Assembly: GCF_014650435.1 (NCBI RefSeq)
Contig: NZ_BMUY01000004.1
Coordinates: 434,001-498,000 of the forward strand
Direction of reading: 5' to 3'
DNA length: 64,000 nt
Source of the DNA: Streptomyces tendae
GTDB taxonomy: Bacteria; Actinomycetota; Actinomycetes; Streptomycetales; Streptomycetaceae
The translations under genes and the position numbers were made by a program. Position 1 is the first letter of the stretch, and every line of letters begins with the position of its first letter. This document shows positions 1 through 64,000 of the stretch, one piece after another. The notes under the pieces are model-generated. The model was not told the origin of the DNA, did not search any database, and saw only the letters and a program-made list of their open reading frames with translations.

Positions 1-529
1 CGGCGACGCGCAGCACCTCCTCCAGGGGCAGACCCTGCTCGGCCGCGGCGGCCGCCGCCTTAAAGACGGGCAGGTCACCGGCTATGCCGCGGCGCTTGGC
101 GGACTCCTCGGGCCCCGCGCTGGAGATGTCGTCGGCGACGGCGAACGTCCGGGTCTCGACGCCGTCGGCGGCGAGTCGCTCGGCGGCCTGGCCGAAGTGC
201 AGGACGTCACCGGCGTAGTTGCCGTACATCAGCAGGACTCCCCCACCCGCGTGCGCGGCCGTGGCCACGGAGTGGATCTGCCGGGCGGAGGGTGAGGCGA
301 AGACGTTCCCGACGGCGGCGCCGTGGGCCAGACCGCGGCCCACCAGGCCGGAGAACGCGGGGTAGTGGCCCGAGCCGCCGCCGATCACCACGGCGACCTG
401 GCCGACCGGGGTGGCGGTGGCCCGGACGACGCCGCCGGTGACCGGCCGGACCCAGCGCCGGTGCGCGGCGGTGAACCCCTCCAGCGCCTCGTCGGCGAAG
501 GCGGCCGGGTCGTTGAACAGGCGGGTCAT
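1..529 (-). CDS. Dihydroxyacetone kinase-type (DAK1) sugar kinase, 3' end outside window
   Basis: Only the N-terminal 176 or so residues are inside the window; the gene runs off the left edge. The visible part is a DAK1 (DhaK) domain: GGGSGHYPAF near residue 50, then GNVFASP, YGNYAGDVLHF and the RRGIAGDLPVFK segment, all landmarks of the kinase that binds dihydroxyacetone or a related ketose through a histidine further along (not visible). The ATG overlaps the stop of the upstream permease (ATGA), so the two are co-translated. DAK1 proteins next to an MFS permease and a FadR-type regulator often phosphorylate C3-C4 ketoses from sugar-alcohol catabolism rather than serving glycerol metabolism. 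The substrate here is inference. Whether a DAK2 domain is fused cannot be seen. Confidence 0.85.
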   Translation of the reverse strand, partial: MTRLFNDPAAFADEALEGFTAAHRRWVRPVTGGVVRATATPVGQVAVVIGGGSGHYPAFSGLVGRGLAHGAAVGNVFASPSARQIHSVATAAHAGGGVLLMYGNYAGDVLHFGQAAERLAADGVETRTFAVADDISSAGPEESAKRRGIAGDLPVFKAAAAAAEQGLPLEEVLRVA

Positions 530-1893
530 CGCAGGGCCTCCTCGGCCTGGGATTCGACGGCGGGGGCGGGTTCGTCGGTGCGGCTGCGGGAGGCCAGCCA
601 GATCATCAGCGCGGCGGACAGCAGCATGAAGAAGCCGACGAGGTAGAGCGGTACGTAGTAGGCGCCGCTCCAGTCCTTGAGCCAGCCGGTGATGTAGCTG
701 GAGGCGAATCCGGCGACGTTGCCCGCGGTGTTGATCAGGGCGATGCCGGCCGCGGCGGCGGCTCCGGTCAGGAAGCGCGAGGGCACCGACCAGAAGACGG
801 GCAGCGCGGCGAAGATGGCGCAGGCGGTCACGGTGATCACCGCGACGGTGGCGGTCGGAGAGCCCATGTAGAGCGCGAGGGGGATGGACACGCCGCCGAC
901 GACGGCCGGGCCTGCCACGTGCCAGGTGCGGGTGCCGTGGCGGGTGGCGTGCCGGGTCCAGAAGAAGAGGACGACGGCGGCGGGCAGGTACGGGATGGCG
1001 GTGATCCATGCCTTGTCCATGACGCTGAACGTGGTGTCGTACTGGTCCTGGAAGCCGTTGATGATGGTCGGCAGGAAGAACGCCAAGGCGTAGAGGCCGT
1101 AGACGAAGCCGAAGTAGACGGCGGCCAGGGTCCACACGCGTCCGCTGCCGAAGGCCTTCTTGAGGTCGCCCTTGGCGTGCTGGCCCTCGCTGCCGGTCTT
1201 CTGCGCGTTCTCGGCGGCGAGTTCCGAGGTCAGCCAGTCGCGCTCGGCGGGGGTGAGCCACTTGGCGTCGGCGGGCTTGTCGATCAGGTAGAACCAGGCG
1301 ATGACGCCCAGGACGATCGCGGGCAGCGAGACGAACAGGAACATCACCCGCCAGCCCTCCAGGCCGAACAGTCCGTGCCGGCCGATCAGCCAGCCCGCCA
1401 GCGGGGCACCGAAGACGGTGGTCAGCGGCTGGGCGAGGTAGAACAGGCCGAGGATCTTGGTGCGGTGGCGGGAGGGCACCCACTGGCTCAGGAAGAGGAT
1501 GGCGCCGGGGAAGAAACCCGCCTCGGCGACACCGAGCAGGAAGCGCAGCGTGTAGAGCTGGCCGCTGCTGCTGACCCAGGTGAACAGCAGGGAGACGATG
1601 CCCCAGGTCACCATGATCCTGGCCAGCCAGCGGCGGGCCCCGAAGCGGTGCAGGGCCATGTTGCTGGGGACCTCGAGCACGATGTAGCCGAGGAAGAAGA
1701 TTCCGGACGCGAAGCCGAACTGGGCGGCGGTCAGGGCGAGGTCCTGGCCCATGCCGTTCGGCTCGGCGAACGAGACGGCCGTGCGGTCCAGGTAGTTCAC
1801 GAAGAACATCAGCGCCACGAACGGCACGAGGCGGACTGAGACCTTCTTGATGGCAGTTCTCTCGACTGCCGTGGATGGCGCTTGGGCACCCAT
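526..1893 (-). CDS. MFS permease, anion:cation symporter (ACS) family
   Basis: A 455-residue, 12-helix major facilitator. The N-terminal segment carries the ACS-type signature (FFVNYLDRTAVSFA in helix 1, FFLGYIVLEVPSN in helix 2, then RFGARRWLARIMVTWG), as in phthalate, D-galactonate and tartrate transporters. It probably imports the substrate handled by the overlapping downstream DAK-type kinase. Upstream lies a 236-base divergent region with a FadR-type palindrome, so substrate-dependent repression by the adjacent GntR protein is expected. The ATG at 1893 is followed at once by a normal N-terminus. Transporter family is secure; the substrate is not. Confidence 0.88.
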   Translation of the reverse strand: MGAQAPSTAVERTAIKKVSVRLVPFVALMFFVNYLDRTAVSFAEPNGMGQDLALTAAQFGFASGIFFLGYIVLEVPSNMALHRFGARRWLARIMVTWGIVSLLFTWVSSSGQLYTLRFLLGVAEAGFFPGAILFLSQWVPSRHRTKILGLFYLAQPLTTVFGAPLAGWLIGRHGLFGLEGWRVMFLFVSLPAIVLGVIAWFYLIDKPADAKWLTPAERDWLTSELAAENAQKTGSEGQHAKGDLKKAFGSGRVWTLAAVYFGFVYGLYALAFFLPTIINGFQDQYDTTFSVMDKAWITAIPYLPAAVVLFFWTRHATRHGTRTWHVAGPAVVGGVSIPLALYMGSPTATVAVITVTACAIFAALPVFWSVPSRFLTGAAAAAGIALINTAGNVAGFASSYITGWLKDWSGAYYVPLYLVGFFMLLSAALMIWLASRSRTDEPAPAVESQAEEALR

Positions 1894-2000
1894 GGGCGAC
1901 TCCTCGGCTCGCCCGGACAGCTCCGTCCGGGTCGGGTCACTCCGGGTGGGCCGCCACGGGGGCGGCCGACCGGTTCGCTTTCACGCTAAGCCTCCGATCC

Positions 2001-2017
2001 AAATTGGTCACCAATTT
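2001..2017. promoter_or_regulatory. FadR-type GntR operator 1 in the divergent promoter region
   Basis: AAATTGGTCACCAATTT: 8-base arms around a central C, containing the TGGTxxACCA-like core bound by FadR-subfamily GntR repressors. It sits between the permease/kinase operon (minus) and the GntR gene (plus) and stands out as AT-rich. A TTGACA hexamer at 2060-2065, on the regulator side, may be its -35 element; no convincing -10 was found. Confidence 0.7.
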
Positions 2018-2123
2018 ACCAGTGTGGTGAGCGCCACAGATCGTCCAGCGGCTCAACTCTTGACAAACCTCAGCCGAGGGAGCGATGAACTGCCTGGTCA
2101 GCGAGGCGAGCGCGGCATCTGGT

Positions 2124-2146
2124 TGACTGGTGACCGTGACCAGTCA
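2124..2146. promoter_or_regulatory. FadR-type operator 2, overlapping the regulator start
   Basis: A perfect 8-base inverted repeat, TGACTGGT - 7 bases - ACCAGTCA, covers the GTG start codon of the GntR gene at 2130. It shares the ACTGGT/ACCAGT core with operator 1. Binding here would block translation start or early elongation, which suggests autorepression. Confidence 0.6.
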
Positions 2147-2903
2147 GCCTGATCAGCACAGCTCCGCCGGCGCGCCCGACCTCGCGCAGCTGCTGCGCCC
2201 CGTGGTGCGCGAGTCGTCCGTCAGCGAGGTCGCCAAGCGGCTCCTCGACCACCTCTCGGCCGGCGACATCCGGCCCGGCACCCGGCTGCCCGCCGAGCGG
2301 CAGCTGGCCGAGGCCCTGGGCGTCGCCCGGTCCAGCGTGCGCGGCGCCCTGTCGGCGCTGGACGTGCTCGGGATCATCGAGATCCGCCCCGGCTCCGGGT
2401 CCTACGTGCGCGAGGGCACCTCGGAGTTCCTGCCCCGGGCGATCAACTGGGGCCTGATGCTGGGCCAGCGGCGCACCCAGGACCTGGTCGAGGTCCGCAC
2501 CTACATGGAGGGCGTCTCGGCCCGGCTCGCCGCGGAGCGCGCCACCGACGCGGACGTGGCCAGGCTGGAGGAGCACCTCCAGCACATGCGCGACGCGGGC
2601 GGGGACGTCACGGCGTTCATCGACGCCGACATCGCCTTCCACCTGGAGACGGCCCGGATCGCCCGCAACACCGTGCTCAGCGACATCCTGCACAGCATCC
2701 GGGCGCTGCTCCAGGTCTGGATGGAGCGCGTCAGCGACATCGAGGGCACCGTCAGCGGCACGCTGTGCGAGCACGACGCGGTGCTGCAGGCCGTCCGGGC
2801 CCGCGACCCGGAGGCCGCGGACCGGGCGATGGCCGAGCACATGCGGATGGCGAGCGCACGACTGCGCGCCTCGGTGGACGGCTCCGGGGACGGCGAGGGC
2901 TGA
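2130..2903 (+). CDS. GntR-family regulator, FadR subfamily
   Basis: 257 residues. A winged helix at about residues 28-95 (SVSEVAKRLLDHL... GTRLPAERQLAEALGVARSSVRGAL) is followed by a helical FCD effector domain (about 110-240) with the acid and histidine residues that usually hold a metal and a carboxylate ligand. It is divergent from the ACS permease and DAK-type kinase, with two palindromic operators between, so it most likely represses that operon and itself. The GTG at 2130 starts the ORF; a second GTG at 2136 is possible. The ligand is unknown, probably a sugar acid or phosphorylated intermediate. Confidence 0.88.
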   Translation: MTVTSQPDQHSSAGAPDLAQLLRPVVRESSVSEVAKRLLDHLSAGDIRPGTRLPAERQLAEALGVARSSVRGALSALDVLGIIEIRPGSGSYVREGTSEFLPRAINWGLMLGQRRTQDLVEVRTYMEGVSARLAAERATDADVARLEEHLQHMRDAGGDVTAFIDADIAFHLETARIARNTVLSDILHSIRALLQVWMERVSDIEGTVSGTLCEHDAVLQAVRARDPEAADRAMAEHMRMASARLRASVDGSGDGEG

Positions 2904-2992
2904 GGGGGCGTTCACCCCGTCGCGCGGTCTGTCGGAGGCGTCGCGTCGTCAATAGCCTGGTGGGACAAGGCCGTTGTCGACCGAGGAGCCTC

Positions 2993-4216
2993 ATGTCCAC
3001 CGCGCAGCAGGTCCCCGACATCCTCTCTCCCGAGTTCGCGGCGAACCCGTACCCGGCCTACCGGACGATGCGGGACAGCGCGCCTCTCATCCGGCACGAG
3101 GCCACCCAGAGCTGGATCGTCTCGCGCTACGAGGACGTGGAACGCGTCTTCAAGGACCGCGGCGGTCAGTTCACCACCGAGAACTACGACTGGCAGATCG
3201 AGCCCGTGCACGGCCGGACGATCCTCCAGCTGAGCGGCCGGGAGCACGCGGTCCGGCGCGCCCTGGTCGCTCCGGCGTTCCGCGGGGCCGACCTCCAGGA
3301 GCGGTTCCTGCCGGTCATCGAGCGCAACTCCCGTGAGCTGATCGACGCGTTCCGGCACACCGGCCGCGCCGACCTGGTCGCCGACTACGCGACCCGGTTC
3401 CCCGTCAACGTCATCGCGGACATGCTGGGCCTGGACAAGGCCGACCACGACCGCTTCCACGGCTGGTACACGTCGGTCATCGCCTTCCTCGGCAACCTCT
3501 CCGGCGACCAGGAGGTCGCGGCGGCCGGTGCGCGCACCCGGACGGAGTTCGCCGAGTACATGTTCCCGATCATCCGGGAGCGCCGCGAGAACCCCGGCGA
3601 CGACCTGCTGTCCACGCTGTGCGCCGCCGAGGTGGACGGGGTGCGGATGAGCGACGAGGACATCAAGGCGTTCTGCAGCCTGCTGCTCGCGGCGGGCGGC
3701 GAGACCACCGACAAGGCGATCGCGGGCATCTTCGCCAACCTGCTGGCCCATCCCGAGCAGTTGGCGGCCGTGCGCGAGGACCGGAGCCTGATCCCCCGCG
3801 CCTTCGCCGAGACCCTGCGCTACACCCCGCCGGTCCACATGATCATGCGTCAGACGGCGACGGACGTCACGCTCAGCGGCGGCACGATACCCGCCGGCGC
3901 CACCGTCACCTGCCTGATAGGAGCGGCCAACCGGGACGAGACGCGCTACCGCGACCCGGACCGCTTCGACATCATGCGCGACGACCTGACCACGACCACC
4001 GCCTTCTCGGCCGCCGCCGACCACCTCGCCTTCGCGCTCGGCCGGCACTTCTGCGTCGGCGCCCTGCTGGCGAAGGCCGAGGTCGAGACCGGAGTCGGGC
4101 AGCTCCTGGACGCGCTGCCCGGCCTGCGGACGCAGGAGGGCTTCGAGGTGGTGGAGCGGGGCGTGTTCACCCGGGGCCCGCAGTCGCTGCCGGTGCGCTT
4201 CACTCCCGTGGCCTGA
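2993..4216 (+). CDS. Cytochrome P450 (canonical motifs)
   Basis: 407 residues from the ATG at 2993, which has GAGGAG six bases upstream; the open frame continues further 5' but without P450 similarity. A soluble bacterial class I P450 with all landmarks: I-helix oxygen-activation motif AAGGETTDK, K-helix ExxR (ETLRYTPP) and heme loop FALGRHFCVG with the thiolate Cys354. It needs ferredoxin and a reductase, neither encoded here. It faces tail-to-tail the atypical P450 of the conservon, and both proteins end in FTPV(V)A. In Streptomyces conservons a CYP157-type P450 is often paired with a normal P450, so a joint role is plausible. The CYP family and substrate are not assigned. Confidence 0.9.
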   Translation: MSTAQQVPDILSPEFAANPYPAYRTMRDSAPLIRHEATQSWIVSRYEDVERVFKDRGGQFTTENYDWQIEPVHGRTILQLSGREHAVRRALVAPAFRGADLQERFLPVIERNSRELIDAFRHTGRADLVADYATRFPVNVIADMLGLDKADHDRFHGWYTSVIAFLGNLSGDQEVAAAGARTRTEFAEYMFPIIRERRENPGDDLLSTLCAAEVDGVRMSDEDIKAFCSLLLAAGGETTDKAIAGIFANLLAHPEQLAAVREDRSLIPRAFAETLRYTPPVHMIMRQTATDVTLSGGTIPAGATVTCLIGAANRDETRYRDPDRFDIMRDDLTTTTAFSAAADHLAFALGRHFCVGALLAKAEVETGVGQLLDALPGLRTQEGFEVVERGVFTRGPQSLPVRFTPVA

Positions 4217-4245
4217 GGCAGCCGCGCGCCCGGGCGTCAGGCCAC
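4208..4245. terminator. Inverted repeat at the tail-to-tail P450 junction
   Basis: GTGGCCTGA (4208-4216) and TCAGGCCAC (4237-4245) are perfect 9-base complements that include both stop codons, with a 20-base GC-rich loop. It may act as a weak bidirectional terminator. Part of the symmetry comes from the two P450s sharing the same C-terminal residues. Confidence 0.45.
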
Positions 4246-5499
4246 GACGGGCGTGAAGAGCGCGGGCAGGGCGGTCAGGCCCCGCATCCAGATGGACGGA
4301 CGCCAGGTCAGCTCCTCGGGCTCGACCGCGAGTACGAGGTCGGGCAGGCGTTCCAGCAGGGTCTCGACCGCGGTGCGGGCGATGACGTCGGCGAGCAGCG
4401 GCGCCGGGTACGGACACCGGTGCTCGCCGTTGCTGAAGGACAGGTGCGCGGAGTTCTCGGCGCCGACGTGTGCCTCGGGCCAGAGCTGGGGGTCGGTGTT
4501 GGCCGCGGCGAGGCCGAGCACGAGGCAGTCGCCGGCCCGGATCTGCCGGCCGCCCAGCTGGGTGTCGTTGACCGCCCAGCGCCCGATGAAGTTCTGCGTG
4601 GGGGTGTCCAGCCACAGCACCTCGTTCAGGGCCTCCCCCACGCTGAGGCGGCCGCCGGAGACGTTCAGCGCGAAGCGTTCGTCGGTGAGCAGCAGGCGCA
4701 GCGTGTTGCCGATCCAGTTGGCGGTGGGCTGCTGGGCGGCGGCGATGACGGAGATCAGGTCCTGGACGATCTCCTCGTCGGTCAGTCCCGCCGGGTGGGT
4801 CAGCATCCGGGAGGTGACGTCGGGTCCGGGCCGCTCGCGCTTGTGGCGGACCAGTTGGTGGATGCGCTCGCCCACGCGCGTGTACGCGGCGACCGGGTCG
4901 TCGCCCTCGGCGGCGTCCAGGGAAATGCGCAGGTCCTCGACGAGCTGCCGGGTCTCGGCGCCGCTGTGCGGCATCCCGCACATCCGTACGGCGGCGATCA
5001 TCGGCAGGGGGTGCGCGTAGCCGCTCATCAGCTCGGCCCGCCCGCTGCCGGCGAAGGCGGCGATGAGGCGGTCGGCGAGCTGTCGGCAGTCGCGGGCCAG
5101 TTCGAACTGGTCGATGCCGGCCAGCGCCTGGGTGATGACCCCGGCCCGCCGCCGGTGCTCCTCGCCCTCGGCGAACAGGACGGACGGCTGATGCCCCACG
5201 TAGGGCAGCAGGGGCCAGTCGGGCGGGATGCTGCCCCACTGGTTCCAGCGGCGCGAGTCCCGGGCGAACAGCTCGTCGTGACTGGTCACATAGCTGACCT
5301 CGGGATAGCCGAGGACCAGCCAGGCGGGGATGCCGCCGTCGAGGAGCACGGGTGCGACGGCGCCGTGCTCGCCCCGCAGCCCTCGGTACAGCTCCGACGG
5401 GGTCTGCTGGTACTCCAGTCCGGCCAGCGGTACGGCGTCCGGGTGCGCGGGGCAGCCCGGTGCGGCGACGGGGTGGGGTGCCGGGTCGATGTCGGTCAC
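4237..5499 (-). CDS. cvnE: Conservon P450 (CvnE), CYP157-like, without ExxR
   Basis: 420 residues, starting at a GTG that overlaps the stop of cvnD (GTGA). The heme loop LSFSNGEHRCPY supplies the thiolate (about Cys362), so this is a P450. The K-helix reads E293-V-L-W, with tryptophan in place of the invariant ExxR arginine, and the I-helix reads AAAQQPTAN, without the usual acid-threonine pair. CYP157 proteins of Streptomyces conservons are published as lacking ExxR, which fits both position and sequence. Conservon complexes resemble eukaryotic GPCR-type assemblies (CvnA sensor, CvnB/C, CvnD GTPase), and the P450 may be an effector or a heme-based sensor rather than a monooxygenase. That role is inference. 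Confidence 0.87.
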   Translation of the reverse strand: MTDIDPAPHPVAAPGCPAHPDAVPLAGLEYQQTPSELYRGLRGEHGAVAPVLLDGGIPAWLVLGYPEVSYVTSHDELFARDSRRWNQWGSIPPDWPLLPYVGHQPSVLFAEGEEHRRRAGVITQALAGIDQFELARDCRQLADRLIAAFAGSGRAELMSGYAHPLPMIAAVRMCGMPHSGAETRQLVEDLRISLDAAEGDDPVAAYTRVGERIHQLVRHKRERPGPDVTSRMLTHPAGLTDEEIVQDLISVIAAAQQPTANWIGNTLRLLLTDERFALNVSGGRLSVGEALNEVLWLDTPTQNFIGRWAVNDTQLGGRQIRAGDCLVLGLAAANTDPQLWPEAHVGAENSAHLSFSNGEHRCPYPAPLLADVIARTAVETLLERLPDLVLAVEPEELTWRPSIWMRGLTALPALFTPVVA

Positions 5500-6152
5500 G
5501 ATGCGCTCTCCTGGGCCAGGGCCAGTTGGTAGAGGTGGTCCACGAGGGTGACCAGCACGTTCTTGCCCGAGGTCCGCACCCGTGCGTCGCAGTCGATCAG
5601 CGGCACGTGGTCGGGCAGCGCGAGGGCCAGCCGGATCTCGTCCAGGGAGTGCCGGGCGGTGTCGTCGTCGAAACGGTTCACGGCCACCACGAAGGGGGTG
5701 CGGTGGTGCTCCAGCCGGTCTATCGCGTACCAGGAGTCGTCCATCCGGCGGGTGTCGACCAGGACGACCGCGCCGAGGGTGCCGGAGAACAGCCGGTCCC
5801 ACAGGAACCAGAAGCGTTCCTGGCCGGGGGCGCCGAACAGGTACAGCACCATGCGGTCGTTCAGGCTGATCCGGCCGAAGTCGAAGGCCACGGTCGTGGT
5901 GGTCTTCGACACGACCCCGCCGGTCTCGTCGACGCCGACTCCGGCCTGGGTCATGACCTCCTCGGTGTTGAGCGGCCGGATCTCGCTCACCGATCGGACC
6001 AGGGTGGTCTTGCCGACCCCGAAGCCGCCCACGACGACGATCTTCAGCCCGGTCTCGGCGGCGTCGGTGAGGGGCTTGCGTCCGGAGACGGCCGTCGCTC
6101 CGGGGGGCGTGGCGGAGTCGGAGGCCGTCGGGTCAGAGGTTGCGGAGCCCAT
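5496..6152 (-). CDS. cvnD: Conservon GTPase CvnD
   Basis: 218 residues. A Ras/MglA-like ATP/GTP-binding protein: P-loop GGFGVGKT at residues 42-49, switch-2 LFGAPGQERFWFLW, and NRFD as the G4 guanine-specificity motif (an NKxD variant). The first 35 residues are a Ser/Pro/Thr-rich tail. In S. coelicolor, CvnD proteins bind and hydrolyse GTP and form membrane complexes with CvnA, B and C. It overlaps cvnC by 20 bases and cvnE by 4, so the group is one translationally coupled operon. Confidence 0.95.
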   Translation of the reverse strand: MGSATSDPTASDSATPPGATAVSGRKPLTDAAETGLKIVVVGGFGVGKTTLVRSVSEIRPLNTEEVMTQAGVGVDETGGVVSKTTTTVAFDFGRISLNDRMVLYLFGAPGQERFWFLWDRLFSGTLGAVVLVDTRRMDDSWYAIDRLEHHRTPFVVAVNRFDDDTARHSLDEIRLALALPDHVPLIDCDARVRTSGKNVLVTLVDHLYQLALAQESAS

Positions 6153-6489
6153 GGAGCACCTCCTGGAGAAGGGCGGTATCGGGGTGCGACGCGGCGGTCT
6201 GCCCGAGGCGCGGGTGGCGGGCGGTGATGCTTCCGGTGGCGAGCAGGTCGCCGAGCAGGATGCGGACCACCGTGATCGGCAGGGTCAGCTCGGCGGCGAT
6301 CTCGACCACGGCGGTGGGGTGCCGGCACAGGTCGAGGATGCGGACGTGCTCCGACTGCATACCGGCCGACGGCCCGCACTCGGTGACCACCAGGGTGACG
6401 AGGTCGAACGAGTCGTCGGCACGGCTGCGCCCGCCCGTGACCGTGTAGAGCCGGTCGGGTGCGCCGGTGTCCACGGGCCTGCGGGTCAC
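6133..6489 (-). CDS. cvnC: Conservon protein CvnC (DUF742)
   Basis: 118 residues, DUF742: VRILDLCRHPTAVVEIAAELTLPITVVRILLGDLLATGSI is a winged-helix-like core. The family occurs almost only in conservons, as a partner of the CvnD GTPase and CvnB. Its stop lies inside the start of cvnD (20-base overlap) and its ATG overlaps the end of cvnB, which fits fixed-ratio synthesis. No catalytic residues are apparent; a scaffolding or regulatory role is inferred from the family. Confidence 0.93.
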   Translation of the reverse strand: MTRRPVDTGAPDRLYTVTGGRSRADDSFDLVTLVVTECGPSAGMQSEHVRILDLCRHPTAVVEIAAELTLPITVVRILLGDLLATGSITARHPRLGQTAASHPDTALLQEVLHGLRNL

Positions 6490-6944
6490 GACGAGCTGCC
6501 CCCGGGGACGGCGTGGCGCGGCTCGGCCCTCAGGTGCTCACCGATCTGTTCGACCATCTCGGTCATCTGGTGGCCCACCACGCCGGGGTCGGCGTCCTCC
6601 ACGGCGACGACGGCCAGGTGGGCGCCCTCGCCCGCCTCCACGATGAACAGCAGGCCCCCGTGGAACTCGGTCATGGAGTGCCGGACGCCGCCGGTCCCGT
6701 TGCCGAACTCGACGGAGGCGCCCTGGGCGAGGGCCTGGATGCCGGAGCAGATCGCGGCGAGCTGGTCGGCCCGGTCCAGGGTGAGGTGTTCGGTCCAGCA
6801 GAGCTTGAGGCCGTCGCGCGAGAGGACGAGGGCGTGGCGGGTGCCGGGGGTGCGGTCCAGGAGGTTCTGCAGGAGCCAGGTGAGGCTGTTGTCGGTGGTC
6901 TGCATGATGGGTGCGGGGACGGTGGTTCCCGGTACTGCGGTCAC
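6486..6944 (-). CDS. cvnB: Conservon roadblock/LC7 protein CvnB
   Basis: 152 residues with a roadblock/LC7 fold: an N-terminal helix (LTWLLQNLLDRTPGTRHALVLSRDGL), then SGIQALAQGAS and the strand pair GGLLFIVEAGEGAHLAVVA. MglB-type roadblock proteins act on Ras-like GTPases, so CvnB is the likely GTPase-regulating partner of CvnD. It is separated from cvnA by 110 bases and overlaps cvnC by 4. Dimerisation is expected from the family. Confidence 0.94.
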   Translation of the reverse strand: MTAVPGTTVPAPIMQTTDNSLTWLLQNLLDRTPGTRHALVLSRDGLKLCWTEHLTLDRADQLAAICSGIQALAQGASVEFGNGTGGVRHSMTEFHGGLLFIVEAGEGAHLAVVAVEDADPGVVGHQMTEMVEQIGEHLRAEPRHAVPGGSSS

Positions 6945-7054
6945 CGGCCCGTTCCTCCAATCTCACGAGCGACACGGGCAATGGGGGGCGAGGGCACCGG
7001 TGCGGGGGCCGTGCGGCGCGGCGCGGTGCGGGGTGGGGGCCGCGGGCCGGCCGC

Positions 7055-8806
7055 CTAGCCCGGGACGTGCGGTTCGGAGCCCGGGGCGTCCGGTTCGGCC
7101 TCCGGTGCCCCGCCGGCCGCCCCGGACCGGCGTCCGCGGTGGAAGGCGCCGAAGCTGGCCCCGGCGTCGCGCGAGGCGGAGGCGGCCGGGTCGACGGGCG
7201 GCCGGTGGTGGTCGCGGCGTTCCCGCTCGGCATCCGCCTCGGCCATCGTGCGGCCCGGGGAGCGCATGGGCAGGCCGCCCGGCGTGGCGGTCGCCGGTCC
7301 GGGCCGCGCCGCCTGTTCGGGCGGGCCGGTCCGCTCCGCCGGCCGGACGTCCGGGACGCGGCGGGCGAACGCCGGTACCTCCGCCGCCGGTGCCGGGCCG
7401 GGGACGGTGGGGGTGCCGCCACCGCCGAAGGTACGGCCGGTCAGTACGGGTCCCGGGTCCCGCTGCTGGGCGAGCAGTTGGGGCGGCACCAGGACGACGA
7501 CGCCCGTGCCGCCACGCGACGAGGGCCGGTAGCTCACGCCGACGCCGTACTTGGCGGCCAGCCGTCCCACCACGGCGAGGCCGAGGCGGGTGCCCTGCAG
7601 CGAGGCCAGGTCGTTCGTGCGCCCCGACACCGCCTGCTCGGCGTGGCGCATGGCCGCGTCGGCCATCTTCAGTCCGCTGTCCTCGATGGTGATGACGATT
7701 CCGGCGGTACGTTCCTCCACGTAGACGTGCACCTCGTCGATGGGCGGCGAGAAGTTGGCGGCGTTGTCCATGAGTTCGGCCAGCAGGTGCATGACCCCCT
7801 CGGCCGCGTAGCCGGAGATGGCGGCGCCGGTGGAGCAGTGCATCCGCACCCGCTGGTAGGCGGCGATCCGGCCGACCGCGCCGCGCAGGATGCTCTCCAT
7901 CACGATGGGTCTGTTCCAGGCCCGGCTGGAGCGTCCGCCCATCAGGAGGGCCAGCCGGTCGGTGATGAGGCCGAGCTGGGAGGTGCTGTGGTCCAGGCGC
8001 AGCAGATCGCCGAGGACCTCCTCGCCGTGACGATCCTGCATGTCCCTCAGATCGGCGAGCATGCTGACGGCCTTGGCCTGGACGCGGCTGAGGGACTTGG
8101 CGGAGGCGGCCTGCGCGGCGGCGGTGCGCCGTTCGCTGTGGGCCAGTTCCCGGACGAACAGTTCCGCGCAGGCCCGTGCCGGTGCTCCCCGTGGCCATTC
8201 CAGCTCGGCGAGGACGTTCTCCGCCGAGGTGCCGTCCCGCAGTTTCTCCACCGCGGCGGGCAGGGTGCTGTGCGTCAGGTGTTCCAGCTCGGCGGTGCCC
8301 CGGCGGGCCTCCTGCACCGCGTGCTGCCGCCGTGACTCGGCGTCCGCGGCATGCCGTACGGCGTCCTCCACCAGGACGGCGAAGCTCTGCACGACCTGAC
8401 GCAGGTGGGACCCCGAGGCGGGCGCGGTGTTGGCGACGGCCTCGTCCGCGCCGGTGCCGTCGCGCACCTGCTGCGCGATGCCCGGCAGCGCGACGTTGAC
8501 CAGGTGCACGAGGCCGGCGTTCTCCTGCGCGAGCTGGGCCTTGAGGGAGCTGATCTCCGTGCGCCGGACGGCCGCGGTCCTGCGGGCCCGGCCGACCAGG
8601 TGGGAGCCGAGGACGACGGACACGGCGACGCACAGCCAGGACGTCACGGCGAGGGTGGCGGTCCAGCTGCGGGCGGTCTCGGGAGCAGCGGCCCAGGCGG
8701 CACCGGCGGCCGCGGCGGCGGCCGGCAGTACGAGCAGGGGGACGGCTGGGGTGGAGCGGTGAGGTTTCTGCGTCCTGGGTGGGGTGGGGGGTGCAGACAC
8801 TGACAT
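7055..8806 (-). CDS. cvnA: Conservon membrane sensor histidine-kinase-like protein CvnA
   Basis: 583 residues. Two hydrophobic segments (about 21-42 and 50-68) anchor the N-terminus with almost no extracytoplasmic loop. A helical region (75-290) leads to an H-box-like LDHSTSQLG (His273), N-box ELMDNAANFSPP (344-355), G1 box EDSGLKM and G2 GTRLGLAVV. The last 130 residues are Pro/Ala/Gly-rich and disordered. Conservon CvnA proteins have an ATPase domain but usually no cognate response regulator, and none is encoded here. The helical region contains an internal duplication: HLVNVALPGIAQQVRDGT near 101-118 and HLTHSTLPAAVEKLRDGT near 176-193. The ATG at 8806 heads the operon cvnABCDE. Confidence 0.93.
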   Translation of the reverse strand: MSVSAPPTPPRTQKPHRSTPAVPLLVLPAAAAAAGAAWAAAPETARSWTATLAVTSWLCVAVSVVLGSHLVGRARRTAAVRRTEISSLKAQLAQENAGLVHLVNVALPGIAQQVRDGTGADEAVANTAPASGSHLRQVVQSFAVLVEDAVRHAADAESRRQHAVQEARRGTAELEHLTHSTLPAAVEKLRDGTSAENVLAELEWPRGAPARACAELFVRELAHSERRTAAAQAASAKSLSRVQAKAVSMLADLRDMQDRHGEEVLGDLLRLDHSTSQLGLITDRLALLMGGRSSRAWNRPIVMESILRGAVGRIAAYQRVRMHCSTGAAISGYAAEGVMHLLAELMDNAANFSPPIDEVHVYVEERTAGIVITIEDSGLKMADAAMRHAEQAVSGRTNDLASLQGTRLGLAVVGRLAAKYGVGVSYRPSSRGGTGVVVLVPPQLLAQQRDPGPVLTGRTFGGGGTPTVPGPAPAAEVPAFARRVPDVRPAERTGPPEQAARPGPATATPGGLPMRSPGRTMAEADAERERRDHHRPPVDPAASASRDAGASFGAFHRGRRSGAAGGAPEAEPDAPGSEPHVPG

Positions 8807-9167
8807 TCCGCGGTCCCTCGGGTCCTTGAGAGCGGGGAAAGGGCCGGTCGACCTGGGTCGGCCGCGGGCCGGAGCCGTGCCACCGGCACGTGGTGATCAC
8901 TCCGGCGGGCTTGCGGCTCATGCTAGTCACCGGGTTGACCGCGCATGCCGCACCGGCGACAGACCCCACCGAGGAGCGAACTTCGCCGACATCCCGCCAA
9001 TCGAACTCACCCATGTGGTACAGGCGTTCTGCCTGGGACGGATGCGGCGACCGCGGGTCAGGGGCCGGGCCGGACCCGGGCCAGGCGCCCCGGCCGGGGA
9101 CCGCCGGCGACTCCGTCTGGGCGAGCGTGGGATGCGGTGCGGCCCGACACCGGTTCGGATGGGTGCC
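8807..9167. other. Divergent intergenic region between cvnA and the GH25 lysozyme
   Basis: 361 bases with no convincing gene. It must hold the promoters of the conservon (minus) and lysozyme (plus). Weak candidates are TAGCAT on the minus strand near 8922-8927 and TTGACC on the plus strand near 8937. I looked for the c-di-AMP (ydaO-type) riboswitch that often precedes Streptomyces cell-wall hydrolase genes and did not find its conserved cores. Confidence 0.4.
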
Positions 9168-10013
9168 ATGCGCAGACCCATAGCCGTGGCAGCTCGCCAC
9201 TCACGCCTGCTCACGTCAGGCGTCATCCTCGCCGCCCAGTCACTCCTCCTGACCCTCGCCGCGGTCCCGGCCTCGGCCTCCGCACAGGCCGACGGCACCG
9301 CGACGCCCGTGCGCGGTTCGGCCTACATGGGCCGGGGCGTCCTGGCCCACGAAGGAGTCCAGGGCCGCCCCGTCGGGACCCGCGTCGCCCAGACCGAGGG
9401 GGTGGACGTCTCCAGCCACCAGGGCAACGTCGCCTGGTCGACCCTCTGGAAGAGCGGCGTGAAGTGGGCCTATGTGAAGGCCACCGAGGGGACCTCCTAC
9501 CGGAACCCGTACTTCGCCCAGCAGTACGGCGGTTCGTACGACGTCGGCATGATCCGCGGCGCGTACCACTTCGCGACCCCGGACACCTCCGGGGGCGCCG
9601 CCCAGGCCGACTACTTCGTCGACCACGGCGGCGCCTGGTCCAAGGACGGCAAGACGCTGCCGGGTGTCCTCGACATCGAGTACAACCCGTACGGGGCGAC
9701 CTGCTACGGACGGACGCACAGTCAGATGGTCAGCTGGATCCGGGCCTTCCTGGACCGGTACGAGCAGCGCACCGGCCGTCACGCCGCCGTCTACACCTCC
9801 ACCAACTGGTGGACGCAGTGCACCGGGAACTACAGCGGTTTCGGCGCGGACAACCCGCTGTGGGTCGCCCGGTACGCCTCGTCGGTGGGGACGCTCCCGG
9901 CCGGCTGGGACTTCCACACGATGTGGCAGTACACCTCGTCCGGGCCGACCGTCGGGGACCACGACAAGTTCAACGGGACGCTGGACCGCGTCAAGGCCCT
10001 GGCCAAGGGCTGA
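9168..10013 (+). CDS. Secreted GH25 lysozyme (N-acetylmuramidase)
   Basis: 281 residues from the ATG at 9168 (another in-frame ATG lies at 9159). A Sec signal peptide (RR..., hydrophobic core LLTSGVILAAQSLLLTLAAV, Ala-x-Ala near residue 36) precedes a spacer and a complete GH25 domain starting GVDVSSHQGNVAW, with WAYVKATEGTSYRNPYF, GAYHFATPD, the catalytic Asp-Glu pair in VLDIEYN, and the terminal WQYTSSGPTVGDHDKFNG. The family cleaves the MurNAc-GlcNAc bond of peptidoglycan. No extra wall-binding domain is present. Likely roles are wall remodelling or lysis of competitors. A strong inverted repeat follows as terminator. Confidence 0.93.
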   Translation: MRRPIAVAARHSRLLTSGVILAAQSLLLTLAAVPASASAQADGTATPVRGSAYMGRGVLAHEGVQGRPVGTRVAQTEGVDVSSHQGNVAWSTLWKSGVKWAYVKATEGTSYRNPYFAQQYGGSYDVGMIRGAYHFATPDTSGGAAQADYFVDHGGAWSKDGKTLPGVLDIEYNPYGATCYGRTHSQMVSWIRAFLDRYEQRTGRHAAVYTSTNWWTQCTGNYSGFGADNPLWVARYASSVGTLPAGWDFHTMWQYTSSGPTVGDHDKFNGTLDRVKALAKG

Positions 10014-10025
10014 CGCGGACCGCCC

Positions 10026-10061
10026 GGCCCCCTCGCCGGTTCAGCGGGTGGCGAGGGGGCC
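10026..10061. terminator. Bidirectional terminator, GH25 / FAD subunit
   Basis: GGCCCCCTCGCC (10026-10037) and GGCGAGGGGGCC (10050-10061) form a perfect 12-base stem with a 12-base loop between two convergent genes. It extends into the last codons of the minus-strand gene. There is no U-tract, as is usual in Streptomyces. Confidence 0.75.
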
Positions 10062-10763
10062 CAGGGTGTCGGCGACCTGTTCGCGCACCACGTCCAGGGC
10101 TCCGGCCGGCAGGCCGCCGATGTCCGTCCGTTCCAGGGCGTCGAGGGCCTCGTCGGGGCCCGCGTCGCAGCCGGCGGTCTCGCTGAGCACGTCGTAGCCG
10201 TCGCGTACGGCGACGCGCAACCGGTGCCGGCCCTCGCCGTCGGCGTGCACGGCGGTGGCGACCACCAGGGGCGGCGGGCCGCCGGCTTCGGCGGGCTGCT
10301 TGCGGTAGCCGCTGGCCACCGGCGTGCGCCAGCGCAGGCCGAGCAGCAGGTGACGCTTCGCCATCACCTCGGCCAGATCGGTCTCGTAGGGGCGGTCCGG
10401 GCCCAGCACCTCGGCGCGGGCGTCCAGCACCAGGGCCGCGGGCAGCAGGCAGCGCAGGCTGCTGCCGACGAGGTTGCCGCCGACCGTGGCCGTGCGGCGC
10501 ACGGCTCCGGTGCCGACCGAGCCCGCCGCCCTGCGCAGTACCTCCGGCACCCGGTCGTCTATGCGGTGCAGCACCACGGCCGCTCCCAGCGACTCGGGTC
10601 CGACGGCGGTCGCCTCCGGCAGTTCACGCAGCGACATGGCCAGTTCCGGGAAGCCGTCGCGTTGCCAGGTGGCCCACACGAGAGTGGCCCCGCCGATGGG
10701 CACCGCGCCCTGCGCCATGCACTCCTGCGCTTCGGTCACGGTCCTGGGCTGACGCAACAGCAT
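10041..10763 (-). CDS. Orphan FAD-binding subunit of a molybdenum hydroxylase (CoxM/XdhB-like)
   Basis: About 240 residues from the ATG at 10763; an in-frame GTG at 10805 would add 14 residues that do not match the family. The FAD_binding_5 fold is visible: LLRQPRTVTEAQECMAQGAVPIGGATLVWA near the start and TATVGGNLVGSSLRCLLPAALVLDA in the middle, the pyrophosphate-binding segments of xanthine/CO/aldehyde dehydrogenase middle subunits. These normally act in a trimer with a molybdopterin subunit and a 2Fe-2S subunit, but neither is nearby. It may partner with subunits encoded elsewhere, or have a separate flavoprotein role. Confidence 0.82.
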   Translation of the reverse strand: MLLRQPRTVTEAQECMAQGAVPIGGATLVWATWQRDGFPELAMSLRELPEATAVGPESLGAAVVLHRIDDRVPEVLRRAAGSVGTGAVRRTATVGGNLVGSSLRCLLPAALVLDARAEVLGPDRPYETDLAEVMAKRHLLLGLRWRTPVASGYRKQPAEAGGPPPLVVATAVHADGEGRHRLRVAVRDGYDVLSETAGCDAGPDEALDALERTDIGGLPAGALDVVREQVADTLGPLATR

Positions 10764-10933
10764 GGCGATCGACCTGCTTCCCGGAAGTCGGCGGCCGGAC
10801 GACACCGCGTCTTCCGCCGGGCAATCACAGTCACTGGATTGTCCGCACCGCGAAGGGGGCGCGTACAGGGCTCACTCGTTTTCCGTGTGCGCCTTCCGCG
10901 CGCCGGTGCGCCTCCGGGGGCTCGGCTGCCGTG

Positions 10934-11725
10934 TCACGGCCCGAGAAGCGCGTCGGCCAGTTCGGCGCCCAGTCGTTCGCCGTCCTTGCGGACCAGTTCG
11001 GGGACCTGGGTGTTCCAGGCCGCCGCCGCGCGTTCCAGGGCCTCGGCACAGGCCCGCCGGGCGCGGCGCCCCAGCACCGCCGTGGCGAGGGGCAGGAGCG
11101 GACGGGCCACGGAGCGGCCGCTGAGCCGTGCCCGCACGGTCACCCGCCAGCGTGCGTCGGGGGCGGGGCGCGGTACGACCGTCACCGAGACGCGGGCGAG
11201 CGGGTGCGTCAGGGTCCCGCTCAGCGGGGCGCGGGACGGGTGGCGGCCGTGGCCCGTCGCCTGCCACCACCTGCCGAGGTCGAGGTGCAGACGTCCGGTG
11301 CCGCCGAGGTACTCGGCCCGCCTGCCGCCGCTCGGGCGCAGCGTCGCCGACAGCCACGCCTCCCGGGGCCGTTCGGCGCTCGTGAGCCCGAGTGCGCAGA
11401 CCAGACGGGCGGGATGAGCCGGGTCGCCGTCGAGGGTGACGACCTCCAGCGCCGTCTCCCGGCGGCGGTCCCAGGAGACGACGGTGAGGCACTGGTCGGC
11501 GTCCGGTTCACCGTCCTGATCGCGCACGGGCCGGTACTGCGCGCCGGGCCCCAGGTGCCTCCCCCGCACCAGCACCAGGCCCGGCACCGGACGTCCGTCG
11601 GGCAGCCGCAGGCGTGCTCCGTCGGCGTCCGTGCCCTCGGCCAGGTCGTGCAGCGCGACGACGCACGACTCCAGCCAGCGGCGGGGTACGGGGGCGAGGG
11701 TCACGGTGTGCCGGAAGCGGGCCAT
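10934..11725 (-). CDS. Hypothetical protein, about 263 residues
   Basis: I do not recognise this family. The start is placed at the ATG at 11725 (MARFRHTVTLAP); 12 more residues are possible from 11761. No signal peptide or membrane span. It is rich in Arg, Ala and Leu with regular beta-type alternation (PGLVLVRGRHLGPG, LTVVSWDRRRETALEVVTLDGD, LHLDLGRWWQAT, VSVTVVPRPAPDARWRVTVRARL) and ends in a long amphipathic helix (RACAELERAA-like, ending ELADALLGP). The pattern resembles START/SRPBCC-like proteins, but that is only a guess. It lies on the same strand as its neighbours, 170 bases upstream of the FAD subunit. Confidence 0.7.
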   Translation of the reverse strand: MARFRHTVTLAPVPRRWLESCVVALHDLAEGTDADGARLRLPDGRPVPGLVLVRGRHLGPGAQYRPVRDQDGEPDADQCLTVVSWDRRRETALEVVTLDGDPAHPARLVCALGLTSAERPREAWLSATLRPSGGRRAEYLGGTGRLHLDLGRWWQATGHGRHPSRAPLSGTLTHPLARVSVTVVPRPAPDARWRVTVRARLSGRSVARPLLPLATAVLGRRARRACAEALERAAAAWNTQVPELVRKDGERLGAELADALLGP

Positions 11726-11821
11726 GCGGCGAGGATGGCCGCTCGCCGGGCGCCACGTCACGGGTGCGTCCGGGCAGTGAGCGGGCGCCGTTGGTTGCCG
11801 GTTCCCGGAGTGCGGGCGGCG

Positions 11822-12562
11822 TCAGCCGCCGTCCTCTCCCGGACGCCGCGCGACGAAGACGAACTCCCGTCCCTCGCGGTCGGGTGCCCCGCGCACCTCC
11901 CGTACCTGGTATCCCTGTTCGACCAGGTCGGCCGCCACCTCGTCGCGCTCGCGGAAGCGCAGCGTCGAGTCGGAGGTCAGCACGTCGCCGTCCGCGCCGA
12001 AGACGTAGGTCCACCGGAAGGTGACCAGGGGGCCGCTCACGTCCAGCAGCCGGCACCAGCTCTCGACGGTGCCCGTACCGGGGACCTCCGTGACCTGGTG
12101 CGTGTGCTCACGGGTCCACTCCCGCCAGGCGCGCCGGGCCGGGTCCCGGGTCTCGAACACCAGGTGTCCGCCGGGCCGCAGTGCCTCGTGGGCGCCGCGC
12201 AGCGTCCCGTGCCAGGAGCGCCGGTCGGTGATCGCCTGGGCGACGTTCGCCGTCATGGTCGCGAGGTCCACGCTCAGCGCGGGGAGCGAGGCGGCGTCGC
12301 CCTCGATCCAGCGCACCCGGTCGGCGCCCGTCCTCGCACGGGCCACGTCGAGACTCGCCCCGGCGGGGTCGACGCCGACGACCTCGAGGCCGCGGTCGGC
12401 CAGCAGCAAGGCGAACACCCCGGTTCCGCAGCCGATGTCCAGCACGCTCCGCGCGCCGAACTCGTCGGCCATGCGCAGGTACGGGACCAGGTCGCCGCGG
12501 TCGGTGTCGAGCACGTCGTAGAGCGCGGCGAGCCGCGGATGCCGGAAGCACTCGTCAGCCAT
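11822..12562 (-). CDS. SAM-dependent class I methyltransferase
   Basis: 246 residues from the ATG at 12562. The Rossmann-type SAM-binding motif I is clear (SVLDIGCGTGVFALLLADRGLEVVGVD), followed by an acidic residue at the end of strand 2, RVRWIEGDAASLP (motif II) and the HEALRPGGHLVFETRDP segment typical of methyltransferase domain 25/11 families. The C-terminal half is beta-rich (WCRLLDVSGPLVTFRWTYVF). It is divergent from the flavoprotein gene 44 bases away. The acceptor substrate cannot be predicted. Confidence 0.88.
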   Translation of the reverse strand: MADECFRHPRLAALYDVLDTDRGDLVPYLRMADEFGARSVLDIGCGTGVFALLLADRGLEVVGVDPAGASLDVARARTGADRVRWIEGDAASLPALSVDLATMTANVAQAITDRRSWHGTLRGAHEALRPGGHLVFETRDPARRAWREWTREHTHQVTEVPGTGTVESWCRLLDVSGPLVTFRWTYVFGADGDVLTSDSTLRFRERDEVAADLVEQGYQVREVRGAPDREGREFVFVARRPGEDGG

Positions 12563-12606
12563 ACGGCCGACGATAGCCCCCCTCCCGCCGGGGAACACGG
12601 GTAGGC

Positions 12607-13212
12607 ATGCGCGCACTCGTGATCAACTGCACTCTCAAGCCCTCCCCCCAGCCGTCGAACACCGAGGCGCTCGCCGCCACGGTCGTCGCGGCGCTCAAGG
12701 GCCACGGGGCGGAGGTGGACGTCGTGCGGGCCGTCGACCTGAACCTGAAACCGGGGGTCGAGACCGACATGGGCGACGGGGACGACTGGCCGGGCGTGCA
12801 CGAGAAGCTGCTGGCCGCCCGGATCCTGGTCATCGCTTCCCCGACCTGGCTCGGCCGCCCCTCCTCCGTCGCCCAGCGGGTCCTGGAACGCATGGACGCC
12901 ATGCTCTCCGAGACCGACGACGAGGACCGCCCGGTCGCCTACAACCGCGTCGCCGGAGTCCTGGTCACCGGGAACGAGGACGGCGCCCACCACGTCATCA
13001 GCGAGATCAGCGGCGGGCTCGCGGACATCGGCTACACCATCCCCGGCCAGGCCTGGACCTACTGGCACCTCGGTCCGGGACCCGGGCCGGACTTCCTCGA
13101 CGATGACCGCGGCCACGACTGGTCGATCTCCACCGGCCGGGCCATGGCGTCCAACCTGGTGCACGCGGCGCGTGCGCTCGACGCGATGCCGCTGCCCGCC
13201 CCGCCGTCCTGA
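12607..13212 (+). CDS. Flavodoxin-like NAD(P)H-dependent FMN oxidoreductase
   Basis: 201 residues. The N-terminus MRALVINCTLKPSPQPSNTE is the flavodoxin-fold phosphate-binding strand-loop; ILVIASPTWLGRPSSVAQ is the second FMN loop; GVLVTGNEDGAHHVISEI is the third strand with the isoalloxazine-contacting segment. This is the FMN_red/WrbA-like superfamily, which reduces quinones, azo compounds or FMN. Its start lies 44 bases from that of the divergent methyltransferase. Together with the following dpsA it fits an oxidative-stress neighbourhood, but no operon link is seen. Confidence 0.86.
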   Translation: MRALVINCTLKPSPQPSNTEALAATVVAALKGHGAEVDVVRAVDLNLKPGVETDMGDGDDWPGVHEKLLAARILVIASPTWLGRPSSVAQRVLERMDAMLSETDDEDRPVAYNRVAGVLVTGNEDGAHHVISEISGGLADIGYTIPGQAWTYWHLGPGPGPDFLDDDRGHDWSISTGRAMASNLVHAARALDAMPLPAPPS

Positions 13213-13232
13213 TCGGCGGGCCGCCCGGGCAT

Positions 13233-13257
13233 GTCTGCCGGAGCCGATACGGGGCAT
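13233..13257 (+). promoter_or_regulatory. Candidate SigB-type promoter of dpsA
   Basis: GTCT (13233-13236), 15 bases, GGGCAT (13252-13257). The known Streptomyces SigB/SigH-group consensus is about GNNT-N14-16-GGGTA(C/T); this is one base off in the -10 (C for T). It lies about 50 bases upstream of the dpsA ATG, and dpsA is a documented SigB/SigH-controlled osmotic stress gene in S. coelicolor. Confidence 0.6.
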
Positions 13258-13306
13258 TCGTGCACGAGCAACGACGTACGAAACGCATGAGGAGCTGAGG
13301 TCCGCC

Positions 13307-13870
13307 ATGACGCACGACCTGACCCCGAAGTACACGGTCCCCGGCATCGAGCGCGAGGCCGCCGGACGGCTGATCGGTGTGCTGCGGCTGCGCCTGCACG
13401 CCCTCAACGACCTGCACCTGACCCTCAAGCACGTGCACTGGAACGTGGTGGGTCCGCACTTCATCGCGGTCCACGAGATGATCGACCCCCAGGTCGACCA
13501 GGTGCGCGACATGGCCGACGACGTCGCGGAGCGCATCGCCGCGCTCGGCGGGGTCGCCCAGGGCACGCCCGGGGCGCTGGTGGCCGAGCGCAAGTGGGAC
13601 GACTACTCCATCGGCCGGGCGGACGCCATCGCCCATCTCGGCGCGCTCGACGTGGTCTACACCGGCGTGGTCGAGGGCATGCGCGCGGCGGTCGAGGAGG
13701 CCGGCAAGATCGACACGGCCACGGAGGACCTGCTGATCGGCCAGCTGAGGGACCTGGAGCAGTTCCAGTGGTTCGTGCGGGCGCACCTGGAGAGCGCCGG
13801 CGGCACCCTTGCGACGGGCAGCGCGACGTCCGAGACCGAGGCGGCGGCCCGCGGAGCGGAAGTCGCGTAG
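13307..13870 (+). CDS. dpsA: DNA-binding ferritin-like protein DpsA
   Basis: 187 residues, the length of S. coelicolor DpsA. The start ATG at 13307 has AGGAG/GAGG 8-17 bases upstream. A four-helix ferritin-like fold with the inter-subunit ferroxidase residues in LKHVHWNVVGPHFIAVHEMIDPQVDQVRDMADDVAERI (His, His, Asp and Glu visible). Dps dodecamers oxidise Fe2+ with peroxide and compact DNA. The C-terminal tail (TGSATSETEAAARGAEVA) is a short flexible extension as in other Streptomyces DpsA proteins. It has a SigB-type promoter and lies next to the sigB locus, so general-stress control is likely. Confidence 0.95.
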   Translation: MTHDLTPKYTVPGIEREAAGRLIGVLRLRLHALNDLHLTLKHVHWNVVGPHFIAVHEMIDPQVDQVRDMADDVAERIAALGGVAQGTPGALVAERKWDDYSIGRADAIAHLGALDVVYTGVVEGMRAAVEEAGKIDTATEDLLIGQLRDLEQFQWFVRAHLESAGGTLATGSATSETEAAARGAEVA

Positions 13871-13891
13871 CCGGCCGGTACGGGCGCAGGA

Positions 13892-13926
13892 GGACGGTGT
13901 CCGGCCCGCGCGGCCGGACACCGTCC
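13892..13926. terminator. Bidirectional terminator, dpsA / PRC-barrel gene
   Basis: GGACGGTGTCCGGCC and GGCCGGACACCGTCC form a perfect 15-base stem with a 5-base CGCGC loop, centred between the two convergent stops. Confidence 0.85.
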
Positions 13927-13934
13927 CGCGGGGT

Positions 13935-14291
13935 TCAGCGCCGGCCGAGGCGGCGTTCGCCGCGACTGCCCTGCTCGTAGGGCAGGTGGTAGTGGGCGAA
14001 GACCGCGCCCTCGTCCTCGGCGGCCAGCTCACCGTCCGGGTCGATCCCCGGCGCGTCCTTGACCAGCGACTTGTCGTAGGTCACCTTCAGGTAGGACGGC
14101 CCGACGGTGGCCTTGTCCACCGGCACGAAGACGAGTCGCCTGCGGGTCGGCATCCCGATGGTGACCGTGGCGAACGCGGGCCGGTCGGTGAGGGTGTCGA
14201 AGTAGATGGACTCCAGGGTTCCGATCTTGCGGCCGTCGTAGTCCACGACGTCGAGGCCGCGCCAGTCACGAATGTTTTCGGCTTCAAACAT
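13935..14291 (-). CDS. PRC-barrel domain protein
   Basis: 118 residues. MFEAENIRDWRGLDVVDYDGRKIG followed by LESIYFDTLTDRPAFATVTIG and RLVFVPVDKATVGPSYLKVTYDKSLVKDAP is a single PRC-barrel of the type common in Streptomyces stress loci. The C-terminus (YHLPYEQGSRGERRLGRR) is basic. It lies between dpsA and the sigB regulators, divergent from the STAS gene. PRC-barrel proteins of this class are often SigB-regulated; no clear SigB -10 was found on its strand. Biochemical role unknown. Confidence 0.88.
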   Translation of the reverse strand: MFEAENIRDWRGLDVVDYDGRKIGTLESIYFDTLTDRPAFATVTIGMPTRRRLVFVPVDKATVGPSYLKVTYDKSLVKDAPGIDPDGELAAEDEGAVFAHYHLPYEQGSRGERRLGRR

Positions 14292-14463
14292 GCCCAGTCT
14301 TCCCTTCCGAGGACGCGCTCACTGTCTAGTTCCCCGCTTCGCCCGACTGTCGCCCGTTTGTCCCCTCACCGGCGTAGGGCGCCCGATCCGGGATAGGCTG
14401 CCTGGCCGGGAGAAGCGCCCGGGTACCGCCAGGTGCCCGGCGGAGATCCGAAGGGGATCGAGT

Positions 14464-14817
14464 GTGGATGGCACAGGCGCCACAGGCGGCCCGCCCCGCA
14501 TCCGGAGCGGCGCCCTGCTGGACGTGGGCCCACTGCCCGGCCGGCCCGGCATCCGGGCCAGCGGTGAGATCAACGTGAGCACCCGGCTCTCCTGGGAGAA
14601 CGCCCTGACCGAACTGTCCCGGCGGCACACGGACGTGTCCTACGTGGAACTGTCGGGGGTGCGGTTCGTCGACGTGGCCGGAGTGACGGCGCTGGCCGTC
14701 ACGGCCATGAACCTGCCCGTCGGCCGGGTCGTGGTGGAACGGCCGCCGCCGCAACTGCCCCGGGTACTGGACCTGTTCTGGCCGTCCCTGCACCGGATCG
14801 AGGTGGCGCCACGATGA
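14464..14817 (+). CDS. rsbB: STAS-domain protein (RsbV/RsbB-like) without phosphorylatable serine
   Basis: 117 residues from the GTG at 14464 (AGGGGA upstream). The STAS core runs GEINVSTRLSWENAL, then VSYVELSGVRFVDVAGVTALAVTAMNL. In anti-anti-sigma factors the loop reads D-S-S/T-G with the phosphorylated serine; here it is D-V-A-G, so neither serine is present. It overlaps the following MEDS-kinase by four bases (ATGA), so they are co-translated. The position fits the rsbB slot of the S. coelicolor sigB operon, where this protein counteracts the anti-sigma factor. A GGGTAC at 14421-14426 upstream could be a weak SigB -10 (GCCT 17 bases before). The gene symbol rests on synteny. Confidence 0.8.
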   Translation: MDGTGATGGPPRIRSGALLDVGPLPGRPGIRASGEINVSTRLSWENALTELSRRHTDVSYVELSGVRFVDVAGVTALAVTAMNLPVGRVVVERPPPQLPRVLDLFWPSLHRIEVAPR

Positions 14818-15749
14818 GTACGGCGACCACCGACGCGACCTTCACCCATCCGGCGCTGTTCTACCGCTCCGAGGCGGAGTACACCGACCGGACGGTGGCG
14901 TTCGTACGGGAGGGCCTGGCCGCGGGCGAGCCGGTCGCGGTGGCCGTGCCCGGACCCAACCTGGAGCTGGTCCGGGCCGGGCTCGGCACGGACGCCCGGG
15001 ACGTCACCTTCCTGGACATGACCGAGGCCGGGCGCAACCCGGGGCGGATCATCCCGGGCGTGCTGAGGGCGTTCGCCGACGGGCACGCGCGGGCCGGGGT
15101 GCGGGTGCGGATCATCGGCGAGCCGGTCTGGGCGGGGCGCAGCGCCGCGGAGTACCCGGCGTGCGCCCAGCACGAGGCGCTGATCAACGCGGCCTTCGCG
15201 GGCCGCGCCGCGACGATCCTGTGCCCGTACGACGAGGCCCGGCTGGCCGCGGACGTCCTCGCCGACGCCCTGATCACCCACCCGACGGTCGTCACGGCGG
15301 GCGGTGAGCGGGTCAGCGAGGAGTACGACTGGCGCGCGGTCGTCGCCCGCTACAACGAGCCGCTCGGGCGCGCTCCCGACGCCGACGTCCTGGTCTTCGG
15401 GCCCGGGGAGCTGCCCGAGGCGCGCCGCTTCGCGGTCGAGCGGGCCGCCTCGCTCGGGCTGACCGGCCGGCGGCTGCAGGACGCGGAGCTGGCGGTGGCC
15501 GAGCTGACCACCAACAGCGTGGTCCACGGCGGCGGCAGCGGCACGGTCGCGGTCTGGTCCGAGGCGGGACAGGTGGTGTGCGAGGTCCGCGACGCGGGTC
15601 GGCTCACGGATCCACTTGCCGGCCGGCGGCCTGCGGAGCACGGGCAGATCGGTGGCCGCGGTCTCCTGCTCGTCCACTACGTGGCCGATCTGGTGCGGAT
15701 CCACACGGCGGACGAGGGCACCGCGGTCCGCTTCTACCTGGGCTTGTGA
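14814..15749 (+). CDS. rsbA: MEDS-domain sensor with HATPase (anti-sigma kinase, RsbA-like)
   Basis: 311 residues. Residues 8-150 form a MEDS/DcmR-type sensory domain (FTHPALFYRSEAEYTDRTVAFVREGLAAGEPVAVAVPG is the diagnostic start). Residues 190-310 are an RsbW-like HATPase_c_2: N-box ELAVAELTTNSVVHGG, G1-like VRDAGRLTDPL, and GGRGLLLVHYVADLV. It matches the anti-sigma factor upstream of Streptomyces sigB and should bind SigB to keep it inactive until stress. It overlaps the STAS gene and is followed by sigB after a SigB-type promoter. The MEDS domain may provide a direct input. Confidence 0.88.
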   Translation: MSTATTDATFTHPALFYRSEAEYTDRTVAFVREGLAAGEPVAVAVPGPNLELVRAGLGTDARDVTFLDMTEAGRNPGRIIPGVLRAFADGHARAGVRVRIIGEPVWAGRSAAEYPACAQHEALINAAFAGRAATILCPYDEARLAADVLADALITHPTVVTAGGERVSEEYDWRAVVARYNEPLGRAPDADVLVFGPGELPEARRFAVERAASLGLTGRRLQDAELAVAELTTNSVVHGGGSGTVAVWSEAGQVVCEVRDAGRLTDPLAGRRPAEHGQIGGRGLLLVHYVADLVRIHTADEGTAVRFYLGL

Positions 15750-15793
15750 TGCACCGTCCGGGACTCCTCTCCGACGTCGTGGCACTCCGCCAG

Positions 15794-15818
15794 GTGTGCG
15801 CGGCCTGACCCGGGGTAG
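15794..15818 (+). promoter_or_regulatory. Candidate autoregulatory SigB promoter
   Basis: GTGT (15794-15797), 15 bases, GGGTAG (15813-15818), close to the GNNT-N14-16-GGGTA(C/T) consensus, 60 bases upstream of the sigB ATG. S. coelicolor sigB has an autoregulated promoter at the same place. Confidence 0.65.
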
Positions 15819-15877
15819 GCGATCGGTCGTCGGCCGACAAGGTGACAACGACGACCGATCCACCGGGAGGGCACATC

Positions 15878-16723
15878 ATGACGACGACGACCGCACAGAC
15901 CACCGAGCACGCCACTACGGACATGCCGGAGATCGCGGACCCGTCCAAGGTGGCGCCCAAGGACGCGCGGGAGTTGTCGAAGCTGTTCTTCGAGCAGCTG
16001 TCGGTGCTGGAGGAGGGCACTCCCGAGCACCAGTACGCCCGCAACACGCTGATCGAGATGAACATGTCCCTGGTCCGCTTCGCGGCCGGCCGGTTCCGCA
16101 GCCGCGGCCCGGAGGAGATGGAGGACATCGTCCAGGTCGGCATGATCGGTCTGATCAAGGCCATCGACCGGTTCGAACTGACCCGCGAGGTCGAGTTCAC
16201 CTCCTTCGCCGTGCCGTACATCGTCGGGGAGATCAAGCGGTTCTTCCGGGACACCTCGTGGGCGGTGCATGTGCCCCGGCGTCTCCAGGAGGCCCGCGTC
16301 CAGCTGGCCCGGGCCACCGAGGAGCTGCGCAGCCGGCTGGGCCGCAACCCCACCACCCAGGAGCTGTCGGAGCTGATGAGCCTCCCGGAGGACGAGGTCG
16401 TCGAGGCCCGGCTGGCGGCCAACGGCTACAACTCCGCCTCCCTGGACGCGGCCATCAACGGCAGTGAGGACGGCGAGTCGGCGCTCGCGGACTTCATCGG
16501 TGCCGACGACGCCGCCCTGGCGCTGGTGGACGACTTCCACGCCCTGGCCCCGATGATCGCCGAGCTGGACGAACGCGACCGGCAGATCATCCACTGGCGG
16601 TTCGTGGAGGAGCTCACCCAGAAGGACATCGGCGAGCGCCTCGGTGTCTCCCAGATGCACGTGTCCCGGCTGATCTCGCGGCTGCTGACCCGACTGCGGG
16701 AGGGCATGCTCAGCACCGCCTGA
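15878..16723 (+). CDS. sigB: General stress sigma factor SigB (SigB/F/G group)
   Basis: 281 residues from the ATG at 15878, chosen over a GTG at 15842 because GGGAGG lies eight bases upstream and the length equals S. coelicolor SigB. Region 2 contains RNTLIEMNMSLVRFAAGRF and EDIVQVGMIGLIKAIDRFE; region 3 VPRRLQEARVQLARATEEL; region 4 LDERDRQIIHWRFVEELTQKDIGERLGVSQMHVSRLISRLLTRL. SigB controls osmotic and oxidative stress genes and differentiation in Streptomyces. It sits behind its STAS/MEDS-kinase regulators and its own promoter-like element, and dpsA, a known target, is 2 kb away. Confidence 0.95.
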   Translation: MTTTTAQTTEHATTDMPEIADPSKVAPKDARELSKLFFEQLSVLEEGTPEHQYARNTLIEMNMSLVRFAAGRFRSRGPEEMEDIVQVGMIGLIKAIDRFELTREVEFTSFAVPYIVGEIKRFFRDTSWAVHVPRRLQEARVQLARATEELRSRLGRNPTTQELSELMSLPEDEVVEARLAANGYNSASLDAAINGSEDGESALADFIGADDAALALVDDFHALAPMIAELDERDRQIIHWRFVEELTQKDIGERLGVSQMHVSRLISRLLTRLREGMLSTA

Positions 16724-16734
16724 GCGGTGGCCCC

Positions 16735-17796
16735 TCAGGCCGCGGTCGTCTTCTTCTTCCGGCGACCGCGGCTGCCGCTGCCACTGCCACTGCCACTGAG
16801 GGCGTCGACGAGTTGCTGGCGGCTCATCTTCGAGCGGCCCGCGATGTCCTGTTCGGTGGCCCGCTGATAGAGCTCTGCCTTGCTCAGCTCCCGCAGCTCC
16901 GCCCGCGTGGAGGCGGTCGGGCGGGCGGACCCGGCGGCCTTCCGCCGCGACCCGGCGGCCTTCTTCCGCTGCGCGGACGGCTTCTTGTCGGCCGAGCCCT
17001 CGCCCGCGTCGCCCGCCCCCTTGGCCTGTTCCAGGCTGCCGCGCAGGACCTCCATCAGGTCGACGACGTTGGTGGCCTCGGGCGCCTCCTCGGCGACGGC
17101 GACCTCCTCGCCCTCGGCCTTGGCCCGGACCAGCTCGCGGACCTTCTCCTGGTAGGTGTCGCGGTAGCGGTCGGGCTCCCAGTCGCCGCTGAGGGCGTCG
17201 ACGAGACGCAACGCCATGTCGAGCTCCTTGCCCCGGCCCACCCGGTCGGACGGCAGTTCCGGCAGCTCCTCGACGGGGTCGCGGACCTCGTCGGCCCAGT
17301 GCAGCGTCTGGAGCAGCAGGACGCGGTCCTCGGCGCGCAGCGCGGTCAGGTACTGCCGGTTGCGCATGACGAAGGTGGCGACGCCCGCCTTGCCGGTCTC
17401 GGCGAGGGCGGTGCGCAGGAGTTCGTAGACCTTGAGGTACTCCTTGCCACGCGGGGCGAGGTAGTAGGTGCGGCCGAAGTAGACCGGCTCGATCCGGTCC
17501 AGGTCAACGAAGTCGGTGATCTCCAGGGTGCGGGAGCGTCCCGGCGCGATCTCGTCGAGTTCGCCGGGCTCCACGACGACGTACTCGCCCTCGCTCACCT
17601 CGTAGCCCTTGACGATGTCGTCGGCGTCGACCTCCTTGCCGGTGCGCTCGTTGACCCGACGGTTGCGGATCCGGTCCGAGGTGCCGCGCTGCAACTGGTG
17701 GAAGTGGACCGTGTGGTCCTCGGTCGCCGTGAACAGACCGACGGGCACCGAGACCAGCCCGAAGGTGATCACGCCTGTCCAGATCGCCCGCGCCAT
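16735..17796 (-). CDS. ku: Ku homodimeric DNA end-binding protein
   Basis: 353 residues from the ATG at 17796. The bacterial Ku core begins [28 protein letters not shown] and includes [37 protein letters not shown] and KTYYLAP-like [15 protein letters not shown]. It forms a ring that threads onto double-strand break ends and recruits LigD. The C-terminus has a Lys/Arg/Ala-rich linker and a SAP-like helix pair ([30 protein letters not shown]), then a Gly/Ser and basic tail. No LigD-type ligase is in the window. It converges on sigB with 11 bases between stops. Confidence 0.96.
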
Positions 17797-18028
17797 GACC
17801 GTGTGCTCCGTCCGTCCCGTTCGCACCGCCCGGTCCTGCCACGCTGCCATCCGGTCCACGGCCCCGCGCGCCGGACGGAGCACACGGGTGGGCGGCCGGG
17901 TGACAGCGCGCGGATCGGCGGCCGCCGTTGTTCCCTGTGAGGTGTGCGGGACGGCAGACCCGCCCGCGGGTCCGGCCGTCCGAGCCGAACCGCCCCACCG
18001 TCGAACGAAGCCGAACAGAGGGACGCCC

Positions 18029-19150
18029 ATGAGCTGTCGTGTGCAGCCGATCACCCGCGAGGAGCATCTTCGCTTCGTCACGGCCCGGCCTTCCGTGAGT
18101 CACCTCCAAGTCCCCTCCTGGGGGGACGTGAAGCCCGACTGGCGGGCCGAGAGCCTGGGGTGGTTCGACGAGGGCGGACAGCTGGTGGGCGCCGGACTGG
18201 TGCTGCTGCGGCCGCTGCCGCGGCTCAGGCGGTACCTGGCCTACCTGCCCGAGGGTCCGGTCATCGACTGGACGGCGGACGGTCTGGAGCGGTGGCTGGA
18301 GCCGATGCTCGCCCACCTGAGGGAACGCGGTGCCTTCACGGTGCGGATGGGGCCGCCGGTGGTGACCAGGCGCTGGAGCGCCGACGCGGTCAAGGCGGCG
18401 ATCGCCGACCCGGAGGCCCGGCGGCTGGACGACGTGGAGGCGACGGAGCGCGAGCCCGGGGCCGACGACATCGCCGAGCGGCTGCGCCGGATGGGCTGGC
18501 GGCGCACCGAGCCGGGCGGTGCGGACGGCTTCGCCGCGGGCCAGCCGCGCCACGTGTGCCAGGTACCGCTCGCCGGGCGGTCGCTGGAGCAGCTGCAGAA
18601 CGGCTTCAACCAGCAGTGGCGGCGCAACATCAAGAAGGCCGAGAAGGCCGGCGTCAAGGTCGTCCGGGGCGACGCGGAGGATCTGCCCGCGTTCTACGAG
18701 CTGTACGTGGAGACCGCGCGACGGGACCGGTTCGTGCCGCGCCCCCTCGCCTACTTCCAGCGCATGTGGCAGGCGCTGACGGCCGAGGACCCGGACCGCA
18801 TGCGCCTGTACCTCGCCCACCACGACGGGGAGGTGCTCGCCGCGGCCACGATGCTGACGGTCGGCGAACACGTCTGGTACTCCTACGGCGCGTCCACCGG
18901 CCGACGCCGCGAGGTGCAGCCCAACAACGCCCTGCAGTGGCGGATGATGTGCGACGCCCGGGAACTGGGCGCTGCCGTCTACGACTTCCGCGGCATCACC
19001 GACACCCTGGACGAGGACAACCACCTGCTGGGGCTGCTGCGGTTCAAGGTCGGCGCCGGCGGACAGGCAGTCGAGTACCTGGGCGAGTGGGACTATGCAC
19101 TGAACAGGGTGCTGCACAAGGCTGTGTCCCTGTACATGGCGCGCCGCTGA
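18029..19150 (+). CDS. FemX/MurM-type aminoacyltransferase
   Basis: 373 residues from the ATG at 18029 (AGAGGGA upstream). A FemAB-family protein with two GNAT-like halves: [18 protein letters not shown] and [28 protein letters not shown] in the first; [40 protein letters not shown] and [29 protein letters not shown] in the second. These enzymes use aminoacyl-tRNA to add the branch residue (glycine in Streptomyces) to lipid II. It may be a paralogue rather than the essential FemX. Followed 25 bases later by a glutamine amidotransferase. Confidence 0.88.
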
Positions 19151-19175
19151 AGGGCGTGCGGCGAGGGGGTGGGAG

Positions 19176-19877
19176 ATGGCACGGCTCCTGGTGGTGCAGA
19201 ACCATCGGGGCGGCGGACCGGGCCGGTTCGGCGACTGGCTGGTCGCGGGCGGGGTGTCGCTGGACGTGGTGCACGCGTATGCCGGTGCGGCTCTCCCCCG
19301 GCGTGCGGCGCACGACGGCGTGCTGGTGCTCGGCGGCGGCTATCTGCCCGACGACGACGCACGTGCTCCCTGGCTCGCGCAGACCCGGGTCCTGGTCGCC
19401 GAGGCGGTGGAGCGGGGCGCCCCGGTCTTCGGGATCTGTCTCGGCGGGCAGCTCCTCGCCCAGGTCGCCGGCGGCACGGTGCGCGGTCGGCACGGCGAAC
19501 CGGAGTTCGGCAGCACCCCGTTGGCCCTGCGGTCCGAGGCCGGTGACGATCCGCTCTTCGCAGGGCTGCCGGAGCGGGTGACGGCGATCGAGCACCACCA
19601 GGACGCCGTCACCGCCCTGCCGCCCGGCGCGGCGTGGCTCATGTCGAGTGAGCGGTGCCCGTACCAGGCGTTCCGGGTCGGTGAGCGGGCGTGGGGCGTG
19701 CAGTTCCACCCCGAGGCGGGGGCGGACCGGGTCGGGTCGTGGGACGCCGACCGGCTCCGGGCCCGGGGGCTGGACCCGGTGGAGCTCGCCCGCCGGGCGG
19801 AACGGGACGAGCCCGCGGCCGAGGCGGTCTGGCGCGAGGTGGCCGGTCGTTTCGCGGCGCTCGTCGTCGGGTCGTGA
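19176..19877 (+). CDS. Class I glutamine amidotransferase
   Basis: 233 residues. The nucleophile elbow VFGICLGGQLLAQVAGG provides the catalytic Cys, and WGVQFHPEAG the His-Glu pair, so the triad is intact. The N-terminus MARLLVVQNHRGGGPGRFGDWL resembles GMP-synthase-like GATase1 proteins. No synthetase partner is encoded next to it, and the glutaminase domain stands alone as in gamma-glutamyl hydrolase-like members of the family. Likely co-transcribed with the FemX-like gene; the acceptor of the released ammonia is unknown. Confidence 0.87.
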   Translation: MARLLVVQNHRGGGPGRFGDWLVAGGVSLDVVHAYAGAALPRRAAHDGVLVLGGGYLPDDDARAPWLAQTRVLVAEAVERGAPVFGICLGGQLLAQVAGGTVRGRHGEPEFGSTPLALRSEAGDDPLFAGLPERVTAIEHHQDAVTALPPGAAWLMSSERCPYQAFRVGERAWGVQFHPEAGADRVGSWDADRLRARGLDPVELARRAERDEPAAEAVWREVAGRFAALVVGS

Positions 19878-19895
19878 GCCCGGCCCCCATGGGTT

Positions 19896-21062
19896 TCAGC
19901 CCGCGAAGGCGCGCCGGTCGGCGAAGGCCAGCTTGGCGAAGCGTTCGCCGATGAGGCGGTGGGTGGCGGCGTCCGGGTGGATGCCGTCCGGCAGGGGCAG
20001 GTCCGCCGCGTCGGTCTCTCCGTAGAGTTCGCGGCCGTCGAGGTGGTACAGGTTCTCGTCGTCGGCGGCCCGCTGGGTGACGATCCGGGACAGCTCGTCC
20101 CGGATGACGTTCAGGGTCAGCTTCCCGCTCGCGCGTTCCGCCGGGTCGCCCGTGGCGACGAAGCGTACGCCGCCGTCCGTGAAGTCGGGGGCGAGGGGGC
20201 CCGGGGTGTCCTCGTGCACGGGGCACAGGATGGGCGAGACGACCAGCAGCGGGGCGGTGGGGTGGCCCTCTCGGATGGTGTCCAGGAAGCCGTGCACGGC
20301 GGGGCCGAAGGCGCGCAGGCGCATGAGGTCGGCGTTGACCACGTTGATGCCGATCTTGACGCTGATCAGGTCGGCGGGGGTGTCGCGCATGGCCCGTGCG
20401 GTGAACGGGTCGAGCAGGGCGCCGCCGCCCAGGCCCAGGTTGACCAGTTCGACGCCGCCGAGGGAGGCGGCGAGGGCGGGCCAGGTGGTGGTGGGGCTCG
20501 CGGCGTCGGAGCCGTGGCTGATCGAGCTGCCGTGGTGCAGCCAGACCCGACGGCCGGGGTCCGGGGCGGGCTCGACGGGGGCGTCGGTGCGCAGGGCGAC
20601 GAGTTCGGTGGTCTCGTTGTGCGGCAGCCAGATCTCGATGTCCTTGTCGCCCTCGGGCAGGTCCGCGAAGCGCAGGGTGCCGACCGGGCCGGGCTCGACG
20701 CCCGCCGTGCCGGTGGTCATGTCGATGGTCAGGGTGTTGCCGCCCGCGACACTGCCCCGGCCCGCCGGGCGGCCGTCGACGAGCAGGTCGTACACACCGT
20801 CCGGGCGCGGCGGGGCACCGACGTAGGCCCGCTTGGTGGGCAGGGTGTCCAGTTCGAGGGCGGTGGCGCGGGTGCGCAGGGTCAGGCGTACGCCGGAGGG
20901 CTGGGACTCGGCCATGGCCAGCTGTCCGTCGTTGTTCTGTGCCCGGGCCGAGGCGGGGAGCCGGTGGGGCAGCAGGCCGTGCTCGGTGCGCTCCAGGTCG
21001 AGGGCGCCCCGCAGCAGGTCCCGGGTGATGGGCGTGGTGATCCAGTCGTCCGTGGTGCGCAT
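19896..21062 (-). CDS. SGNH/GDSL hydrolase with N-terminal beta domain
   Basis: 388 residues from the ATG at 21062 (GGAGGCGAC directly upstream). The first 170 residues are beta-rich, the rest an SGNH esterase: block I WLHHGSSISHGSD with the nucleophile Ser, a middle Gly/Asn region (LVNLGLGGGALLDPF; SVKIGINVVNADLMRLR) and the C-terminal DGIHPDAATH with the Asp-His pair. No signal peptide, so cytoplasmic. Likely a carbohydrate or lipid esterase. An AT-rich palindrome-containing region separates it from the divergent GlxA-like regulator, whose DJ-1 domain may sense a related compound. Confidence 0.87.
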   Translation of the reverse strand: MRTTDDWITTPITRDLLRGALDLERTEHGLLPHRLPASARAQNNDGQLAMAESQPSGVRLTLRTRATALELDTLPTKRAYVGAPPRPDGVYDLLVDGRPAGRGSVAGGNTLTIDMTTGTAGVEPGPVGTLRFADLPEGDKDIEIWLPHNETTELVALRTDAPVEPAPDPGRRVWLHHGSSISHGSDAASPTTTWPALAASLGGVELVNLGLGGGALLDPFTARAMRDTPADLISVKIGINVVNADLMRLRAFGPAVHGFLDTIREGHPTAPLLVVSPILCPVHEDTPGPLAPDFTDGGVRFVATGDPAERASGKLTLNVIRDELSRIVTQRAADDENLYHLDGRELYGETDAADLPLPDGIHPDAATHRLIGERFAKLAFADRRAFAG

Positions 21063-21123
21063 GTCGCCTCCGGCGGTGGTGCGGCTGCCTGTGCGGCATC
21101 TTCCGTTACGCATTATGCAGTCA

Positions 21124-21146
21124 CCTAATACACTTAGGCAAATTGC
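21124..21146. promoter_or_regulatory. AT-rich double palindrome between SGNH hydrolase and GlxA-like regulator
   Basis: CCTAA-TACAC-TTAGG (21124-21138) followed by the overlapping GCAA-A-TTGC (21138-21146), in a stretch far richer in A+T than its surroundings. This is a plausible operator and promoter for the divergent pair, perhaps for the AraC-type regulator itself. Confidence 0.5.
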
Positions 21147-21255
21147 TTACCAGAGCAGGAAGTCTCGCCCGTCTTCCTGTGGCAGGAGTGACGGGTTTCA
21201 ACGGGAAAACGCCACAGCCGCCGGTCGCCCGCACGTGTGGAGGTACGTTCCGGCC

Positions 21256-22194
21256 ATGCACACCGTCGCCGTTCTCGCGCTGGACCGGGTGATCCCGTTC
21301 GACCTGTCCACGCCGATCGAGGTCTTCACCCGTACCCGGCTCCCCGACGGCCGTCCCGGCTACCGGATCCGGGTGTGCGCCGAGCACCCCGAGATCGACG
21401 CCGGCGTGTTCACGCTGCGCGCGCCCTGGGGACTGGACGGGCTGCGGGAGGCGGACACCGTCATCGTGCCGGGTACGGCCACCCCCGCCGACCCGCTCTC
21501 CCCCGCCGTCCGCGACGCGCTGCGCACGGCCGCCCGGAACGGCGCACGGATCGCCTCCATCTGCTCCGGCACCTTCCCGCTGGCCGCCACCGGACTGCTG
21601 GACGGGCTGCGTGCCACCACCCACTGGCTCGCCGCCGAGGCCCTGGCCGACGCCCATCCGGACATCGATGTCGACCCGGACGTCCTGTACGTCGACAACG
21701 GCCAGGTCCTCACCTCGGCCGGAGCCGCCGCGGGCCTGGACCTGTGCCTGCACATGATCCGGCGCGACTACGGCTCGGCGGTCGCCGCACACGCCGCCCG
21801 GCTGTCGGTGATGCCGCTGGAACGCGAGGGCGGCCAGGCGCAGTTCATCGTCCACGACTGTCCGCCCGTGCCCCGCGGTTCCGCCCTCGAACCCCTGCTC
21901 ACCTGGCTGCGGGAGGACCTGGCCCGCGACCTCTCCCTCGCCGACATCGCCGCGCACGCCGGGATGAGCACGCGGACGCTGATCCGCCGCTTCCGGGAGC
22001 AGACCGGCAGCACTCCGCTGCAGTGGCTGCACCGTGCCCGGGTCCGGCAGGCGCAGCACCTGCTGGAGACGACGGAGCACTCCGTGGAGCGCATCGCCGC
22101 CCAGGTCGGCTTCGGCTCGCCGACGGCCTTCCGCGACCGCTTCAAGCGCACCACCGGAGTCAGCCCCCACGCCTACCGGCGCAGCTTCGGCTGA
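21256..22194 (+). CDS. GlxA-family AraC-type regulator with DJ-1/PfpI domain
   Basis: 312 residues from the ATG at 21256. The N-terminal DJ-1/PfpI-like domain (MHTVAVLALDRVIPFDLSTPIEVF, and RIASICSGTFPLAATGLLDG with Cys at the elbow) is followed by two AraC helix-turn-helices (LSLADIAAHAGMSTRTLIRRFREQTG and VERIAAQVGFGSPTAFRDRFKRTTG). In this subfamily the amidotransferase-like domain is a sensor without catalysis. It is divergent from the SGNH hydrolase and probably controls it. Confidence 0.92.
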   Translation: MHTVAVLALDRVIPFDLSTPIEVFTRTRLPDGRPGYRIRVCAEHPEIDAGVFTLRAPWGLDGLREADTVIVPGTATPADPLSPAVRDALRTAARNGARIASICSGTFPLAATGLLDGLRATTHWLAAEALADAHPDIDVDPDVLYVDNGQVLTSAGAAAGLDLCLHMIRRDYGSAVAAHAARLSVMPLEREGGQAQFIVHDCPPVPRGSALEPLLTWLREDLARDLSLADIAAHAGMSTRTLIRRFREQTGSTPLQWLHRARVRQAQHLLETTEHSVERIAAQVGFGSPTAFRDRFKRTTGVSPHAYRRSFG

Positions 22195-22272
22195 CGCCGA
22201 TGCCCCGGCGCAGTGCCCCGGGTGGGCCCGCTCCGGGTCGCGGGGCCGCCCGGGTGACCGTAGACAGAAGGC

Positions 22273-22848
22273 ATGGGCGCAGGCAGCGAGGGAACCGGTG
22301 ACGACATGTCGCGGCCTCACCTGGTCACGTTCGGGCACGGCACCGCGAGCCGCGCGGAACTGGCCGGACTGCTGCGTGGTGCCGGTGTCGCCTCCGTGGT
22401 CGACGTCAGGACCGCCCCCGGCAGCCGCCGCGACCCCGACCTGCTGCGGGAGCGACTGGCCCGGTGGTTGCCCGAGGAGGGCCTGGCCTACCGGTGGGAG
22501 CGGCGTCTGGGCGGTTTCCGCAAGCCGGCGCCCGACTCGCCCGACGTCGTCTGGCGCAACGCCTCCTTCCGGGCGTACGCGGGGCACACCCGGTCGCCGG
22601 AGTTCGTCGCCGCCATGGACGAGTTGCTGGCCCGGGCGGCACACGAGCGCACCGCGGTCATGTGCGGCGAGGCGGTGTGGTGGCGGTGCCACCGGCGCCT
22701 CATCGCCGACTTCGCCGTGCTGGCCCGCGGCATCCCCGCGGACCACCTCATGCACGACGGCCGTCTGACGGCCCACTCCCCCACCCCGGGTGCCCGGCTG
22801 CGGACGGACGGCCTGCTCGTCTACGACGACGTGGCGGCGGCGAAGTAG
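22273..22848 (+). CDS. DUF488 family protein
   Basis: 191 residues from the ATG at 22273; an alternative ATG at 22306 would remove 11. DUF488 landmarks: LVTFGHGTASRAELAGLLRGAGVASVVDVRTAPGS at the start, YRWERRLGGFRK in the middle, and the C-terminal MCGEAVWWRCHRRLIAD, matching the family C-x-E...C-H-R pattern. Catalytic activity is unproven for the family. It has no close operon partner; the next gene begins 95 bases later. Confidence 0.85.
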   Translation: MGAGSEGTGDDMSRPHLVTFGHGTASRAELAGLLRGAGVASVVDVRTAPGSRRDPDLLRERLARWLPEEGLAYRWERRLGGFRKPAPDSPDVVWRNASFRAYAGHTRSPEFVAAMDELLARAAHERTAVMCGEAVWWRCHRRLIADFAVLARGIPADHLMHDGRLTAHSPTPGARLRTDGLLVYDDVAAAK

Positions 22849-22900
22849 GCCGCCAGCCGCATTGACGCCGGGGCGGTCCCGGCGGGCGGCGGGCACGACG

Positions 22901-22930
22901 GCGAAGGACGACGAAGGACGGCGAAGGACG
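22901..22930 (+). repeat. Three 10-bp tandem repeats
   Basis: Three consecutive decamers GCGAAGGACG / ACGAAGGACG / GCGAAGGACG directly before the start of the coiled-coil gene. Because they are purine-rich they could add extra ribosome-binding-like sequence or be subject to copy-number slippage. Confidence 0.7.
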
Positions 22931-22943
22931 GAGGCCGGAGGCC

Positions 22944-23897
22944 ATGCAGCGCAAGGGCGGGCGTCGCCGGGACACGGACGGCCAGGACTCGGGAGCGGTC
23001 GAGCAGGTCCTGGACGAGCTCTACGCCACGCCTCCGTCCGCCTTCGTCTCCCGCCGTGAGGAACGCGCCGCGGCCGCCAGAACGGCCGGCCGCAAGGAGG
23101 ACGCCCGCCGCATCCACGCCGCCCGCCGGCCCACGCTCGCCGCGTGGGCGGCCAATCTGCTGACGCGCTCCCGGGCGGAGGAGACCCGGCGGTTCCTGGA
23201 GTTGGGACAGGCACTGCGCGAGGCACACCGCACCCTGGACACCGCCGGACTCAAGGAGCTCTCGGCGCAACGCCGGCGCATCGTCGCCGCTCTCTCCCGG
23301 CAGGCCGCCCAACTCGCCGGCGAGGCCGGGCAGCGGCTCTCCCCGGCGGCGCAGCGGGAGGTCGAGTCGACCCTGCGCGCGGTCCTCGCGGACCCCGGCG
23401 CGGCCGACCGGTGGGCCGAAGGACGCCTGGAGGTCGCCCTGACACCGCCCTCGGACTTTCCCTCGGGCACCGCTCCGGCGGAACCCGCCCGGACCGAACC
23501 CGGGCCGCGGCCACGACCGAAGTCCCGCGGCACCGCTACCGGCACCCGGGCGAAGGACGAACTCGCCGAGCGGCGCCGCAAACGGCGGGAGGAGTTGCAG
23601 CGGGCCGAGCAGGAGGCCGAGCGGGCCGCACGGCAGCTGCGGGACGCACGCGCCGAAGAGGCCGACGCGCAGGAGTCACTGCGCCGGTCCGACGACGAAC
23701 TGGGCCGGGTACGCGAGACGGTGGCCACCGCCGAGGAGCGGCTGCGCGCGGCACACGAGGACCTCGACCGGGCCGAACGGGAACGGCGGGAGGCCGAGCA
23801 GCGGGGCCGTACGGCAGCGGACGCCCTCGCCGGTGCCGAGCGGGACGCACGGGCGAGCGCGCGCCGGGTGGACCGTTTGACCGGCCGGGGCAGGTAA
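22944..23897 (+). CDS. Coiled-coil protein of unknown function
   Basis: 317 residues, family not recognised. Residues 15-165 are helical (VEQVLDELYATPPSAFVSRREERAAAART; RPTLAAWAANLLTRSR), followed by a Pro-rich hinge (about 170-200) and a 100-residue coiled coil of Glu/Arg/Ala heptads (ELAERRRKRREELQRAEQEA onwards). No signal peptide or membrane span. Comparable proteins are present in many Streptomyces as hypothetical proteins. The ATG has GGAGGCC next to it and lies just after the decamer repeats. A structural or nucleoid role is possible but unproven. Confidence 0.75.
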   Translation: MQRKGGRRRDTDGQDSGAVEQVLDELYATPPSAFVSRREERAAAARTAGRKEDARRIHAARRPTLAAWAANLLTRSRAEETRRFLELGQALREAHRTLDTAGLKELSAQRRRIVAALSRQAAQLAGEAGQRLSPAAQREVESTLRAVLADPGAADRWAEGRLEVALTPPSDFPSGTAPAEPARTEPGPRPRPKSRGTATGTRAKDELAERRRKRREELQRAEQEAERAARQLRDARAEEADAQESLRRSDDELGRVRETVATAEERLRAAHEDLDRAERERREAEQRGRTAADALAGAERDARASARRVDRLTGRGR

Positions 23898-23912
23898 TAC
23901 GGCTCGTCCGAT

Positions 23913-23928
23913 TGAGTACTCGTACTCA
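23913..23928. promoter_or_regulatory. Palindrome upstream of the lipoprotein gene
   Basis: TGAGTA-CTCG-TACTCA, perfect 6-base arms with an inner GAGTACTC palindrome, 65 bases upstream of the lipoprotein GTG. Probably an operator; the regulator is unknown, though the H1-like regulator two genes on is a candidate. Confidence 0.5.
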
Positions 23929-23992
23929 TGAGGTGCTTCCCCCCACCGGGGGACGCTTGCCGCACCAGTCACCCCCCCCCAGGGAGTCAACC

Positions 23993-24331
23993 GTGCGCAC
24001 CACTCACCTTTCTCACCGGCCGTCAGTCGTGTCCGCCGCCCGCGTCGGGCGGTCCGTCAGCGGTCTCGTCCTGGCCTGTGCGGCCGCCTCGGCGGTCCTG
24101 ACCGGCTGTTCCATGGAGGAGGCCAGCTGCGGCGGCGGCGAGTACCCGGTCATGACCATCGGAGACACGGGCAGCGCCTGTGTGCCCAACGGCGAGGAGC
24201 CGCCCAAGGGTTACACCCGCTACCCCGAGGGCAAGGTCCCCGAACACGTCGGCGACGAGTGGGACACCTACTGGCAGACACACACCGTCGACGAGCACGG
24301 GAAGGTCGTGGAGGTGCCCGCGGGCGGGTGA
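23993..24331 (+). CDS. Small lipoprotein
   Basis: 112 residues from a GTG at 23993 with AGGGAG upstream. A long twin-arginine-free Sec signal (SVVSAARVGRSVSGLVLACA, AASAVLTGC) ends in the lipobox LTGC, so it should be diacylated at that Cys and exported. The mature part (SMEEASCGGGEYPVMTIGDTG...) is short, acidic and has three further Cys. No known domain. It is followed by a H1-like regulator after an inverted repeat; the same pair (lipoprotein plus regulator) is remembered from S. coelicolor SCO0607-SCO0608. Confidence 0.8.
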   Translation: MRTTHLSHRPSVVSAARVGRSVSGLVLACAAASAVLTGCSMEEASCGGGEYPVMTIGDTGSACVPNGEEPPKGYTRYPEGKVPEHVGDEWDTYWQTHTVDEHGKVVEVPAGG

Positions 24332-24377
24332 CCACCGCTGTCCGCGGCCGAACACACGCACGGGATTGCGGCGGCAC

Positions 24378-24405
24378 ATACCACGATGGCGGCCATACGT
24401 GGTAT
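24378..24405. promoter_or_regulatory. Inverted repeat upstream of the H1-like regulator
   Basis: ATACCACG (24378-24385) - 12 bases - CGTGGTAT (24398-24405), perfect 8-base arms, with a nested GGTATACC at 24401-24408. It lies about 80 bases upstream of the next gene and is AT-rich for this genome, so an operator is likely, possibly autoregulatory. Confidence 0.6.
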
Positions 24406-24485
24406 ACCGACTCGGCAGCGAACAGGTCAACAACTGAGGGCTGCGCGTCAGCCTTCACGGCCGCGAACCAAGGAGAGTCCACACC

Positions 24486-25340
24486 ATGTCCGAGAGCACG
24501 ATGCAGTCCGCCACGGAACTGGCGTCGCAGTACAGCGTCCAGGTGACCGACGACCTGGAGCGCAACGTCAAGGAGCAGGAACGTGTCAGCGCGGAGATCA
24601 CGGCTCTCCAGCAGCAACTGGCCGCGCTGCAGCACGACCACGCCCTGCTGGTGAACATGCAGCAGGCCCTCGGCATCACCTCGCCGCCCACCCCGTCCGC
24701 GCCGGAGCCCGCCGCCGCACCCGAGTCGGCCGCGGTTCCGGCGCCGCGCGGCGGTGCGGCCCCGCGGTCGACCGCGGGCAAGTCGACGCGGAGCAAGAAG
24801 GCCACCACCGCGCCCAAGCGCGCCGCGGCTCCGAAGCCGAGTGCCAAGGCGGTCTCGAAGCCTGCGGCGAAGAAGGCCACGAAGCCGGCAGCCACGACGA
24901 CCACCGAGACGGCCGCCAAGACCGCCGAGAAGACGGCCCCCAAGACGACCGCCAAGGCTGCCGACAAGGCACCGGCCAAGACCGCCGAGAAGACGGCCGG
25001 GAAGTCGGCCGCCAAGACCGCGGGCAAGCCCGCGGCGAAGAAGGCGGCGGCGCGCGAGGCCGGCCGGCCCACCCTGGTGGAGCTGGTGCGCGAGCACCTC
25101 GCCGGGCAGCGGGAACCGCGCTCCGCCGCCGAGGTCACCACGGCGCTGGGCGAGGCCCACTCCGGACGCACCGTCAAGACCACGGTCGTGCGCACCACGC
25201 TCGAAGGACTCGTCGCCAAGAACCAGGCCCAGCGCACCAAGCAGGGCACCTCGGTCTACTACACCGCCACCGAGGCCGCCGCACCCGGGCGTGAGCAGCG
25301 CCCCGCGGCCGAGGCTCCCTCCGCCCGGAGCGGCAACTGA
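24486..25340 (+). CDS. Histone H1-like regulator with C-terminal winged helix (SlbR-like)
   Basis: 284 residues in three parts. Residues 15-65 form a coiled coil (DDLERNVKEQERVSAEITAL, QQQLAALQHD). Residues 75-195 are low-complexity Ala/Lys/Pro/Thr with repeated KTAEKTA-type blocks, like histone H1 tails. Residues 196-265 look like a winged helix (RPTLVELVREHLAGQREP, SAAEVTTALGEAHSG, TVVRTTLEGLVAKN, TKQGTSVYYTA). The syntenic S. coelicolor SCO0608 was described as SlbR, a gamma-butyrolactone-responsive regulator; the identification here is from memory of gene order and needs checking. DNA compaction plus specific binding is a reasonable inference. Confidence 0.75.
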   Translation: MSESTMQSATELASQYSVQVTDDLERNVKEQERVSAEITALQQQLAALQHDHALLVNMQQALGITSPPTPSAPEPAAAPESAAVPAPRGGAAPRSTAGKSTRSKKATTAPKRAAAPKPSAKAVSKPAAKKATKPAATTTTETAAKTAEKTAPKTTAKAADKAPAKTAEKTAGKSAAKTAGKPAAKKAAAREAGRPTLVELVREHLAGQREPRSAAEVTTALGEAHSGRTVKTTVVRTTLEGLVAKNQAQRTKQGTSVYYTATEAAAPGREQRPAAEAPSARSGN

Positions 25341-25406
25341 GCGACTCCCGGCACCCCGGACGTGACGCGGCGCGCGGCCGGGGGAGATCGGGGTGAGTAT
25401 CGGTGG

Positions 25407-26270
25407 ATGGCTTTCGTCCTGCCGGTGCTCTTCGCACTCCTCGCCGCGTTCAGCAACGCGCTGGCCACCGTGCTGCAGCGGCGCGCCGCGCTGAGCGTGC
25501 CCCAGTCCCAGGGATTCCGCCCCGGACTCGTCCTCGACCTGTTGCGGCGCCCCGTGTGGCTCGGCGGGATGCTGGCCGTGGTGGTGGCCGGCGTGGGGCA
25601 GGCGGTGGCGCTGGCGACGGGGCCGCTGTCACTCGTACAGCCCCTGTTCGTGCTGGAGCTTCCGCTGGCCCTGCTGCTGGCCTCGCTGCTCACCGGCAAC
25701 CGGCTGCCCGAGATCCTGTGGCTCGCCGTCGGCGGAGTGGTCGTGGGGCTGGGGGTCGCGCTGGCCTCGGCCGCGCCGGACGGCGGTGAGGCCGACGTGC
25801 CCCTGGACCGGTGGGTGCCGGCGCTGGCGGCCTGCGCGGGGGCGGCCGTACTGCTGGCCGCCGCGGGCCTGAAGCGCCCCGTCGGCAAGGCCCGTGCCGG
25901 TTGCCTCGGCGCGGCCACCGCGGTGTGCTACGCCCTGACGGCCGGTCTGATGAAGGACTCCATGCGCGTCCTGGACACCGACGGTGCGGTCGGCTTCTTC
26001 ACCGCCTGGCAGACCTACGGCTTCGCGGTGGCCGGGGTGTGTGCCGTGCTCCTGCTGGAGCACGCCATGCAGGGCGGCCCGCTCGTCGCCTCCCAGCCCG
26101 CCCTCACGCTGGGCGACGCGACGGTGAGCCTGCTGCTCGGCGTGGTGCTGTACCGGGAGGACGTACGGGGCGACTGGTGGATCGTGCCGCAGCTGATCGG
26201 GGTGGCGCTGGTCGTCGTGGGGGTGCTGAACCTGGCACGGCTCGGCGCGGATCTGCGCACCGCGCGGTGA
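25407..26270 (+). CDS. EamA/DMT-like integral membrane protein
   Basis: 287 residues from the ATG at 25407. About nine to ten hydrophobic segments, starting MAFVLPVLFALLAAFSNALATVLQRRAA, with two repeated halves and short loops, the pattern of drug/metabolite transporters. Residues VQPLFVLELPLALLLASLLTGNRL mark the first repeat. The family (DMT superfamily, often annotated as conserved membrane protein in actinomycetes) has no defined substrate. It follows the regulator on the same strand with a 66-base gap. Confidence 0.8.
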   Translation: MAFVLPVLFALLAAFSNALATVLQRRAALSVPQSQGFRPGLVLDLLRRPVWLGGMLAVVVAGVGQAVALATGPLSLVQPLFVLELPLALLLASLLTGNRLPEILWLAVGGVVVGLGVALASAAPDGGEADVPLDRWVPALAACAGAAVLLAAAGLKRPVGKARAGCLGAATAVCYALTAGLMKDSMRVLDTDGAVGFFTAWQTYGFAVAGVCAVLLLEHAMQGGPLVASQPALTLGDATVSLLLGVVLYREDVRGDWWIVPQLIGVALVVVGVLNLARLGADLRTAR

Positions 26271-26395
26271 GCGTCCCGCCGGCCGGGTGGCGAAGCGCAC
26301 CGCAGTACCCGGCGAACCTGCAGGTCAGACGTTTCCGCAGGTCAGCAGGGGTGGCGTAACTTCGGCGAAACATGGTTCGGGTTACCGTGGCCGGC

Positions 26396-27142
26396 ATGGA
26401 CCACCACGGGGGACGGCCGCGCGCCGAGCGGGCCCGGCAGCTGGCCGACGTACTGCGGCAGCAGATCACGGACGGTGCCTTCGCCGACGGCACGCTGCCC
26501 GACGAGCGGGATCTGGGCCGCCGGTTCGACGCCTCGCGCAACGCCGTGCGGGACGCCCTGGCGCTGCTGCGCGAGGAGGGTCTGATCACCCGGCGGCGCG
26601 GGGTCGGGACGAGGGTGCTGCTGCCGAAGTACGGGCACGGTCTCGACCGGCTGACCGGGCTGGCCGAGGAGCTGACCGGGCGCGGCACCGTGACCAACGA
26701 GGTGCGGGTCGCCGCGGAGGTGCCGGTGCTGCCGGCCGCGATCGCCGCCCGTCTGGAGGTACCGGCCGGGGCGGGCGGGGTGTACGTGGAGCGGCTGCGG
26801 TGGCTGGACGGGCTGCCGCTGTCGCTGGACACCAGTTACCTGACCGCCGGCATCGGCCGTGCCGTGCTCGCCGGCGATCTGCGCGGCCGGGACGTGTTCC
26901 ACCTGATCGAGGAGGCCGCGGGCGTCCCGCTCGGGCGGGCCGAGGTGGCCGTGCACGCGGTCAACGCCGCCCCGGGCACGGCACGGCTGCTGGGGATCGA
27001 GCCCGGGGCGGCGGTGTTCGCCCTGGAGCGGCTGACCCGGTTGGCGGACGGTCGGCCGGTGGACACGGAGTCGATCCGGATCCGCGCGGACCGGATGACG
27101 CTGCGCGCCACGCTCGGTCGTGGTGGACCGCGGACCACGTGA
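26396..27142 (+). CDS. GntR-family regulator, HutC/UTRA subfamily
   Basis: 248 residues from the ATG at 26396; an in-frame ATG at 26372 would add 8. A winged helix (about 10-75: RARQLADVLRQQITDGAFADGTLPDERDLGRRFDASRNAVRDAL) is followed by a UTRA-type effector domain (about 90-240) with paired VPAGAGGVYVERLRWLDGLPLSLDTSYL and ERLTRLADGRPVDTESIRIRADRM strands. The downstream TauE/SafE permease starts 14 bases after its stop, so they form an operon and the regulator probably controls sulfite or organosulfonate export. Neither start has a strong ribosome binding site. Confidence 0.85.
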   Translation: MDHHGGRPRAERARQLADVLRQQITDGAFADGTLPDERDLGRRFDASRNAVRDALALLREEGLITRRRGVGTRVLLPKYGHGLDRLTGLAEELTGRGTVTNEVRVAAEVPVLPAAIAARLEVPAGAGGVYVERLRWLDGLPLSLDTSYLTAGIGRAVLAGDLRGRDVFHLIEEAAGVPLGRAEVAVHAVNAAPGTARLLGIEPGAAVFALERLTRLADGRPVDTESIRIRADRMTLRATLGRGGPRTT

Positions 27143-27155
27143 GGGGAGGCCGGTG

Positions 27156-27920
27156 ATGTTCGGTGCGAGTGTGCCCGTGCTGGTGGCGCTGGGGCTGCTG
27201 GGTCTGGTCGGCGGGGTGGGCATCACCGCCGTCGGACCGGGCGGGGTGCTGCCCACCATCGGTCTGTTCGCCCTCACCGGTCTGACGCCGGCGGAGGTGG
27301 CCGGGACGGCCATCGTCACCCATGTCGCCACCGGCGTGCTCGCGACCGCCGCCTACACCCGCTCGGGGCAGCTGCGCGAGCCGGCGACGCGGCGCACGGC
27401 ACTGGTCCTCGCGGTGAGCGCGGTCGTCGGTACCCCGCTCGGCGTCCTGGTCAACTCCTATGTGTCGAAGCGGATGTTCGGGCTGGTGCTCGGTGTGTTC
27501 GTGGCGGGTGTGGCGGGTCTGGTGTGGTTCCGCGAGCGTCGCCGTCCGGCCGCCCCGCGGGCGCACCCGTCGACGGCGGTGGTTGCGGGGCTGGGCTGCG
27601 GGGTGGCCGTCGCGGCCGGAATCGTCGGCATCGGCGGACCGATGCTCACCGTGCCCTTGCTGGTGGCCCTGGGTGTGCCCGTGCTGGAGTCCCTCGCCGC
27701 GGCGCAGGCCCAGTCCGTCGTCATCGCGGGGGTGGGGACGCTGGGTTACGTGGCCCAGGGGGCCGTCGACTGGCCGCTGGCGGTGCTGGTCGGTGTACCC
27801 GAGCTGGCGGGGGTGCTGCTGGGCTGGCGGATCGCGCACGCGCTGCCCTCGCGGCAGCTGAAGTACGCCCTCATCGTGACGCTGTTCGCGCTCGCCCCGT
27901 ACCTCGCCCTGCACGGTTGA
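27156..27920 (+). CDS. TauE/SafE-family anion exporter
   Basis: 254 residues; ATG at 27156 chosen because GGGGAGG lies seven bases upstream. Eight hydrophobic segments in two homologous halves (VALGLLGLVGGVGITAVGPGGVLPTIGLFALTG; GLGCGVAVAAGIVGIGGPMLTVPLLVALGVP), the TauE/SafE duplication. The family exports sulfite, sulfoacetate or related anions. Co-operonic with the GntR/UTRA regulator, which would sense the substrate. A second TauE/SafE gene lies in the sulfane-sulfur module at 38442. Confidence 0.88.
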   Translation: MFGASVPVLVALGLLGLVGGVGITAVGPGGVLPTIGLFALTGLTPAEVAGTAIVTHVATGVLATAAYTRSGQLREPATRRTALVLAVSAVVGTPLGVLVNSYVSKRMFGLVLGVFVAGVAGLVWFRERRRPAAPRAHPSTAVVAGLGCGVAVAAGIVGIGGPMLTVPLLVALGVPVLESLAAAQAQSVVIAGVGTLGYVAQGAVDWPLAVLVGVPELAGVLLGWRIAHALPSRQLKYALIVTLFALAPYLALHG

Positions 27921-28032
27921 CCGGCCGCACCGGCCCCGCGCTCCCCGGCCGAGCGTCGAAAACGAACAAGATGCCCGAAGCCACCACATGTTGCACAGTG
28001 GTCACAATCGATCGGCCATCCGGAGGGACGGC

Positions 28033-29487
28033 ATGTCGCAGGCCGCTGCTTCCGACGTCGACAGCGCAGCCCCGCACACGGCGAAGGTGGGACTGTTCAC
28101 CCTGACCGCCATGGTCGTCGGGTCGATGGTGGGCGCCGGTGTGTTCTCGCTGCCGGGACGCTTCGCCGAGGAGACGGGCGTGGCGGGCGCGCTGATCGCC
28201 TGGGCGATCGCGGGCACCGGCATGCTGATGCTGGCCTTCGTCTTCCAGTCCCTCGCCGTGCGCAGGCCCGACCTCGACGCCGGCGTGTACGCGTACGCCA
28301 AGGCGGGCTTCGGCGAGTACCTGGGCTTCTTCGCCGCCTTCGGCTACTGGGCCAGCTCGTGTGTGGGCAACGTGACCTACTGGGTCCTGATCATGTCGAC
28401 CGTCGGCTCGATCTGGCCGGAGCTGGGCGACGGGGACACCGCGGTGGCGGTGGTGCTCTCCTCCGCCGGACTGTGGGCGTTCTTCTGGCTGATCCGGCGC
28501 GGGGTGAAGGAAGCGACGGCCATCAACAGGATCGTCACGGTGGCCAAGCTCGTGCCCATCGTGTTCTTCGTCGTCCTGGCCCTGCTGTACTTCGACCCCG
28601 GGGTGTTCGCGGACAACTTCGGCGGCGCGGACTACGCCGGCTCCCTGTTCTCGCAGGTGCGCGGCACCATGCTGGCGACCGTCTTCGTGTTCCTGGGCGT
28701 CGAGGGCGCCAGCGTCTACTCCCGGCACGCCCGTCGCCGGTCCGACGTGGGCAGGGCGACGGTGCTGGGCTTCCTCAGCGTGTTCGCCGTCTTCGCGTCG
28801 GTGACCATCGTGTCGTACGGCGTCATGCCGATGGCCGAGATCGCCGACCTGCGCCAGCCGTCCATGGCGGGTGTCCTGGAGGCGGCCGTGGGCACCTGGG
28901 GGCGGGTGTTCATCAGCGTGGGTCTGATCGTGTCGGTCCTGGGCGCCTATCTGGCCTGGACGCTGATGGCGGCGGAGGTGCTCTTCGTCGCGGCCAAGGA
29001 CGACGACATGCCGCGCTTCCTGCGCCGTGCCAACGCCGCCGACGTGCCGGTGCCGGCCCTGCTGATGACGTCGCTGCTCACCCAGGTGGTGCTGGTCGCC
29101 ACCAGCTTCTCCAACGACGCCTTCGACTTCGCGCTCAACCTGACCAGCGCCCTCTCCCTGATCCCGTACCTGCTGGCGGCGGCCTTCGCGGTGCGGATCG
29201 GCAGCCGGGACGACCCGCGCACCGAGGGCGGCCGCACCTCGCGGCGCGAGCTGGTCGTCGGGGTCGTCGCCACGCTGTACACCGCGTTCCTGCTGTACGC
29301 GGCGGGCCTGAAGTTCGTACTCGTGTCCTTCATCGTCTACGCCCCGGCGACCGTCCTGTTCGTGATGGCCCGCGGGGAGCAGGGCCGTCGGCTGTTCTCG
29401 CCCGGGGAACTGGTCGTCCTGGCCGTGTCCGTGACCGGCGCGGCGGTCGGCCTCCTCGCCCTGGTGGCCGGGTGGATCAGCCTGTGA
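28033..29487 (+). CDS. APC-superfamily basic amino acid antiporter (ArcD-like)
   Basis: 484 residues from the ATG at 28033 with GGAGGGA upstream. Twelve to thirteen transmembrane helices; helix 1 has the APC substrate motif [22 protein letters not shown], helix 3 [25 protein letters not shown], as in arginine/ornithine antiporters. It is followed 58 bases later by arginine deiminase, so it should exchange arginine for ornithine or citrulline. No arcB or arcC is present. Confidence 0.9.
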
Positions 29488-29545
29488 CCCCCGGCCCCGT
29501 ACGTCTCCCTTCCCCGCCCCGTACCGCATCCCTCAAGGAGGCCCT

Positions 29546-30808
29546 GTGACCAGCAACGACAACGCCGTGAGACCCGCGCTCGGCGTCCATTCCGAGGTCG
29601 GCAGGCTGCGCAAGGTCCTGGTGTGCTCCCCCGGCCTCGCACACCGGCGGCTGACCCCCACCAACTCCGACGAGTTGCTCTTCGACGACGTCATGTGGGT
29701 GGAGAACGCCCAGCGCGACCACGCCGCCTTCGTCGGTGAACTGCGCCGGCGCGGGGTGGAGGTGGTGGAGCTGCACGACCTGCTGGCGCAGATCATGGCG
29801 ATCCCGGAGGCCAAGGCGTGGCTCCTGGACCGCAAGATCACCGCGAACCAGGTCGGCATCGGCCTCATCGACGCCACCCGCGCCTACCTGGAGACCCTCT
29901 CGCCGAGGGAACTCGCCGAGTACCTCGTCGGCGGCCTCGCCACCACCGACCTGCCCGAGGACTTCCGCTCCCCGCATCTCGCGCTGGCCCGCGAGTCCAC
30001 CGGCGCCCGCGAGTACCTGATGCCGCCGCTGCCCAACACCCTGTACACGCGGGACACCACCTGCTGGCTGTACGGGGGTCTCACCCTCAACCCGCTGTAC
30101 TGGTCCGCGCGGCACGACGAGACGCTGCTGATGAAGGCGATCTACACCTTCCACCCCGACTTCAAGGGCTCGAAGGTGTGGTGGGGCGACCCCGAGCAGG
30201 ACTGGGGGCAGGCCACCTTCGAGGGCGGCGACATCATGCCGGTGGGCCACGGGGTCGTCCTCATGGGCATGAGCGAGCGCACCTCCCGGCAGGCCGTCAC
30301 CCAGGTCGCCGCCGCGCTGTTCCGCAACGGCGCCGCCGAGCACGTCGTCGTCGCCGGGATGCCGAAGCTGCGGTCCGCCATGCACCTGGACACGGTCTTC
30401 ACCTTCGCCGACCGCGACGTGGTGACCCTCTATCCCCGCATCATGGACGGGGTGCACACCTTCTCGCTGCGCCCCGGCGACCGGGCCCCCGGTTTCGACG
30501 TGGTCGACGAGGGGTCGACACCCTTCGTCGACGTCGTCGCCAAGGCTCTCGGGCTGCCGAAGCTGCGGGTGGTGGAGACGGGCGGCGACGCCTACGCCTC
30601 CGAGCGCCAGCAGTGGGACAGCGGCAACAACGCCGTAGCGGTGGAGCCCGGCGTGGTGTTCACCTACGACCGCAACACCCTGACCAACGCGCTGCTGCGC
30701 GAGGCCCGGGTGGAGGTCGTCACCATCGTGGGCGCGGAACTGGGCCGGGGGCGCGGTGGAGGGCACTGCATGACGTGCCCGCTGGTGCGTGACCCCGTCG
30801 ACTTCTGA
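29546..30808 (+). CDS. arcA: Arginine deiminase
   Basis: 420 residues, starting at a GTG after AAGGAGG. The pentein fold is complete: [18 protein letters not shown] at the start, [15 protein letters not shown], the FEGGD acidic pair, [13 protein letters not shown] with the catalytic His, and the nucleophile Cys in [10 protein letters not shown] close to the C-terminus. It converts arginine to citrulline and ammonia. Together with the antiporter this gives acid and osmotic stress protection or arginine-derived nitrogen, but ornithine carbamoyltransferase and carbamate kinase, needed for ATP, are not encoded here. Confidence 0.96.
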
Positions 30809-30819
30809 CCTCCGCGCAC

Positions 30820-31104
30820 TCAGCGGCAGAACCCGTACGCCTGCTCCAGCCACCGGTGCAGTGCCGTGTGCACGCTGCCGGGGAGCACGCTGAGCTGCTC
30901 GATGGCGGCCCGGTCCCCGGCGGAGGGCGCGATGCCGGCGGCGGTCAGCAGGGCGAGCAGGTCGAGGCGGCGCAGGTCGACGGGGTCGACGCGGCAGGGG
31001 ACGCGCCGGGCGGGGTCGGGCGGCTGGAGCAGGAAGTCGCCCCGCGTGTCGCGGGAGCGCGAGTGCGTCGGGGCGGCGGCGGTCTCAGCTGTCGTCGGGT
31101 GCAT
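30820..31104 (-). CDS. Small hypothetical protein, 94 residues
   Basis: Starts at an ATG with GGAGGA eight bases upstream and ends 11 bases after the convergent arginine deiminase. The first 35 residues are Thr/Ala/Arg/Pro-rich and the rest helical (LDLLALLTAAGIAPSAGDRAAIEQL, TALHRWLEQAYGF). No signal or known family. The frame reads on upstream without a plausible start, so the ATG at 31104 is the best choice. Function unknown. Confidence 0.6.
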   Translation of the reverse strand: MHPTTAETAAAPTHSRSRDTRGDFLLQPPDPARRVPCRVDPVDLRRLDLLALLTAAGIAPSAGDRAAIEQLSVLPGSVHTALHRWLEQAYGFCR

Positions 31105-31389
31105 ACCGCGGTCCTCCACGTGAGGGGGCGCCCGGTCGGGTCGCCGTTCTTGACGGCATGAGACACCGGGGCGCGGACGGCGGTTGCGGGCCGTCGCGAG
31201 GACCACACGGGGGATGCAATCGGCGTCTTGTCGCACGAACCGGACGGCCCGGCCGACGCGCAGGTCGGCGCCCTCGGGGGCCCGGCCGCTGCTCCGTACG
31301 AGTGGTGCGTTCACGAACACGGTCGTACCGTCGGAACGGAGAAAAAGGGGCAAGCGGAGACAAGCGACCCCGAGACGGCGGGAGCAGAC

Positions 31390-31848
31390 ATGGGCAGGAA
31401 CCCGATGAGGGCAGCGGTCACACTCTGTGCCGCCGCCGCGCTCGCAGTACCGCTGGGCACGGCCTCCGCCGCGCCGTCGGCGCAGCCCGCGGCACGCACC
31501 CAGCAGACGCAGGACCCGGTGCTGCTCGACTGCTCCGGACAGCCGCAGATCGGGCCCGAGGCGTACGTGCTCGCCTGCGGGGACGGCAACAGCCGCCTGG
31601 TCTCCGTGCGCTGGTTCCGCTGGGACGCGCAGGCGGCGGTGGGCCGGGGCACGAACGCCGTGAACGACTGCGACCCGTACTGCGCCGCGGGCGCCTTCCA
31701 CTCCTACCCGGTGACCGTGCGGCTCGACATGCCGACGGGCGGGGAGCAGGGGACGGGACAGGCGCACTTCACCCGGATCACCCTGACCTACACCGACGGC
31801 AGGCCGGACGGCTCCCCCCGCACCGTGACCTACCCCCTGCCCGGCTGA
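31390..31848 (+). CDS. Secreted small protein with four cysteines
   Basis: 152 residues from the ATG at 31390 with GGGAG upstream. Sec signal peptide (MRAAVTLCAAAALAVPLGTASAA, cleavage near residue 28). The mature protein is a beta-rich domain with LLDCSG, YVLACGDGNS and the CDPYC pair (four Cys that may form two disulfides), and VRWFRWDAQAAV. It is not a subtilisin inhibitor despite similar size. Similar exported proteins are common in Streptomyces; role unknown. The stop is followed by an inverted repeat. Confidence 0.8.
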   Translation: MGRNPMRAAVTLCAAAALAVPLGTASAAPSAQPAARTQQTQDPVLLDCSGQPQIGPEAYVLACGDGNSRLVSVRWFRWDAQAAVGRGTNAVNDCDPYCAAGAFHSYPVTVRLDMPTGGEQGTGQAHFTRITLTYTDGRPDGSPRTVTYPLPG

Positions 31849-31873
31849 CCGGCCGACGGGCGGGCCCGGTCAG
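31845..31873. terminator. Inverted repeat between secreted protein and GH65 genes
   Basis: CTGACCGG (31845-31852) and CCGGTCAG (31866-31873), 8-base arms around a 13-base loop that spans the two convergent stop codons. A moderate bidirectional terminator candidate. Confidence 0.5.
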
Positions 31874-34245
31874 TCCGGCAGCACCAGTCGGCAGGTGTCG
31901 CCCGGCTGGAGGCGCACCTCGCGGTCCGGCAGCCGGACGTCGATCGGCAGCGGTCCGGCCGCGGGCACGGCGATCTCCAGCCGGCCGTGCTCCAGCCGGA
32001 ACCGCACACCCCAGTGGCCCTGGTACCGCACGGAGAACCCGTACGACGACAGCTCCGGCAGCGGCACCGGATCGAGCCACAGGGCACCCGCGCGGGTCTC
32101 CAGGCCGGTCAGGCCGCGCTGGACGAGGTCGAGGGTGCCGGCCATGGCGCCGAGGTGGATGCCCTCGCCCGTGGTGCCTCCCTGAAGGTCGGCGACGTCG
32201 CCCTTGAGCGCCTCCTGGAAGTACGTCCATGCCTCGGCGCGGCGGGCGCGGGCCAGGATCCAGCCGTGGACGAGTCCGCTGAGGGTGGACCCGTGGCTGG
32301 TGCGGGCCAGGTAGTGGTCGACGGTGCGCTGCCAGGTCCGCTCGTCGAGGGTGTAGCCCAACCGCCGGAACAGCGACCGGAGTTCGGCCGGTGAGAACAG
32401 GTAGCCCAGCATGAGGACGTCGGCCTGCTTGGACGCCTGGTAGTTGTTGACGCTGTCGTTCTCGGCCTCCAGGACGCGGTCCAGGCGCCGGATGTCGCCG
32501 TACCGCTCGCGGTAGCCCTCCCAGTCCAGTTCGGCGAGGTCGCCGTACCCCTCGAACTGGCTGACGACGCCCTCGTGGAAGGGGACGTGCAGGGTGCGGG
32601 AGACGCTGTCCCACTGCTCCAGTTCCGCGTCGTCCAGCGCGGTGCGTTCGACGAGTTCGCGGCGGCGGGGTTCGGGCAGGTCGTCGAGGACCTCGAGGGT
32701 GCGGGACAGCACCCAGGCGGCGGTGACGTTGGTGTACGCGTTGTCGTCCAGGCCCGGGCGGTCGGCGCCGGGGTAGGCCTCGTGGTACTCGTCGGGGCCG
32801 ACGACGCCCCGGATGCGGTGCCGCCCGAGCCGCTCGTCCCAGGTGGCGGAGTCGGCCCAGAAGCGGGCGATCTGCAGCAGCATCTCGGCGCCCTTGGTGT
32901 GCAGGAACTCGGCGTCGCCGCTGACCTCGCAGTACTGCCACACGTTGTACGCGATGGCGGAGCCCACGTGGTGCTGGAGGTGCGAGTGGTCGGGGAGCCA
33001 GCGGCCCGAGCGCGGGTTGAGGTGCAGCTGCTGGGTCTCCTCGCGGCCGTCGCTGCCGCTCTGCCAGGGGTAGAGCGCGCCGCGCCTGCCGATCGCGCGG
33101 GCCGCGGTCCCCGCCTTCTCCAGGCGGCGGTGCCGGTAGTGCAGCAGGGCCCGGGACACCTCGGGGAAGTGCAGGTTCAGGTAGGGCAGGACGAACAGCT
33201 CGTCCCAGAAGACGTGGCCGCGGTATGCCTCTCCGTGCAGTCCGCGCGCCGGTACGCCCACGTCGAGGTCGGCGGTGTGCGGGGAGAGCGTCTGCAGGAC
33301 GTGGAAGAGGTGCAGGCGCAGGATGCTGCCCGCCTCGCCGGGGACGTCCAGTTCGGCGCGGCGCCACAACTGGCCCCAGGCGGTGCGGTGACTGACCAGC
33401 AGGTCGTCGAAGCCGGGGGCTCGGGCCACCCGGTCGACGGCGGCCTGGAGCGGGTCGCTGATCGCCGGGTCGCGCGAGGTGTGCAGGGCGACGACCTTGT
33501 CGACGGTGGCGGTGCGGCCCGGTTCGGCGCGCAGGGCGGCCCGCTGGGTGACGCACAGGTGCTCGCGGGCCGCGGTGACCGGCGCGTCCGCGCTGGTGCG
33601 GGCGGCCATGCCGATCCGGATGTCCGAGGTGCGGGTCCGGCAGCGCAGCCACACCGTGTCGTGGTCGGCGCTGTCGGTGTGCACGTGGGTGAGGTGGTTT
33701 CCGTCCAGGTCCCGGTAGCGCGGCACCCCGGAGTTGGTGACACCGCCGTCGAGGGCCGCCTCCACCTCCAGGTCCACCGGACCGCCCTCGACGGTGAACT
33801 CCGTGCGCAGGGCGGCGAGGTGGGGATCGGCCATGTGCACCATGCGCAGCTGGCGCACGGACAGCACGCGCTCCCCGTCGAGCCCGAAGCGGGTGAGGCG
33901 CTCCAGGACGCCGGAGTCCAGGTGCACGGTCTGGCGGTGGTCGAGCACCTCGGCGGTGTCCGGTGTGAGCCAGTCCCCGTCGGCGGGCCTGAAGCGCAGC
34001 GGCAGCCAGTTGGGGAGGTTGACCATGTCCTCGTTCTCGACCTCGCGCCCGGATACGGCGGAGGTGAGGCGGTTGTAGCAGCCGGCCACGTAGGTGCCCG
34101 GGTAGTGCGTGTCGTCGGAGCCGCACTCGGGCAGCGCGCCGCGGGTGGCGAAGTAGCCGTTGCCGAGGGTGCACAGGGACTCGCGCAGCCGCTCCTCCGC
34201 GGCGTCGTAGTGGTCGTAGTCCCAGGTCGACGGGGTCGCCGTCAC
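31870..34245 (-). CDS. GH65-family glycoside phosphorylase or hydrolase
   Basis: 791 residues, starting at a GTG overlapping the phosphoketolase stop (GTGA). N-terminal beta domain (about 1-270), then an (alpha/alpha)6 barrel and a C-terminal beta cap. The GH65 acid catalyst motif [12 protein letters not shown] is visible, along with [14 protein letters not shown] and [17 protein letters not shown] (phosphate-loop region of GH65 phosphorylases). Family members act on maltose, trehalose, kojibiose or nigerose, giving beta-glucose 1-phosphate and glucose. Which disaccharide is unknown. Tight coupling with phosphoketolase suggests energy-saving sugar breakdown. Confidence 0.9.
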
Positions 34246-36632
34246 CGCGAGTCCTCCCAGGTCCAGTCGGCGACCTCGGGCAGGTCCACGCCGTGCTCGC
34301 GGATCCAGTCGTGGTGCCGCAGCCGGGCGTCCTCCATCCGCTGCCGTACGGCGGCGGCGCGGACGGCGAGGCCGGGCACGCGGTCGATGACGTCCATGAC
34401 CAGGCGGTAGCGGTCCAGGTCGTTGCCGACCACCATGTCGAACGGGGTGGTGGTGGTCCCGATCTCCTTGTAGCCGCGCACGTGCAGATGGGCGTGCCCG
34501 GTGCGGCGGTAGGCGAGCCGGTGGATCAGCCAGGGGTAGCCGTGGTAGGCGAAGATCACCGGTTTGTCGGCGGTGAACAGGCCGTCGTACTCGAAGTCGC
34601 TCATGCCGTGCGGGTGTTCGCCGCTGGGCAGCAGGCGGGCGATGTCGACGACGTTGACCACGCGCACGGCGAGTTCCGGCAGGTGGTGGCGGATCAGCTG
34701 GGCGGCGGCCAGGATCTCCTGGGTCGGCACGTCGCCGGCGCAGGCGAGCACCACGTCGGGTTCCCGGGTGCCGTCCTCGGTGCCCGCCCAGTCCCAGATC
34801 CCGGCGCCGCGAGCGCAGTGCGTCTTCGCCTGTTCCATGGTCAGCCAGTCGAAGCAGGGCTGTTTGCCGGCCACGATCACGTTGACGTAGTCGCGGCTGC
34901 GCAGGGCGTGGTCGGCGACGGAGAGCAGGGTGTTGGCGTCCGGCGGGAAGTAGACGCGTACGGCCTCGGGGCTCTTGTTGAGGATGTGGTCGACGAAGCC
35001 GGGGTCCTGGTGGGAGAAGCCGTTGTGGTCCTGACGCCACACGTGGGAGGTGAGCAGGTAGTTGAGGGACGCGATGGGCGCGCGCCAGGGCAGGCGGCGG
35101 GTCACCCGGAGCCACTTGATGTGCTGGTTGACCATCGAGTCGACGATGTGGACGAACGCCTCGTAGCAGGAGAACAGTCCGTGCCGGCCGGTGAGTAGGT
35201 AGCCCTCCAGCCAGCCCTGGCAGGTGTGTTCGGACAGGATCTCCATCACCCGGCCGTGCCGGTCCAGGTCCTCGTCGACGGGCAGTGTCCGCTCCTGCCA
35301 CGCCTTGCCGCTGGCGGCGTAGACGGCCTGGAGGCGGTTGGAGGCGGTCTCGTCGGGGCCGACGAGGCGGAAGTCGCGCCGGTCGGTGGTGGCGTCCATG
35401 ACGTCCCGGAGCAGGTCGCCGAGGACCCGGGTGGGCTCGTGCATGCTCGCGCCGGGTTCCTCGACGGGCACGGCGTACCTCTCCAGCGGGGGCACCGGCA
35501 GTTCGCGCAGCAGGAGGCCGCCGTTGGCGTACGGGGTGGCGCCGAGCCGGCGGGGCCCCTCGGGGATCGCGGCGAGGACGGCGGGCCGCGGCGCTCCGGC
35601 GTCGTCGAACAGTTCCTCGGGGCGGTAGGAGCGCAGCCACCGTTCCAGCTGCGCGAGGTGCTCGGGGTTGGTGCGTACGGCCGACAGGGGCACCTGGTGG
35701 GCGCGCCAGGTGTTCTCCACGGGCAGTCCGTCCACCTCGGCGGGGCCGGTCCAGCCCTTGGGGGTGCGCAGGACGATCATCGGCCAGCGGGGGCGTCCGG
35801 TGGCGCCCTCCTCGCGGGCCGCCCGCTGGATGGCGGCGATGCGGTCGAGGGCGGTGTCCATGGCGCGGGCCGTCGCGCGGTGGACGGCGGCCGGGTCGTC
35901 GCCGGTGACGTGGATCGGATCGTGACCGTAGCCGCGCAGGAGTTCGTCCAGCTCGCCCTCGGGGAGGCGGGCGAGCACCGTCGGGTTGGCGATCTTGTAG
36001 CCGTTGAGGTGCAGGATCGGCAGGACGGCGCCGTCGTGCACCGGGTCGAGGAACTTGTTGGAGTGCCAGGACGTTGCCAGCGGTCCGGTCTCCGCCTCGC
36101 CGTCGCCGATCACGCAGGCGACCACCAGGTCCGGGTGGTCGAAGGCGGCGCCGTAGGCGTGCGACAGCGCGTAGCCCAGCTCGCCGCCCTCGTGGATGGA
36201 GCCCGGCGTCTCGGGCGCCACGTGGCTCGGTACGCCGCCGGGGAAGGAGAACTGCTTGAACAGCCGGGCCATGCCGGCCGCGTCCCGGGTGATGTCCGGG
36301 TAGGTCTCGGTGTACGAGCCCTCCAGCCACGCGTTGGCCAGTACGGCGGGTCCTCCGTGGCCGGGGCCCCAGACGCACAGGGCGTCGAGGTCGCGGGCCT
36401 TGATCACCCGGTTGAGGTGGGTGTGGACCAGGTTGAGGCCGGGTGAGGTGCCCCAGTGGCCGAGCAGGCGCGGTTTGACGTGCTCGGGGCGCAGGGGTTC
36501 GGCCAGCAGGGGGTTGGCCATCAGGTAGATCTGGCCGACGGCGAGGTAGTTCGCGGCGCGCCAGTGGGCGTCCAGGCCGGCGAGCTCCTCGTCCGTGGGC
36601 TCGGGGGGCGCCTGCTGCGTGTCGACGGACAT
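34242..36632 (-). CDS. xfp: D-xylulose-5-phosphate/fructose-6-phosphate phosphoketolase
   Basis: 796 residues from the ATG at 36632 with GGAAGGA upstream. ThDP-dependent phosphoketolase: N-terminal [25 protein letters not shown] and [21 protein letters not shown], cofactor segment [36 protein letters not shown] and [11 protein letters not shown]. It cleaves X5P or F6P with phosphate to acetyl phosphate plus an aldose phosphate. Four bases overlap with the GH65 gene. The 430-base upstream region has symmetric elements that may be regulatory. Confidence 0.96.
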
Positions 36633-36988
36633 CGGTGGTCCTTCCGTGTCGGGACAGCCGGTCGGGGCGCGCGGGCACGGGGTGCCCGTGCACATCCCAA
36701 CCCTGCGCCGACCGGGCGGGTACCCGAGAGGGCCGTTCGGGTCACGTGGTGTTCCGAACGGGTCACGGAGCGCCGGGGCCGCCGGGCGGCGGAGAGGAGG
36801 TGCCCGCCGGGCGGCGGTGCGTGACGAGAACAGCACGGCCGTCACCGGCGCCGACCCCGGTGTCGACCGTGCTGGTGCTGCGGATACCCCAACTTCGGCT
36901 TCGCACACCGCAGTTGCCGAGCCCCTGCGGAACGGTTCCCGGACGGTGCCCCGACGGGCCCACGGCACCTCGGGCACGGAGCCCAGCA

Positions 36989-37004
36989 ATACCCCCCTGG
37001 GTAT
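36989..37004. promoter_or_regulatory. CsoR/CstR-type operator 1
   Basis: ATACCC-CCCT-GGGTAT, perfect 6-base arms with a 4-base GC centre, the standard layout for CsoR-family repressors. Upstream of the persulfide dioxygenase gene. Confidence 0.8.
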
Positions 37005-37026
37005 ATCTGTTACGGTGGCCCGAGAG

Positions 37027-37042
37027 ATACCCCGGGGGGTAA
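37027..37042. promoter_or_regulatory. CsoR/CstR-type operator 2
   Basis: ATACCC-CGGG-GGGTAA, one mismatch from the perfect arms, 22 bases downstream of operator 1 and 20 bases before the persulfide dioxygenase start; probably in the core promoter or 5' leader. Confidence 0.75.
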
Positions 37043-37062
37043 TTCCGGAAGGAGAGCGTGTC

Positions 37063-38445
37063 GTGTTCTTTGTCGACGTCCTGGAGACCCGGTCACTGGG
37101 CAACCGCAGCTACCTGGCGGGCGGGCCGCACACGGCCGTGGTCGTGGATCCGCCGCGGGACATCGACCGCGTCATCGCCGCGGCCGCCCGGCGCGGGGTG
37201 CGGATCACCGCCGTCGCCGAGACCCACGTGCACAACGACTACATCACCGGCGGTCTGGAGCTGGCCCGCCTCACCGGCGCGCGCTACCTGGTGCCGGCCG
37301 GGGCGGAGGTGGCGTACGCGCGCGTGGCGGTGGCCGACGGCGACGTGGAGCCGGTCGACGCGGGGCTGGAGCTGCGCGCGGTGGCCACGCCTGGCCACAC
37401 CCCGCACCACACCTCCTACGTGCTCCAGGAGGCGGGGCGGGCCGTGGCCGCCTTCACCGGCGGTTCGCTGCTGATCGGCACCGTGGGCCGGCCGGACCTC
37501 GTGGAGCCCCGGCTGACCGAGGAGCTGGCCCGCGCGCAGCACGCCTCCGCGCACCGTCTCGCGGACCAGCTCGAGGACGGGGTGAGCCTGCTGCCCACGC
37601 ACGGCTTCGGCAGCTTCTGCTCCGCCACGTCCTCCGGCGGCGAGCAGAGCACCGTCGGCGCCGAGCGGGCCGCCAACCCGGCACTCGTCCAGGACGTGGA
37701 GACCTTCGTCCGCGAGCTGCTGTCCGGGCTGGACGACGTGCCCGCCTACTACGCCCACATGGCGCCGGTGAACAGCGAGGGGCCCGCTACCCTGGACCTG
37801 ACCGAGCCCCGGCGCGCGGACGCGGACGAGATATCCCGGCGCCTGGCCGCGGGCGAGTGGGTCGTGGACCTGCGCTCCCGGGTGGCCTTCGCCGCCGGTC
37901 ACGTCGCCGGGTCGGTCAACTTCGAGGTCGACGGACAGCTCGCGACCTATCTGGCCTGGCTGATCCCGTGGGGCAGGCCGGTGACGCTGCTCGCGCACAG
38001 CGCCGACGACCTGGCCCGCGCCCAGCGCGAGCTGGCCCGGGTGGGCATCGACCGCCCGGCCGCGGCGGCGGTGGGCTCCCCGGCCGACTGGGTCGCGCAG
38101 GGGGAGCGGCCGGCCTCGCTGCGGCGTGCCACGTTCGCGGAGCTGGCCACGGCCCGGCGGGACGACGCCGACGTGGTGGTCGTGGACGTGCGCCGGGACG
38201 CCGAACGCGCCCAGGGGTGGGTCAGGGGCAGCGTGCACCTGCCGGTCCACGAGATCCACCGGCGCCTCGACGAGGTGCCGCCGGGCACGGTGTGGGTGCA
38301 CTGCGCGGGCGGGATGCGCGCGGGCATCGCGGCCTCCGTGCTGGACGCCGCGGGCCGCGAGGTGGTCGCGGTCGACGACGGCTTCGCCGCGGCCGCCGCG
38401 GCCGGACTCCCGGTCGTGACCTCCCCGGACGCCGGCGCCGCATGA
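37063..38445 (+). CDS. Persulfide dioxygenase-rhodanese fusion (MBL fold)
   Basis: 460 residues from the GTG at 37063 (GGAAGGAG eight bases upstream). Residues 1-230 form an ETHE1-like metallo-beta-lactamase domain: [12 protein letters not shown] (metal motif, with Tyr where many relatives have the second His-His), [10 protein letters not shown] and [12 protein letters not shown]. Two rhodanese domains follow: the first ([20 protein letters not shown]) has LLAHSAD in its loop and no Cys, the second ([20 protein letters not shown]) has the active loop VHCAGGMR. It oxidises glutathione or mycothiol persulfide to sulfite and transfers sulfane sulfur. It overlaps the TauE gene by four bases. Confidence 0.92.
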
Positions 38446-39185
38446 CGCCGCTGATCCTGGCCCTGCTCGCGGGTGCCGTGGCCGGTGTGTCCCTGGGCGC
38501 GCTGGGGGCGGGCGGCAGCATCCTCACCGTGCCCGCGCTCGTCTACCTGCTCGGCTTCACCCCGGCGGCGGCGACCACCGCGAGCCTCGTGGTGGTGGTC
38601 GTCATGTCGGTCACCGCGCTGGTCGCGCACGCGCGGGCGGGGAACGTGCGGTGGCGGGCCGGGCTGCTGTTCGCGGCGGCGGGTCTGCTGCCCGCCGCCG
38701 GGGCGGGCGCACTGTCCGCGCGGGTCCCGGCGGCGGTGCTGACGCTGCTGTTCGCGGCCGTGGCCGCCCTGGCCGGACTGCACATGCTGCACCGGCGCAC
38801 ACCGCGCGGGAACGGCACCGCCTCCAGGGCCCGGGCGGTCGGGGCCGGGGCGGGGCTCGGCGCGGTGACCGGGTTCCTCGGGGTCGGCGGCGGCTTCCTC
38901 GCGGTACCGGCGCTGGTGACCGTCCTCGCGGTGCCGATGAGCGCGGCGGTGGGCACGAGTCTGCTGGTGGTCGGGGCGAACGCACTGGTGGCCCTCGCGG
39001 GCCGGGCGTACACCGCCGTACACCTGGACCTCACCCTGCTCCTGCCGTTCCTGGCAGCCGCGGCCCTCGGGGCGTGGGACGGCAGGCGGCTGGCCGCCAA
39101 GGTCTCCGCCGGGACGCTGCGGCGCGTCTTCGGTGCCGTGCTGCTCGCCGTGGCCGTGGCGATGGGCGCGACGGCGGTGCTGTGA
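38442..39185 (+). CDS. TauE/SafE-family exporter (sulfite export)
   Basis: 247 residues, ATG overlapping the previous stop (ATGA). Eight hydrophobic segments in two halves (GAVAGVSLGALGAGGSILTVPALVYLLGFTP; GAGAGLGAVTGFLGVGGGFLAVPALVTVLAVP), the TauE/SafE repeat. Coupled to the persulfide dioxygenase, whose product is sulfite, so a role in sulfite export is well supported by context. Same family as the gene at 27156 but a different sequence and regulator. Confidence 0.92.
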   Translation: MTPLILALLAGAVAGVSLGALGAGGSILTVPALVYLLGFTPAAATTASLVVVVVMSVTALVAHARAGNVRWRAGLLFAAAGLLPAAGAGALSARVPAAVLTLLFAAVAALAGLHMLHRRTPRGNGTASRARAVGAGAGLGAVTGFLGVGGGFLAVPALVTVLAVPMSAAVGTSLLVVGANALVALAGRAYTAVHLDLTLLLPFLAAAALGAWDGRRLAAKVSAGTLRRVFGAVLLAVAVAMGATAVL

Positions 39186-39241
39186 CCCGGCGTGCGGGCC
39201 CGGTGCGCACCGCGCCTGGGGCGTGTCAGGCCGGGGACCTG

Positions 39242-39547
<306 letters not shown>

Positions 39548-39561
39548 TCACCGATCCCCAC

Positions 39562-39577
39562 ATACCCCCGCGGGTAT
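39562..39577. promoter_or_regulatory. CsoR/CstR-type operator 3
   Basis: ATACCC-CCGC-GGGTAT, perfect arms, between the divergent repressor and rhodanese genes. Identical arms to operator 1, so one repressor likely controls both operons and itself. Confidence 0.8.
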
Positions 39578-39617
39578 CCTACCGCGGGGGGACGAACAAC
39601 GAGAAAGGTTTCACTCC

Positions 39618-40202
39618 GTGATCACCCCCGCAGCAACCGCCACCACCCTGACCACCGGCCAGGCGGCGGCCCGCCTGGCCGAGTTCACCGTCGTCGACGT
39701 CCGCTCCCCCGGCGAGTACTCCGGCGGCCATCTGCCCGGCGCCCACAACGTCCCGCTGGAGCGCCTCGACGAAGCCGCCGACGCCCTGGCCGCGGCCGCC
39801 GCGCGCGGGCCGCTGCTGCTCGTGTGTGCCTCCGGGAACCGGTCCGCCAAGGGCTGCGCCCAACTGGCGGCGCGGAACGTGGCGGCGGCCACGCTCGACG
39901 GCGGCACGAGCGCCTGGGCGGCGGCCGGTCATCCCGTCGAGCGTCCGGCCGGGGCACGTACGCCGTGGCCCATGGACCGGCAGGTGCGCCTCGCTGCCGG
40001 GTCGCTCGTCGCCGCCGGCTTCGTGGCCGGACGCTTCTGGCGGCCCGCGCACTGGCTGTCCGGCGCGATAGGCGCGGGACTGGTCTTCTCCGGACTGACC
40101 AACACCTGCGGCATGGCCGCGGCACTGGCCCGGCTGCCCCACAACCGGCCCACCGGGGACGCCGCCTCCTTCGAGGAGACGCTGGCCCGACTGGCCGCCT
40201 GA
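39618..40202 (+). CDS. Rhodanese with C-terminal membrane domain (DUF2892)
   Basis: 194 residues from a GTG at 39618 with GAGAAAGG upstream. Rhodanese domain (about 8-115) with VVDVRSPGEYSGGHLPGAHN and active loop LLVCASGNRSAKG (catalytic Cys). A DUF2892-type membrane domain follows (RLAAGSLVAAGFVAGRF, HWLSGAIGAGLVFSGLT), so this is a membrane-anchored sulfurtransferase. It belongs to the sulfane-sulfur regulon by its operator and position. Confidence 0.9.
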   Translation: MITPAATATTLTTGQAAARLAEFTVVDVRSPGEYSGGHLPGAHNVPLERLDEAADALAAAAARGPLLLVCASGNRSAKGCAQLAARNVAAATLDGGTSAWAAAGHPVERPAGARTPWPMDRQVRLAAGSLVAAGFVAGRFWRPAHWLSGAIGAGLVFSGLTNTCGMAAALARLPHNRPTGDAASFEETLARLAA

Positions 40203-40257
40203 GCCGCACCGACGACGGCGGGCGCCGATCCCTTCCGGGGGTCGGCGCCCGCCAATT

Positions 40258-40289
40258 TTGCATGTCGTGCATCTTTGCATACCATGCAA
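40258..40289. promoter_or_regulatory. TetR-type operator pair overlapping the regulator start region
   Basis: TTGCAT-ACC-ATGCAA (40275-40289) is a perfect inverted repeat; TTGCATGTCGTGCAT (40258-40272) is a near copy 17 bases upstream. Both lie before or across the first codons of the TetR gene, so binding would block both transcription and translation start. Confidence 0.75.
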
Positions 40290-40292
40290 CTT

Positions 40293-40925
40293 ATGTCGGA
40301 GAAGGGTGCCGCGGGGGGCGGTCTGCGGGAGCGGAAGAAGCGGGCCACGCGTGCCGCTCTGTCCGAGGCCGCAGTGCGTCTCGCCGCCGAACACGGGGCG
40401 GAGAAGGTCACCGTCGAGGCGATCAGCGCCACGGCCGGGGTGTCCGTGCGTACCTTCTTCAACTACTTCGACAGCCGCGACGACGCCTTCGTCGTCATCG
40501 ACGCGGACGCGGGCGCACGCATGCGGCGTGCCGTCCTCGACGCACCGGCCGATCTCTCCCCGCTGGCAGCCCTGCGCGAGGCCATGGCGGCGGAGCTGGC
40601 CGAGGCGGAACAGCAGCACGAGTTGTGGCGGCTGCACGCCGAGGTCCTGCACGCCTCGCCGCACCTCCTGGCGCGCGGCGTCGGGGCCCACATGGCGGCC
40701 GAGGCGGACCTGGCCGAAGCCATCGCCCTGCGCCTGCGCGGGGACGGCGGCACGGGCGGGGACGGGCCCGGGCTCTACCCGCGCCTGCTGGCCGCGGTGG
40801 CGGGCGCCGCGGTGCGCACCAGCATGGACCACTGGTCCGCCCACCAGGAGGAAGCCGCCTTCCTCGACGTCTTCCACGAGGTGTTCACCCTCCTCGCCGC
40901 CGGTCTCCCGGCACCCTCCGCGTAG
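40293..40925 (+). CDS. TetR-family regulator of the adjacent exporter
   Basis: 210 residues from the ATG at 40293 (an ATG at 40284 is also in frame). No Shine-Dalgarno sequence precedes either; the transcript may be leaderless, which is common for Streptomyces regulators. TetR helix-turn-helix at about 25-55 (VTVEAISATAGVSVRTFFNYF). The rest is a helical ligand domain. It precedes the DHA2 exporter by 52 bases on the same strand, and its own palindromic operators suggest autorepression with release by the drug or metabolite exported. Confidence 0.85.
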   Translation: MSEKGAAGGGLRERKKRATRAALSEAAVRLAAEHGAEKVTVEAISATAGVSVRTFFNYFDSRDDAFVVIDADAGARMRRAVLDAPADLSPLAALREAMAAELAEAEQQHELWRLHAEVLHASPHLLARGVGAHMAAEADLAEAIALRLRGDGGTGGDGPGLYPRLLAAVAGAAVRTSMDHWSAHQEEAAFLDVFHEVFTLLAAGLPAPSA

Positions 40926-40977
40926 CCTCCGCGCCGGGCTCGCGACCCACCAGGACCCACCACACGAAAGAGATGCC

Positions 40978-42591
40978 GTGACCGCTACCCAGGCGCCCGC
41001 CGACGCGCCTCCCACCTCGATGACCCACCGGCAGATACTCCAGGCCATGTCGGGCCTGATGGCCGGCATGTTCGTCGCGATCCTGGCCGGCACCGTCGTG
41101 GCCAACGCGCTGCCCACGATCATCGCCGACCTGGGCGCCAGCCAGTCGTCCTACACGTGGGTCGTCACCTCCGAACTCCTGGCGATGACCGCGACGGTGC
41201 CCTTGTGGGGCAAGCTGTCCGACCTCTTCAACAAGAAGCTGCTGCTCCAGCTGTCGCTGAGCATGTTCGTGATCGGCTCGCTGCTCGCCGGCTTCTCGCA
41301 CGGAGTCGGACTGCTGATCTTCAGCCGGGTCGTGCAGGGCATCGGCGCGGGCGGTCTGACCGCGCTCGCCCAGGTCGTGATGGCCTCCGTCATCCCGCCG
41401 CGCCAACTGGGCAAGTACGCCGGCATCTTCGGCGCCGTCTTCGCCGTGGGCACCGTGGCCGGACCCCTGGTCGGCGGCGTCCTGGTGGACACCTCGTGGC
41501 TGGGCTGGCGCTGGTGCTTCTTCATCGGCGTGCCGTTCGCGCTGCTCGCCATCGCCCTGCTGCAGCGGACCCTGCGTCTGCCCACGATCAAGCGCGAGGC
41601 GCGCATCGACTGGCTCGGCGCCTTCCTGATCGTCGCCGGTGTCTGCGCCCTGCTCATCTGGGTGTCGCTGGCCGGCAACGAGTTCGACTGGGCGTCCTGG
41701 CAGACCGGTGCCCTCACGGTCGGCGGCGTGCTGCTGCTGGTCGCGGCGGTGTTCGTCGAGGCCCGCACGCCCGAGCCGGTCATCCCGCTCGGCATCTTCA
41801 AGAACCGCACGGTCACCCTGACCACCGTCGCCAGCCTGCTGGTCGGTGTCGCCATGTTCGGCGGGACGGTCTTCCTCTCGCAGTACTTCCAGATCTCCCT
41901 GGGCAAGTCGCCGACCGTCGCGGGTCTGATGAGCCTGCCGATGATCCTCGGCCTGCTGGTGTCCTCCACCGTCGCCGGACAGGTGATCAGCCGGACCGGC
42001 AAGTGGAAGCGGTACCTGGTGGCGGGCGCGTTGATCATGGCCGTCGGCCTCGCGCTGCTGGCCACGATCGACGCGAAGACCAACTTCGGCCTGCTCAGCC
42101 TCTACATGGCGATCCTGGGTGTCGGCGTCGGCATGCTGATGCAGAACCTGGTGCTGGCCGCCCAGAACGACGTGCCCGCCGCCGACCTGGGCGCCGCGAC
42201 CTCGGTGCTGTCGTTCTTCCGCAGCATGGGCGGCACCATCGGCGTCAGCGTCCTCGGCGCCATCCTCGCCAACCGGGTCGCCAGTGAGACGGCCAAGGGA
42301 CTCAGCGACGCGGGCGTCACCGTCCCCGGTGGTGGCGGCTCGGGCGAGGGCAGCGTCCCGGACATGTCCGCGCTGCCCGGACCGATGCGGACGATCGTCG
42401 AGCACGCCTACGCCGTCGCCACGGCCGACCTGTTCCTGATCGCCACGCCGTTCGCGGTGCTCGCGCTGGTCGCCGTCGTGTTCATCAAGGAGAAGCCGCT
42501 GAAGACCACCAGCGGCATGGAGCGCCTGGCCGAGGAGTCCGGCGAGGGCCCCACGGCGCCGACCGACAAGGACCCGGCGCCGGTCGCCTGA
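40978..42591 (+). CDS. DHA2-family MFS multidrug exporter (14 TMS)
   Basis: 537 residues from the GTG at 40978. 14 hydrophobic segments; motif A-like WGKLSDLFNKKLLLQLSLSMFVIGS, motif C VFAVGTVAGPLVGGVLVD, and the DHA2-specific IDWLGAFLIVAG. The family exports drugs and hydrophobic metabolites with protons (EmrB/QacA group). It follows its probable TetR repressor. Substrates cannot be predicted; antibiotic or secondary metabolite resistance is likely. Confidence 0.93.
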   Translation: MTATQAPADAPPTSMTHRQILQAMSGLMAGMFVAILAGTVVANALPTIIADLGASQSSYTWVVTSELLAMTATVPLWGKLSDLFNKKLLLQLSLSMFVIGSLLAGFSHGVGLLIFSRVVQGIGAGGLTALAQVVMASVIPPRQLGKYAGIFGAVFAVGTVAGPLVGGVLVDTSWLGWRWCFFIGVPFALLAIALLQRTLRLPTIKREARIDWLGAFLIVAGVCALLIWVSLAGNEFDWASWQTGALTVGGVLLLVAAVFVEARTPEPVIPLGIFKNRTVTLTTVASLLVGVAMFGGTVFLSQYFQISLGKSPTVAGLMSLPMILGLLVSSTVAGQVISRTGKWKRYLVAGALIMAVGLALLATIDAKTNFGLLSLYMAILGVGVGMLMQNLVLAAQNDVPAADLGAATSVLSFFRSMGGTIGVSVLGAILANRVASETAKGLSDAGVTVPGGGGSGEGSVPDMSALPGPMRTIVEHAYAVATADLFLIATPFAVLALVAVVFIKEKPLKTTSGMERLAEESGEGPTAPTDKDPAPVA

Positions 42592-42613
42592 GGCAGGCAC
42601 CCGGCGGAAAGAC

Positions 42614-42652
42614 AGCGGGGCCGTACGTCCGATCCGGACGTACGGCCCCGCT
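42614..42652. terminator. Strong bidirectional terminator
   Basis: A perfect 18-base stem (AGCGGGGCCGTACGTCCG, loop ATC) between the convergent exporter and propeller genes, one of the strongest hairpins in the window. Confidence 0.9.
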
Positions 42653-42677
42653 GCCGTGTGCGGCGGCGTACCGGGGG

Positions 42678-43682
42678 TCAGCCGCGGGCCATGGCGATCG
42701 AACCCGCCAGCCGCTCCCCCGCCTCGTAGATCATGTACGGGACGCCGCGGTCGGTGCCGAAGGACGGGGAGGCCGCACGGCCGTTCTCCGGCGCCGAGGA
42801 GCGGGAGTTGTAGAAGACCCCGAGGTGGTCGCGTCGGGAGAAGTCGTTGCCGACCTCGGTGATCATCAGGTCGCCGCCGCTCTCCTTGTCCTTGTTGTAG
42901 ACGACGTACGTGCTGTTGTTCCGGTGCAGCAGGTGCGGGCCGCCGACGTTGACCGCGCCGACGTCGCCGTGGCGCACCAGGGGCTCCTGGGCGAACGTCC
43001 AGGTGCGGCCGTCGGCGGACCAGCCCCAGCCGATGTCACGGTGGTTGGTGGTGTTGTTGACCATGAAGACCATGACGTAGTGCGCGCCGCGCGAGGGCAG
43101 TTCGTGCGGGAAGACCCGCGCGTAGGAGGTCTCGGTGGTGCCGGACGGCAGCATCGAGGTGTTCAGCACGACCTTGTCGTAGGTGAAGTGGATGCCGTCG
43201 GCGGAACGGGCGAGCCTGGTCGTGGTGTTCTCGCCGTGGAAGTACAGCCACATCTCCTTCCGGCCGGCGTGCCACATCACGTGCGGCGAGGAGACGTGGC
43301 TGACGGAGTAGTGCGGCGACCACTTGTTGGCGACGATCGGGTTGTGCGGGTACTCCGTGAAGGGGCCCTCCAGCGAGTCGCCGTAGGCCAGGCAGATGCC
43401 GCCGGGGGCGTCGTGCGGGGCGTAGTAGAGGTAGTAGCGGCCCAGCCGGCCGCTCGCGGGCAGCCGGTCGTAGACGCCCCGGACGGTCGGGAAGATGATC
43501 TCGCCGGTGGGGTTGTAGGCCAGCTTGGACGGCGTCAGCAGGGTGCGGACGTAGGTGTAGTCGGGGAAGCCGCCGGGTGCGGCGGAGGCGGTGGGCGCGG
43601 CGGTGGCGCCCAGTGCGAGGGCGGCGCCGGTGACGGCCGTGCCCTTCAGGAACAGACGGCGGTCGAGGTGCGGCTCGTGCAT
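42678..43682 (-). CDS. Tat-exported five-bladed propeller protein (GH43/sialidase-like)
   Basis: 334 residues. Twin-arginine signal peptide RRLFLKGTAVTGAALALGATAAPTASA. Mature part is a beta-propeller-type fold with repeats (LGRYYLYYAPHDAPGGICLAYGDSLEGPFTEYP; EMWLYFHGENTTTRLARSADGIHFTYD; HYVMVFMVNNTTNHRDIGWGWSADGRTW). This resembles GH43/GH32/GH117-like hydrolases and lyases, but I cannot place it in a specific family. It is the last gene of the LacI-controlled operon, so it likely releases the sugar or sugar-acid that the others process. Confidence 0.8.
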   Translation of the reverse strand: MHEPHLDRRLFLKGTAVTGAALALGATAAPTASAAPGGFPDYTYVRTLLTPSKLAYNPTGEIIFPTVRGVYDRLPASGRLGRYYLYYAPHDAPGGICLAYGDSLEGPFTEYPHNPIVANKWSPHYSVSHVSSPHVMWHAGRKEMWLYFHGENTTTRLARSADGIHFTYDKVVLNTSMLPSGTTETSYARVFPHELPSRGAHYVMVFMVNNTTNHRDIGWGWSADGRTWTFAQEPLVRHGDVGAVNVGGPHLLHRNNSTYVVYNKDKESGGDLMITEVGNDFSRRDHLGVFYNSRSSAPENGRAASPSFGTDRGVPYMIYEAGERLAGSIAMARG

Positions 43683-43724
43683 GTCGTCTCCTGGGTGAGG
43701 GGGGATGTCACACGTACGGATGTG

Positions 43725-45005
43725 TCACAGGTACAGGGCGGCGGTGACGCACATGCCGCCGAGGGCGACCAGCCACACGTAGGGCAGGGTGCGGACCATG
43801 ACCTGCTGCGGGCTGACACCCGCGTACTGCGCGGCCCACACGGTCTGGGTGCTGGTGGGATCGGCGACGCCGAAGACCTGGTTGTACGAGGTGGCCATGC
43901 CGAGGACGGCGACGGCCGGGTAGATGCCGGTGGCGATGAGGACGCCCGCGATGCCCGCGCCGAGCCCGAACACGTTGAGCGGGCCGCGGTACAGGCACAG
44001 CGGCACCAGCACGGTGAAGACGATGACGAACAGCACCGGGTTCTGCGGGCTGACCGCCTTCATCAGCGGCTCCAGCGCGTCCACCGCGCCGGGGAGTTTG
44101 ACGGCCGCGAGCAGGATGCCGATCGCCACGAACAGGGCGAGCGGCGGCGCGGCCACCTCGAAGCCGCCGTACAGGGTGCGCAGCAGCCGCTTGTTCATCT
44201 CGCCGGGCCGGGTGGTGGTGACCAGCGCGTAGAGCACACCGGCCAGCATCGAGGGGATGATGGCCACTTCCAGGCCGAGGGCCAGGACCAGCGGGATCAC
44301 GGGGGCGAGCAGCGCGTACCAGGGCGCGTCCCCGAGCCGTTCGCGGCGCGAGGGCGGGCGCGCGGAGACCGACTTGAGCGACCAGGCGTGCTCGGTGCCG
44401 CGCCGCCGGTTCTCGATGACGACGTAGGCGACCGCGGCGACCAGGGCGAAGGGGAACAGCTTCACCATGAAGCCGCGGACGGTGTCGACCGGCAGGTCGA
44501 GCGCGGTGGAGAAGAACTGCCAGACGGGCAGCTCGAAGGGGACGCCGACCGCGATGCCCATCAGCACGGTGCCCGCGGCGGTCACCTTGGGCACGCCGAC
44601 CGCGACCATCGCGGGGATGCCGATGATGCCGGCCAGCATCGCGGCCGGCGCGGAGCCGGTGACGGTGCCGACGAGTGCGGAGACGGCGAGGACTCCGAGG
44701 GCGACGACGGTGGGCCGGTCGCCGCCGAACTCGACGATCTTGCGGACGAGGGTGCCGGCGATGCCGGTCTCGTCGAGCAGCTTGCCGAGCCAGGAGCCGA
44801 GGATGATGGCGACCATCGTCGCCGCGAGCGCCGGAGCGCCCTCCTGGAGCACCGTGTCCAGGACGCTGTTCTTGCCCGTCAGGGGCGCGCCGGAGAGGAA
44901 GGCGATGACCACGGCCAGCAGCACCAGCGCGAAGGCGGTGGGGAGCTTGCGGGTGAGCATCGCGGCGACGCCGGCCGCCATGACGAGGAGGATGACGACA
45001 CCCAT
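43725..45005 (-). CDS. GntP/citrate-type secondary transporter (predicted carboxylate importer)
   Basis: 426 residues, about 12 hydrophobic helices. Features of the ion-transporter superfamily: two re-entrant-like segments (TVTGSAPAAMLAGIIGIPAMVAVG, and NPVLFVIVFTVLVPLCLYRGPLNVFGLGAGI) and VPFELPVWQFFSTALDLPV. The nearest families I recognise are gluconate and C4-dicarboxylate symporters. It starts 3 bases after the HExxH gene, so it is translationally linked to it. It should import a carboxylate that HyuA and the FAD oxidoreductase act on. Confidence 0.7.
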   Translation of the reverse strand: MGVVILLVMAAGVAAMLTRKLPTAFALVLLAVVIAFLSGAPLTGKNSVLDTVLQEGAPALAATMVAIILGSWLGKLLDETGIAGTLVRKIVEFGGDRPTVVALGVLAVSALVGTVTGSAPAAMLAGIIGIPAMVAVGVPKVTAAGTVLMGIAVGVPFELPVWQFFSTALDLPVDTVRGFMVKLFPFALVAAVAYVVIENRRRGTEHAWSLKSVSARPPSRRERLGDAPWYALLAPVIPLVLALGLEVAIIPSMLAGVLYALVTTTRPGEMNKRLLRTLYGGFEVAAPPLALFVAIGILLAAVKLPGAVDALEPLMKAVSPQNPVLFVIVFTVLVPLCLYRGPLNVFGLGAGIAGVLIATGIYPAVAVLGMATSYNQVFGVADPTSTQTVWAAQYAGVSPQQVMVRTLPYVWLVALGGMCVTAALYL

Positions 45006-45008
45006 GGG

Positions 45009-45641
45009 TCAGTTCTCTCTTCTTGCGTCACGTGCGGGTGGTGGGTTGCTCCCGTTCGCGGAGCCGGACCGGGCCTCGGCCTCGGCGGCCAGGGCGGCGG
45101 TCAGCAGCAGGGGGCTGCGGCCGAGTCCGCAGACGGTGCGGGCGTAGGCGTGCGCGGCCACCTCCTCGGCCCCGGCGACGTGGCCGGAAACGCGCAGCCG
45201 GCCCAGGTGCAGGGCGCTGTGGCCGAGGGCGCGCTTCAGGGCGGCCTTCGCGGGCCCGTGGTGGAGGTGGACGTGCACCGCCTCATGGGCGAGGGCGGCC
45301 GCCCGCACGGAGCCGGGCGGGTACCAGTCGCGCCAGCCGCGGACGTCGACGACCCGTTCGGCGAGGTCGATCGTGTCGGTGTACAGCTCGACGGTGGGCG
45401 GTCTGGAGGTGTACCGGGCGAGCAGCCCGAGTTCCAGTCCGCCGTCGCGCTCCACGATCCGCGCATCGCACGCGACGGGTGCGAGGGCGGAGCCGAACGC
45501 GTCGGCCGCCCGCGCCCACCGGCGCAGCAGCTCCGGGTCGCGGTGCTCGTGGGTCGGGGTGGCGGCCAGCAGCCGCACCGCCCACCCGATGTCGTCGGTG
45601 GCGGCGAGATCCGCCCGCGCGGGGGCGTCCTTGACGGTCAT
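45009..45641 (-). CDS. HExxH-motif protein of unknown function
   Basis: 210 residues, ATG overlapping the HyuA stop (ATGA). A central ALAHEAVHVHLHHG contains HExxH, with AEEVAAHAYARTVCGL downstream as possible third ligand (gluzincin-like). No signal peptide, so cytoplasmic. The first 120 residues are beta/alpha (VELYTDTIDLAERVVDVRGWRDWYPPGSV). Not a known protease family. It occupies the place where HyuB would be expected in a hydantoinase operon, but shows no HyuB similarity. Function unknown. Confidence 0.7.
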   Translation of the reverse strand: MTVKDAPARADLAATDDIGWAVRLLAATPTHEHRDPELLRRWARAADAFGSALAPVACDARIVERDGGLELGLLARYTSRPPTVELYTDTIDLAERVVDVRGWRDWYPPGSVRAAALAHEAVHVHLHHGPAKAALKRALGHSALHLGRLRVSGHVAGAEEVAAHAYARTVCGLGRSPLLLTAALAAEAEARSGSANGSNPPPARDARREN

Positions 45642-47767
45642 TCGCGCACCTCCAGTACGGCGACCACCGGTTCGTCGGCGGCGCGGGAGCGCAGTTCGCT
45701 GCGGGCGAGGGCGAGCAGCGGCTGCGGGTCCAGGACGCCGGAGAGGTCGGCGATGCGGGAGCCGAGCAGCAGCCGTACGGCGGGGGCGCGGACGCCTCCG
45801 TCGCCGTAGGAGGTGTTCTCGGTGACCAGCTTGGCGAGTACCTCGGGGGCGGCGGCGACGGTGGTCGCCTCGACCCGGGCGTCCGGCGCGTGGTGGCGGA
45901 CGACCCCGTCGGCGTCGACCACCCGCACCGGGTGGCGGACGGGCCGGAAGCGTCGGTGGACCTCGGTGCCGTACACGGTGTGGGCCGGGGTGCCCGCGAG
46001 GACGTGCACCTTCGACGGGTCGGTCTTGAGGCTGGTGGCGGCCAGTCGCAGGCGTTCGGCGTCGTCGGCGCGGTGGGCCCGGTCCTGGGTGCGCAGTTCG
46101 GTGGCGCCGGTGGCGATGGCGCGTACGACGTTGGTCTGCGGGTCGACGGTGACCTCGACCTCGACGCCGTCGGCGGCGGCGCCCTGTTCGACCACGGCGC
46201 GCTCGGCCTCGGCGCGGACGGCGAGGATCTGCTCCTGGGTGGCGCCCGGCACGATCCGCTCGACCTGCTCGCGGACCAGCGCGAGGGCGACGCCGATGGG
46301 GCTGATGACCTCGTTGTGCTGTGCGATGCGGCCGGTCATGTCGGTGCGGGCGGCCAGGTGCGGGGTGACCGAGGCGGCACCGCCGCCTCCGCCGACCAGG
46401 ACGGCGGTGTCGGTGTCGAGGCGGTACTCGCGTACGAGGTCGTCCACGACGGACTTCACCTGGTCGGTGCCCGCGTCCAGGAGCCGGGCGGCGGCGGTGT
46501 CCACGTCGGTGCCGAGGGCGGCGGCGAGCGGGGCCAGCGCGGCGCGGGCGGTGTCGGGGTCGGCGTGGGCGAAGTCGCCCTCGGGGACCCGGCCGAGCGC
46601 GTTGGCGGCGCAGGTCATGGTGAGGGCGAACCGGCCGCCGGCCGCGTCGAGGACGGCGTAGTCGGCGGGGTCGCCGGGCAGCGGGCTGATGGTGGTCAGC
46701 CTGGCGTCCCGCAGGTCGGCAGGGTCGGCGTAACAGGCGTACGGCAGCCCGGCGATGTGCGCGCTGCGCGGTCCGGTGCCGGTGACCCGGCCGCCGGAGA
46801 CCCGCACCATGGAGCCGCCGCCGACGCCGACGGTGCGCACGTCCAGGGCGTTGAGGTAGGAGGTCCGGCCGAGCAGCACGGCGTGCCGTACCGCGACCTT
46901 GCCGCGCTTGACGACGCTGATGTCGGTCGAGGTGCCACCGGTCTCCAGGAACACACCCTCGCTGACGCGTTCCTGCATGAGCGCGCCGGCGACCCCGGCG
47001 GCCGGCCCGGACAGCACGGTCAGCAGGGGCCTGCGCCGCATCTCGTCCAGGGACATCACTCCCCCGTCGCAGCGCATCACCATCAGCGGCGCGGTGACGC
47101 CCGCCTTGGTGATGGAGGCGTCGACGAGGTCGGCGGTGGCCAGCATGCGCGGCAGGATCGCCGCGTTGACGACGGCGGTGCGGGTGCGCTTGCGCAGCCC
47201 GTACAGAGAGGTGATCTCGTGCGCGGCGGTGGTCGGCAGCCCGGTGGCGCGGGCCGCGTCGGCGACCGCCTCCTCGCCCTCGGGCCGGTCGACGCCGAAG
47301 GGCTCGCTGGCGACCAGCGCCTGGGCGCCCGCCGCCGTGAGCTGTTCGACGGCGGCCCGTACGGCGGGGGCGTCCTCGGGGTCGGGCACGTGGGCGTAGT
47401 GCAGCGGGAGCCGTTTGCCGGGGGTGAGTTCGAGTTTGGCGAGGGTGGCGAGCCTGCGGGTGAAGTAGGTCCCGCCGCCGGTGCCGATGCCGAGCAGGCC
47501 GACGGTGGCGACGTCGCCCTCCAGCAGGGCGTTGGTAGCCTGGGTCGTGCCGTGTGCCAGGAAGGCCACGTCGGCGGGTGCGTGTCCGGTCTGCGTCAGC
47601 AGCCGGTCGAGTGCCTCGACGATGCCGTGCGCGACACCGTCCTCGTGGTGGTGGCTCGTAGGGACCTTCACCTGGCCCACGAGCCGGAGCGTCGTGGCGT
47701 CGACCGCCACGGCGTCGGTGAAGGTTCCGCCCACGTCGATGCCGACGCGGATGCGGTGGGTTGTCAT
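45638..47767 (-). CDS. Hydantoinase/oxoprolinase A subunit (HyuA-like)
   Basis: 709 residues from the ATG at 47767 (GGAGGTG upstream). Hydantoinase A fold: N-terminal IRVGIDVGGTFTDAVAVD (actin-like phosphate 1), LAHGTTQATNALLEG, LLTVLSGPAAGVAGAL, FLETGGTSTDISVVKRG (phosphate 2), VGVGGGSMVRV, AVLVGGGGGA. Relatives cleave hydantoins, 5-oxoproline or carboxylate acetone with ATP, normally with a HyuB partner that is not encoded here. Substrate unknown. Confidence 0.92.
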   Translation of the reverse strand: MTTHRIRVGIDVGGTFTDAVAVDATTLRLVGQVKVPTSHHHEDGVAHGIVEALDRLLTQTGHAPADVAFLAHGTTQATNALLEGDVATVGLLGIGTGGGTYFTRRLATLAKLELTPGKRLPLHYAHVPDPEDAPAVRAAVEQLTAAGAQALVASEPFGVDRPEGEEAVADAARATGLPTTAAHEITSLYGLRKRTRTAVVNAAILPRMLATADLVDASITKAGVTAPLMVMRCDGGVMSLDEMRRRPLLTVLSGPAAGVAGALMQERVSEGVFLETGGTSTDISVVKRGKVAVRHAVLLGRTSYLNALDVRTVGVGGGSMVRVSGGRVTGTGPRSAHIAGLPYACYADPADLRDARLTTISPLPGDPADYAVLDAAGGRFALTMTCAANALGRVPEGDFAHADPDTARAALAPLAAALGTDVDTAAARLLDAGTDQVKSVVDDLVREYRLDTDTAVLVGGGGGAASVTPHLAARTDMTGRIAQHNEVISPIGVALALVREQVERIVPGATQEQILAVRAEAERAVVEQGAAADGVEVEVTVDPQTNVVRAIATGATELRTQDRAHRADDAERLRLAATSLKTDPSKVHVLAGTPAHTVYGTEVHRRFRPVRHPVRVVDADGVVRHHAPDARVEATTVAAAPEVLAKLVTENTSYGDGGVRAPAVRLLLGSRIADLSGVLDPQPLLALARSELRSRAADEPVVAVLEVRE

Positions 47768-47867
47768 GTCCGGGCACCTCCTTGTGCTGGGTCGGTCCAC
47801 GCGCGGGCGGTCACCGGGCGGGGCAGGTGGTGCTGCCCCGCCCGACTCCCGTCCCGCGCGGGGTCGT

Positions 47868-49466
47868 TCAGTAGCCCCTGACGTCGGGCCAGTGACGCTG
47901 TACGCCGTCGCGGTCGAGCACCCCGGCGAACTCCTCGAACCGCTTGTCCTCGGCCTGCACCTGGTGCGGCTCGACGTCCTCGGCGAGGCAGTGGGCGGCG
48001 AGGGCTCCGGCGACCTCGCCGATGTTCCACTCCACCGGGTGCAGGCGGTAGCAGCCGTTGGTGATGTGGGTGGTGCCCAGGTTCTTTCCGGCCGGCAGCA
48101 GGTTGCGCACCCGGCGCGGCACGAGCGCGCCGAGCGGTATCTCGAAGGGGACGGAGCCGATGTCGACGTAGCCGTCGCCGCCGGTGGAGGGGTGCAGGTC
48201 GATGCGGTAGTTGCCGACGCCCACGGAGTCGCGGTGGCGGGTGCGGCCGTAGGGCCCGAGCAGGTCGATGGAGACGTCGTGCTCGGTGACGGTGGTGACG
48301 GCCTTGATCCGGCGGGACTCGCGGACGTAGGCCGCCTTGGCGAGGCCGTCGGCGGTGCCCGTCACGTCGGGGCGCGGGCGCAGTCCGGGGAAGCCGGTGC
48401 CTCCGTCGGTGCGGGGCGCCTCGGTCTGCAGCCAGTACAGCACCGACAGGGACAACTGCCGTGCCTCGCGCAGGGCTTCGGCCTCCTGACCGATGTAGGG
48501 CTTGAGCCAGTAGTCGTTGAGCGGCCAGTTGACGAGGGTGATGTCGGAGTCGAAGGCGCCGTCGGTGTGCAGCTTGCGGGCGAGGATGCGGCGGAAGCCC
48601 CACAGTTCCTTGTCGCCCGCGTCCGCGCTCTGGTCGGCGCTGACGGCCAACGGGTCGAGGTCGGGGTTGGGCTCGAAGGTGCGCGGCACCGGTTCCAGGG
48701 TGCGCGGGTCGGGGGCCTCGAAGCCGAGCAGCGGTCCCGGCCAGAAGTCGGGCTTGTAGTCGCGCCAGAAGTCGTAGTCGGCGGGGCGGTCGATGGTGTG
48801 GTCCTCGCCCTTGTGGTGGGAGAGGGCGAAGCAGACCGTGATGCCCTGCTGGTTGCCCGGCTGGGCCTGGTCGGGGGCGTGCGGTTCGTCGAACTCGGCC
48901 CGGGACTCGGCACCGTTGACGTGCTCGACGCCCGCGAGGTGGAGCAGTTCGCCGGTCTCGGTGGCGTCCAGGACGTAGCGGGCGGGGACGGTGCGGCGGG
49001 TACCGTCGCGGAGGTCCTCCAGGGTGACGGCGCGCACGACATCGTTGTCGGCCTCGGCGGCCACCGGCCGGTGCTCGGTGAGGACGGTGAGCCGTCCGGC
49101 GGCCCGGTGCGGCGCGAGCATGCCCTCCAGCACGGCGAGGGCGACGCGGGGCTCGTGGCAGAGCTTGCTGACACGGCCGGCGCCGGGGTTGAGGTCGGTG
49201 AGGGCGGCGGCCTCGGCGCGCAGGGGGTACCACTGGCGGTAGTACTGGCGGATGCCCTCGCGCAGGCGGCGGTAGGTGGCGGTGGTGCCGAACTGTTCGA
49301 CCCACGGGTGCTCGTCGGGCGGCACGGCCTGGCTGGTGAGCTGGCCGCCGATCCAGTCCGTCTCCTCGGTCAGGACGACACTGCGGCCGGCCCGGCAGGC
49401 GGCGAGGGCCGCGGCGACGCCGCCGAGGCCGCCGCCGACGACGAGGATGTCGGCTTCCGGTATCAC
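47868..49466 (-). CDS. FAD-dependent oxidoreductase (PF12831-type)
   Basis: 532 residues from a GTG at 49466. Dinucleotide-binding DILVVGGGLGGVAAALAACRAGRSVVLTEETDWIGGQLTSQAV, and a C-terminal LVPRRVRNLLPAGKNLGTTHITNGCYRLHPVEWNIGEVAGALAAHCL, the FAD-oxidored signature found in many sugar-acid and polysaccharide clusters. It lies after the LacI gene in the operon. Probably oxidises the imported compound before the HyuA step. Confidence 0.9.
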   Translation of the reverse strand: MIPEADILVVGGGLGGVAAALAACRAGRSVVLTEETDWIGGQLTSQAVPPDEHPWVEQFGTTATYRRLREGIRQYYRQWYPLRAEAAALTDLNPGAGRVSKLCHEPRVALAVLEGMLAPHRAAGRLTVLTEHRPVAAEADNDVVRAVTLEDLRDGTRRTVPARYVLDATETGELLHLAGVEHVNGAESRAEFDEPHAPDQAQPGNQQGITVCFALSHHKGEDHTIDRPADYDFWRDYKPDFWPGPLLGFEAPDPRTLEPVPRTFEPNPDLDPLAVSADQSADAGDKELWGFRRILARKLHTDGAFDSDITLVNWPLNDYWLKPYIGQEAEALREARQLSLSVLYWLQTEAPRTDGGTGFPGLRPRPDVTGTADGLAKAAYVRESRRIKAVTTVTEHDVSIDLLGPYGRTRHRDSVGVGNYRIDLHPSTGGDGYVDIGSVPFEIPLGALVPRRVRNLLPAGKNLGTTHITNGCYRLHPVEWNIGEVAGALAAHCLAEDVEPHQVQAEDKRFEEFAGVLDRDGVQRHWPDVRGY

Positions 49467-49525
49467 GCTGCTGCTCCTTAGGTGGTGCGGTCGGTGCTGT
49501 GGGGGCGGTCGGTTCAGGGGGCGGT

Positions 49526-50638
49526 TCAGGGGGCGGGCGGTGGCCCCGCGGTGGCGCCGGGTCTGAAGGCGCAGGCGACGAGGGTGCCCTCGGCGGGTCC
49601 GCCCGCGATACGGGCGGCGAGCAGCCGTACGGCCTCGGCGCCCAGCGCGGGACGCGGGATGTCGAAGCCCATCGGGGCCGGTTCGTCCGCCAGGTCGGCG
49701 GGCGGGCTGCCGAGCAGCGCGAGCGACACCTGGCCGGGGCAGTCCAGACCGGCTTCGTCCACGGCGGCGCGCAGCGCCCGCCAGGCGGCGCCGGTGTCGG
49801 TCTCCTCGGCGACGAAGGCGGTGACGCCCTCGGCCACCCAGGCACGCACCCGGTCGGCGGTGAGGTCGTGGCGCGGGTCCCCGGATCGGAACACGGCGTC
49901 GGAGCCCGCGGGCAGTCCGCTGTCCACGAGCCCGTCGAGGAAGCCGCGTTCACGGTCGGTGGAGGCGGGTGCGTCGTCGTCCTCGCGGACGAGGAGGACG
50001 CGCCGGTGACCGAGTCCGGCGAGCGCGGTGACGACCTCGCGGCTGGCGCTGACGTAGTCGGCACCCACCCAGGCGAGGCCCTCGGGCTCGTCGCGCCGGC
50101 CGACGTGGACGACGGGGAAGTCGTCGGCGACCAGTCGGCGCAGCTCGTCCGCGGGGGCGTGGCGGCCCAGGAAGAGGCAGCCGTCCGCCAGCCGAACGCG
50201 GTTGAGCGCGCCCGCACCGCCGGCGCCCGCTCCCCCGGTGCTCGAACCGGTGAACAGCACCAGGTCGTAGCCCTGCGCGGCGGCTTCCTGCTCCACGCCG
50301 ACGAGGAACGGGTAGTACGAGTGCCGGACGTCGGTCGGGAAGGTCGCGGTGAAGCTGAAGACGCCGAGCAGGTTGTTGCGGGCGGCGGCGAGCCGGCTGG
50401 CGGCCGGGTCGGGGACGTAGCCGAGGCTGTGGGCGGCGTCCAGGACCTTGGCCCGGGTCTCCGCCGAGATCGGGCGGCCCGTCGCGAGGTCGCGTCCGGA
50501 CAGCACCAGGGACACCGTCGCCTGCGAGACACCGGCGAGCCTGGCCACCTCCGCCTGCCTCGGCCGGGCCCGGCGGCCGGCCGGCGCGGGGGCCCTCCCC
50601 GGCCTGGCCCGCCCTGCGGCTTCCTTCGCCACCACCAC
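49526..50638 (-). CDS. LacI-family regulator
   Basis: 370 residues; starts at one of two consecutive GTG codons (50638 or 50635). A basic N-terminal tail precedes the LacI helix-turn-helix (RQAEVARLAGVSQATVSLVLSGRD, residues 27-50) and a periplasmic-binding-protein-like effector domain (LLGVFSFTATFPTDVRHSYYPF; VVTALAGLGHRRVLLVREDDDAP; GVTAFVAEETDTGAAWRAL). It heads the six-gene operon and has two tandem TAATGCGCATTA sites just upstream, so it controls the operon and itself. Confidence 0.92.
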   Translation of the reverse strand: MVVAKEAAGRARPGRAPAPAGRRARPRQAEVARLAGVSQATVSLVLSGRDLATGRPISAETRAKVLDAAHSLGYVPDPAASRLAAARNNLLGVFSFTATFPTDVRHSYYPFLVGVEQEAAAQGYDLVLFTGSSTGGAGAGGAGALNRVRLADGCLFLGRHAPADELRRLVADDFPVVHVGRRDEPEGLAWVGADYVSASREVVTALAGLGHRRVLLVREDDDAPASTDRERGFLDGLVDSGLPAGSDAVFRSGDPRHDLTADRVRAWVAEGVTAFVAEETDTGAAWRALRAAVDEAGLDCPGQVSLALLGSPPADLADEPAPMGFDIPRPALGAEAVRLLAARIAGGPAEGTLVACAFRPGATAGPPPAP

Positions 50639-50674
50639 TCCTCTCCGTCGCTCCGTCGCTCCGTCGGGAGCTGT

Positions 50675-50700
50675 TAATGCGCATTACCTAATGCGCATTA
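50675..50700. promoter_or_regulatory. Tandem LacI operators
   Basis: Two perfect 12-base palindromes TAATGCGCATTA (50675-50686 and 50689-50700) separated by CC, centre-to-centre 14 bases, 37 bases upstream of the regulator start. The only such AT-rich palindrome pair nearby. Confidence 0.85.
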
Positions 50701-50754
50701 ACGAGTAATGTGAAGGACCGCGGGCCTCGGGTCAAGGGGTTGCGTCGAGGAAAT

Positions 50755-50793
50755 GCCGGGTGGCGGCGGAAGAGGCTCCCGCCGCCACCCGGC
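50755..50793. terminator. Terminator of the GNAT gene
   Basis: GCCGGGTGGCGGCGG (50755-50769) and its complement (50779-50793), perfect 15-base stem, 9-base loop, immediately downstream of the GNAT stop and before the LacI operators. Confidence 0.85.
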
Positions 50794-50801
50794 GTGACGG
50801 A

Positions 50802-51335
50802 TCAGATGCCGAACGGGGCCGCGTACCGGACGGTGCCGGCGGGCAGCGGGTGGGCGGCGTCCAGGGTGAGTGCCATCAGGGCCTCGTCCGGGACGTCGAT
50901 GCTCAGCCCGATGCCGTGGGCGGAGGCCCTGCCGAAGCCGAACCGGGGGTAGTACTCCGGGTGCCCGAGGACGACGAGGTGGTGCTCGCCGAGGCGCTCG
51001 GCGTCGACCAGCGCGGCGCGGACGGCGGCCGTGCCGGCGCCGCTGTTCTGCTGCGCGGGCCGGACGGCGACGGGCGCCAGGCACAGTGCCGGGCTGTCCC
51101 CGATGTGGCAGCGGGTCAGCAGGGCGTGCCCCACGGGCCGGTCGGTGTCGTCCACCGCGACGAGGGACAGGCCCTCGATCCACGCCCCGGCGTCGGCGCG
51201 CAGCGCGTCGACGAGGGCGGCTTCCTCCGCTGTGGGGAAGGCGGCCCGGACGATGTCACGGATGACGGGGACGTCGGCGCCGGTCTCGGCGCGGGTGTTC
51301 CAGGAAGAACGGGAAGAAGAACTGGAAGAGGACAT
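50802..51335 (-). CDS. GNAT-family N-acetyltransferase
   Basis: 177 residues from the ATG at 51335. GNAT core: IRDIVRAAFPTAEEAALVDALRAD, VGHALLTRCHIG, LAPVAVRPAQQNSGAGTAAVRAAL (acetyl-CoA loop variant QxxGxG/A), LVVLGHPEYYPRFGFGRASAHGI, as in YhbS-type acetyltransferases. Upstream are a hairpin (GAGAA-TCCGT-TTCTC, 51343-51357) over the ribosome-binding region and a 25-codon leader ORF, so translation may be controlled. Substrate unknown. Confidence 0.87.
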   Translation of the reverse strand: MSSSSSSSRSSWNTRAETGADVPVIRDIVRAAFPTAEEAALVDALRADAGAWIEGLSLVAVDDTDRPVGHALLTRCHIGDSPALCLAPVAVRPAQQNSGAGTAAVRAALVDAERLGEHHLVVLGHPEYYPRFGFGRASAHGIGLSIDVPDEALMALTLDAAHPLPAGTVRYAAPFGI

Positions 51336-51381
51336 GGCGGATGAGAATCCGTTTCTCGGGTTGCGTTCGTGGGAGGCGGGG

Positions 51382-51459
51382 TCAGGCCGCCGCTCGGGAC
51401 GCGAGGGAGACCACGAGGGACATCCGGGCATCGCGAAGGACGGCGTCGAGCACGGTCAT
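51382..51459 (-). CDS. 25-residue leader ORF upstream of the GNAT gene
   Basis: ATG at 51459 preceded by GGGAGGTGAGG, one of the best ribosome binding sites in the window. It encodes MTVLDAVLRDARMSLVVSL plus SRAAA and stops 46 bases before the GNAT start. No signal or known motif. The spacing and the hairpin before the GNAT gene suggest a leader peptide that couples translation, similar to leader ORFs reported in Streptomyces, but no regulatory codon run is present. Confidence 0.5.
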   Translation of the reverse strand: MTVLDAVLRDARMSLVVSLASRAAA

Positions 51460-51586
51460 CAACCTCACCTCCCTGTCTTCCCGCTCCTGTGGAGCACGAT
51501 CGAACGCGAACGCGGCCACTCTACCCCTGCCGCCCGTGGGAGGGTGTGCTTTTGACGAGATCACCGCGGCTTCGCGCGGCCCGCGA

Positions 51587-51615
51587 CCAATCCGCAGGCC
51601 GCGCGGCTCCGGATT
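51587..51615 (+). promoter_or_regulatory. SigK-type promoter of sigK
   Basis: CCAATCC (51587-51593) - 15 bases - CCGGATT (51609-51615), 48 bases before the sigK GTG. Mycobacterial SigK (ECF19) recognises about CCATCC and CCGAAT; the match here plus an identical copy before the fasciclin gene supports SigK autoregulation. Confidence 0.7.
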
Positions 51616-51662
51616 ACGCGGGGACATCCCCCGCCCGTCGCACATCCTTTGGAGCACCCGTC

Positions 51663-52247
51663 GTGAAGGAAGCCGTACACATCGGCAGAAATCCATCGTC
51701 CCAACCAGATCTGCAACAGCTGATCCGGGAGGTGGCCCTGGGCGATCAGGACTCCTTCGCCGCCGTGTACGACGCGGTGGCCGGGTCCGTGCTCGGGGTC
51801 GCCCGGGCGGTGCTGCGCGACCAGGCGCAGTCGGAGGAGGTCGCGCAGGAGGTGCTGGTGGAGGTGTGGCGCACGGCGCCCCGCTACCGGCCGGAGCGCG
51901 GCACGGTCGTCAACTGGATCCTGACCCTGGCCCACCGGCGGGCCGTGGACAGGGTGCGGTCGGTGGAGGCCGCCGCGGCCCGTGACCACAAGGCCGCGCT
52001 GCTCGAGAGGACGCCGGAGTACGACGAGGTGACCGAGCAGGTCGAGACCCGGCTGGAGCGGGAGCAGGTGCGGCGCTGCCTGCGCACCCTGACCGAGATC
52101 CAGCGCCAGTCCGTGACCCTCGCCTACTACCGCGGGCTGACCTACCGGCAGGTGGCCGAGGCACTGGCGGTGCCGCTGGGCACGGTCAAGACGCGGCTGC
52201 GTGACGGTCTCATCCGGCTCCGCGACTGCCTGGGGGTGAGCGCGTGA
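51663..52247 (+). CDS. sigK: ECF sigma factor SigK-like (ECF19)
   Basis: 194 residues from a GTG at 51663 (TTGGAG upstream). Region 2: DQDSFAAVYDAVAGSVLGVARAVLRDQAQSEEVAQEVLVEVWRTAPRYRPERGTVVNWILTLAHRRAVDRVR; region 4: LTEIQRQSVTLAYYRGLTYRQVAEALAVPLGTVKTRLRDGLIRLRDCL. It is followed by an RskA-type anti-sigma factor (4-base overlap), the standard SigK/RskA arrangement, and by DUF1295 and CFA genes, as in Mycobacterium. A SigK-type promoter precedes it. The paired RskA zinc-binding factor probably responds to redox or membrane stress. Confidence 0.88.
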   Translation: MKEAVHIGRNPSSQPDLQQLIREVALGDQDSFAAVYDAVAGSVLGVARAVLRDQAQSEEVAQEVLVEVWRTAPRYRPERGTVVNWILTLAHRRAVDRVRSVEAAAARDHKAALLERTPEYDEVTEQVETRLEREQVRRCLRTLTEIQRQSVTLAYYRGLTYRQVAEALAVPLGTVKTRLRDGLIRLRDCLGVSA

Positions 52248-52999
52248 TGCGCACCGAGGACCTGCACAGCCTGACGGGCGCCTACGCCCTGCACGCGCTG
52301 CCCGACGACGAGCGGGACGCCTTCGAACGCCATCTGGCGCACTGCGCCGCCTGCGAGCAGGAGACCCAGGAGTTCGCCGCCGCGACGGCCCGGCTGGGGC
52401 TGGCCGCAACCGTCGTCCCCGGTCCCGCGCTCAGGGACCGGGTGCTGCACCGCGTCGCCACGGTGCGCCAGGTTCCGCCGGGCGGAGGCACGGCGGCGAA
52501 GGCCCGCCGTGCCGTGCCCCGGGGGCGCGGCCTGGCCCGGTGGGCGCTGGCGGCCTGCGTGGCAGCCGCGGCGGGGCTCGGCGGTACGGCGGTGTGGCAG
52601 TACGAGCGGGCCCAGGACGCCGGGCAGCGGGCCGCGCAGGCCGAGCGACGGGCCGAGACCCTCGCCGGGGTGCTGGCCGCGCCGGACGCCGAGTCCCGTA
52701 CGGCACGACTGGCCGACGGGGCGAGCGGGACGCTGGTCGTCTCGCAGAGGCAGGACCGGGCGGTGTTCCTGGCCTCGGGCATGGCCGAGCCGCCGAGCGG
52801 CAAGGTGTACCAGCTCTGGTTCGACGACCACGGCACGATGCGCTCGGCGGGCCTGATGGATCCCGGCAGCACCAGTCAGGCGGTGCTGATGGACGGCGCC
52901 GTCGACGGGGCGGCGGGTGTGGGCATCACGGTCGAGCCGGCCGGCGGGTCGAAGCAGCCGACCTCCGACCCGATCGCGCTGCTGAGCATGCCGGCCTGA
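52244..52999 (+). CDS. rskA: RskA-type anti-sigma factor
   Basis: 251 residues (GTG at 52244; ATG at 52247 also possible). Anti-sigma zinc finger (HLAHCAACEQE, HxxxCxxC) in the first 40 residues binds SigK, one transmembrane helix (WALAACVAAAAGLGGTAVW, about 99-117), then an extracytoplasmic RskA-C domain (VFLASGMAEPPSGKVYQLWFDDHGTMRSAGL). Controlled by regulated proteolysis in Mycobacterium. Overlaps sigK by four bases; a strong terminator follows. Confidence 0.92.
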   Translation: MMRTEDLHSLTGAYALHALPDDERDAFERHLAHCAACEQETQEFAAATARLGLAATVVPGPALRDRVLHRVATVRQVPPGGGTAAKARRAVPRGRGLARWALAACVAAAAGLGGTAVWQYERAQDAGQRAAQAERRAETLAGVLAAPDAESRTARLADGASGTLVVSQRQDRAVFLASGMAEPPSGKVYQLWFDDHGTMRSAGLMDPGSTSQAVLMDGAVDGAAGVGITVEPAGGSKQPTSDPIALLSMPA

Positions 53000-53001
53000 C
53001 G

Positions 53002-53027
53002 GGGGTGAGGGCCGCCGCCCTCACCCC
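53002..53027. terminator. Bidirectional terminator rskA / DUF1295 gene
   Basis: GGGGTGAGGGC and GCCCTCACCCC, perfect 11-base stem with CGCC loop between convergent genes. Confidence 0.85.
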
Positions 53028-53049
53028 TTCCCTTCCCCCGCGTCGAGTC

Positions 53050-53865
53050 CTACGGGGACCGACGCGGCGGACGCGGGAAGAAGCCGCTGGTGCGCGCCGC
53101 GTACTCGGCCCAGCCCGGCCGGTCCGCCATGTGCCGCTCGAGGAGTCGCTTCCCGCTGCCGCCGATCAGCAGGTACGTCATCACCAGCGGGGAGACGACG
53201 GACACGGCGGCGGCGTCGAGGCCCGCGTCGCAGGCGACCAGGAACAGGCCCCACCAGACGCAGAAGTCACCGAAGTAGTTGGGGTGCCGGGTCCAGCTCC
53301 ACAGTCCGCGGTCCATGATGCGCCCCCGGTTGCCCGGGTCGGCCTTGAACCGGGCCAACTGGGCGTCCCCCACGGCCTCGAAGGCCAGCCCCACCACCCA
53401 TACGACCACTCCGGCCCAGGCCGGGACCGACAGCGGCCCCGGCCCGTACGCGGCGGCCTGCACCGGCAGCGCCACCAGCCACACCAGGGCGCCCTGGAGC
53501 AGGTAGACCATGCGCAGGGCGTAGAGGTTCCGGTTGCCGCGGGCCTTGGCGAGCATCGCGTCGTAGCGCGGGTCCTCGCCGTGGCCCCGGCCGCGCCGGG
53601 CGATGTGCGCGGCCAGCCGCAGACCCCATACGACGGTCAGGGCCGCCACCAGCGTCCGGCGTCCCGGGTCGCCCTGCCCGGCCGCCGCCGCGACCGCACA
53701 GGTCACGACGGCGACGGCGGCGAAGCCGAGGCCCCAGGCCACGTCCACCACCCGGTGCACGCCCTTGCGCACGGCGACGGCGAAGGTGACCGGCATGACG
53801 GCGAGCGCGGCCGCCGCGGCCCAGCCGAGACCGATGGCGAACGCGCCCCACGGAAAGCCGTTCAC
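53050..53865 (-). CDS. DUF1295 membrane protein (steroid 5-alpha-reductase-like)
   Basis: 271 residues from a GTG at 53865 that overlaps the stop of the CFA remnant (GTGA). About seven hydrophobic helices and the conserved C-terminal block NRGRIMDRGLWSWTRHPNYFGDFCVWWGLFLVACD and LLERHMADRPGWAEYAARTSGFFPRPP, typical of DUF1295. In mycobacteria the orthologue (Rv0446c) lies between sigK and the CFA synthase ufaA1, suggesting a role in lipid modification. Probably still expressed, although its upstream operon is damaged. Confidence 0.88.
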   Translation of the reverse strand: MNGFPWGAFAIGLGWAAAAALAVMPVTFAVAVRKGVHRVVDVAWGLGFAAVAVVTCAVAAAAGQGDPGRRTLVAALTVVWGLRLAAHIARRGRGHGEDPRYDAMLAKARGNRNLYALRMVYLLQGALVWLVALPVQAAAYGPGPLSVPAWAGVVVWVVGLAFEAVGDAQLARFKADPGNRGRIMDRGLWSWTRHPNYFGDFCVWWGLFLVACDAGLDAAAVSVVSPLVMTYLLIGGSGKRLLERHMADRPGWAEYAARTSGFFPRPPRRSP

Positions 53866-54083
53866 GGGCGCTCCAGCCGCTCGTACCACTCCCCCGGCGT
53901 GGCGGGCATGCCGCTGACGCCCTCGGCGGTGGGCCTCACGCCCAGGATCTGGTCGACGCCCATGCGACGCTGCTCGAAGGCGAGCGCGCCGCCCACCAGG
54001 TAGAGCCGCCACACCCGGGCGGTCTCCTCGCCGACCAGCGCGACGAACTCGTCCCAGCGGTCCTCGAGGGTGTGCTCCCACGC
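53862..54083 (-). pseudogene. C-terminal remnant of a cyclopropane-fatty-acid synthase-like methyltransferase
   Basis: Only about 74 codons remain, ending four bases into the DUF1295 gene: AWEHTLEDRWDEFVALVGEE, TARVWRLYLVGGALAFEQRR and MGVDQILGVRP are the unmistakable C-terminus of CFA/UfaA1-type SAM methyltransferases. The whole SAM-binding domain (about 350 residues) is missing, and the frame continues upstream into unrelated sequence without a start. In other actinobacteria the full gene, a DUF1365 gene and an FAD oxidoreductase gene are next to sigK; those are also absent here. The end point at 54081-54086 coincides with the hydrolase remnant, marking a deletion junction. Confidence 0.85.
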
Positions 54084-54613
54084 GGAACGGCGCCGCCGAG
54101 GACCCCCTGCGGGATGCCCGGCGGGCCCTCGCCGAGTTGCACGGCCTCGTCGGTGACGTACCGGTGGTGCTGCTCGGCCACTCCATGGGCGGCCGGGCGG
54201 CCCTGCGCGCGGCGGAGGCCGACGGGGTACGCGGTGCGGTGGCGCTGGCGCCCTGGTGCCCGCCGGGTGAGCCCGTCGGCCGGCTCCGGGACCGGGTGCT
54301 TCTCGTGCTGCACGGCAGCCGGGACCGCGTCACCGATCCCGGCGAGTCGGCCGCGTACGTCTCGCGCGCCCGTGCTGCCGGGGCCCGGGCGGGCATGCTG
54401 CTGCTGGAGAACGGCGACCACGCCATGCTCCGCCACCACGCCCGCTGGCACCGCACCGCGACCGCGGCGGTGGCCCACCTGCTCGCACCGGAAGCGGCGC
54501 CCTGCGAGCTGTTCGCCCGGGCCTTCGCGGCGGAGGGGCCAACGGTGCTGCGCCCGGCGCCGCCCGCCTCGTCCGAGGCGCCACTCGGGCCGGTGCGGGA
54601 GCCCGGCTGTTAG
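54084..54613 (+). pseudogene. C-terminal remnant of an alpha/beta hydrolase
   Basis: The frame opens abruptly with NGAAEDPLRDARRALAELHG and continues VPVVLLGHSMGGRAALRAAE with the nucleophile Ser, VLLVLHGSRDRVTDPGES with the acid and LLLENGDHAMLRHH with the His. The N-terminal strands (about 80 residues, normally before the R-G-W-N segment) are missing. A TTG at 54137 could start a shortened protein but would lack the oxyanion-hole loop. It ends just before the ABC-F leader. Together with the CFA remnant it defines a deletion that removed both divergent 5' ends. Confidence 0.8.
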
Positions 54614-54654
54614 TCTGGTGGAGACGTTGATCGTGCAGCGAGGGAGTCGCGGAC

Positions 54655-54691
54655 ATGGTGGGTGACGACGACATCTCCGGGTGAGACCCGG
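54655..54691 (+). promoter_or_regulatory. Leader uORF and hairpin upstream of the ABC-F gene
   Basis: A nine-codon ORF, MVGDDDISG (54655-54684), with AGGGAG nine bases upstream, ends inside a hairpin CCGGGT-GAG-ACCCGG (54677-54691). A second possible hairpin (GGCG..CGCC near 54710) and a pyrimidine-rich tract follow before the ABC-F ATG at 54818. Ribosome stalling on such uORFs induces antibiotic-responsive ABC-F genes in other actinomycetes. Confidence 0.6.
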
Positions 54692-54817
54692 TTCAGGTAG
54701 GCCGCAGCGGGCGTTTTCGAGCGCCGTCGCAGTGGCCGTCGCGTCGTTCCCTTTTCCCTGTGTTCCCTCCCGGGCAGAGGTCTCTTTCCTGCCCCTCACC
54801 GCCACGAGGTCGTCTCC

Positions 54818-56452
54818 ATGTCCGACGCCGTCCTGCGCTGCTCCAACCTGTCCTTCTCCTGGCCCGACGACACCCCCGTCTTCCAGGACCTGTCGTTCAC
54901 CGTGGGCGTGGGCCGTACCGGCCTGGTGGCTCCCAACGGTGCCGGGAAGTCCACCCTGCTCAAGCTGATCGCCGGTGAGCTGCGGCCCACCGGCGGCTCC
55001 GTCACGGTCTCCGGCGTCCTCGGCCACCTGCCGCAGACCCTCCCACTGACCGGCGGCCTCACCGTGGCCGAGGTCCTCGGTGTGGACGCCGTGATCCGGG
55101 CCATCGACGCCGTGGAGTCCGGTGACGTGGCCGACGAGCACTTCGCCACCATCGGTGACGACTGGGACGTCGAGGAGCGCACCCGCGCCCAGCTCGACCG
55201 CCTGGGCCTGGACGACCTCGCCCTGGACCGACGGCTGAGCACGCTCAGCGGTGGCCAGATCGTCTCCCTCGGACTCGCCGCGCAACTGCTGAAGCGACCC
55301 GACGTGCTCCTCCTCGACGAGCCCACCAACAACCTCGACGTGGAGGCCCGCGACAGGCTCCAGGACGTGCTGATGGACTACAACGGCTGCCTGCTGCTGG
55401 TCAGCCACGACCGCGAACTGCTCGACCGCATGGAGCGCATCGCCGAACTCGACAGCGGCGAACTGCGCCTTTACGGCGGCAACTTCACCGCCTACGAGGA
55501 AGCCGTCCGGGCCGAGCAGGAGGTCGCCGAGAAGAACGTCCGCAACGCCGAGCAGGAGCTGAAGCGGGAGAAGCGGGAGCTGCAGCAGGCCCGCGAGCGT
55601 GCCGACCGCCGGGCGAGCAACGCGGCCCGCAACCTCAAGAACGCCGGGCTGCCCCGGATCTTCGCGGGCAACATGAAGCGCGGGGCGCAGGAGTCCGCGG
55701 GGCGGGCGGGCCAGACCCACGCCAACCGGGTCGGTGAGGCGAAGGCACGGCTGGACGAGGCGGAGCGGTCGCTGCGCGAGGAGCAGCGCATCACGCTGGA
55801 CCTGCCGGAGACCCGGGTGCCCGCCGGACGCACCCTCTTCCTCGGTGAGCGGCTGCGGATCCGGCTCGGCGACAGGGACGTCTTCGGGGACCGGGGCGTC
55901 GACCTGACGGTCCGCGGCCCCGAGCGGATCGCGCTGACCGGGGCCAACGGCACGGGCAAGAGCACGCTCCTGCGCCTGGTCGACGGCGACCTGGATCCGC
56001 AGGACGGCGACATCAGGCGCGCCGACGGGCGGGTCGCCTACCTCTCCCAGCGGCTGGACCTGCTGGACGAGGGGCGCACCGTCGCCGAGAACTTCGCCGC
56101 CTGGGCCCCGCACCGGCCGGAGTCCGAGCGGATGAACCTCCTGGCCCGCTTCCTCTTCCGGGGCGCCCGCGCCCACCTGCCCGTCGGCCTGCTCTCCGGC
56201 GGCGAGCGGCTGCGGGCCACGCTGGCCTGCGTGCTGTGCGCGGAACCGGCGCCGCACCTGCTGCTCCTGGACGAGCCGACGAACAACCTCGACCTGGTCG
56301 GCGTGGGCCAGTTGGAGAGCGCCCTGCACTCCTACCGGGGTGCGTTCGTGGTCGTCAGCCACGACCGGCGGTTCCTGCGCGAGATCGGCGTCGAGCGCTG
56401 GCTGCGGCTGGCCGACGGGGAGCTGACGGAGACGGGGGCGCCCGAGGAGTAG
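54818..56452 (+). CDS. ABC-F family ATPase (ribosome-protection type)
   Basis: 544 residues. Two ABC domains without membrane helices: first Walker A APNGAGKST, LSGGQ, DEPTNNLD; second GANGTGKST, LSGGER, DEPTNNLD. The interdomain linker (about 225-330) is long, charged and helical (EEAVRAEQEVAEKNVRNAEQ onwards), as in ribosome-binding ABC-F proteins that displace antibiotics. Regulation by the upstream uORF/attenuator leader supports an antibiotic-responsive role. Which drug class it acts on is unknown. Confidence 0.92.
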   Translation: MSDAVLRCSNLSFSWPDDTPVFQDLSFTVGVGRTGLVAPNGAGKSTLLKLIAGELRPTGGSVTVSGVLGHLPQTLPLTGGLTVAEVLGVDAVIRAIDAVESGDVADEHFATIGDDWDVEERTRAQLDRLGLDDLALDRRLSTLSGGQIVSLGLAAQLLKRPDVLLLDEPTNNLDVEARDRLQDVLMDYNGCLLLVSHDRELLDRMERIAELDSGELRLYGGNFTAYEEAVRAEQEVAEKNVRNAEQELKREKRELQQARERADRRASNAARNLKNAGLPRIFAGNMKRGAQESAGRAGQTHANRVGEAKARLDEAERSLREEQRITLDLPETRVPAGRTLFLGERLRIRLGDRDVFGDRGVDLTVRGPERIALTGANGTGKSTLLRLVDGDLDPQDGDIRRADGRVAYLSQRLDLLDEGRTVAENFAAWAPHRPESERMNLLARFLFRGARAHLPVGLLSGGERLRATLACVLCAEPAPHLLLLDEPTNNLDLVGVGQLESALHSYRGAFVVVSHDRRFLREIGVERWLRLADGELTETGAPEE

Positions 56453-56529
56453 GCCGCCGACGGGGCGGGCTTCCCGGGTGGCGTGGTGTCCGTTTGCGGT
56501 CGGCGGGTGCCGGGCGGCAGGCTGCCCGT

Positions 56530-56985
56530 GTGGCCACTTTGCTGATCGTGCATCACACGCCGTCGCCGAACTGCCAAGCGATGCTGGAGTCCGTCGTCTC
56601 CGGGGCGACCGCGCCCGAGATCGAAGGGGTGCGGGTCGTCCGGCGGGCGGCGCTGGCGGCCACGGCCGTCGACGTACTGGAGGCCGACGGGTACCTGCTG
56701 GGCACCCCCGCCAACCTGGGGTACATGTCCGGTGCGCTCAAGCACTTCTTCGACCAGGTCTACTACCCGTGCCTGGACGAGACGCGCGGCCGCCCCTTCG
56801 GTTACTACGTGCACGGGGGCAACGACACCACGGGCGCGGTACGCGCCATCGAGTCGGTCACGACCGGGCTCGGCTGGCAGCGTGCGGCGCCCGCGGTGAA
56901 CGTGACCGGTGAGCCCGGCAAGGCAGATCTGGCGTCCTGCTGGGAGCTGGGGGCGACGCTCGCCGCCGGTCTGATGGACGACTGA
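56530..56985 (+). CDS. Flavodoxin-like FMN-dependent oxidoreductase
   Basis: 151 residues from a GTG at 56530. ATLLIVHHTPSPNCQAMLESV is the flavin phosphate loop; DGYLLGTPANLGYMSGALKHFFDQVYYPC the second; FGYYVHGGNDTTGAVRAIESV the third. Small NADPH-dependent FMN reductase/WrbA-like family, shorter than the gene at 12607. Role unknown; it lies between ABC-F and the cobalamin transporter. Confidence 0.82.
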   Translation: MATLLIVHHTPSPNCQAMLESVVSGATAPEIEGVRVVRRAALAATAVDVLEADGYLLGTPANLGYMSGALKHFFDQVYYPCLDETRGRPFGYYVHGGNDTTGAVRAIESVTTGLGWQRAAPAVNVTGEPGKADLASCWELGATLAAGLMDD

Positions 56986-57019
56986 GCACGCACCGGCGGC
57001 CGCTGGGGCGGGCGGGTTC

Positions 57020-57789
<770 letters not shown>

Positions 57790-57793
<4 letters not shown>

Positions 57794-58866
57794 CGTGCCC
57801 TCCGGGTGCGGTACAGCACGAGCACGAAGGCCGGTACCCCGATCAGCGAGGTCACCACGCCCACCGGGACCTCCTGGGGTGCGAGGACGGTACGGGCCAG
57901 GGTGTCGACCCACACCAGGAACACGGCGCCGGCGAGTGCGCAGACCGGCAGCAGCCGGGCGTGGCCGGGGCCGGTGAGTGCCCGCACGGCGTGCGGCAGC
58001 ACCAGCCCGACGAAGCCGATCGCGCCGGCCGAGGCGACCAGGGCGGCGGTGAGCAGGGCGGTGGCGCACAGCAGCACCAGCCGGGTACGGGCCACCCGGA
58101 CGCCGAGCGCGGCCGCCGCGTCCTGGCCGAAGGCGAAGGCGTCCAGCGTCCTGGCGTGAGCGAGGCACACGGCCAGGACCAGCACCAGGACGGCCGTGCC
58201 GGTCCGTACGTCGCCCCAGCCCGCGCCGCCGAGCGAGCCGAGCAGCCAGAACAGCACGCCGCGGGTGGTCTCGGCGTCGGCGGCGGTCATGACCACGAAC
58301 GAGGTGAGCGCGGAGAACAGCTGCATCGCCGCCACGCCCGCGAGCACCACCCGGTCCGTGGTGCCGCCGAGGCTGTGGCTGAGCAGCATCACCAGCGCGA
58401 ACGAGCAGACCGCGCCGATGAACGCCCCGCCGGGGACGGACAGCGCACCGCCGCCCACGCCGAGCACGACGACCAAGACGGCGCCGGTCGATGCGCCGGA
58501 GGAGACGCCGAGGACGAAGGGGTCGGCGAGTGGGTTGCGCAGCAGTGACTGCAGGACGGCCCCGCACACGGCGAGTCCGGCACCGCACACCGCCGCGAGC
58601 AGGGTGCGGGGCAGGCGCAGGTCCCAGACGATGCCGTCACGGATCGGCGAGACGCCCTCGGCGCCGGTGCCGACACCGAGGTGGGCGGCTATCACGGACC
58701 ACACGTCGGCGACGCCGATGTCCGCCGGGCCGATCGTCACGGCGACGGCCACGGAGGCGCACAGGGCGACGATTCCGGCCGCCGCCCACACGAGGGGGGC
58801 GCGGCGGGACGCCCGTATGCCGGAGACGGACGCCTGGGCCGCGGCCGTCCGGCTCGCGGACGTCAC
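57790..58866 (-). CDS. btuC: Cobalamin ABC transporter permease BtuC (FecCD family)
   Basis: 358 residues, GTG overlapping the binding-protein stop (GTGA). Ten helices; IVWDLRLPRTLLAAVCGAGLAVCGAVLQSLLRNPLADPFVLGVSSGAS and GAIGFVGLVLPHAVRALTGPGHARLLPVCALAGA are the FecCD signatures with the coupling region. Imports corrinoids with BtuF and BtuD. Confidence 0.95.
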
Positions 58867-59966
58867 TTGGCGAGCCCGAACTCGCGCAGCGCCGCCGCCA
58901 CCTGTTCCACGCCCTCGACGGTACGGATGGTGGGGTTCATGGCCTGCCCGCTGAGCAGCACGTAGCGCTTCTTCCGGACGGCGGTCATGTTCCTGGTCAC
59001 GGGATTGGACTCCAGGAACTCGATCTTCTTCGCCGCCGTCTCGGCCGTCTGCGACTTGCGGGTGAGGTCGCCGAGGACCAGGACGTCGGGGTTCCGGTCG
59101 GCGACGGTCTCCCAGCCGACCTGCGGCCATTCCTCGTGGGTGTCGTCCATGGCGTTCTCGGCGCCGACCGCGCGGGTGATGACGCCGGGGGCGCCGCAGC
59201 AGCCCGCCAGGTAGGGCGAGGTGGAGTTGGCGAACCAGTACATGAGGGTGACGCCGGAGGCGTCGAGGCCGGACGTCGCCCTGTCGACCCTGGACTCGAG
59301 GTCGGCGACGAGCTTCTCGCCGCGCTGCTCGACGTCGAAGAGGCGGGCCAGGTCGCGGACTTCGCCGTAGACGGTGTCCATGGTGAAGGGCTCGCTGCGG
59401 ACGCCGTCGCCGTCGCCGCTGTTGTCCTTGCCCGCGCAGTCGGAGGGGGACAGGTAGGCCGGCACACCGAGTTCCGTGAACCGTTCGCGGGTGGCCACGC
59501 CGCCGGTGCCGAGCGTGGAGGCGAAGGAGGCGGCGACGAAGTCGGGTTCGGCGTCCAGCACCGTCTCGAAGGACGGCATGTCGTCGGCGAGGCGGGGGAC
59601 CGCGGAGTTCGCCTTCTCCAGTCCCTTCATGACCGGGTCGGTCCAGGTGGCGGTGCCCGCCATGCGGTCGGCGAGGCCGAGCGAGAGCAGGATCTCCGTG
59701 GTGCCCTGGTTGAGGGAGACGGCCCGGCGCGGCGGCGCGGTGACCCGGACGTCGTGCCCGCAGTCCCGGACCGTGCGTGGGTAACCGGCCGCACCGGCCG
59801 GCGCTGCCGCGTCGTCGGTGGCCGCCCCGGACCCGCAACCGGAGGCCAGCAGGGCGCCGGACAGGAGCAGGACGGGACCGCGCAGGGCGCGGCGGGAAAG
59901 GAAGGGGCGTCGGGGGCCGACCGGACCTGCTGCGGACAAGGGGATCCTCTGGCGTCGAGGGCTCAT
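58863..59966 (-). CDS. btuF: Cobalamin-binding lipoprotein BtuF
   Basis: 367 residues from the ATG at 59966. An Arg-rich signal peptide with lipobox LLASGC (Cys44). Periplasmic-binding class III fold (HDVRVTAPPRRAVSLNQGTTEILLSLGLADRMAGTATW; DVLVLGDLTRKSQ). First gene after the riboswitch, so co-controlled with btuC and btuD. The C-terminal VLLSGQAMNPTIRTVEGVEQVAAAL closes the second lobe. Confidence 0.93.
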   Translation of the reverse strand: MSPRRQRIPLSAAGPVGPRRPFLSRRALRGPVLLLSGALLASGCGSGAATDDAAAPAGAAGYPRTVRDCGHDVRVTAPPRRAVSLNQGTTEILLSLGLADRMAGTATWTDPVMKGLEKANSAVPRLADDMPSFETVLDAEPDFVAASFASTLGTGGVATRERFTELGVPAYLSPSDCAGKDNSGDGDGVRSEPFTMDTVYGEVRDLARLFDVEQRGEKLVADLESRVDRATSGLDASGVTLMYWFANSTSPYLAGCCGAPGVITRAVGAENAMDDTHEEWPQVGWETVADRNPDVLVLGDLTRKSQTAETAAKKIEFLESNPVTRNMTAVRKKRYVLLSGQAMNPTIRTVEGVEQVAAALREFGLAK

Positions 59967-60011
59967 GCGCGAAGCCCGTCCGTACGATGCGGCCCGCGCC
60001 GCACGCGGCAC

Positions 60012-60165
60012 GGGTGCCAGCAGGTCTTCGGACTCGGGTTCGACCGGACGGAACGCCTTCCCGGACGTCTTACGCCGCCCAGTGGCCGTGTTCCGCCCGT
60101 CCCCCTCACCGCTGCGCGTCAGTTCCGGATTCGCACCGGATTCCCTGACCCACCAGGTGGGTTCG
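60012..60165 (-). ncRNA. Cobalamin (B12) riboswitch
   Basis: On the minus strand, in order: GGGAATCCGGTGCGAATCCGG (60125-60145, the 5' core), CTGACGC, then GCCACTG near 60078 and GGGAAGGCG, and the B12 box GAGTCCGAAGACCTGCTGGC (60016-60035). The expression platform contains GCCGC-GT-GCGGC between the box and the btuF start, which could hide the ribosome binding site. Spacing of all elements matches known Streptomyces cobalamin riboswitches. Confidence 0.93.
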
Positions 60166-60169
60166 ACTG

Positions 60170-60181
60170 GCTTGCGCAAGC
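60170..60181. promoter_or_regulatory. Palindrome upstream of the riboswitch
   Basis: GCTTGCGCAAGC, perfect 12-base palindrome just before the riboswitch 5' end; may be part of the promoter or an operator for the btu operon. Confidence 0.35.
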
Positions 60182-60265
60182 TACCACAGGGCCACCGCCC
60201 CGCCGGGGGGCGGGCCGCCACCGCCCCGCTCCCCCGGCCCTCGGGCCGCCACTTCCACTCGCGCC

Positions 60266-60925
60266 TCAGCTCTTCGGCATGAGGACGGTGTCGATGATGT
60301 AGACGTTGGCGTTGGCGGTCTTCACGTTGCCGCAGACGACCTTGGCGGAGTCGTTGACCTCGTAGGACTCGTCCGAGCCCGAAGTGGTCAGCTTCGACTT
60401 CTGCAGCGTGTCGAAGGAGCCGTTCTCCAGGTCCTTGGGCGCGAGCTTCTGGCCCACGACGTGGTAGGTCAGGATGTCGGTGAGCATCGCCTTGTCGGCC
60501 AGGACCTTGTCCAGGTCGGCCTTCGGGATCTTGGCGAAGGCGTCGTTGGTCGGCGCGAAGACAGTAATGTTCTCGGCGTTGTTGAGCGTGTCGACCAGAC
60601 CGGCCTTCTTCACCGCCGACACCAGCGTGGACAGGGCCGGGTTGTTCGAGGCGGCCGTGGCGACGGGGTCCTTGGCCATGCCGTCGAACGAACCGGCGCC
60701 CTCCTTCGGCACCGTGGAGCAGGCCGGGCCGAACGGCTCGTCGGAGCCCGCCATGCCGCCGGAACTGTCGGCCGACTGGTCGTCGGTCGCCGCGGGCGCC
60801 GAGGAGGCGGCCTGCGCGGAGTCCGAGGAGCCGCTGTCGCCGTCGTCGGAACAGGCGGCCAGGGACAGGGGCAGGACGGCGGCCGCGACGACGGCGACGA
60901 CGGAGCGGCGGATACGGGCGTTCAT
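60266..60925 (-). CDS. Fasciclin (FAS1) domain lipoprotein, MPT83-like
   Basis: 219 residues. Signal peptide with lipobox LAAC (Cys25), a Ser/Asp/Ala-rich linker, then one FAS1 domain (about 65-219): FGPACSTVPKEGAGSFDGM, NNPALSTLVSAVKKAGLVDTLNNAENITVFAPTNDAFAKIP, ILTYHVVGQ, NANVYIIDTVLMP. Mycobacterial MPT83/MPT70, with the same architecture, belong to the SigK regulon. A SigK-type promoter lies 208 bases upstream (about 200-base leader). Adhesion or signalling at the cell surface is likely. Confidence 0.92.
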   Translation of the reverse strand: MNARIRRSVVAVVAAAVLPLSLAACSDDGDSGSSDSAQAASSAPAATDDQSADSSGGMAGSDEPFGPACSTVPKEGAGSFDGMAKDPVATAASNNPALSTLVSAVKKAGLVDTLNNAENITVFAPTNDAFAKIPKADLDKVLADKAMLTDILTYHVVGQKLAPKDLENGSFDTLQKSKLTTSGSDESYEVNDSAKVVCGNVKTANANVYIIDTVLMPKS

Positions 60926-61132
60926 GGAGAATCTCCCTGAAAACGGGCAGCACGAAGGCTGCGTCGGTACGGAGTCGTGGTGCGCGTGATGCGCGATGGT
61001 CGTGCTGGGTCGATGTGCTGTGCGGCGGTCCGCCGAGTACCCGGCGCCGTCGCGTGGCGGCCGGCCGACCCGGGTCCGGAGTCAGCCGCCGGTTCGCGCT
61101 CGGCGTGGTCTCGGTTCTTCCCTCACACGGGG

Positions 61133-61161
61133 AATCCGGAGCCGCCCCGGCCCCGGATTGG
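61133..61161 (-). promoter_or_regulatory. SigK-type promoter of the FAS1 lipoprotein
   Basis: On the minus strand CCAATCC (61161-61155) - 15 bases - CCGGATT (61139-61133). The same two hexamer-plus elements and spacer length as the promoter before sigK, and both spacers end GCGGCT. Identical architecture at two such loci is unlikely by chance. Confidence 0.7.
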
Positions 61162-61188
61162 TGACTCAGCCGATCGGGTGAGGGAGTC

Positions 61189-62121
61189 TCACAGCGGCGT
61201 CGCGGTCCGGAGGATGAGGAACATCGTCACGGCGGCGTTCGCGGACGACATCGCCGAGACGGCGGTCCCCGCCGCCGCGGCCCACGCGGCCAGGCCCACC
61301 GAGGTGAACACCGGGGGCCAGGTGCGGACCACCGGGGCGGGGCCGAGCAGGGCGGCCACCCGGCGCGGCACCGGACCGGGCGCCGCGAGTCCGGCGAGGG
61401 TGGCGACGGGAGTACCGCGGGAGACCAGGGCCGCCTTGCCGATCGCCGTCGCGACCGTCCGCCGGTCACCGACGGTGCGGGCGGCGGTCTCGTCCGCCCA
61501 CCGCTCCGCCGTGTAGGCGACGGCGGTCCTCAGCGGCCGCAGGAACGGGTTGGCCAGCGCGGCGAGGCGTACGGCGAGCAGGAAGCGGTGGTGCCCGGCG
61601 GCGAGGTGGGCGCGCTCATGGGCGAACAGGGCGCGCCGCTCACCCGGTTCGAGGCAGTCCAGCAGGGCCGTACTCACCACCACGCGGTCCCGGCGACCAC
61701 CGGGCAGCGCGTACGCGTAGGGCACGTCGTCCGGCAGTACGGCCACCCCGGTGCCGGGCAGCCCGGCCAGTGCCCGGTGGGCGCGGCGGCGCACCCTGCC
61801 GTGCCGCCACAGGGCCCGCGCCGAGGCCGCGACCACCGCGCAGAGCGCGGGGATGGCCGCCTTGCCGACCACCTCGTCGTAGGGCACCGCCGCCCGGACC
61901 TCGGGGTCCGACCAGCCGTCGGGGAGCGGGTTGCCCGGCAGTTGGGCGGTGCCGACCACCATCACCAGGGCCAGGCACACGGTGCTGCACAGGGCCATCA
62001 CGGCGGCGACGGCGGTGAGCAGCCTGGTCGCGGTCCGCGGGTGCAGGTGCTGCTCTGCGAGCCGGGCGATCGGCCAGGCCGTCAGGGGCAGGACCAGGGG
62101 CAGGAAGACGAAGACCCCCAT
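61189..62121 (-). CDS. M56-family (BlaR1-like) membrane metallopeptidase
   Basis: 310 residues. Four to five transmembrane segments around a cytoplasmic zinc protease domain: HERAH in [13 protein letters not shown] and the third ligand Glu in [12 protein letters not shown]. Unlike BlaR1 it lacks a penicillin-binding sensor domain. It follows a BlaI repressor by 6 bases (one operon), as in the widespread BlaI/M56 pairs that answer unknown signals. Confidence 0.92.
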
Positions 62122-62127
62122 GCGGTG

Positions 62128-62514
62128 TCAGCCGTCCTCCGCGGCGCGCGCGTGCCCGAGCAGTTCGCGCAGCAGCCGCTCGTCGTCGGGGTCGAGGCCG
62201 GTGACGAAGCTGGCCAGGACCGCTTCCCGGTCGCTCTCGGCGTCCAGCACCTTGCGCATCTTGCGCGCGGCCAGGCCCGCCTGGTCCGAGGCCGGCGTCC
62301 AGGCGAAGGACCGGCCCGCACGCTCACGGCTGACGGCGCCCTTCTCGAGGAGCCGGGTCAGGATCGTGATCACCGTGGTGTAGGCGAGGTCGCCGCCGAG
62401 GCGCTCCTGCACCCAGCCGGCCGTCGCGGGGCCGTCCGCCTCGCGCAGCGCGGACAGCACCAGCGCCTCCAGCTCGCCCTGGCCCCGCCGCCGCGGACGC
62501 CGGTCATCCGTCAC
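62128..62514 (-). CDS. BlaI/MecI-family repressor
   Basis: 128 residues from the GTG at 62514 chosen because GGAAGGAGG lies upstream; an ATG at 62556 is also open. Winged helix [57 protein letters not shown]. It should bind the TACA-N4-TGTA operator upstream and be inactivated when the M56 protease cleaves it. Confidence 0.92.
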
Positions 62515-62560
62515 GGCCCGCCTCCTTCCGCCGCCGATCGTCTTCCGGTGCGCCATCGTA

Positions 62561-62589
62561 TAGAAGGCTTTCTTCTACAGTGCTGTAGA
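62561..62589. promoter_or_regulatory. BlaI operator region between blaI and terD
   Basis: TCTACAG-TG-CTGTAGA (62574-62589) contains TACA-N4-TGTA, the BlaI/MecI consensus. A second overlapping inverted repeat TAGAAG-N5-CTTCTA spans 62561-62577. The site sits between the repressor and terD, so it may control both. Confidence 0.8.
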
Positions 62590-62637
62590 TTATCGGTGAC
62601 CGCACGGAACACAGCGAACGCGACGAAGGAGAACACA

Positions 62638-63213
62638 GTGGGAGTTTCCCTGGCCAAGGGCGGCAACGTCTCGCTCAGCAAGGAGGCGCCCGGCCTGACC
62701 GCCGTGCTGGTCGGTCTGGGCTGGGACGTGCGCACCACGACCGGCACCGACTACGACCTCGACGCCTCCGCGCTGCTCCTCGACACGTCGGGCAAGGTGC
62801 TCTCGGACGGGCACTTCGTCTTCTACAACAACCTCACCAGCCCGGACGGCTCGGTCGAGCACACCGGCGACAACCTCACCGGCGAGGGCGAGGGCGACGA
62901 CGAGGCGGTCAAGGTGAACCTGGCCTCGGTCCCGGCCGAGGTGGACCGGATCGTCTTCCCGGTGTCCATCCACGACGCGGAGAACCGGGGGCAGAGCTTC
63001 GGCCAGGTCCGCAACGCCTTCATCCGTGTCGTCAACCAGGCGAACAACCAGGAACTCGCCCGCTACGACCTGTCCGAGGACGCCTCGACCGAGACCGCGA
63101 TGGTCTTCGGCGAGCTGTACCGGCACGGCACCGAGTGGAAGTTCCGCGCCGTCGGTCAGGGGTACGCCTCGGGTCTCGCGGGCATCGCCGCGGACTTCGG
63201 CGTCAACGTCTGA
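62638..63213 (+). CDS. terD: TerD-family tellurium-resistance/stress protein
   Basis: 191 residues from a GTG with GAAGGAG upstream. [49 protein letters not shown] (calcium site), [27 protein letters not shown]. Calcium-binding TerD fold found in many Streptomyces paralogues with roles in stress and development rather than tellurite alone. Divergent from the BlaI gene with the shared operator region. Confidence 0.95.
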
Positions 63214-63258
63214 CACCCGCCCGCCTTCCCCGGTCCTCGCGCGGCGGGCCGGGTGGAG

Positions 63259-64000
63259 TCAGTGGTCCGTGGTGCAGCAGCCGGGCCCGCCGCCGGTGGC
63301 CGCGGTGGTGTCGAGACGGCAGAAACAGGACGCCTCGACCGGCACGTCCGCCAGCGCGGTGGCGAGCTTGAGCTGCCGCGCCACGATCGCCGCCTCCCCC
63401 GCCCTGCCCAGCCGCACCAGGCACTCGTGCAGTCCGTGCAGGGCCCAGACGTTGTTCGGGTGCTGGAGCGGGCGGGGCAGGGTGTCGTCCAGGCCCAGGT
63501 CGGCCCGGTAGACCGCCTCGGCCTCGGCGATCCGGCCCTGTTCCAGGAGCAGGGCACCGTAGGCGTGCCGGGTGGGCTGCATCCAGCCCCAGGGTTCGTC
63601 GTAGGGGAGGCTGTCGTCCAGCTCGATCGAACGCTCCAGGGCGGCGAAGGCGGCGGCGTGGTCGCCCCTGCGGTACTCCAGTTCGCCGTCGAGCATGGCC
63701 GAGGCGATGGCGAGGATGTCGGCGCAGGTGTTGTTGAAGAGCGTGCGGGACTCGGGCACCCGCTCGACCGCCGACCGGAACAGCTCGCGTTCGGCCTCCG
63801 CCTCCGGGACCCGGCCGGTGGCCGAGAGGGCGACGCCGCGGGCGTAGTGCAGCATCGCGGTCGTCACGCAGTACAGACGGGGGTCGGCCGGCCGGGGCAG
63901 GGCGAGGATCTCCGCCCAGCGGCCGAACCGGATCAGGACGTGCACCCGCATGGCCGGGAAAGCCTCCAGCCAGTCGGCCATCGGCGGGCTCTCCACCCGC
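63259..64000 (-). CDS. TPR-type protein, 5' end outside window
   Basis: At least 245 residues; the frame runs off the right edge, so the ATG at 63996 is probably internal. Tetratricopeptide-like helical repeats (AEAERELFRSAVERVPESRTLFNNTCADILAIASAMLDGELEYRRGDHAAAFAALERSIELDDSLPYDEPW; HAYGALLLEQGRIAEAEAVYRADLGLD; LHECLVRLGRAGEAAIVARQL). The C-terminus is Cys-rich (SCFCRLD, GPGCCTTDH). Function unknown. Confidence 0.75.
   Translation of the reverse strand, partial: RVESPPMADWLEAFPAMRVHVLIRFGRWAEILALPRPADPRLYCVTTAMLHYARGVALSATGRVPEAEAERELFRSAVERVPESRTLFNNTCADILAIASAMLDGELEYRRGDHAAAFAALERSIELDDSLPYDEPWGWMQPTRHAYGALLLEQGRIAEAEAVYRADLGLDDTLPRPLQHPNNVWALHGLHECLVRLGRAGEAAIVARQLKLATALADVPVEASCFCRLDTTAATGGGPGCCTTDH

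What the first reader, a model, noticed from the sequence alone, without database searches (positions are those of the whole stretch)
51587..61161. A SigK regulon: identical promoters for sigK and an MPT83-like FAS1 lipoprotein 10 kb apart
CCAATCC-N15-CCGGATT occurs before sigK (51587-51615) and, on the opposite strand, before the fasciclin lipoprotein (61161-61133). Spacers have the same length and end in GCGGCT. In M. tuberculosis SigK controls mpt70/mpt83 (FAS1 lipoproteins) and recognises a similar motif (CCATCC / CCGAAT). This suggests a conserved SigK-RskA-FAS1 circuit in Streptomyces.
Basis: partly seen in the sequence, partly recalled or inferred. Interest (0 to 1): 0.68.

Follow-up and report, generated by a model that had tools for sequence, protein, structure and literature searches.

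The report
Streptomyces SigK regulon with fasciclin lipoprotein
Two matching switch sequences put a stress regulator (SigK) and a surface fasciclin lipoprotein under one control circuit, a set-up known from tuberculosis bacteria; its other conserved partner genes point to light or lipid-oxidation stress as the still unknown trigger.

Summary
CCAATCC-N15-CCGGAT lies exactly before sigK (51587-51614 +) and FAS1 (61134-61161 -), its only two exact copies in the 8.9 Mb genome. With the first -10 base freed there is one more, just before a molybdopterin oxidoreductase (MoOR) gene 25 kb left of the window. In 80 Streptomyces sigK loci a site precedes 76 of 80 sigK genes, 43 of 44 MoOR genes, and 49 of 51 FAS1 genes alone or with MoOR. 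So it is very probably a conserved SigK regulon with a self-controlled sigK-rskA.

The SigK-RskA-MPT83 cassette with SigK sites was already described in Actinobacteria and Yersinia (PMC7509140): a new member of a known kind.

Two things go further. (1) In relatives the regulon also holds a FAD oxidase-DUF1365-CMAS-DUF1295 operon, families of furan-fatty-acid synthesis, which Rhodobacter's singlet-oxygen sigma factor controls together with a FAS1 protein. This strain lost that operon in a 4.8 kb deletion. (2) MoOR/FAS1 promoters, but not sigK's, carry an extra palindrome at fixed distance. Dependence on SigK and the signal are untested.

The parts
51587..51614 (+). SigK-type promoter of sigK-rskA (CCAATCC-N15-CCGGAT), probable self-activation
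   Evidence: exact; unique in genome with its twin; a site of at least 11 of 13 before 76 of 80 related sigK genes at -58 to -110
51663..52247 (+). sigK, ECF sigma factor; both redox cysteines (C139, C189) present
52244..52999 (+). rskA, anti-sigma factor overlapping the end of sigK
   Evidence: RskA_C 111 bits, RskA_N 33.7 bits, zf-HC2 28.4 bits, all over cut-off
53050..53871 (-). DUF1295 gene, last complete gene of the lost lipid operon
   Evidence: PF06966 242 bits; end of the FAD-DUF1365-CMAS-CMAS-DUF1295 operon in L004
53860..54084 (-). C-terminal stub of a cyclopropane-synthase (CMAS) gene cut by the deletion; left limit approximate
   Evidence: collinear with L003-L007 up to window 54085; CMAS identified in L004
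54084..54085 (.). junction of a deletion of about 4.8 kb relative to L004, L007 and L003
   Evidence: blastn: L004 12414 to 17204, L007 12423 to 17216, L003 12447 to 17256; L005, L006, L011 and L013 also keep a 4.8 to 5.3 kb stretch here
54086..54613 (+). 3' part of an alpha/beta-hydrolase gene whose start and upstream site were deleted
60266..60925 (-). FAS1 lipoprotein gene (MPT83/MPT70-like)
   Evidence: PF02469 118.5 bits; only Fasciclin match in the genome; 1nyo best bacterial chain
61134..61161 (-). SigK-type promoter of the FAS1 gene, leader of about 200 bases
   Evidence: exact; the boxes and about 28 bases after them nearly unchanged in L008-L011 (one mismatch in the L008 -35 box) while the rest of the leader varies
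61166..61181 (.). palindrome close to TCACCCGATCGGGTGA upstream of the FAS1 -35 box; candidate site of a second regulator
   Evidence: 1 mismatch; 47 of 100 shuffles of the window give a match at up to 3, so the conserved position in relatives is the evidence

Best explanation
This is a SigK-RskA regulon. RskA, anchored in the membrane, holds SigK. On an envelope signal RskA lets SigK go, and SigK with RNA polymerase starts transcription at CCAATCC-N15-nCGGAT sites. In this genome these are sigK-rskA itself (positive feedback), the FAS1 lipoprotein gene, and a MoOR gene 25 kb outside the window. In relatives the same site also drives a lipid operon (FAD oxidase, DUF1365, CMAS, DUF1295); this strain has lost that operon and its promoter. 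Shown here: the sites, their rarity, their conservation, the gene families, the deletion. Inferred: that SigK is the sigma factor that reads them, and RskA control (from published work on the M. tuberculosis and Yersinia pairs). Not known: the signal and the job of FAS1.
For: Sites. Site of at least 11 of 13 before 76 of 80 sigK genes (of 1600 shuffled upstream regions 18 reach that score). In the 80 loci 193 sites against 1 in the reversed control. By gene, pieces of one gene merged: sigK 76 of 80, MoOR 43 of 44, FAS1 behind MoOR 41 of 42, FAS1 alone 8 of 9, FAD oxidase 20 of 31 (the first automatic count gave MoOR 44 of 46 and FAD 16 of 33). Outside Streptomyces, 40 FAS1 neighbourhoods: MoOR in 23, sigK and rskA in 17, either in 26; 20 control stretches from 20 of the same genomes: none. 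In 12 of 40, sigK follows FAS1 within 1 kb on the same strand. The 40 hold 14 SigK-like sites in 700 kb, 13 of them within about 300 bases before a MoOR or FAS1 match (in L148 the MoOR match is only partial); controls 1 in 368 kb. L156, L244 and L245 have MoOR-FAS1-sigK-rskA-FAD-DUF1365-CMAS-CMAS-DUF1295 in one direction. Published: SigK orthologues recognise the mpt70 site, and sites are conserved among Actinobacteria (PMC7509140, passages).
Against: No expression or start-site data. A second SigK (60% identity, with an RskA-like reading frame next to it, by eye) has a similar region 4.2 and might read the same sites, though its own upstream region lacks one. 4 of 80 sigK genes have no good site. 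55 of 203 sites in the 80 loci were not assigned to a marked gene, many of them sites divergent from MoOR or the FAD gene. The relatives are not phylogenetically independent. 14 of 40 FAS1 neighbourhoods outside Streptomyces have neither sigK-rskA nor MoOR in the stretch fetched, mostly 18 kb, and only 11 of the 40 hold a SigK-like site by the strict patterns.
Confidence: 0.88

Rival explanations
1. The sites are real ECF promoters but are read mainly by the second SigK paralogue or by both sigma factors together.
For: SigK2 at C9:74173 is 60% identical, scores slightly higher than the window SigK on the NCBIfam SigK model (290.5 against 286.3 bits) and has a similar region 4.2.
Against: The site stands before sigK itself in 76 of 80 loci, the usual mark of self-regulation; the region just upstream of SigK2 has no such site (by eye; one search lists none there); in 12 of 40 FAS1 neighbourhoods outside the genus sigK follows FAS1 directly.
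Confidence: 0.08
2. Chance resemblance of two GC-rich sequences; no shared control.
For: Streptomyces promoters are GC-rich, and two-mismatch matches do occur by chance.
Against: Exact matches are unique genome-wide with a zero control and are conserved at orthologous places while the spacers vary.
Confidence: 0.02
3. FAS1 is under double control: SigK supplies the promoter recognition, and a second regulator acts at the conserved palindrome centred about 12 bases upstream of the -35 box, so FAS1 and sigK respond differently.
For: GATC at one fixed offset in 34 of 45 MoOR and 5 of 9 FAS1 sites, 2 of 16 FAD-oxidase sites, 0 of 78 sigK sites (the first count took only the first GATC of each region and was lower). 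The window FAS1 promoter has it at that offset.
Against: The MoOR promoter of this genome lacks it (read). The regulator is unknown, and MoOR promoters are related by descent. Seven places in the genome match at up to 3 mismatches, the backward control has one; six of the seven were not followed up.
Confidence: 0.45

Closest known systems
Mycobacterial SigK-RskA-MPT83/MPT70 regulon (PMC7509140: abstract, passages, introduction and one results section read; Veyrier 2008, the main comparative paper, is not held and was not read)
   Same: SigK and RskA families, both SigK cysteines, related promoter site, FAS1 lipoprotein target; the lipid operon of relatives has gene families I recall for Rv0449c-Rv0446c, and PMC7509140 says M. 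tuberculosis sigK is autoregulated through the Rv0449c promoter.
   Different: Here sigK has its own SigK-type site; FAS1 pairs with MoOR in most relatives; no dipZ seen beside the window FAS1; in this strain the lipid operon is deleted.
Yersinia mpt83-sigK-rskA minimal cassette (PMC7509140, passages)
   Same: FAS1, sigK and rskA, with a SigK site before FAS1.
   Different: In the window FAS1 is 9.5 kb away on the other strand with its own promoter.
Rhodobacter sphaeroides RpoE-ChrR singlet-oxygen regulon (PMC7074977, passages with Table 1; PMC7380195 and PMC6852236, passages)
   Same: FAS1 (RSP_1409), CMAS-type methylase, and the UfaD and DUF1365 (UfaO) families under one self-regulating ECF sigma factor.
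   Different: ChrR, not RskA, is the anti-sigma factor; the sigma factor is ECF11; the promoters were not compared. Perhaps works alike, not a member.

Membership tests
SigK (ECF18/19) sigma factor | SigK family model over cut-off | tested here: met
   NF007228 286.3 bits, cut-off 226
SigK (ECF18/19) sigma factor | two conserved cysteines (133 and 183 of M. tuberculosis) | tested here: met
   C139 and C189 align with cysteines of 4nqw
SigK (ECF18/19) sigma factor | adjacent RskA-type anti-sigma factor | tested here: met
   rskA overlaps the sigK stop by 4 bases; RskA_C and RskA_N over cut-off
SigK-RskA-MPT83 regulon | FAS1 lipoprotein with a SigK-type site | tested here: met
   lipobox by eye
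SigK-RskA-MPT83 regulon | transcription dependent on SigK and RskA | not testable with these tools
   needs mutants or in vitro transcription
mpt83-dipZ-mpt70 triad | dipZ between or beside FAS1 genes | tested here: not met
   the genes beside FAS1 are a periplasmic binding protein and an M48 peptidase; dipZ was not searched for in the whole genome
RpoE-ChrR (ECF11) singlet-oxygen system | ChrR anti-sigma factor | tested here: not met
   the anti-sigma factor is RskA; no ChrR or ECF11 best match in 30 DUF1365 neighbourhoods of actinobacteria
Furan fatty acid pathway (UfaM, UfaD, UfaO) | operon of CMAS methylase, FAD desaturase and DUF1365 | tested here: inconclusive
   families present in relatives but not compared with the Rhodobacter proteins themselves and chemistry unknown; DUF1365 is absent from this genome

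The most novel reading that the evidence does not exclude
The unknown signal of SigK-RskA, in Streptomyces and across actinobacteria, is photooxidative or singlet-oxygen (lipid-peroxide) damage to the envelope. The conserved regulon would be a defence module like that of Rhodobacter RpoE-ChrR: a lipid operon making furan or related methyl-branched fatty acids, a FAS1 surface protein that quenches or binds oxidised or pigment molecules, and an extracytoplasmic molybdenum enzyme, with two different anti-sigma factors put in charge of the same effector genes in different phyla.
Probability: 0.35. Interest if true: 0.78.

Novelty: new member of a known kind. Interest (0 to 1): 0.55.

Why it matters
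The signal that switches on SigK in tubercle bacilli, where MPT70 and MPT83 are antigens under its control, is stated to be unknown (PMC7509140, passages). A Streptomyces with the same circuit and a fuller set of conserved partner genes offers a harmless place to find it. The gene content gives one concrete, testable candidate: light-driven or lipid oxidation. By conserved sites the regulon also takes in a molybdopterin oxidoreductase. Whether Veyrier 2008 had already reported parts of this could not be checked, as that paper is not held.

Tried and rejected
Chance was tested with shuffles, backward patterns and reversed sequences. The backward and reversed controls change dinucleotide content, so I rest the case on genome-wide uniqueness and conserved position rather than on their exact numbers.

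One-mismatch sites in the genome as further regulon members: 22 looked at; 15 are in clearly coding sequence, L103 lies inside a long reading frame, and none was accepted; L090, L095, L110 and L111 stay open.

SigK of S. coelicolor in the literature (SCO6520) was considered and dropped: it is a SigB-type factor with the same name (PMC9205884, passages).

MoOR as an MsrP methionine-sulfoxide reductase: closest solved relatives are sulfite oxidases, and 1xdq only weakly; NCBIfam SorA, SoxC, SorT and MsrP models all score below cut-off. Its substrate is left open.

Literature: Streptomyces + fasciclin + ECF sigma and ECF19 + fasciclin each returned 0 papers. SigK + furan fatty acid returned 2; SigK + singlet oxygen 15, of which 10 were listed; among the listed ones only PMC7074977 is about bacterial sigma factors, judged by titles and abstract starts. 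Most subscription papers are not in that library.

Results against the photooxidative reading: in M. kansasii dipZ, which has a putative SigK site, was not light-induced, and mpk83/mpk70 rose only 6- and 3-fold. Published work says oxidation stabilises the SigK-RskA complex. 18 of 30 DUF1365 neighbourhoods outside Streptomyces have no sigK-like match in the stretch fetched. This strain has lost the lipid operon.

Full report
1. The observation. The window is part of contig 4 of an 8.89 Mb genome. In the whole genome the pattern with 14 to 16 spacer bases is found only at these two places, with no match for the backward control. Freeing the first base of the -10 box adds a single exact site, C4:408408-408435 (-), about 25 kb left of the window. 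By eye it stands immediately before the GTG start of a molybdopterin oxidoreductase (MoOR) gene, so near that its transcript would be leaderless or almost so (inference). That protein is 75% identical to the MoOR that pairs with FAS1 in L016, while the four other Oxidored_molyb proteins of the genome that I compared, of five, are 26 to 34% identical over shorter stretches.

2. The genes. SigK passes its NCBIfam model and its closest solved relative is M. tuberculosis SigK; the second is Rhodobacter sphaeroides RpoE, 2q1z (the species is recalled). Both cysteines of the redox switch are present. RskA follows directly. FAS1 is the only Fasciclin match of the genome, with a lipobox (by eye), and its best bacterial solved relative is MPT70. 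Weaker matches of the same search include astaxanthin-binding FAS1 proteins and the chain 1w7d. A second SigK paralogue lies on contig 9; it also passes the SigK model, and I see no such site upstream of it.

3. Conservation in Streptomyces. I took the 80 sigK loci that the search kept (444 candidates were confirmed, the best 80 returned; several genomes give two). A site scoring at least 11 of 13 lies 58 to 110 bases before sigK in 76 of 80, with a 15-base spacer in 75 and 16 in one; the four without are L048, L052, L057 and L077. Counting all sites in these loci gives 193 against 1 in reversed sequence. With genes marked by tblastn and pieces merged, sites precede 43 of 44 MoOR genes (miss: L036), 41 of 42 FAS1 genes that follow MoOR (miss: L036), 8 of 9 FAS1 genes alone (miss: L027), and 20 of 31 FAD-oxidase genes. 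Of the 11 FAD genes without one, 7 lie behind FAS1 in the same direction (L018, L045, L049, L061, L072, L073, L074) and 4 lie within about 2 kb of the end of the fetched stretch (L015, L016, L021, L058). With one more spacing allowed there are 203 sites, 55 of them not assigned to a marked gene. Between orthologues the boxes are fixed while spacers vary. In the five FAS1 promoters aligned, the boxes and about 28 bases after them are nearly unchanged while the rest of the leader varies in length (L008 has one mismatch in the -35 box).

4. The wider regulon. In close relatives such as L004, sigK-rskA faces an operon FAD oxidase - DUF1365 - CMAS - CMAS - DUF1295 with its own site. In others, such as L016, MoOR-FAS1 follows with its own site. 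All kinds of parts are together in L080, and in L018, L045, L072, L073 and L074, where MoOR-FAS1 precedes the FAD gene. In L023, L030, L031 and L032 a site divergent from MoOR points at an ECF-like sigma gene (Pfam for L023 and L030). The window strain is a reduced form. Compared with L003, L004 and L007 it lacks about 4.8 kb between the two halves that meet at 54084/54085 (the stretch is present in all seven relatives aligned there): most of the first CMAS gene, the second CMAS, DUF1365, the FAD oxidase, both divergent sites and the start of an alpha/beta-hydrolase gene. DUF1365 is absent from the whole genome.

5. Beyond Streptomyces. FAS1 occurs in 71 of 148 sampled genomes of the class, 64 of them outside the genus. 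I fetched the neighbourhood of one FAS1 gene in each of 40 of these 64, mostly the best-scoring ones (5 to 19 kb each, mostly 18): MoOR in 23, sigK and rskA in 17, one or the other in 26; 20 control stretches at arbitrary places in 20 of the same genomes had none. In 12 of the 40 sigK follows FAS1 within 1 kb on the same strand. They hold 7 CCAATCC-type and 7 CCATCC-type sites in 700 kb, in 11 of the 40 loci, against 0 and 1 in 368 kb of control; 13 of the 14 stand within about 300 bases before a MoOR or FAS1 match. DUF1365 occurs in 41 of 148 genomes; of 30 neighbourhoods fetched, all outside the genus, the FAD gene is in 28, CMAS in 27, DUF1295 in 18, sigK and rskA in 10, FAS1 in 5, MoOR in 4, and 18 have no sigK-like match; of these genes the 20 control stretches have none. 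L156, L244 and L245 have MoOR-FAS1-sigK-rskA-FAD-DUF1365-CMAS-CMAS-DUF1295 in one direction; L246 the same without a DUF1295 match. The circuit is not universal: exact sites are found in 18 of 61 sampled Streptomyces genomes, backward control in 2 of 61.

6. A lead on the signal. The authors of PMC7509140 say the signal of SigK is unknown. DUF1365 is the domain of UfaO, which with UfaM and UfaD makes methylated furan fatty acids in Rhodobacter sphaeroides (PMC7380195, passages). RSP_1090, RSP_1091, CfaS and a FAS1 gene, RSP_1409, are in the RpoE regulon that answers singlet oxygen (PMC7074977, passages with Table 1). The same paper reports that R. capsulatus RpoE is closer to SigK (34% identity) than to R. 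sphaeroides RpoE (24%) and is induced by photooxidative stress; its table also lists no R. capsulatus homologue of RSP_1090, RSP_1091 or RSP_1409. Of 98 plasmid records with a DUF1365 relative I opened five: in Aminobacter the FAD-DUF1365 pair lies beside an ECF sigma factor with ChrR, in Azospirillum thermophilum the same with one gene between, in Azospirillum B510 beside an ECF sigma factor with a cupin protein, in Salinivibrio downstream of MerR and photolyase genes, and in Tsukamurella upstream of sigK and an anti-sigma gene. In M. kansasii light raises mpk83 6-fold and mpk70 3-fold (PMC9861118, passages). Against it: dipZ between them did not respond, oxidation is reported to stabilise SigK-RskA, and 18 of the 30 DUF1365 neighbourhoods have no sigK-like match. 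I put this reading at 0.35.

7. A second element. The MoOR and FAS1 promoters, unlike the sigK promoter, carry a palindrome near TTCACCCGATCGGGTGAA with GATC at one fixed offset before the -35 box in 34 of 45 and 5 of 9 sites, against 2 of 16 FAD-oxidase and 0 of 78 sigK sites. The window FAS1 promoter has it; the MoOR promoter of this genome does not (read). The genome has seven places at up to three mismatches, one of them this one; the backward control has one. This suggests a second regulator; none is identified.

8. Verdict. As a circuit it is a new member of a described kind. Its value lies in the fuller regulon, the loss of one branch in this strain, and a testable candidate for the signal.

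Noticed in passing
window 60002-60186 (-), with 57020-59894 (-): A cobalamin riboswitch (Rfam RF00174, 94 bits) stands before a periplasmic binding protein and FecCD permease and an ABC ATPase (by eye) lying between sigK and FAS1, probably a cobalamin uptake operon.
   Followed up: partly
window 61189-62556 (-): An M48-type peptidase gene and a Penicillinase_R (BlaI-type) repressor gene lie directly upstream of the FAS1 promoter, a BlaR/BlaI-like pair.
   Followed up: no
own genome C9:74173-74715 (L084): A second SigK paralogue, 60% identical, with an RskA-like reading frame next to it (by eye); no CCAATCC-N15-nCGGAT seen upstream.
   Followed up: partly
L023, L030, L031, L032, divergent from MoOR: A SigK-type site points at another ECF-like sigma gene, so in some species SigK may start a cascade.
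   Followed up: partly
genome G059 (unnamed, same genus): 13 exact CCAATCC-N16-CGGAT sites, against 0 to 4 in the other 60 genomes: a possibly much larger SigK regulon, or another cause.
   Followed up: no
own genome, six places listed (C13:56388, C1:416813, C5:281107, C17:70678, C20:51755, C32:6324): Other matches to the TTCACCCGATCGGGTGAA palindrome at 2 or 3 mismatches, possible further targets of the unknown second regulator.
   Followed up: no
L189 (Salinivibrio plasmid): The FAD-DUF1365-CMAS operon lies downstream of MerR and photolyase genes, hinting at light control in a third group of bacteria.
   Followed up: no
L164 7855, 8726, 10534: Two FAS1 genes with a gene between them that I did not identify, and three SigK-like sites in front: the layout described for mpt83-dipZ-mpt70.
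   Followed up: no
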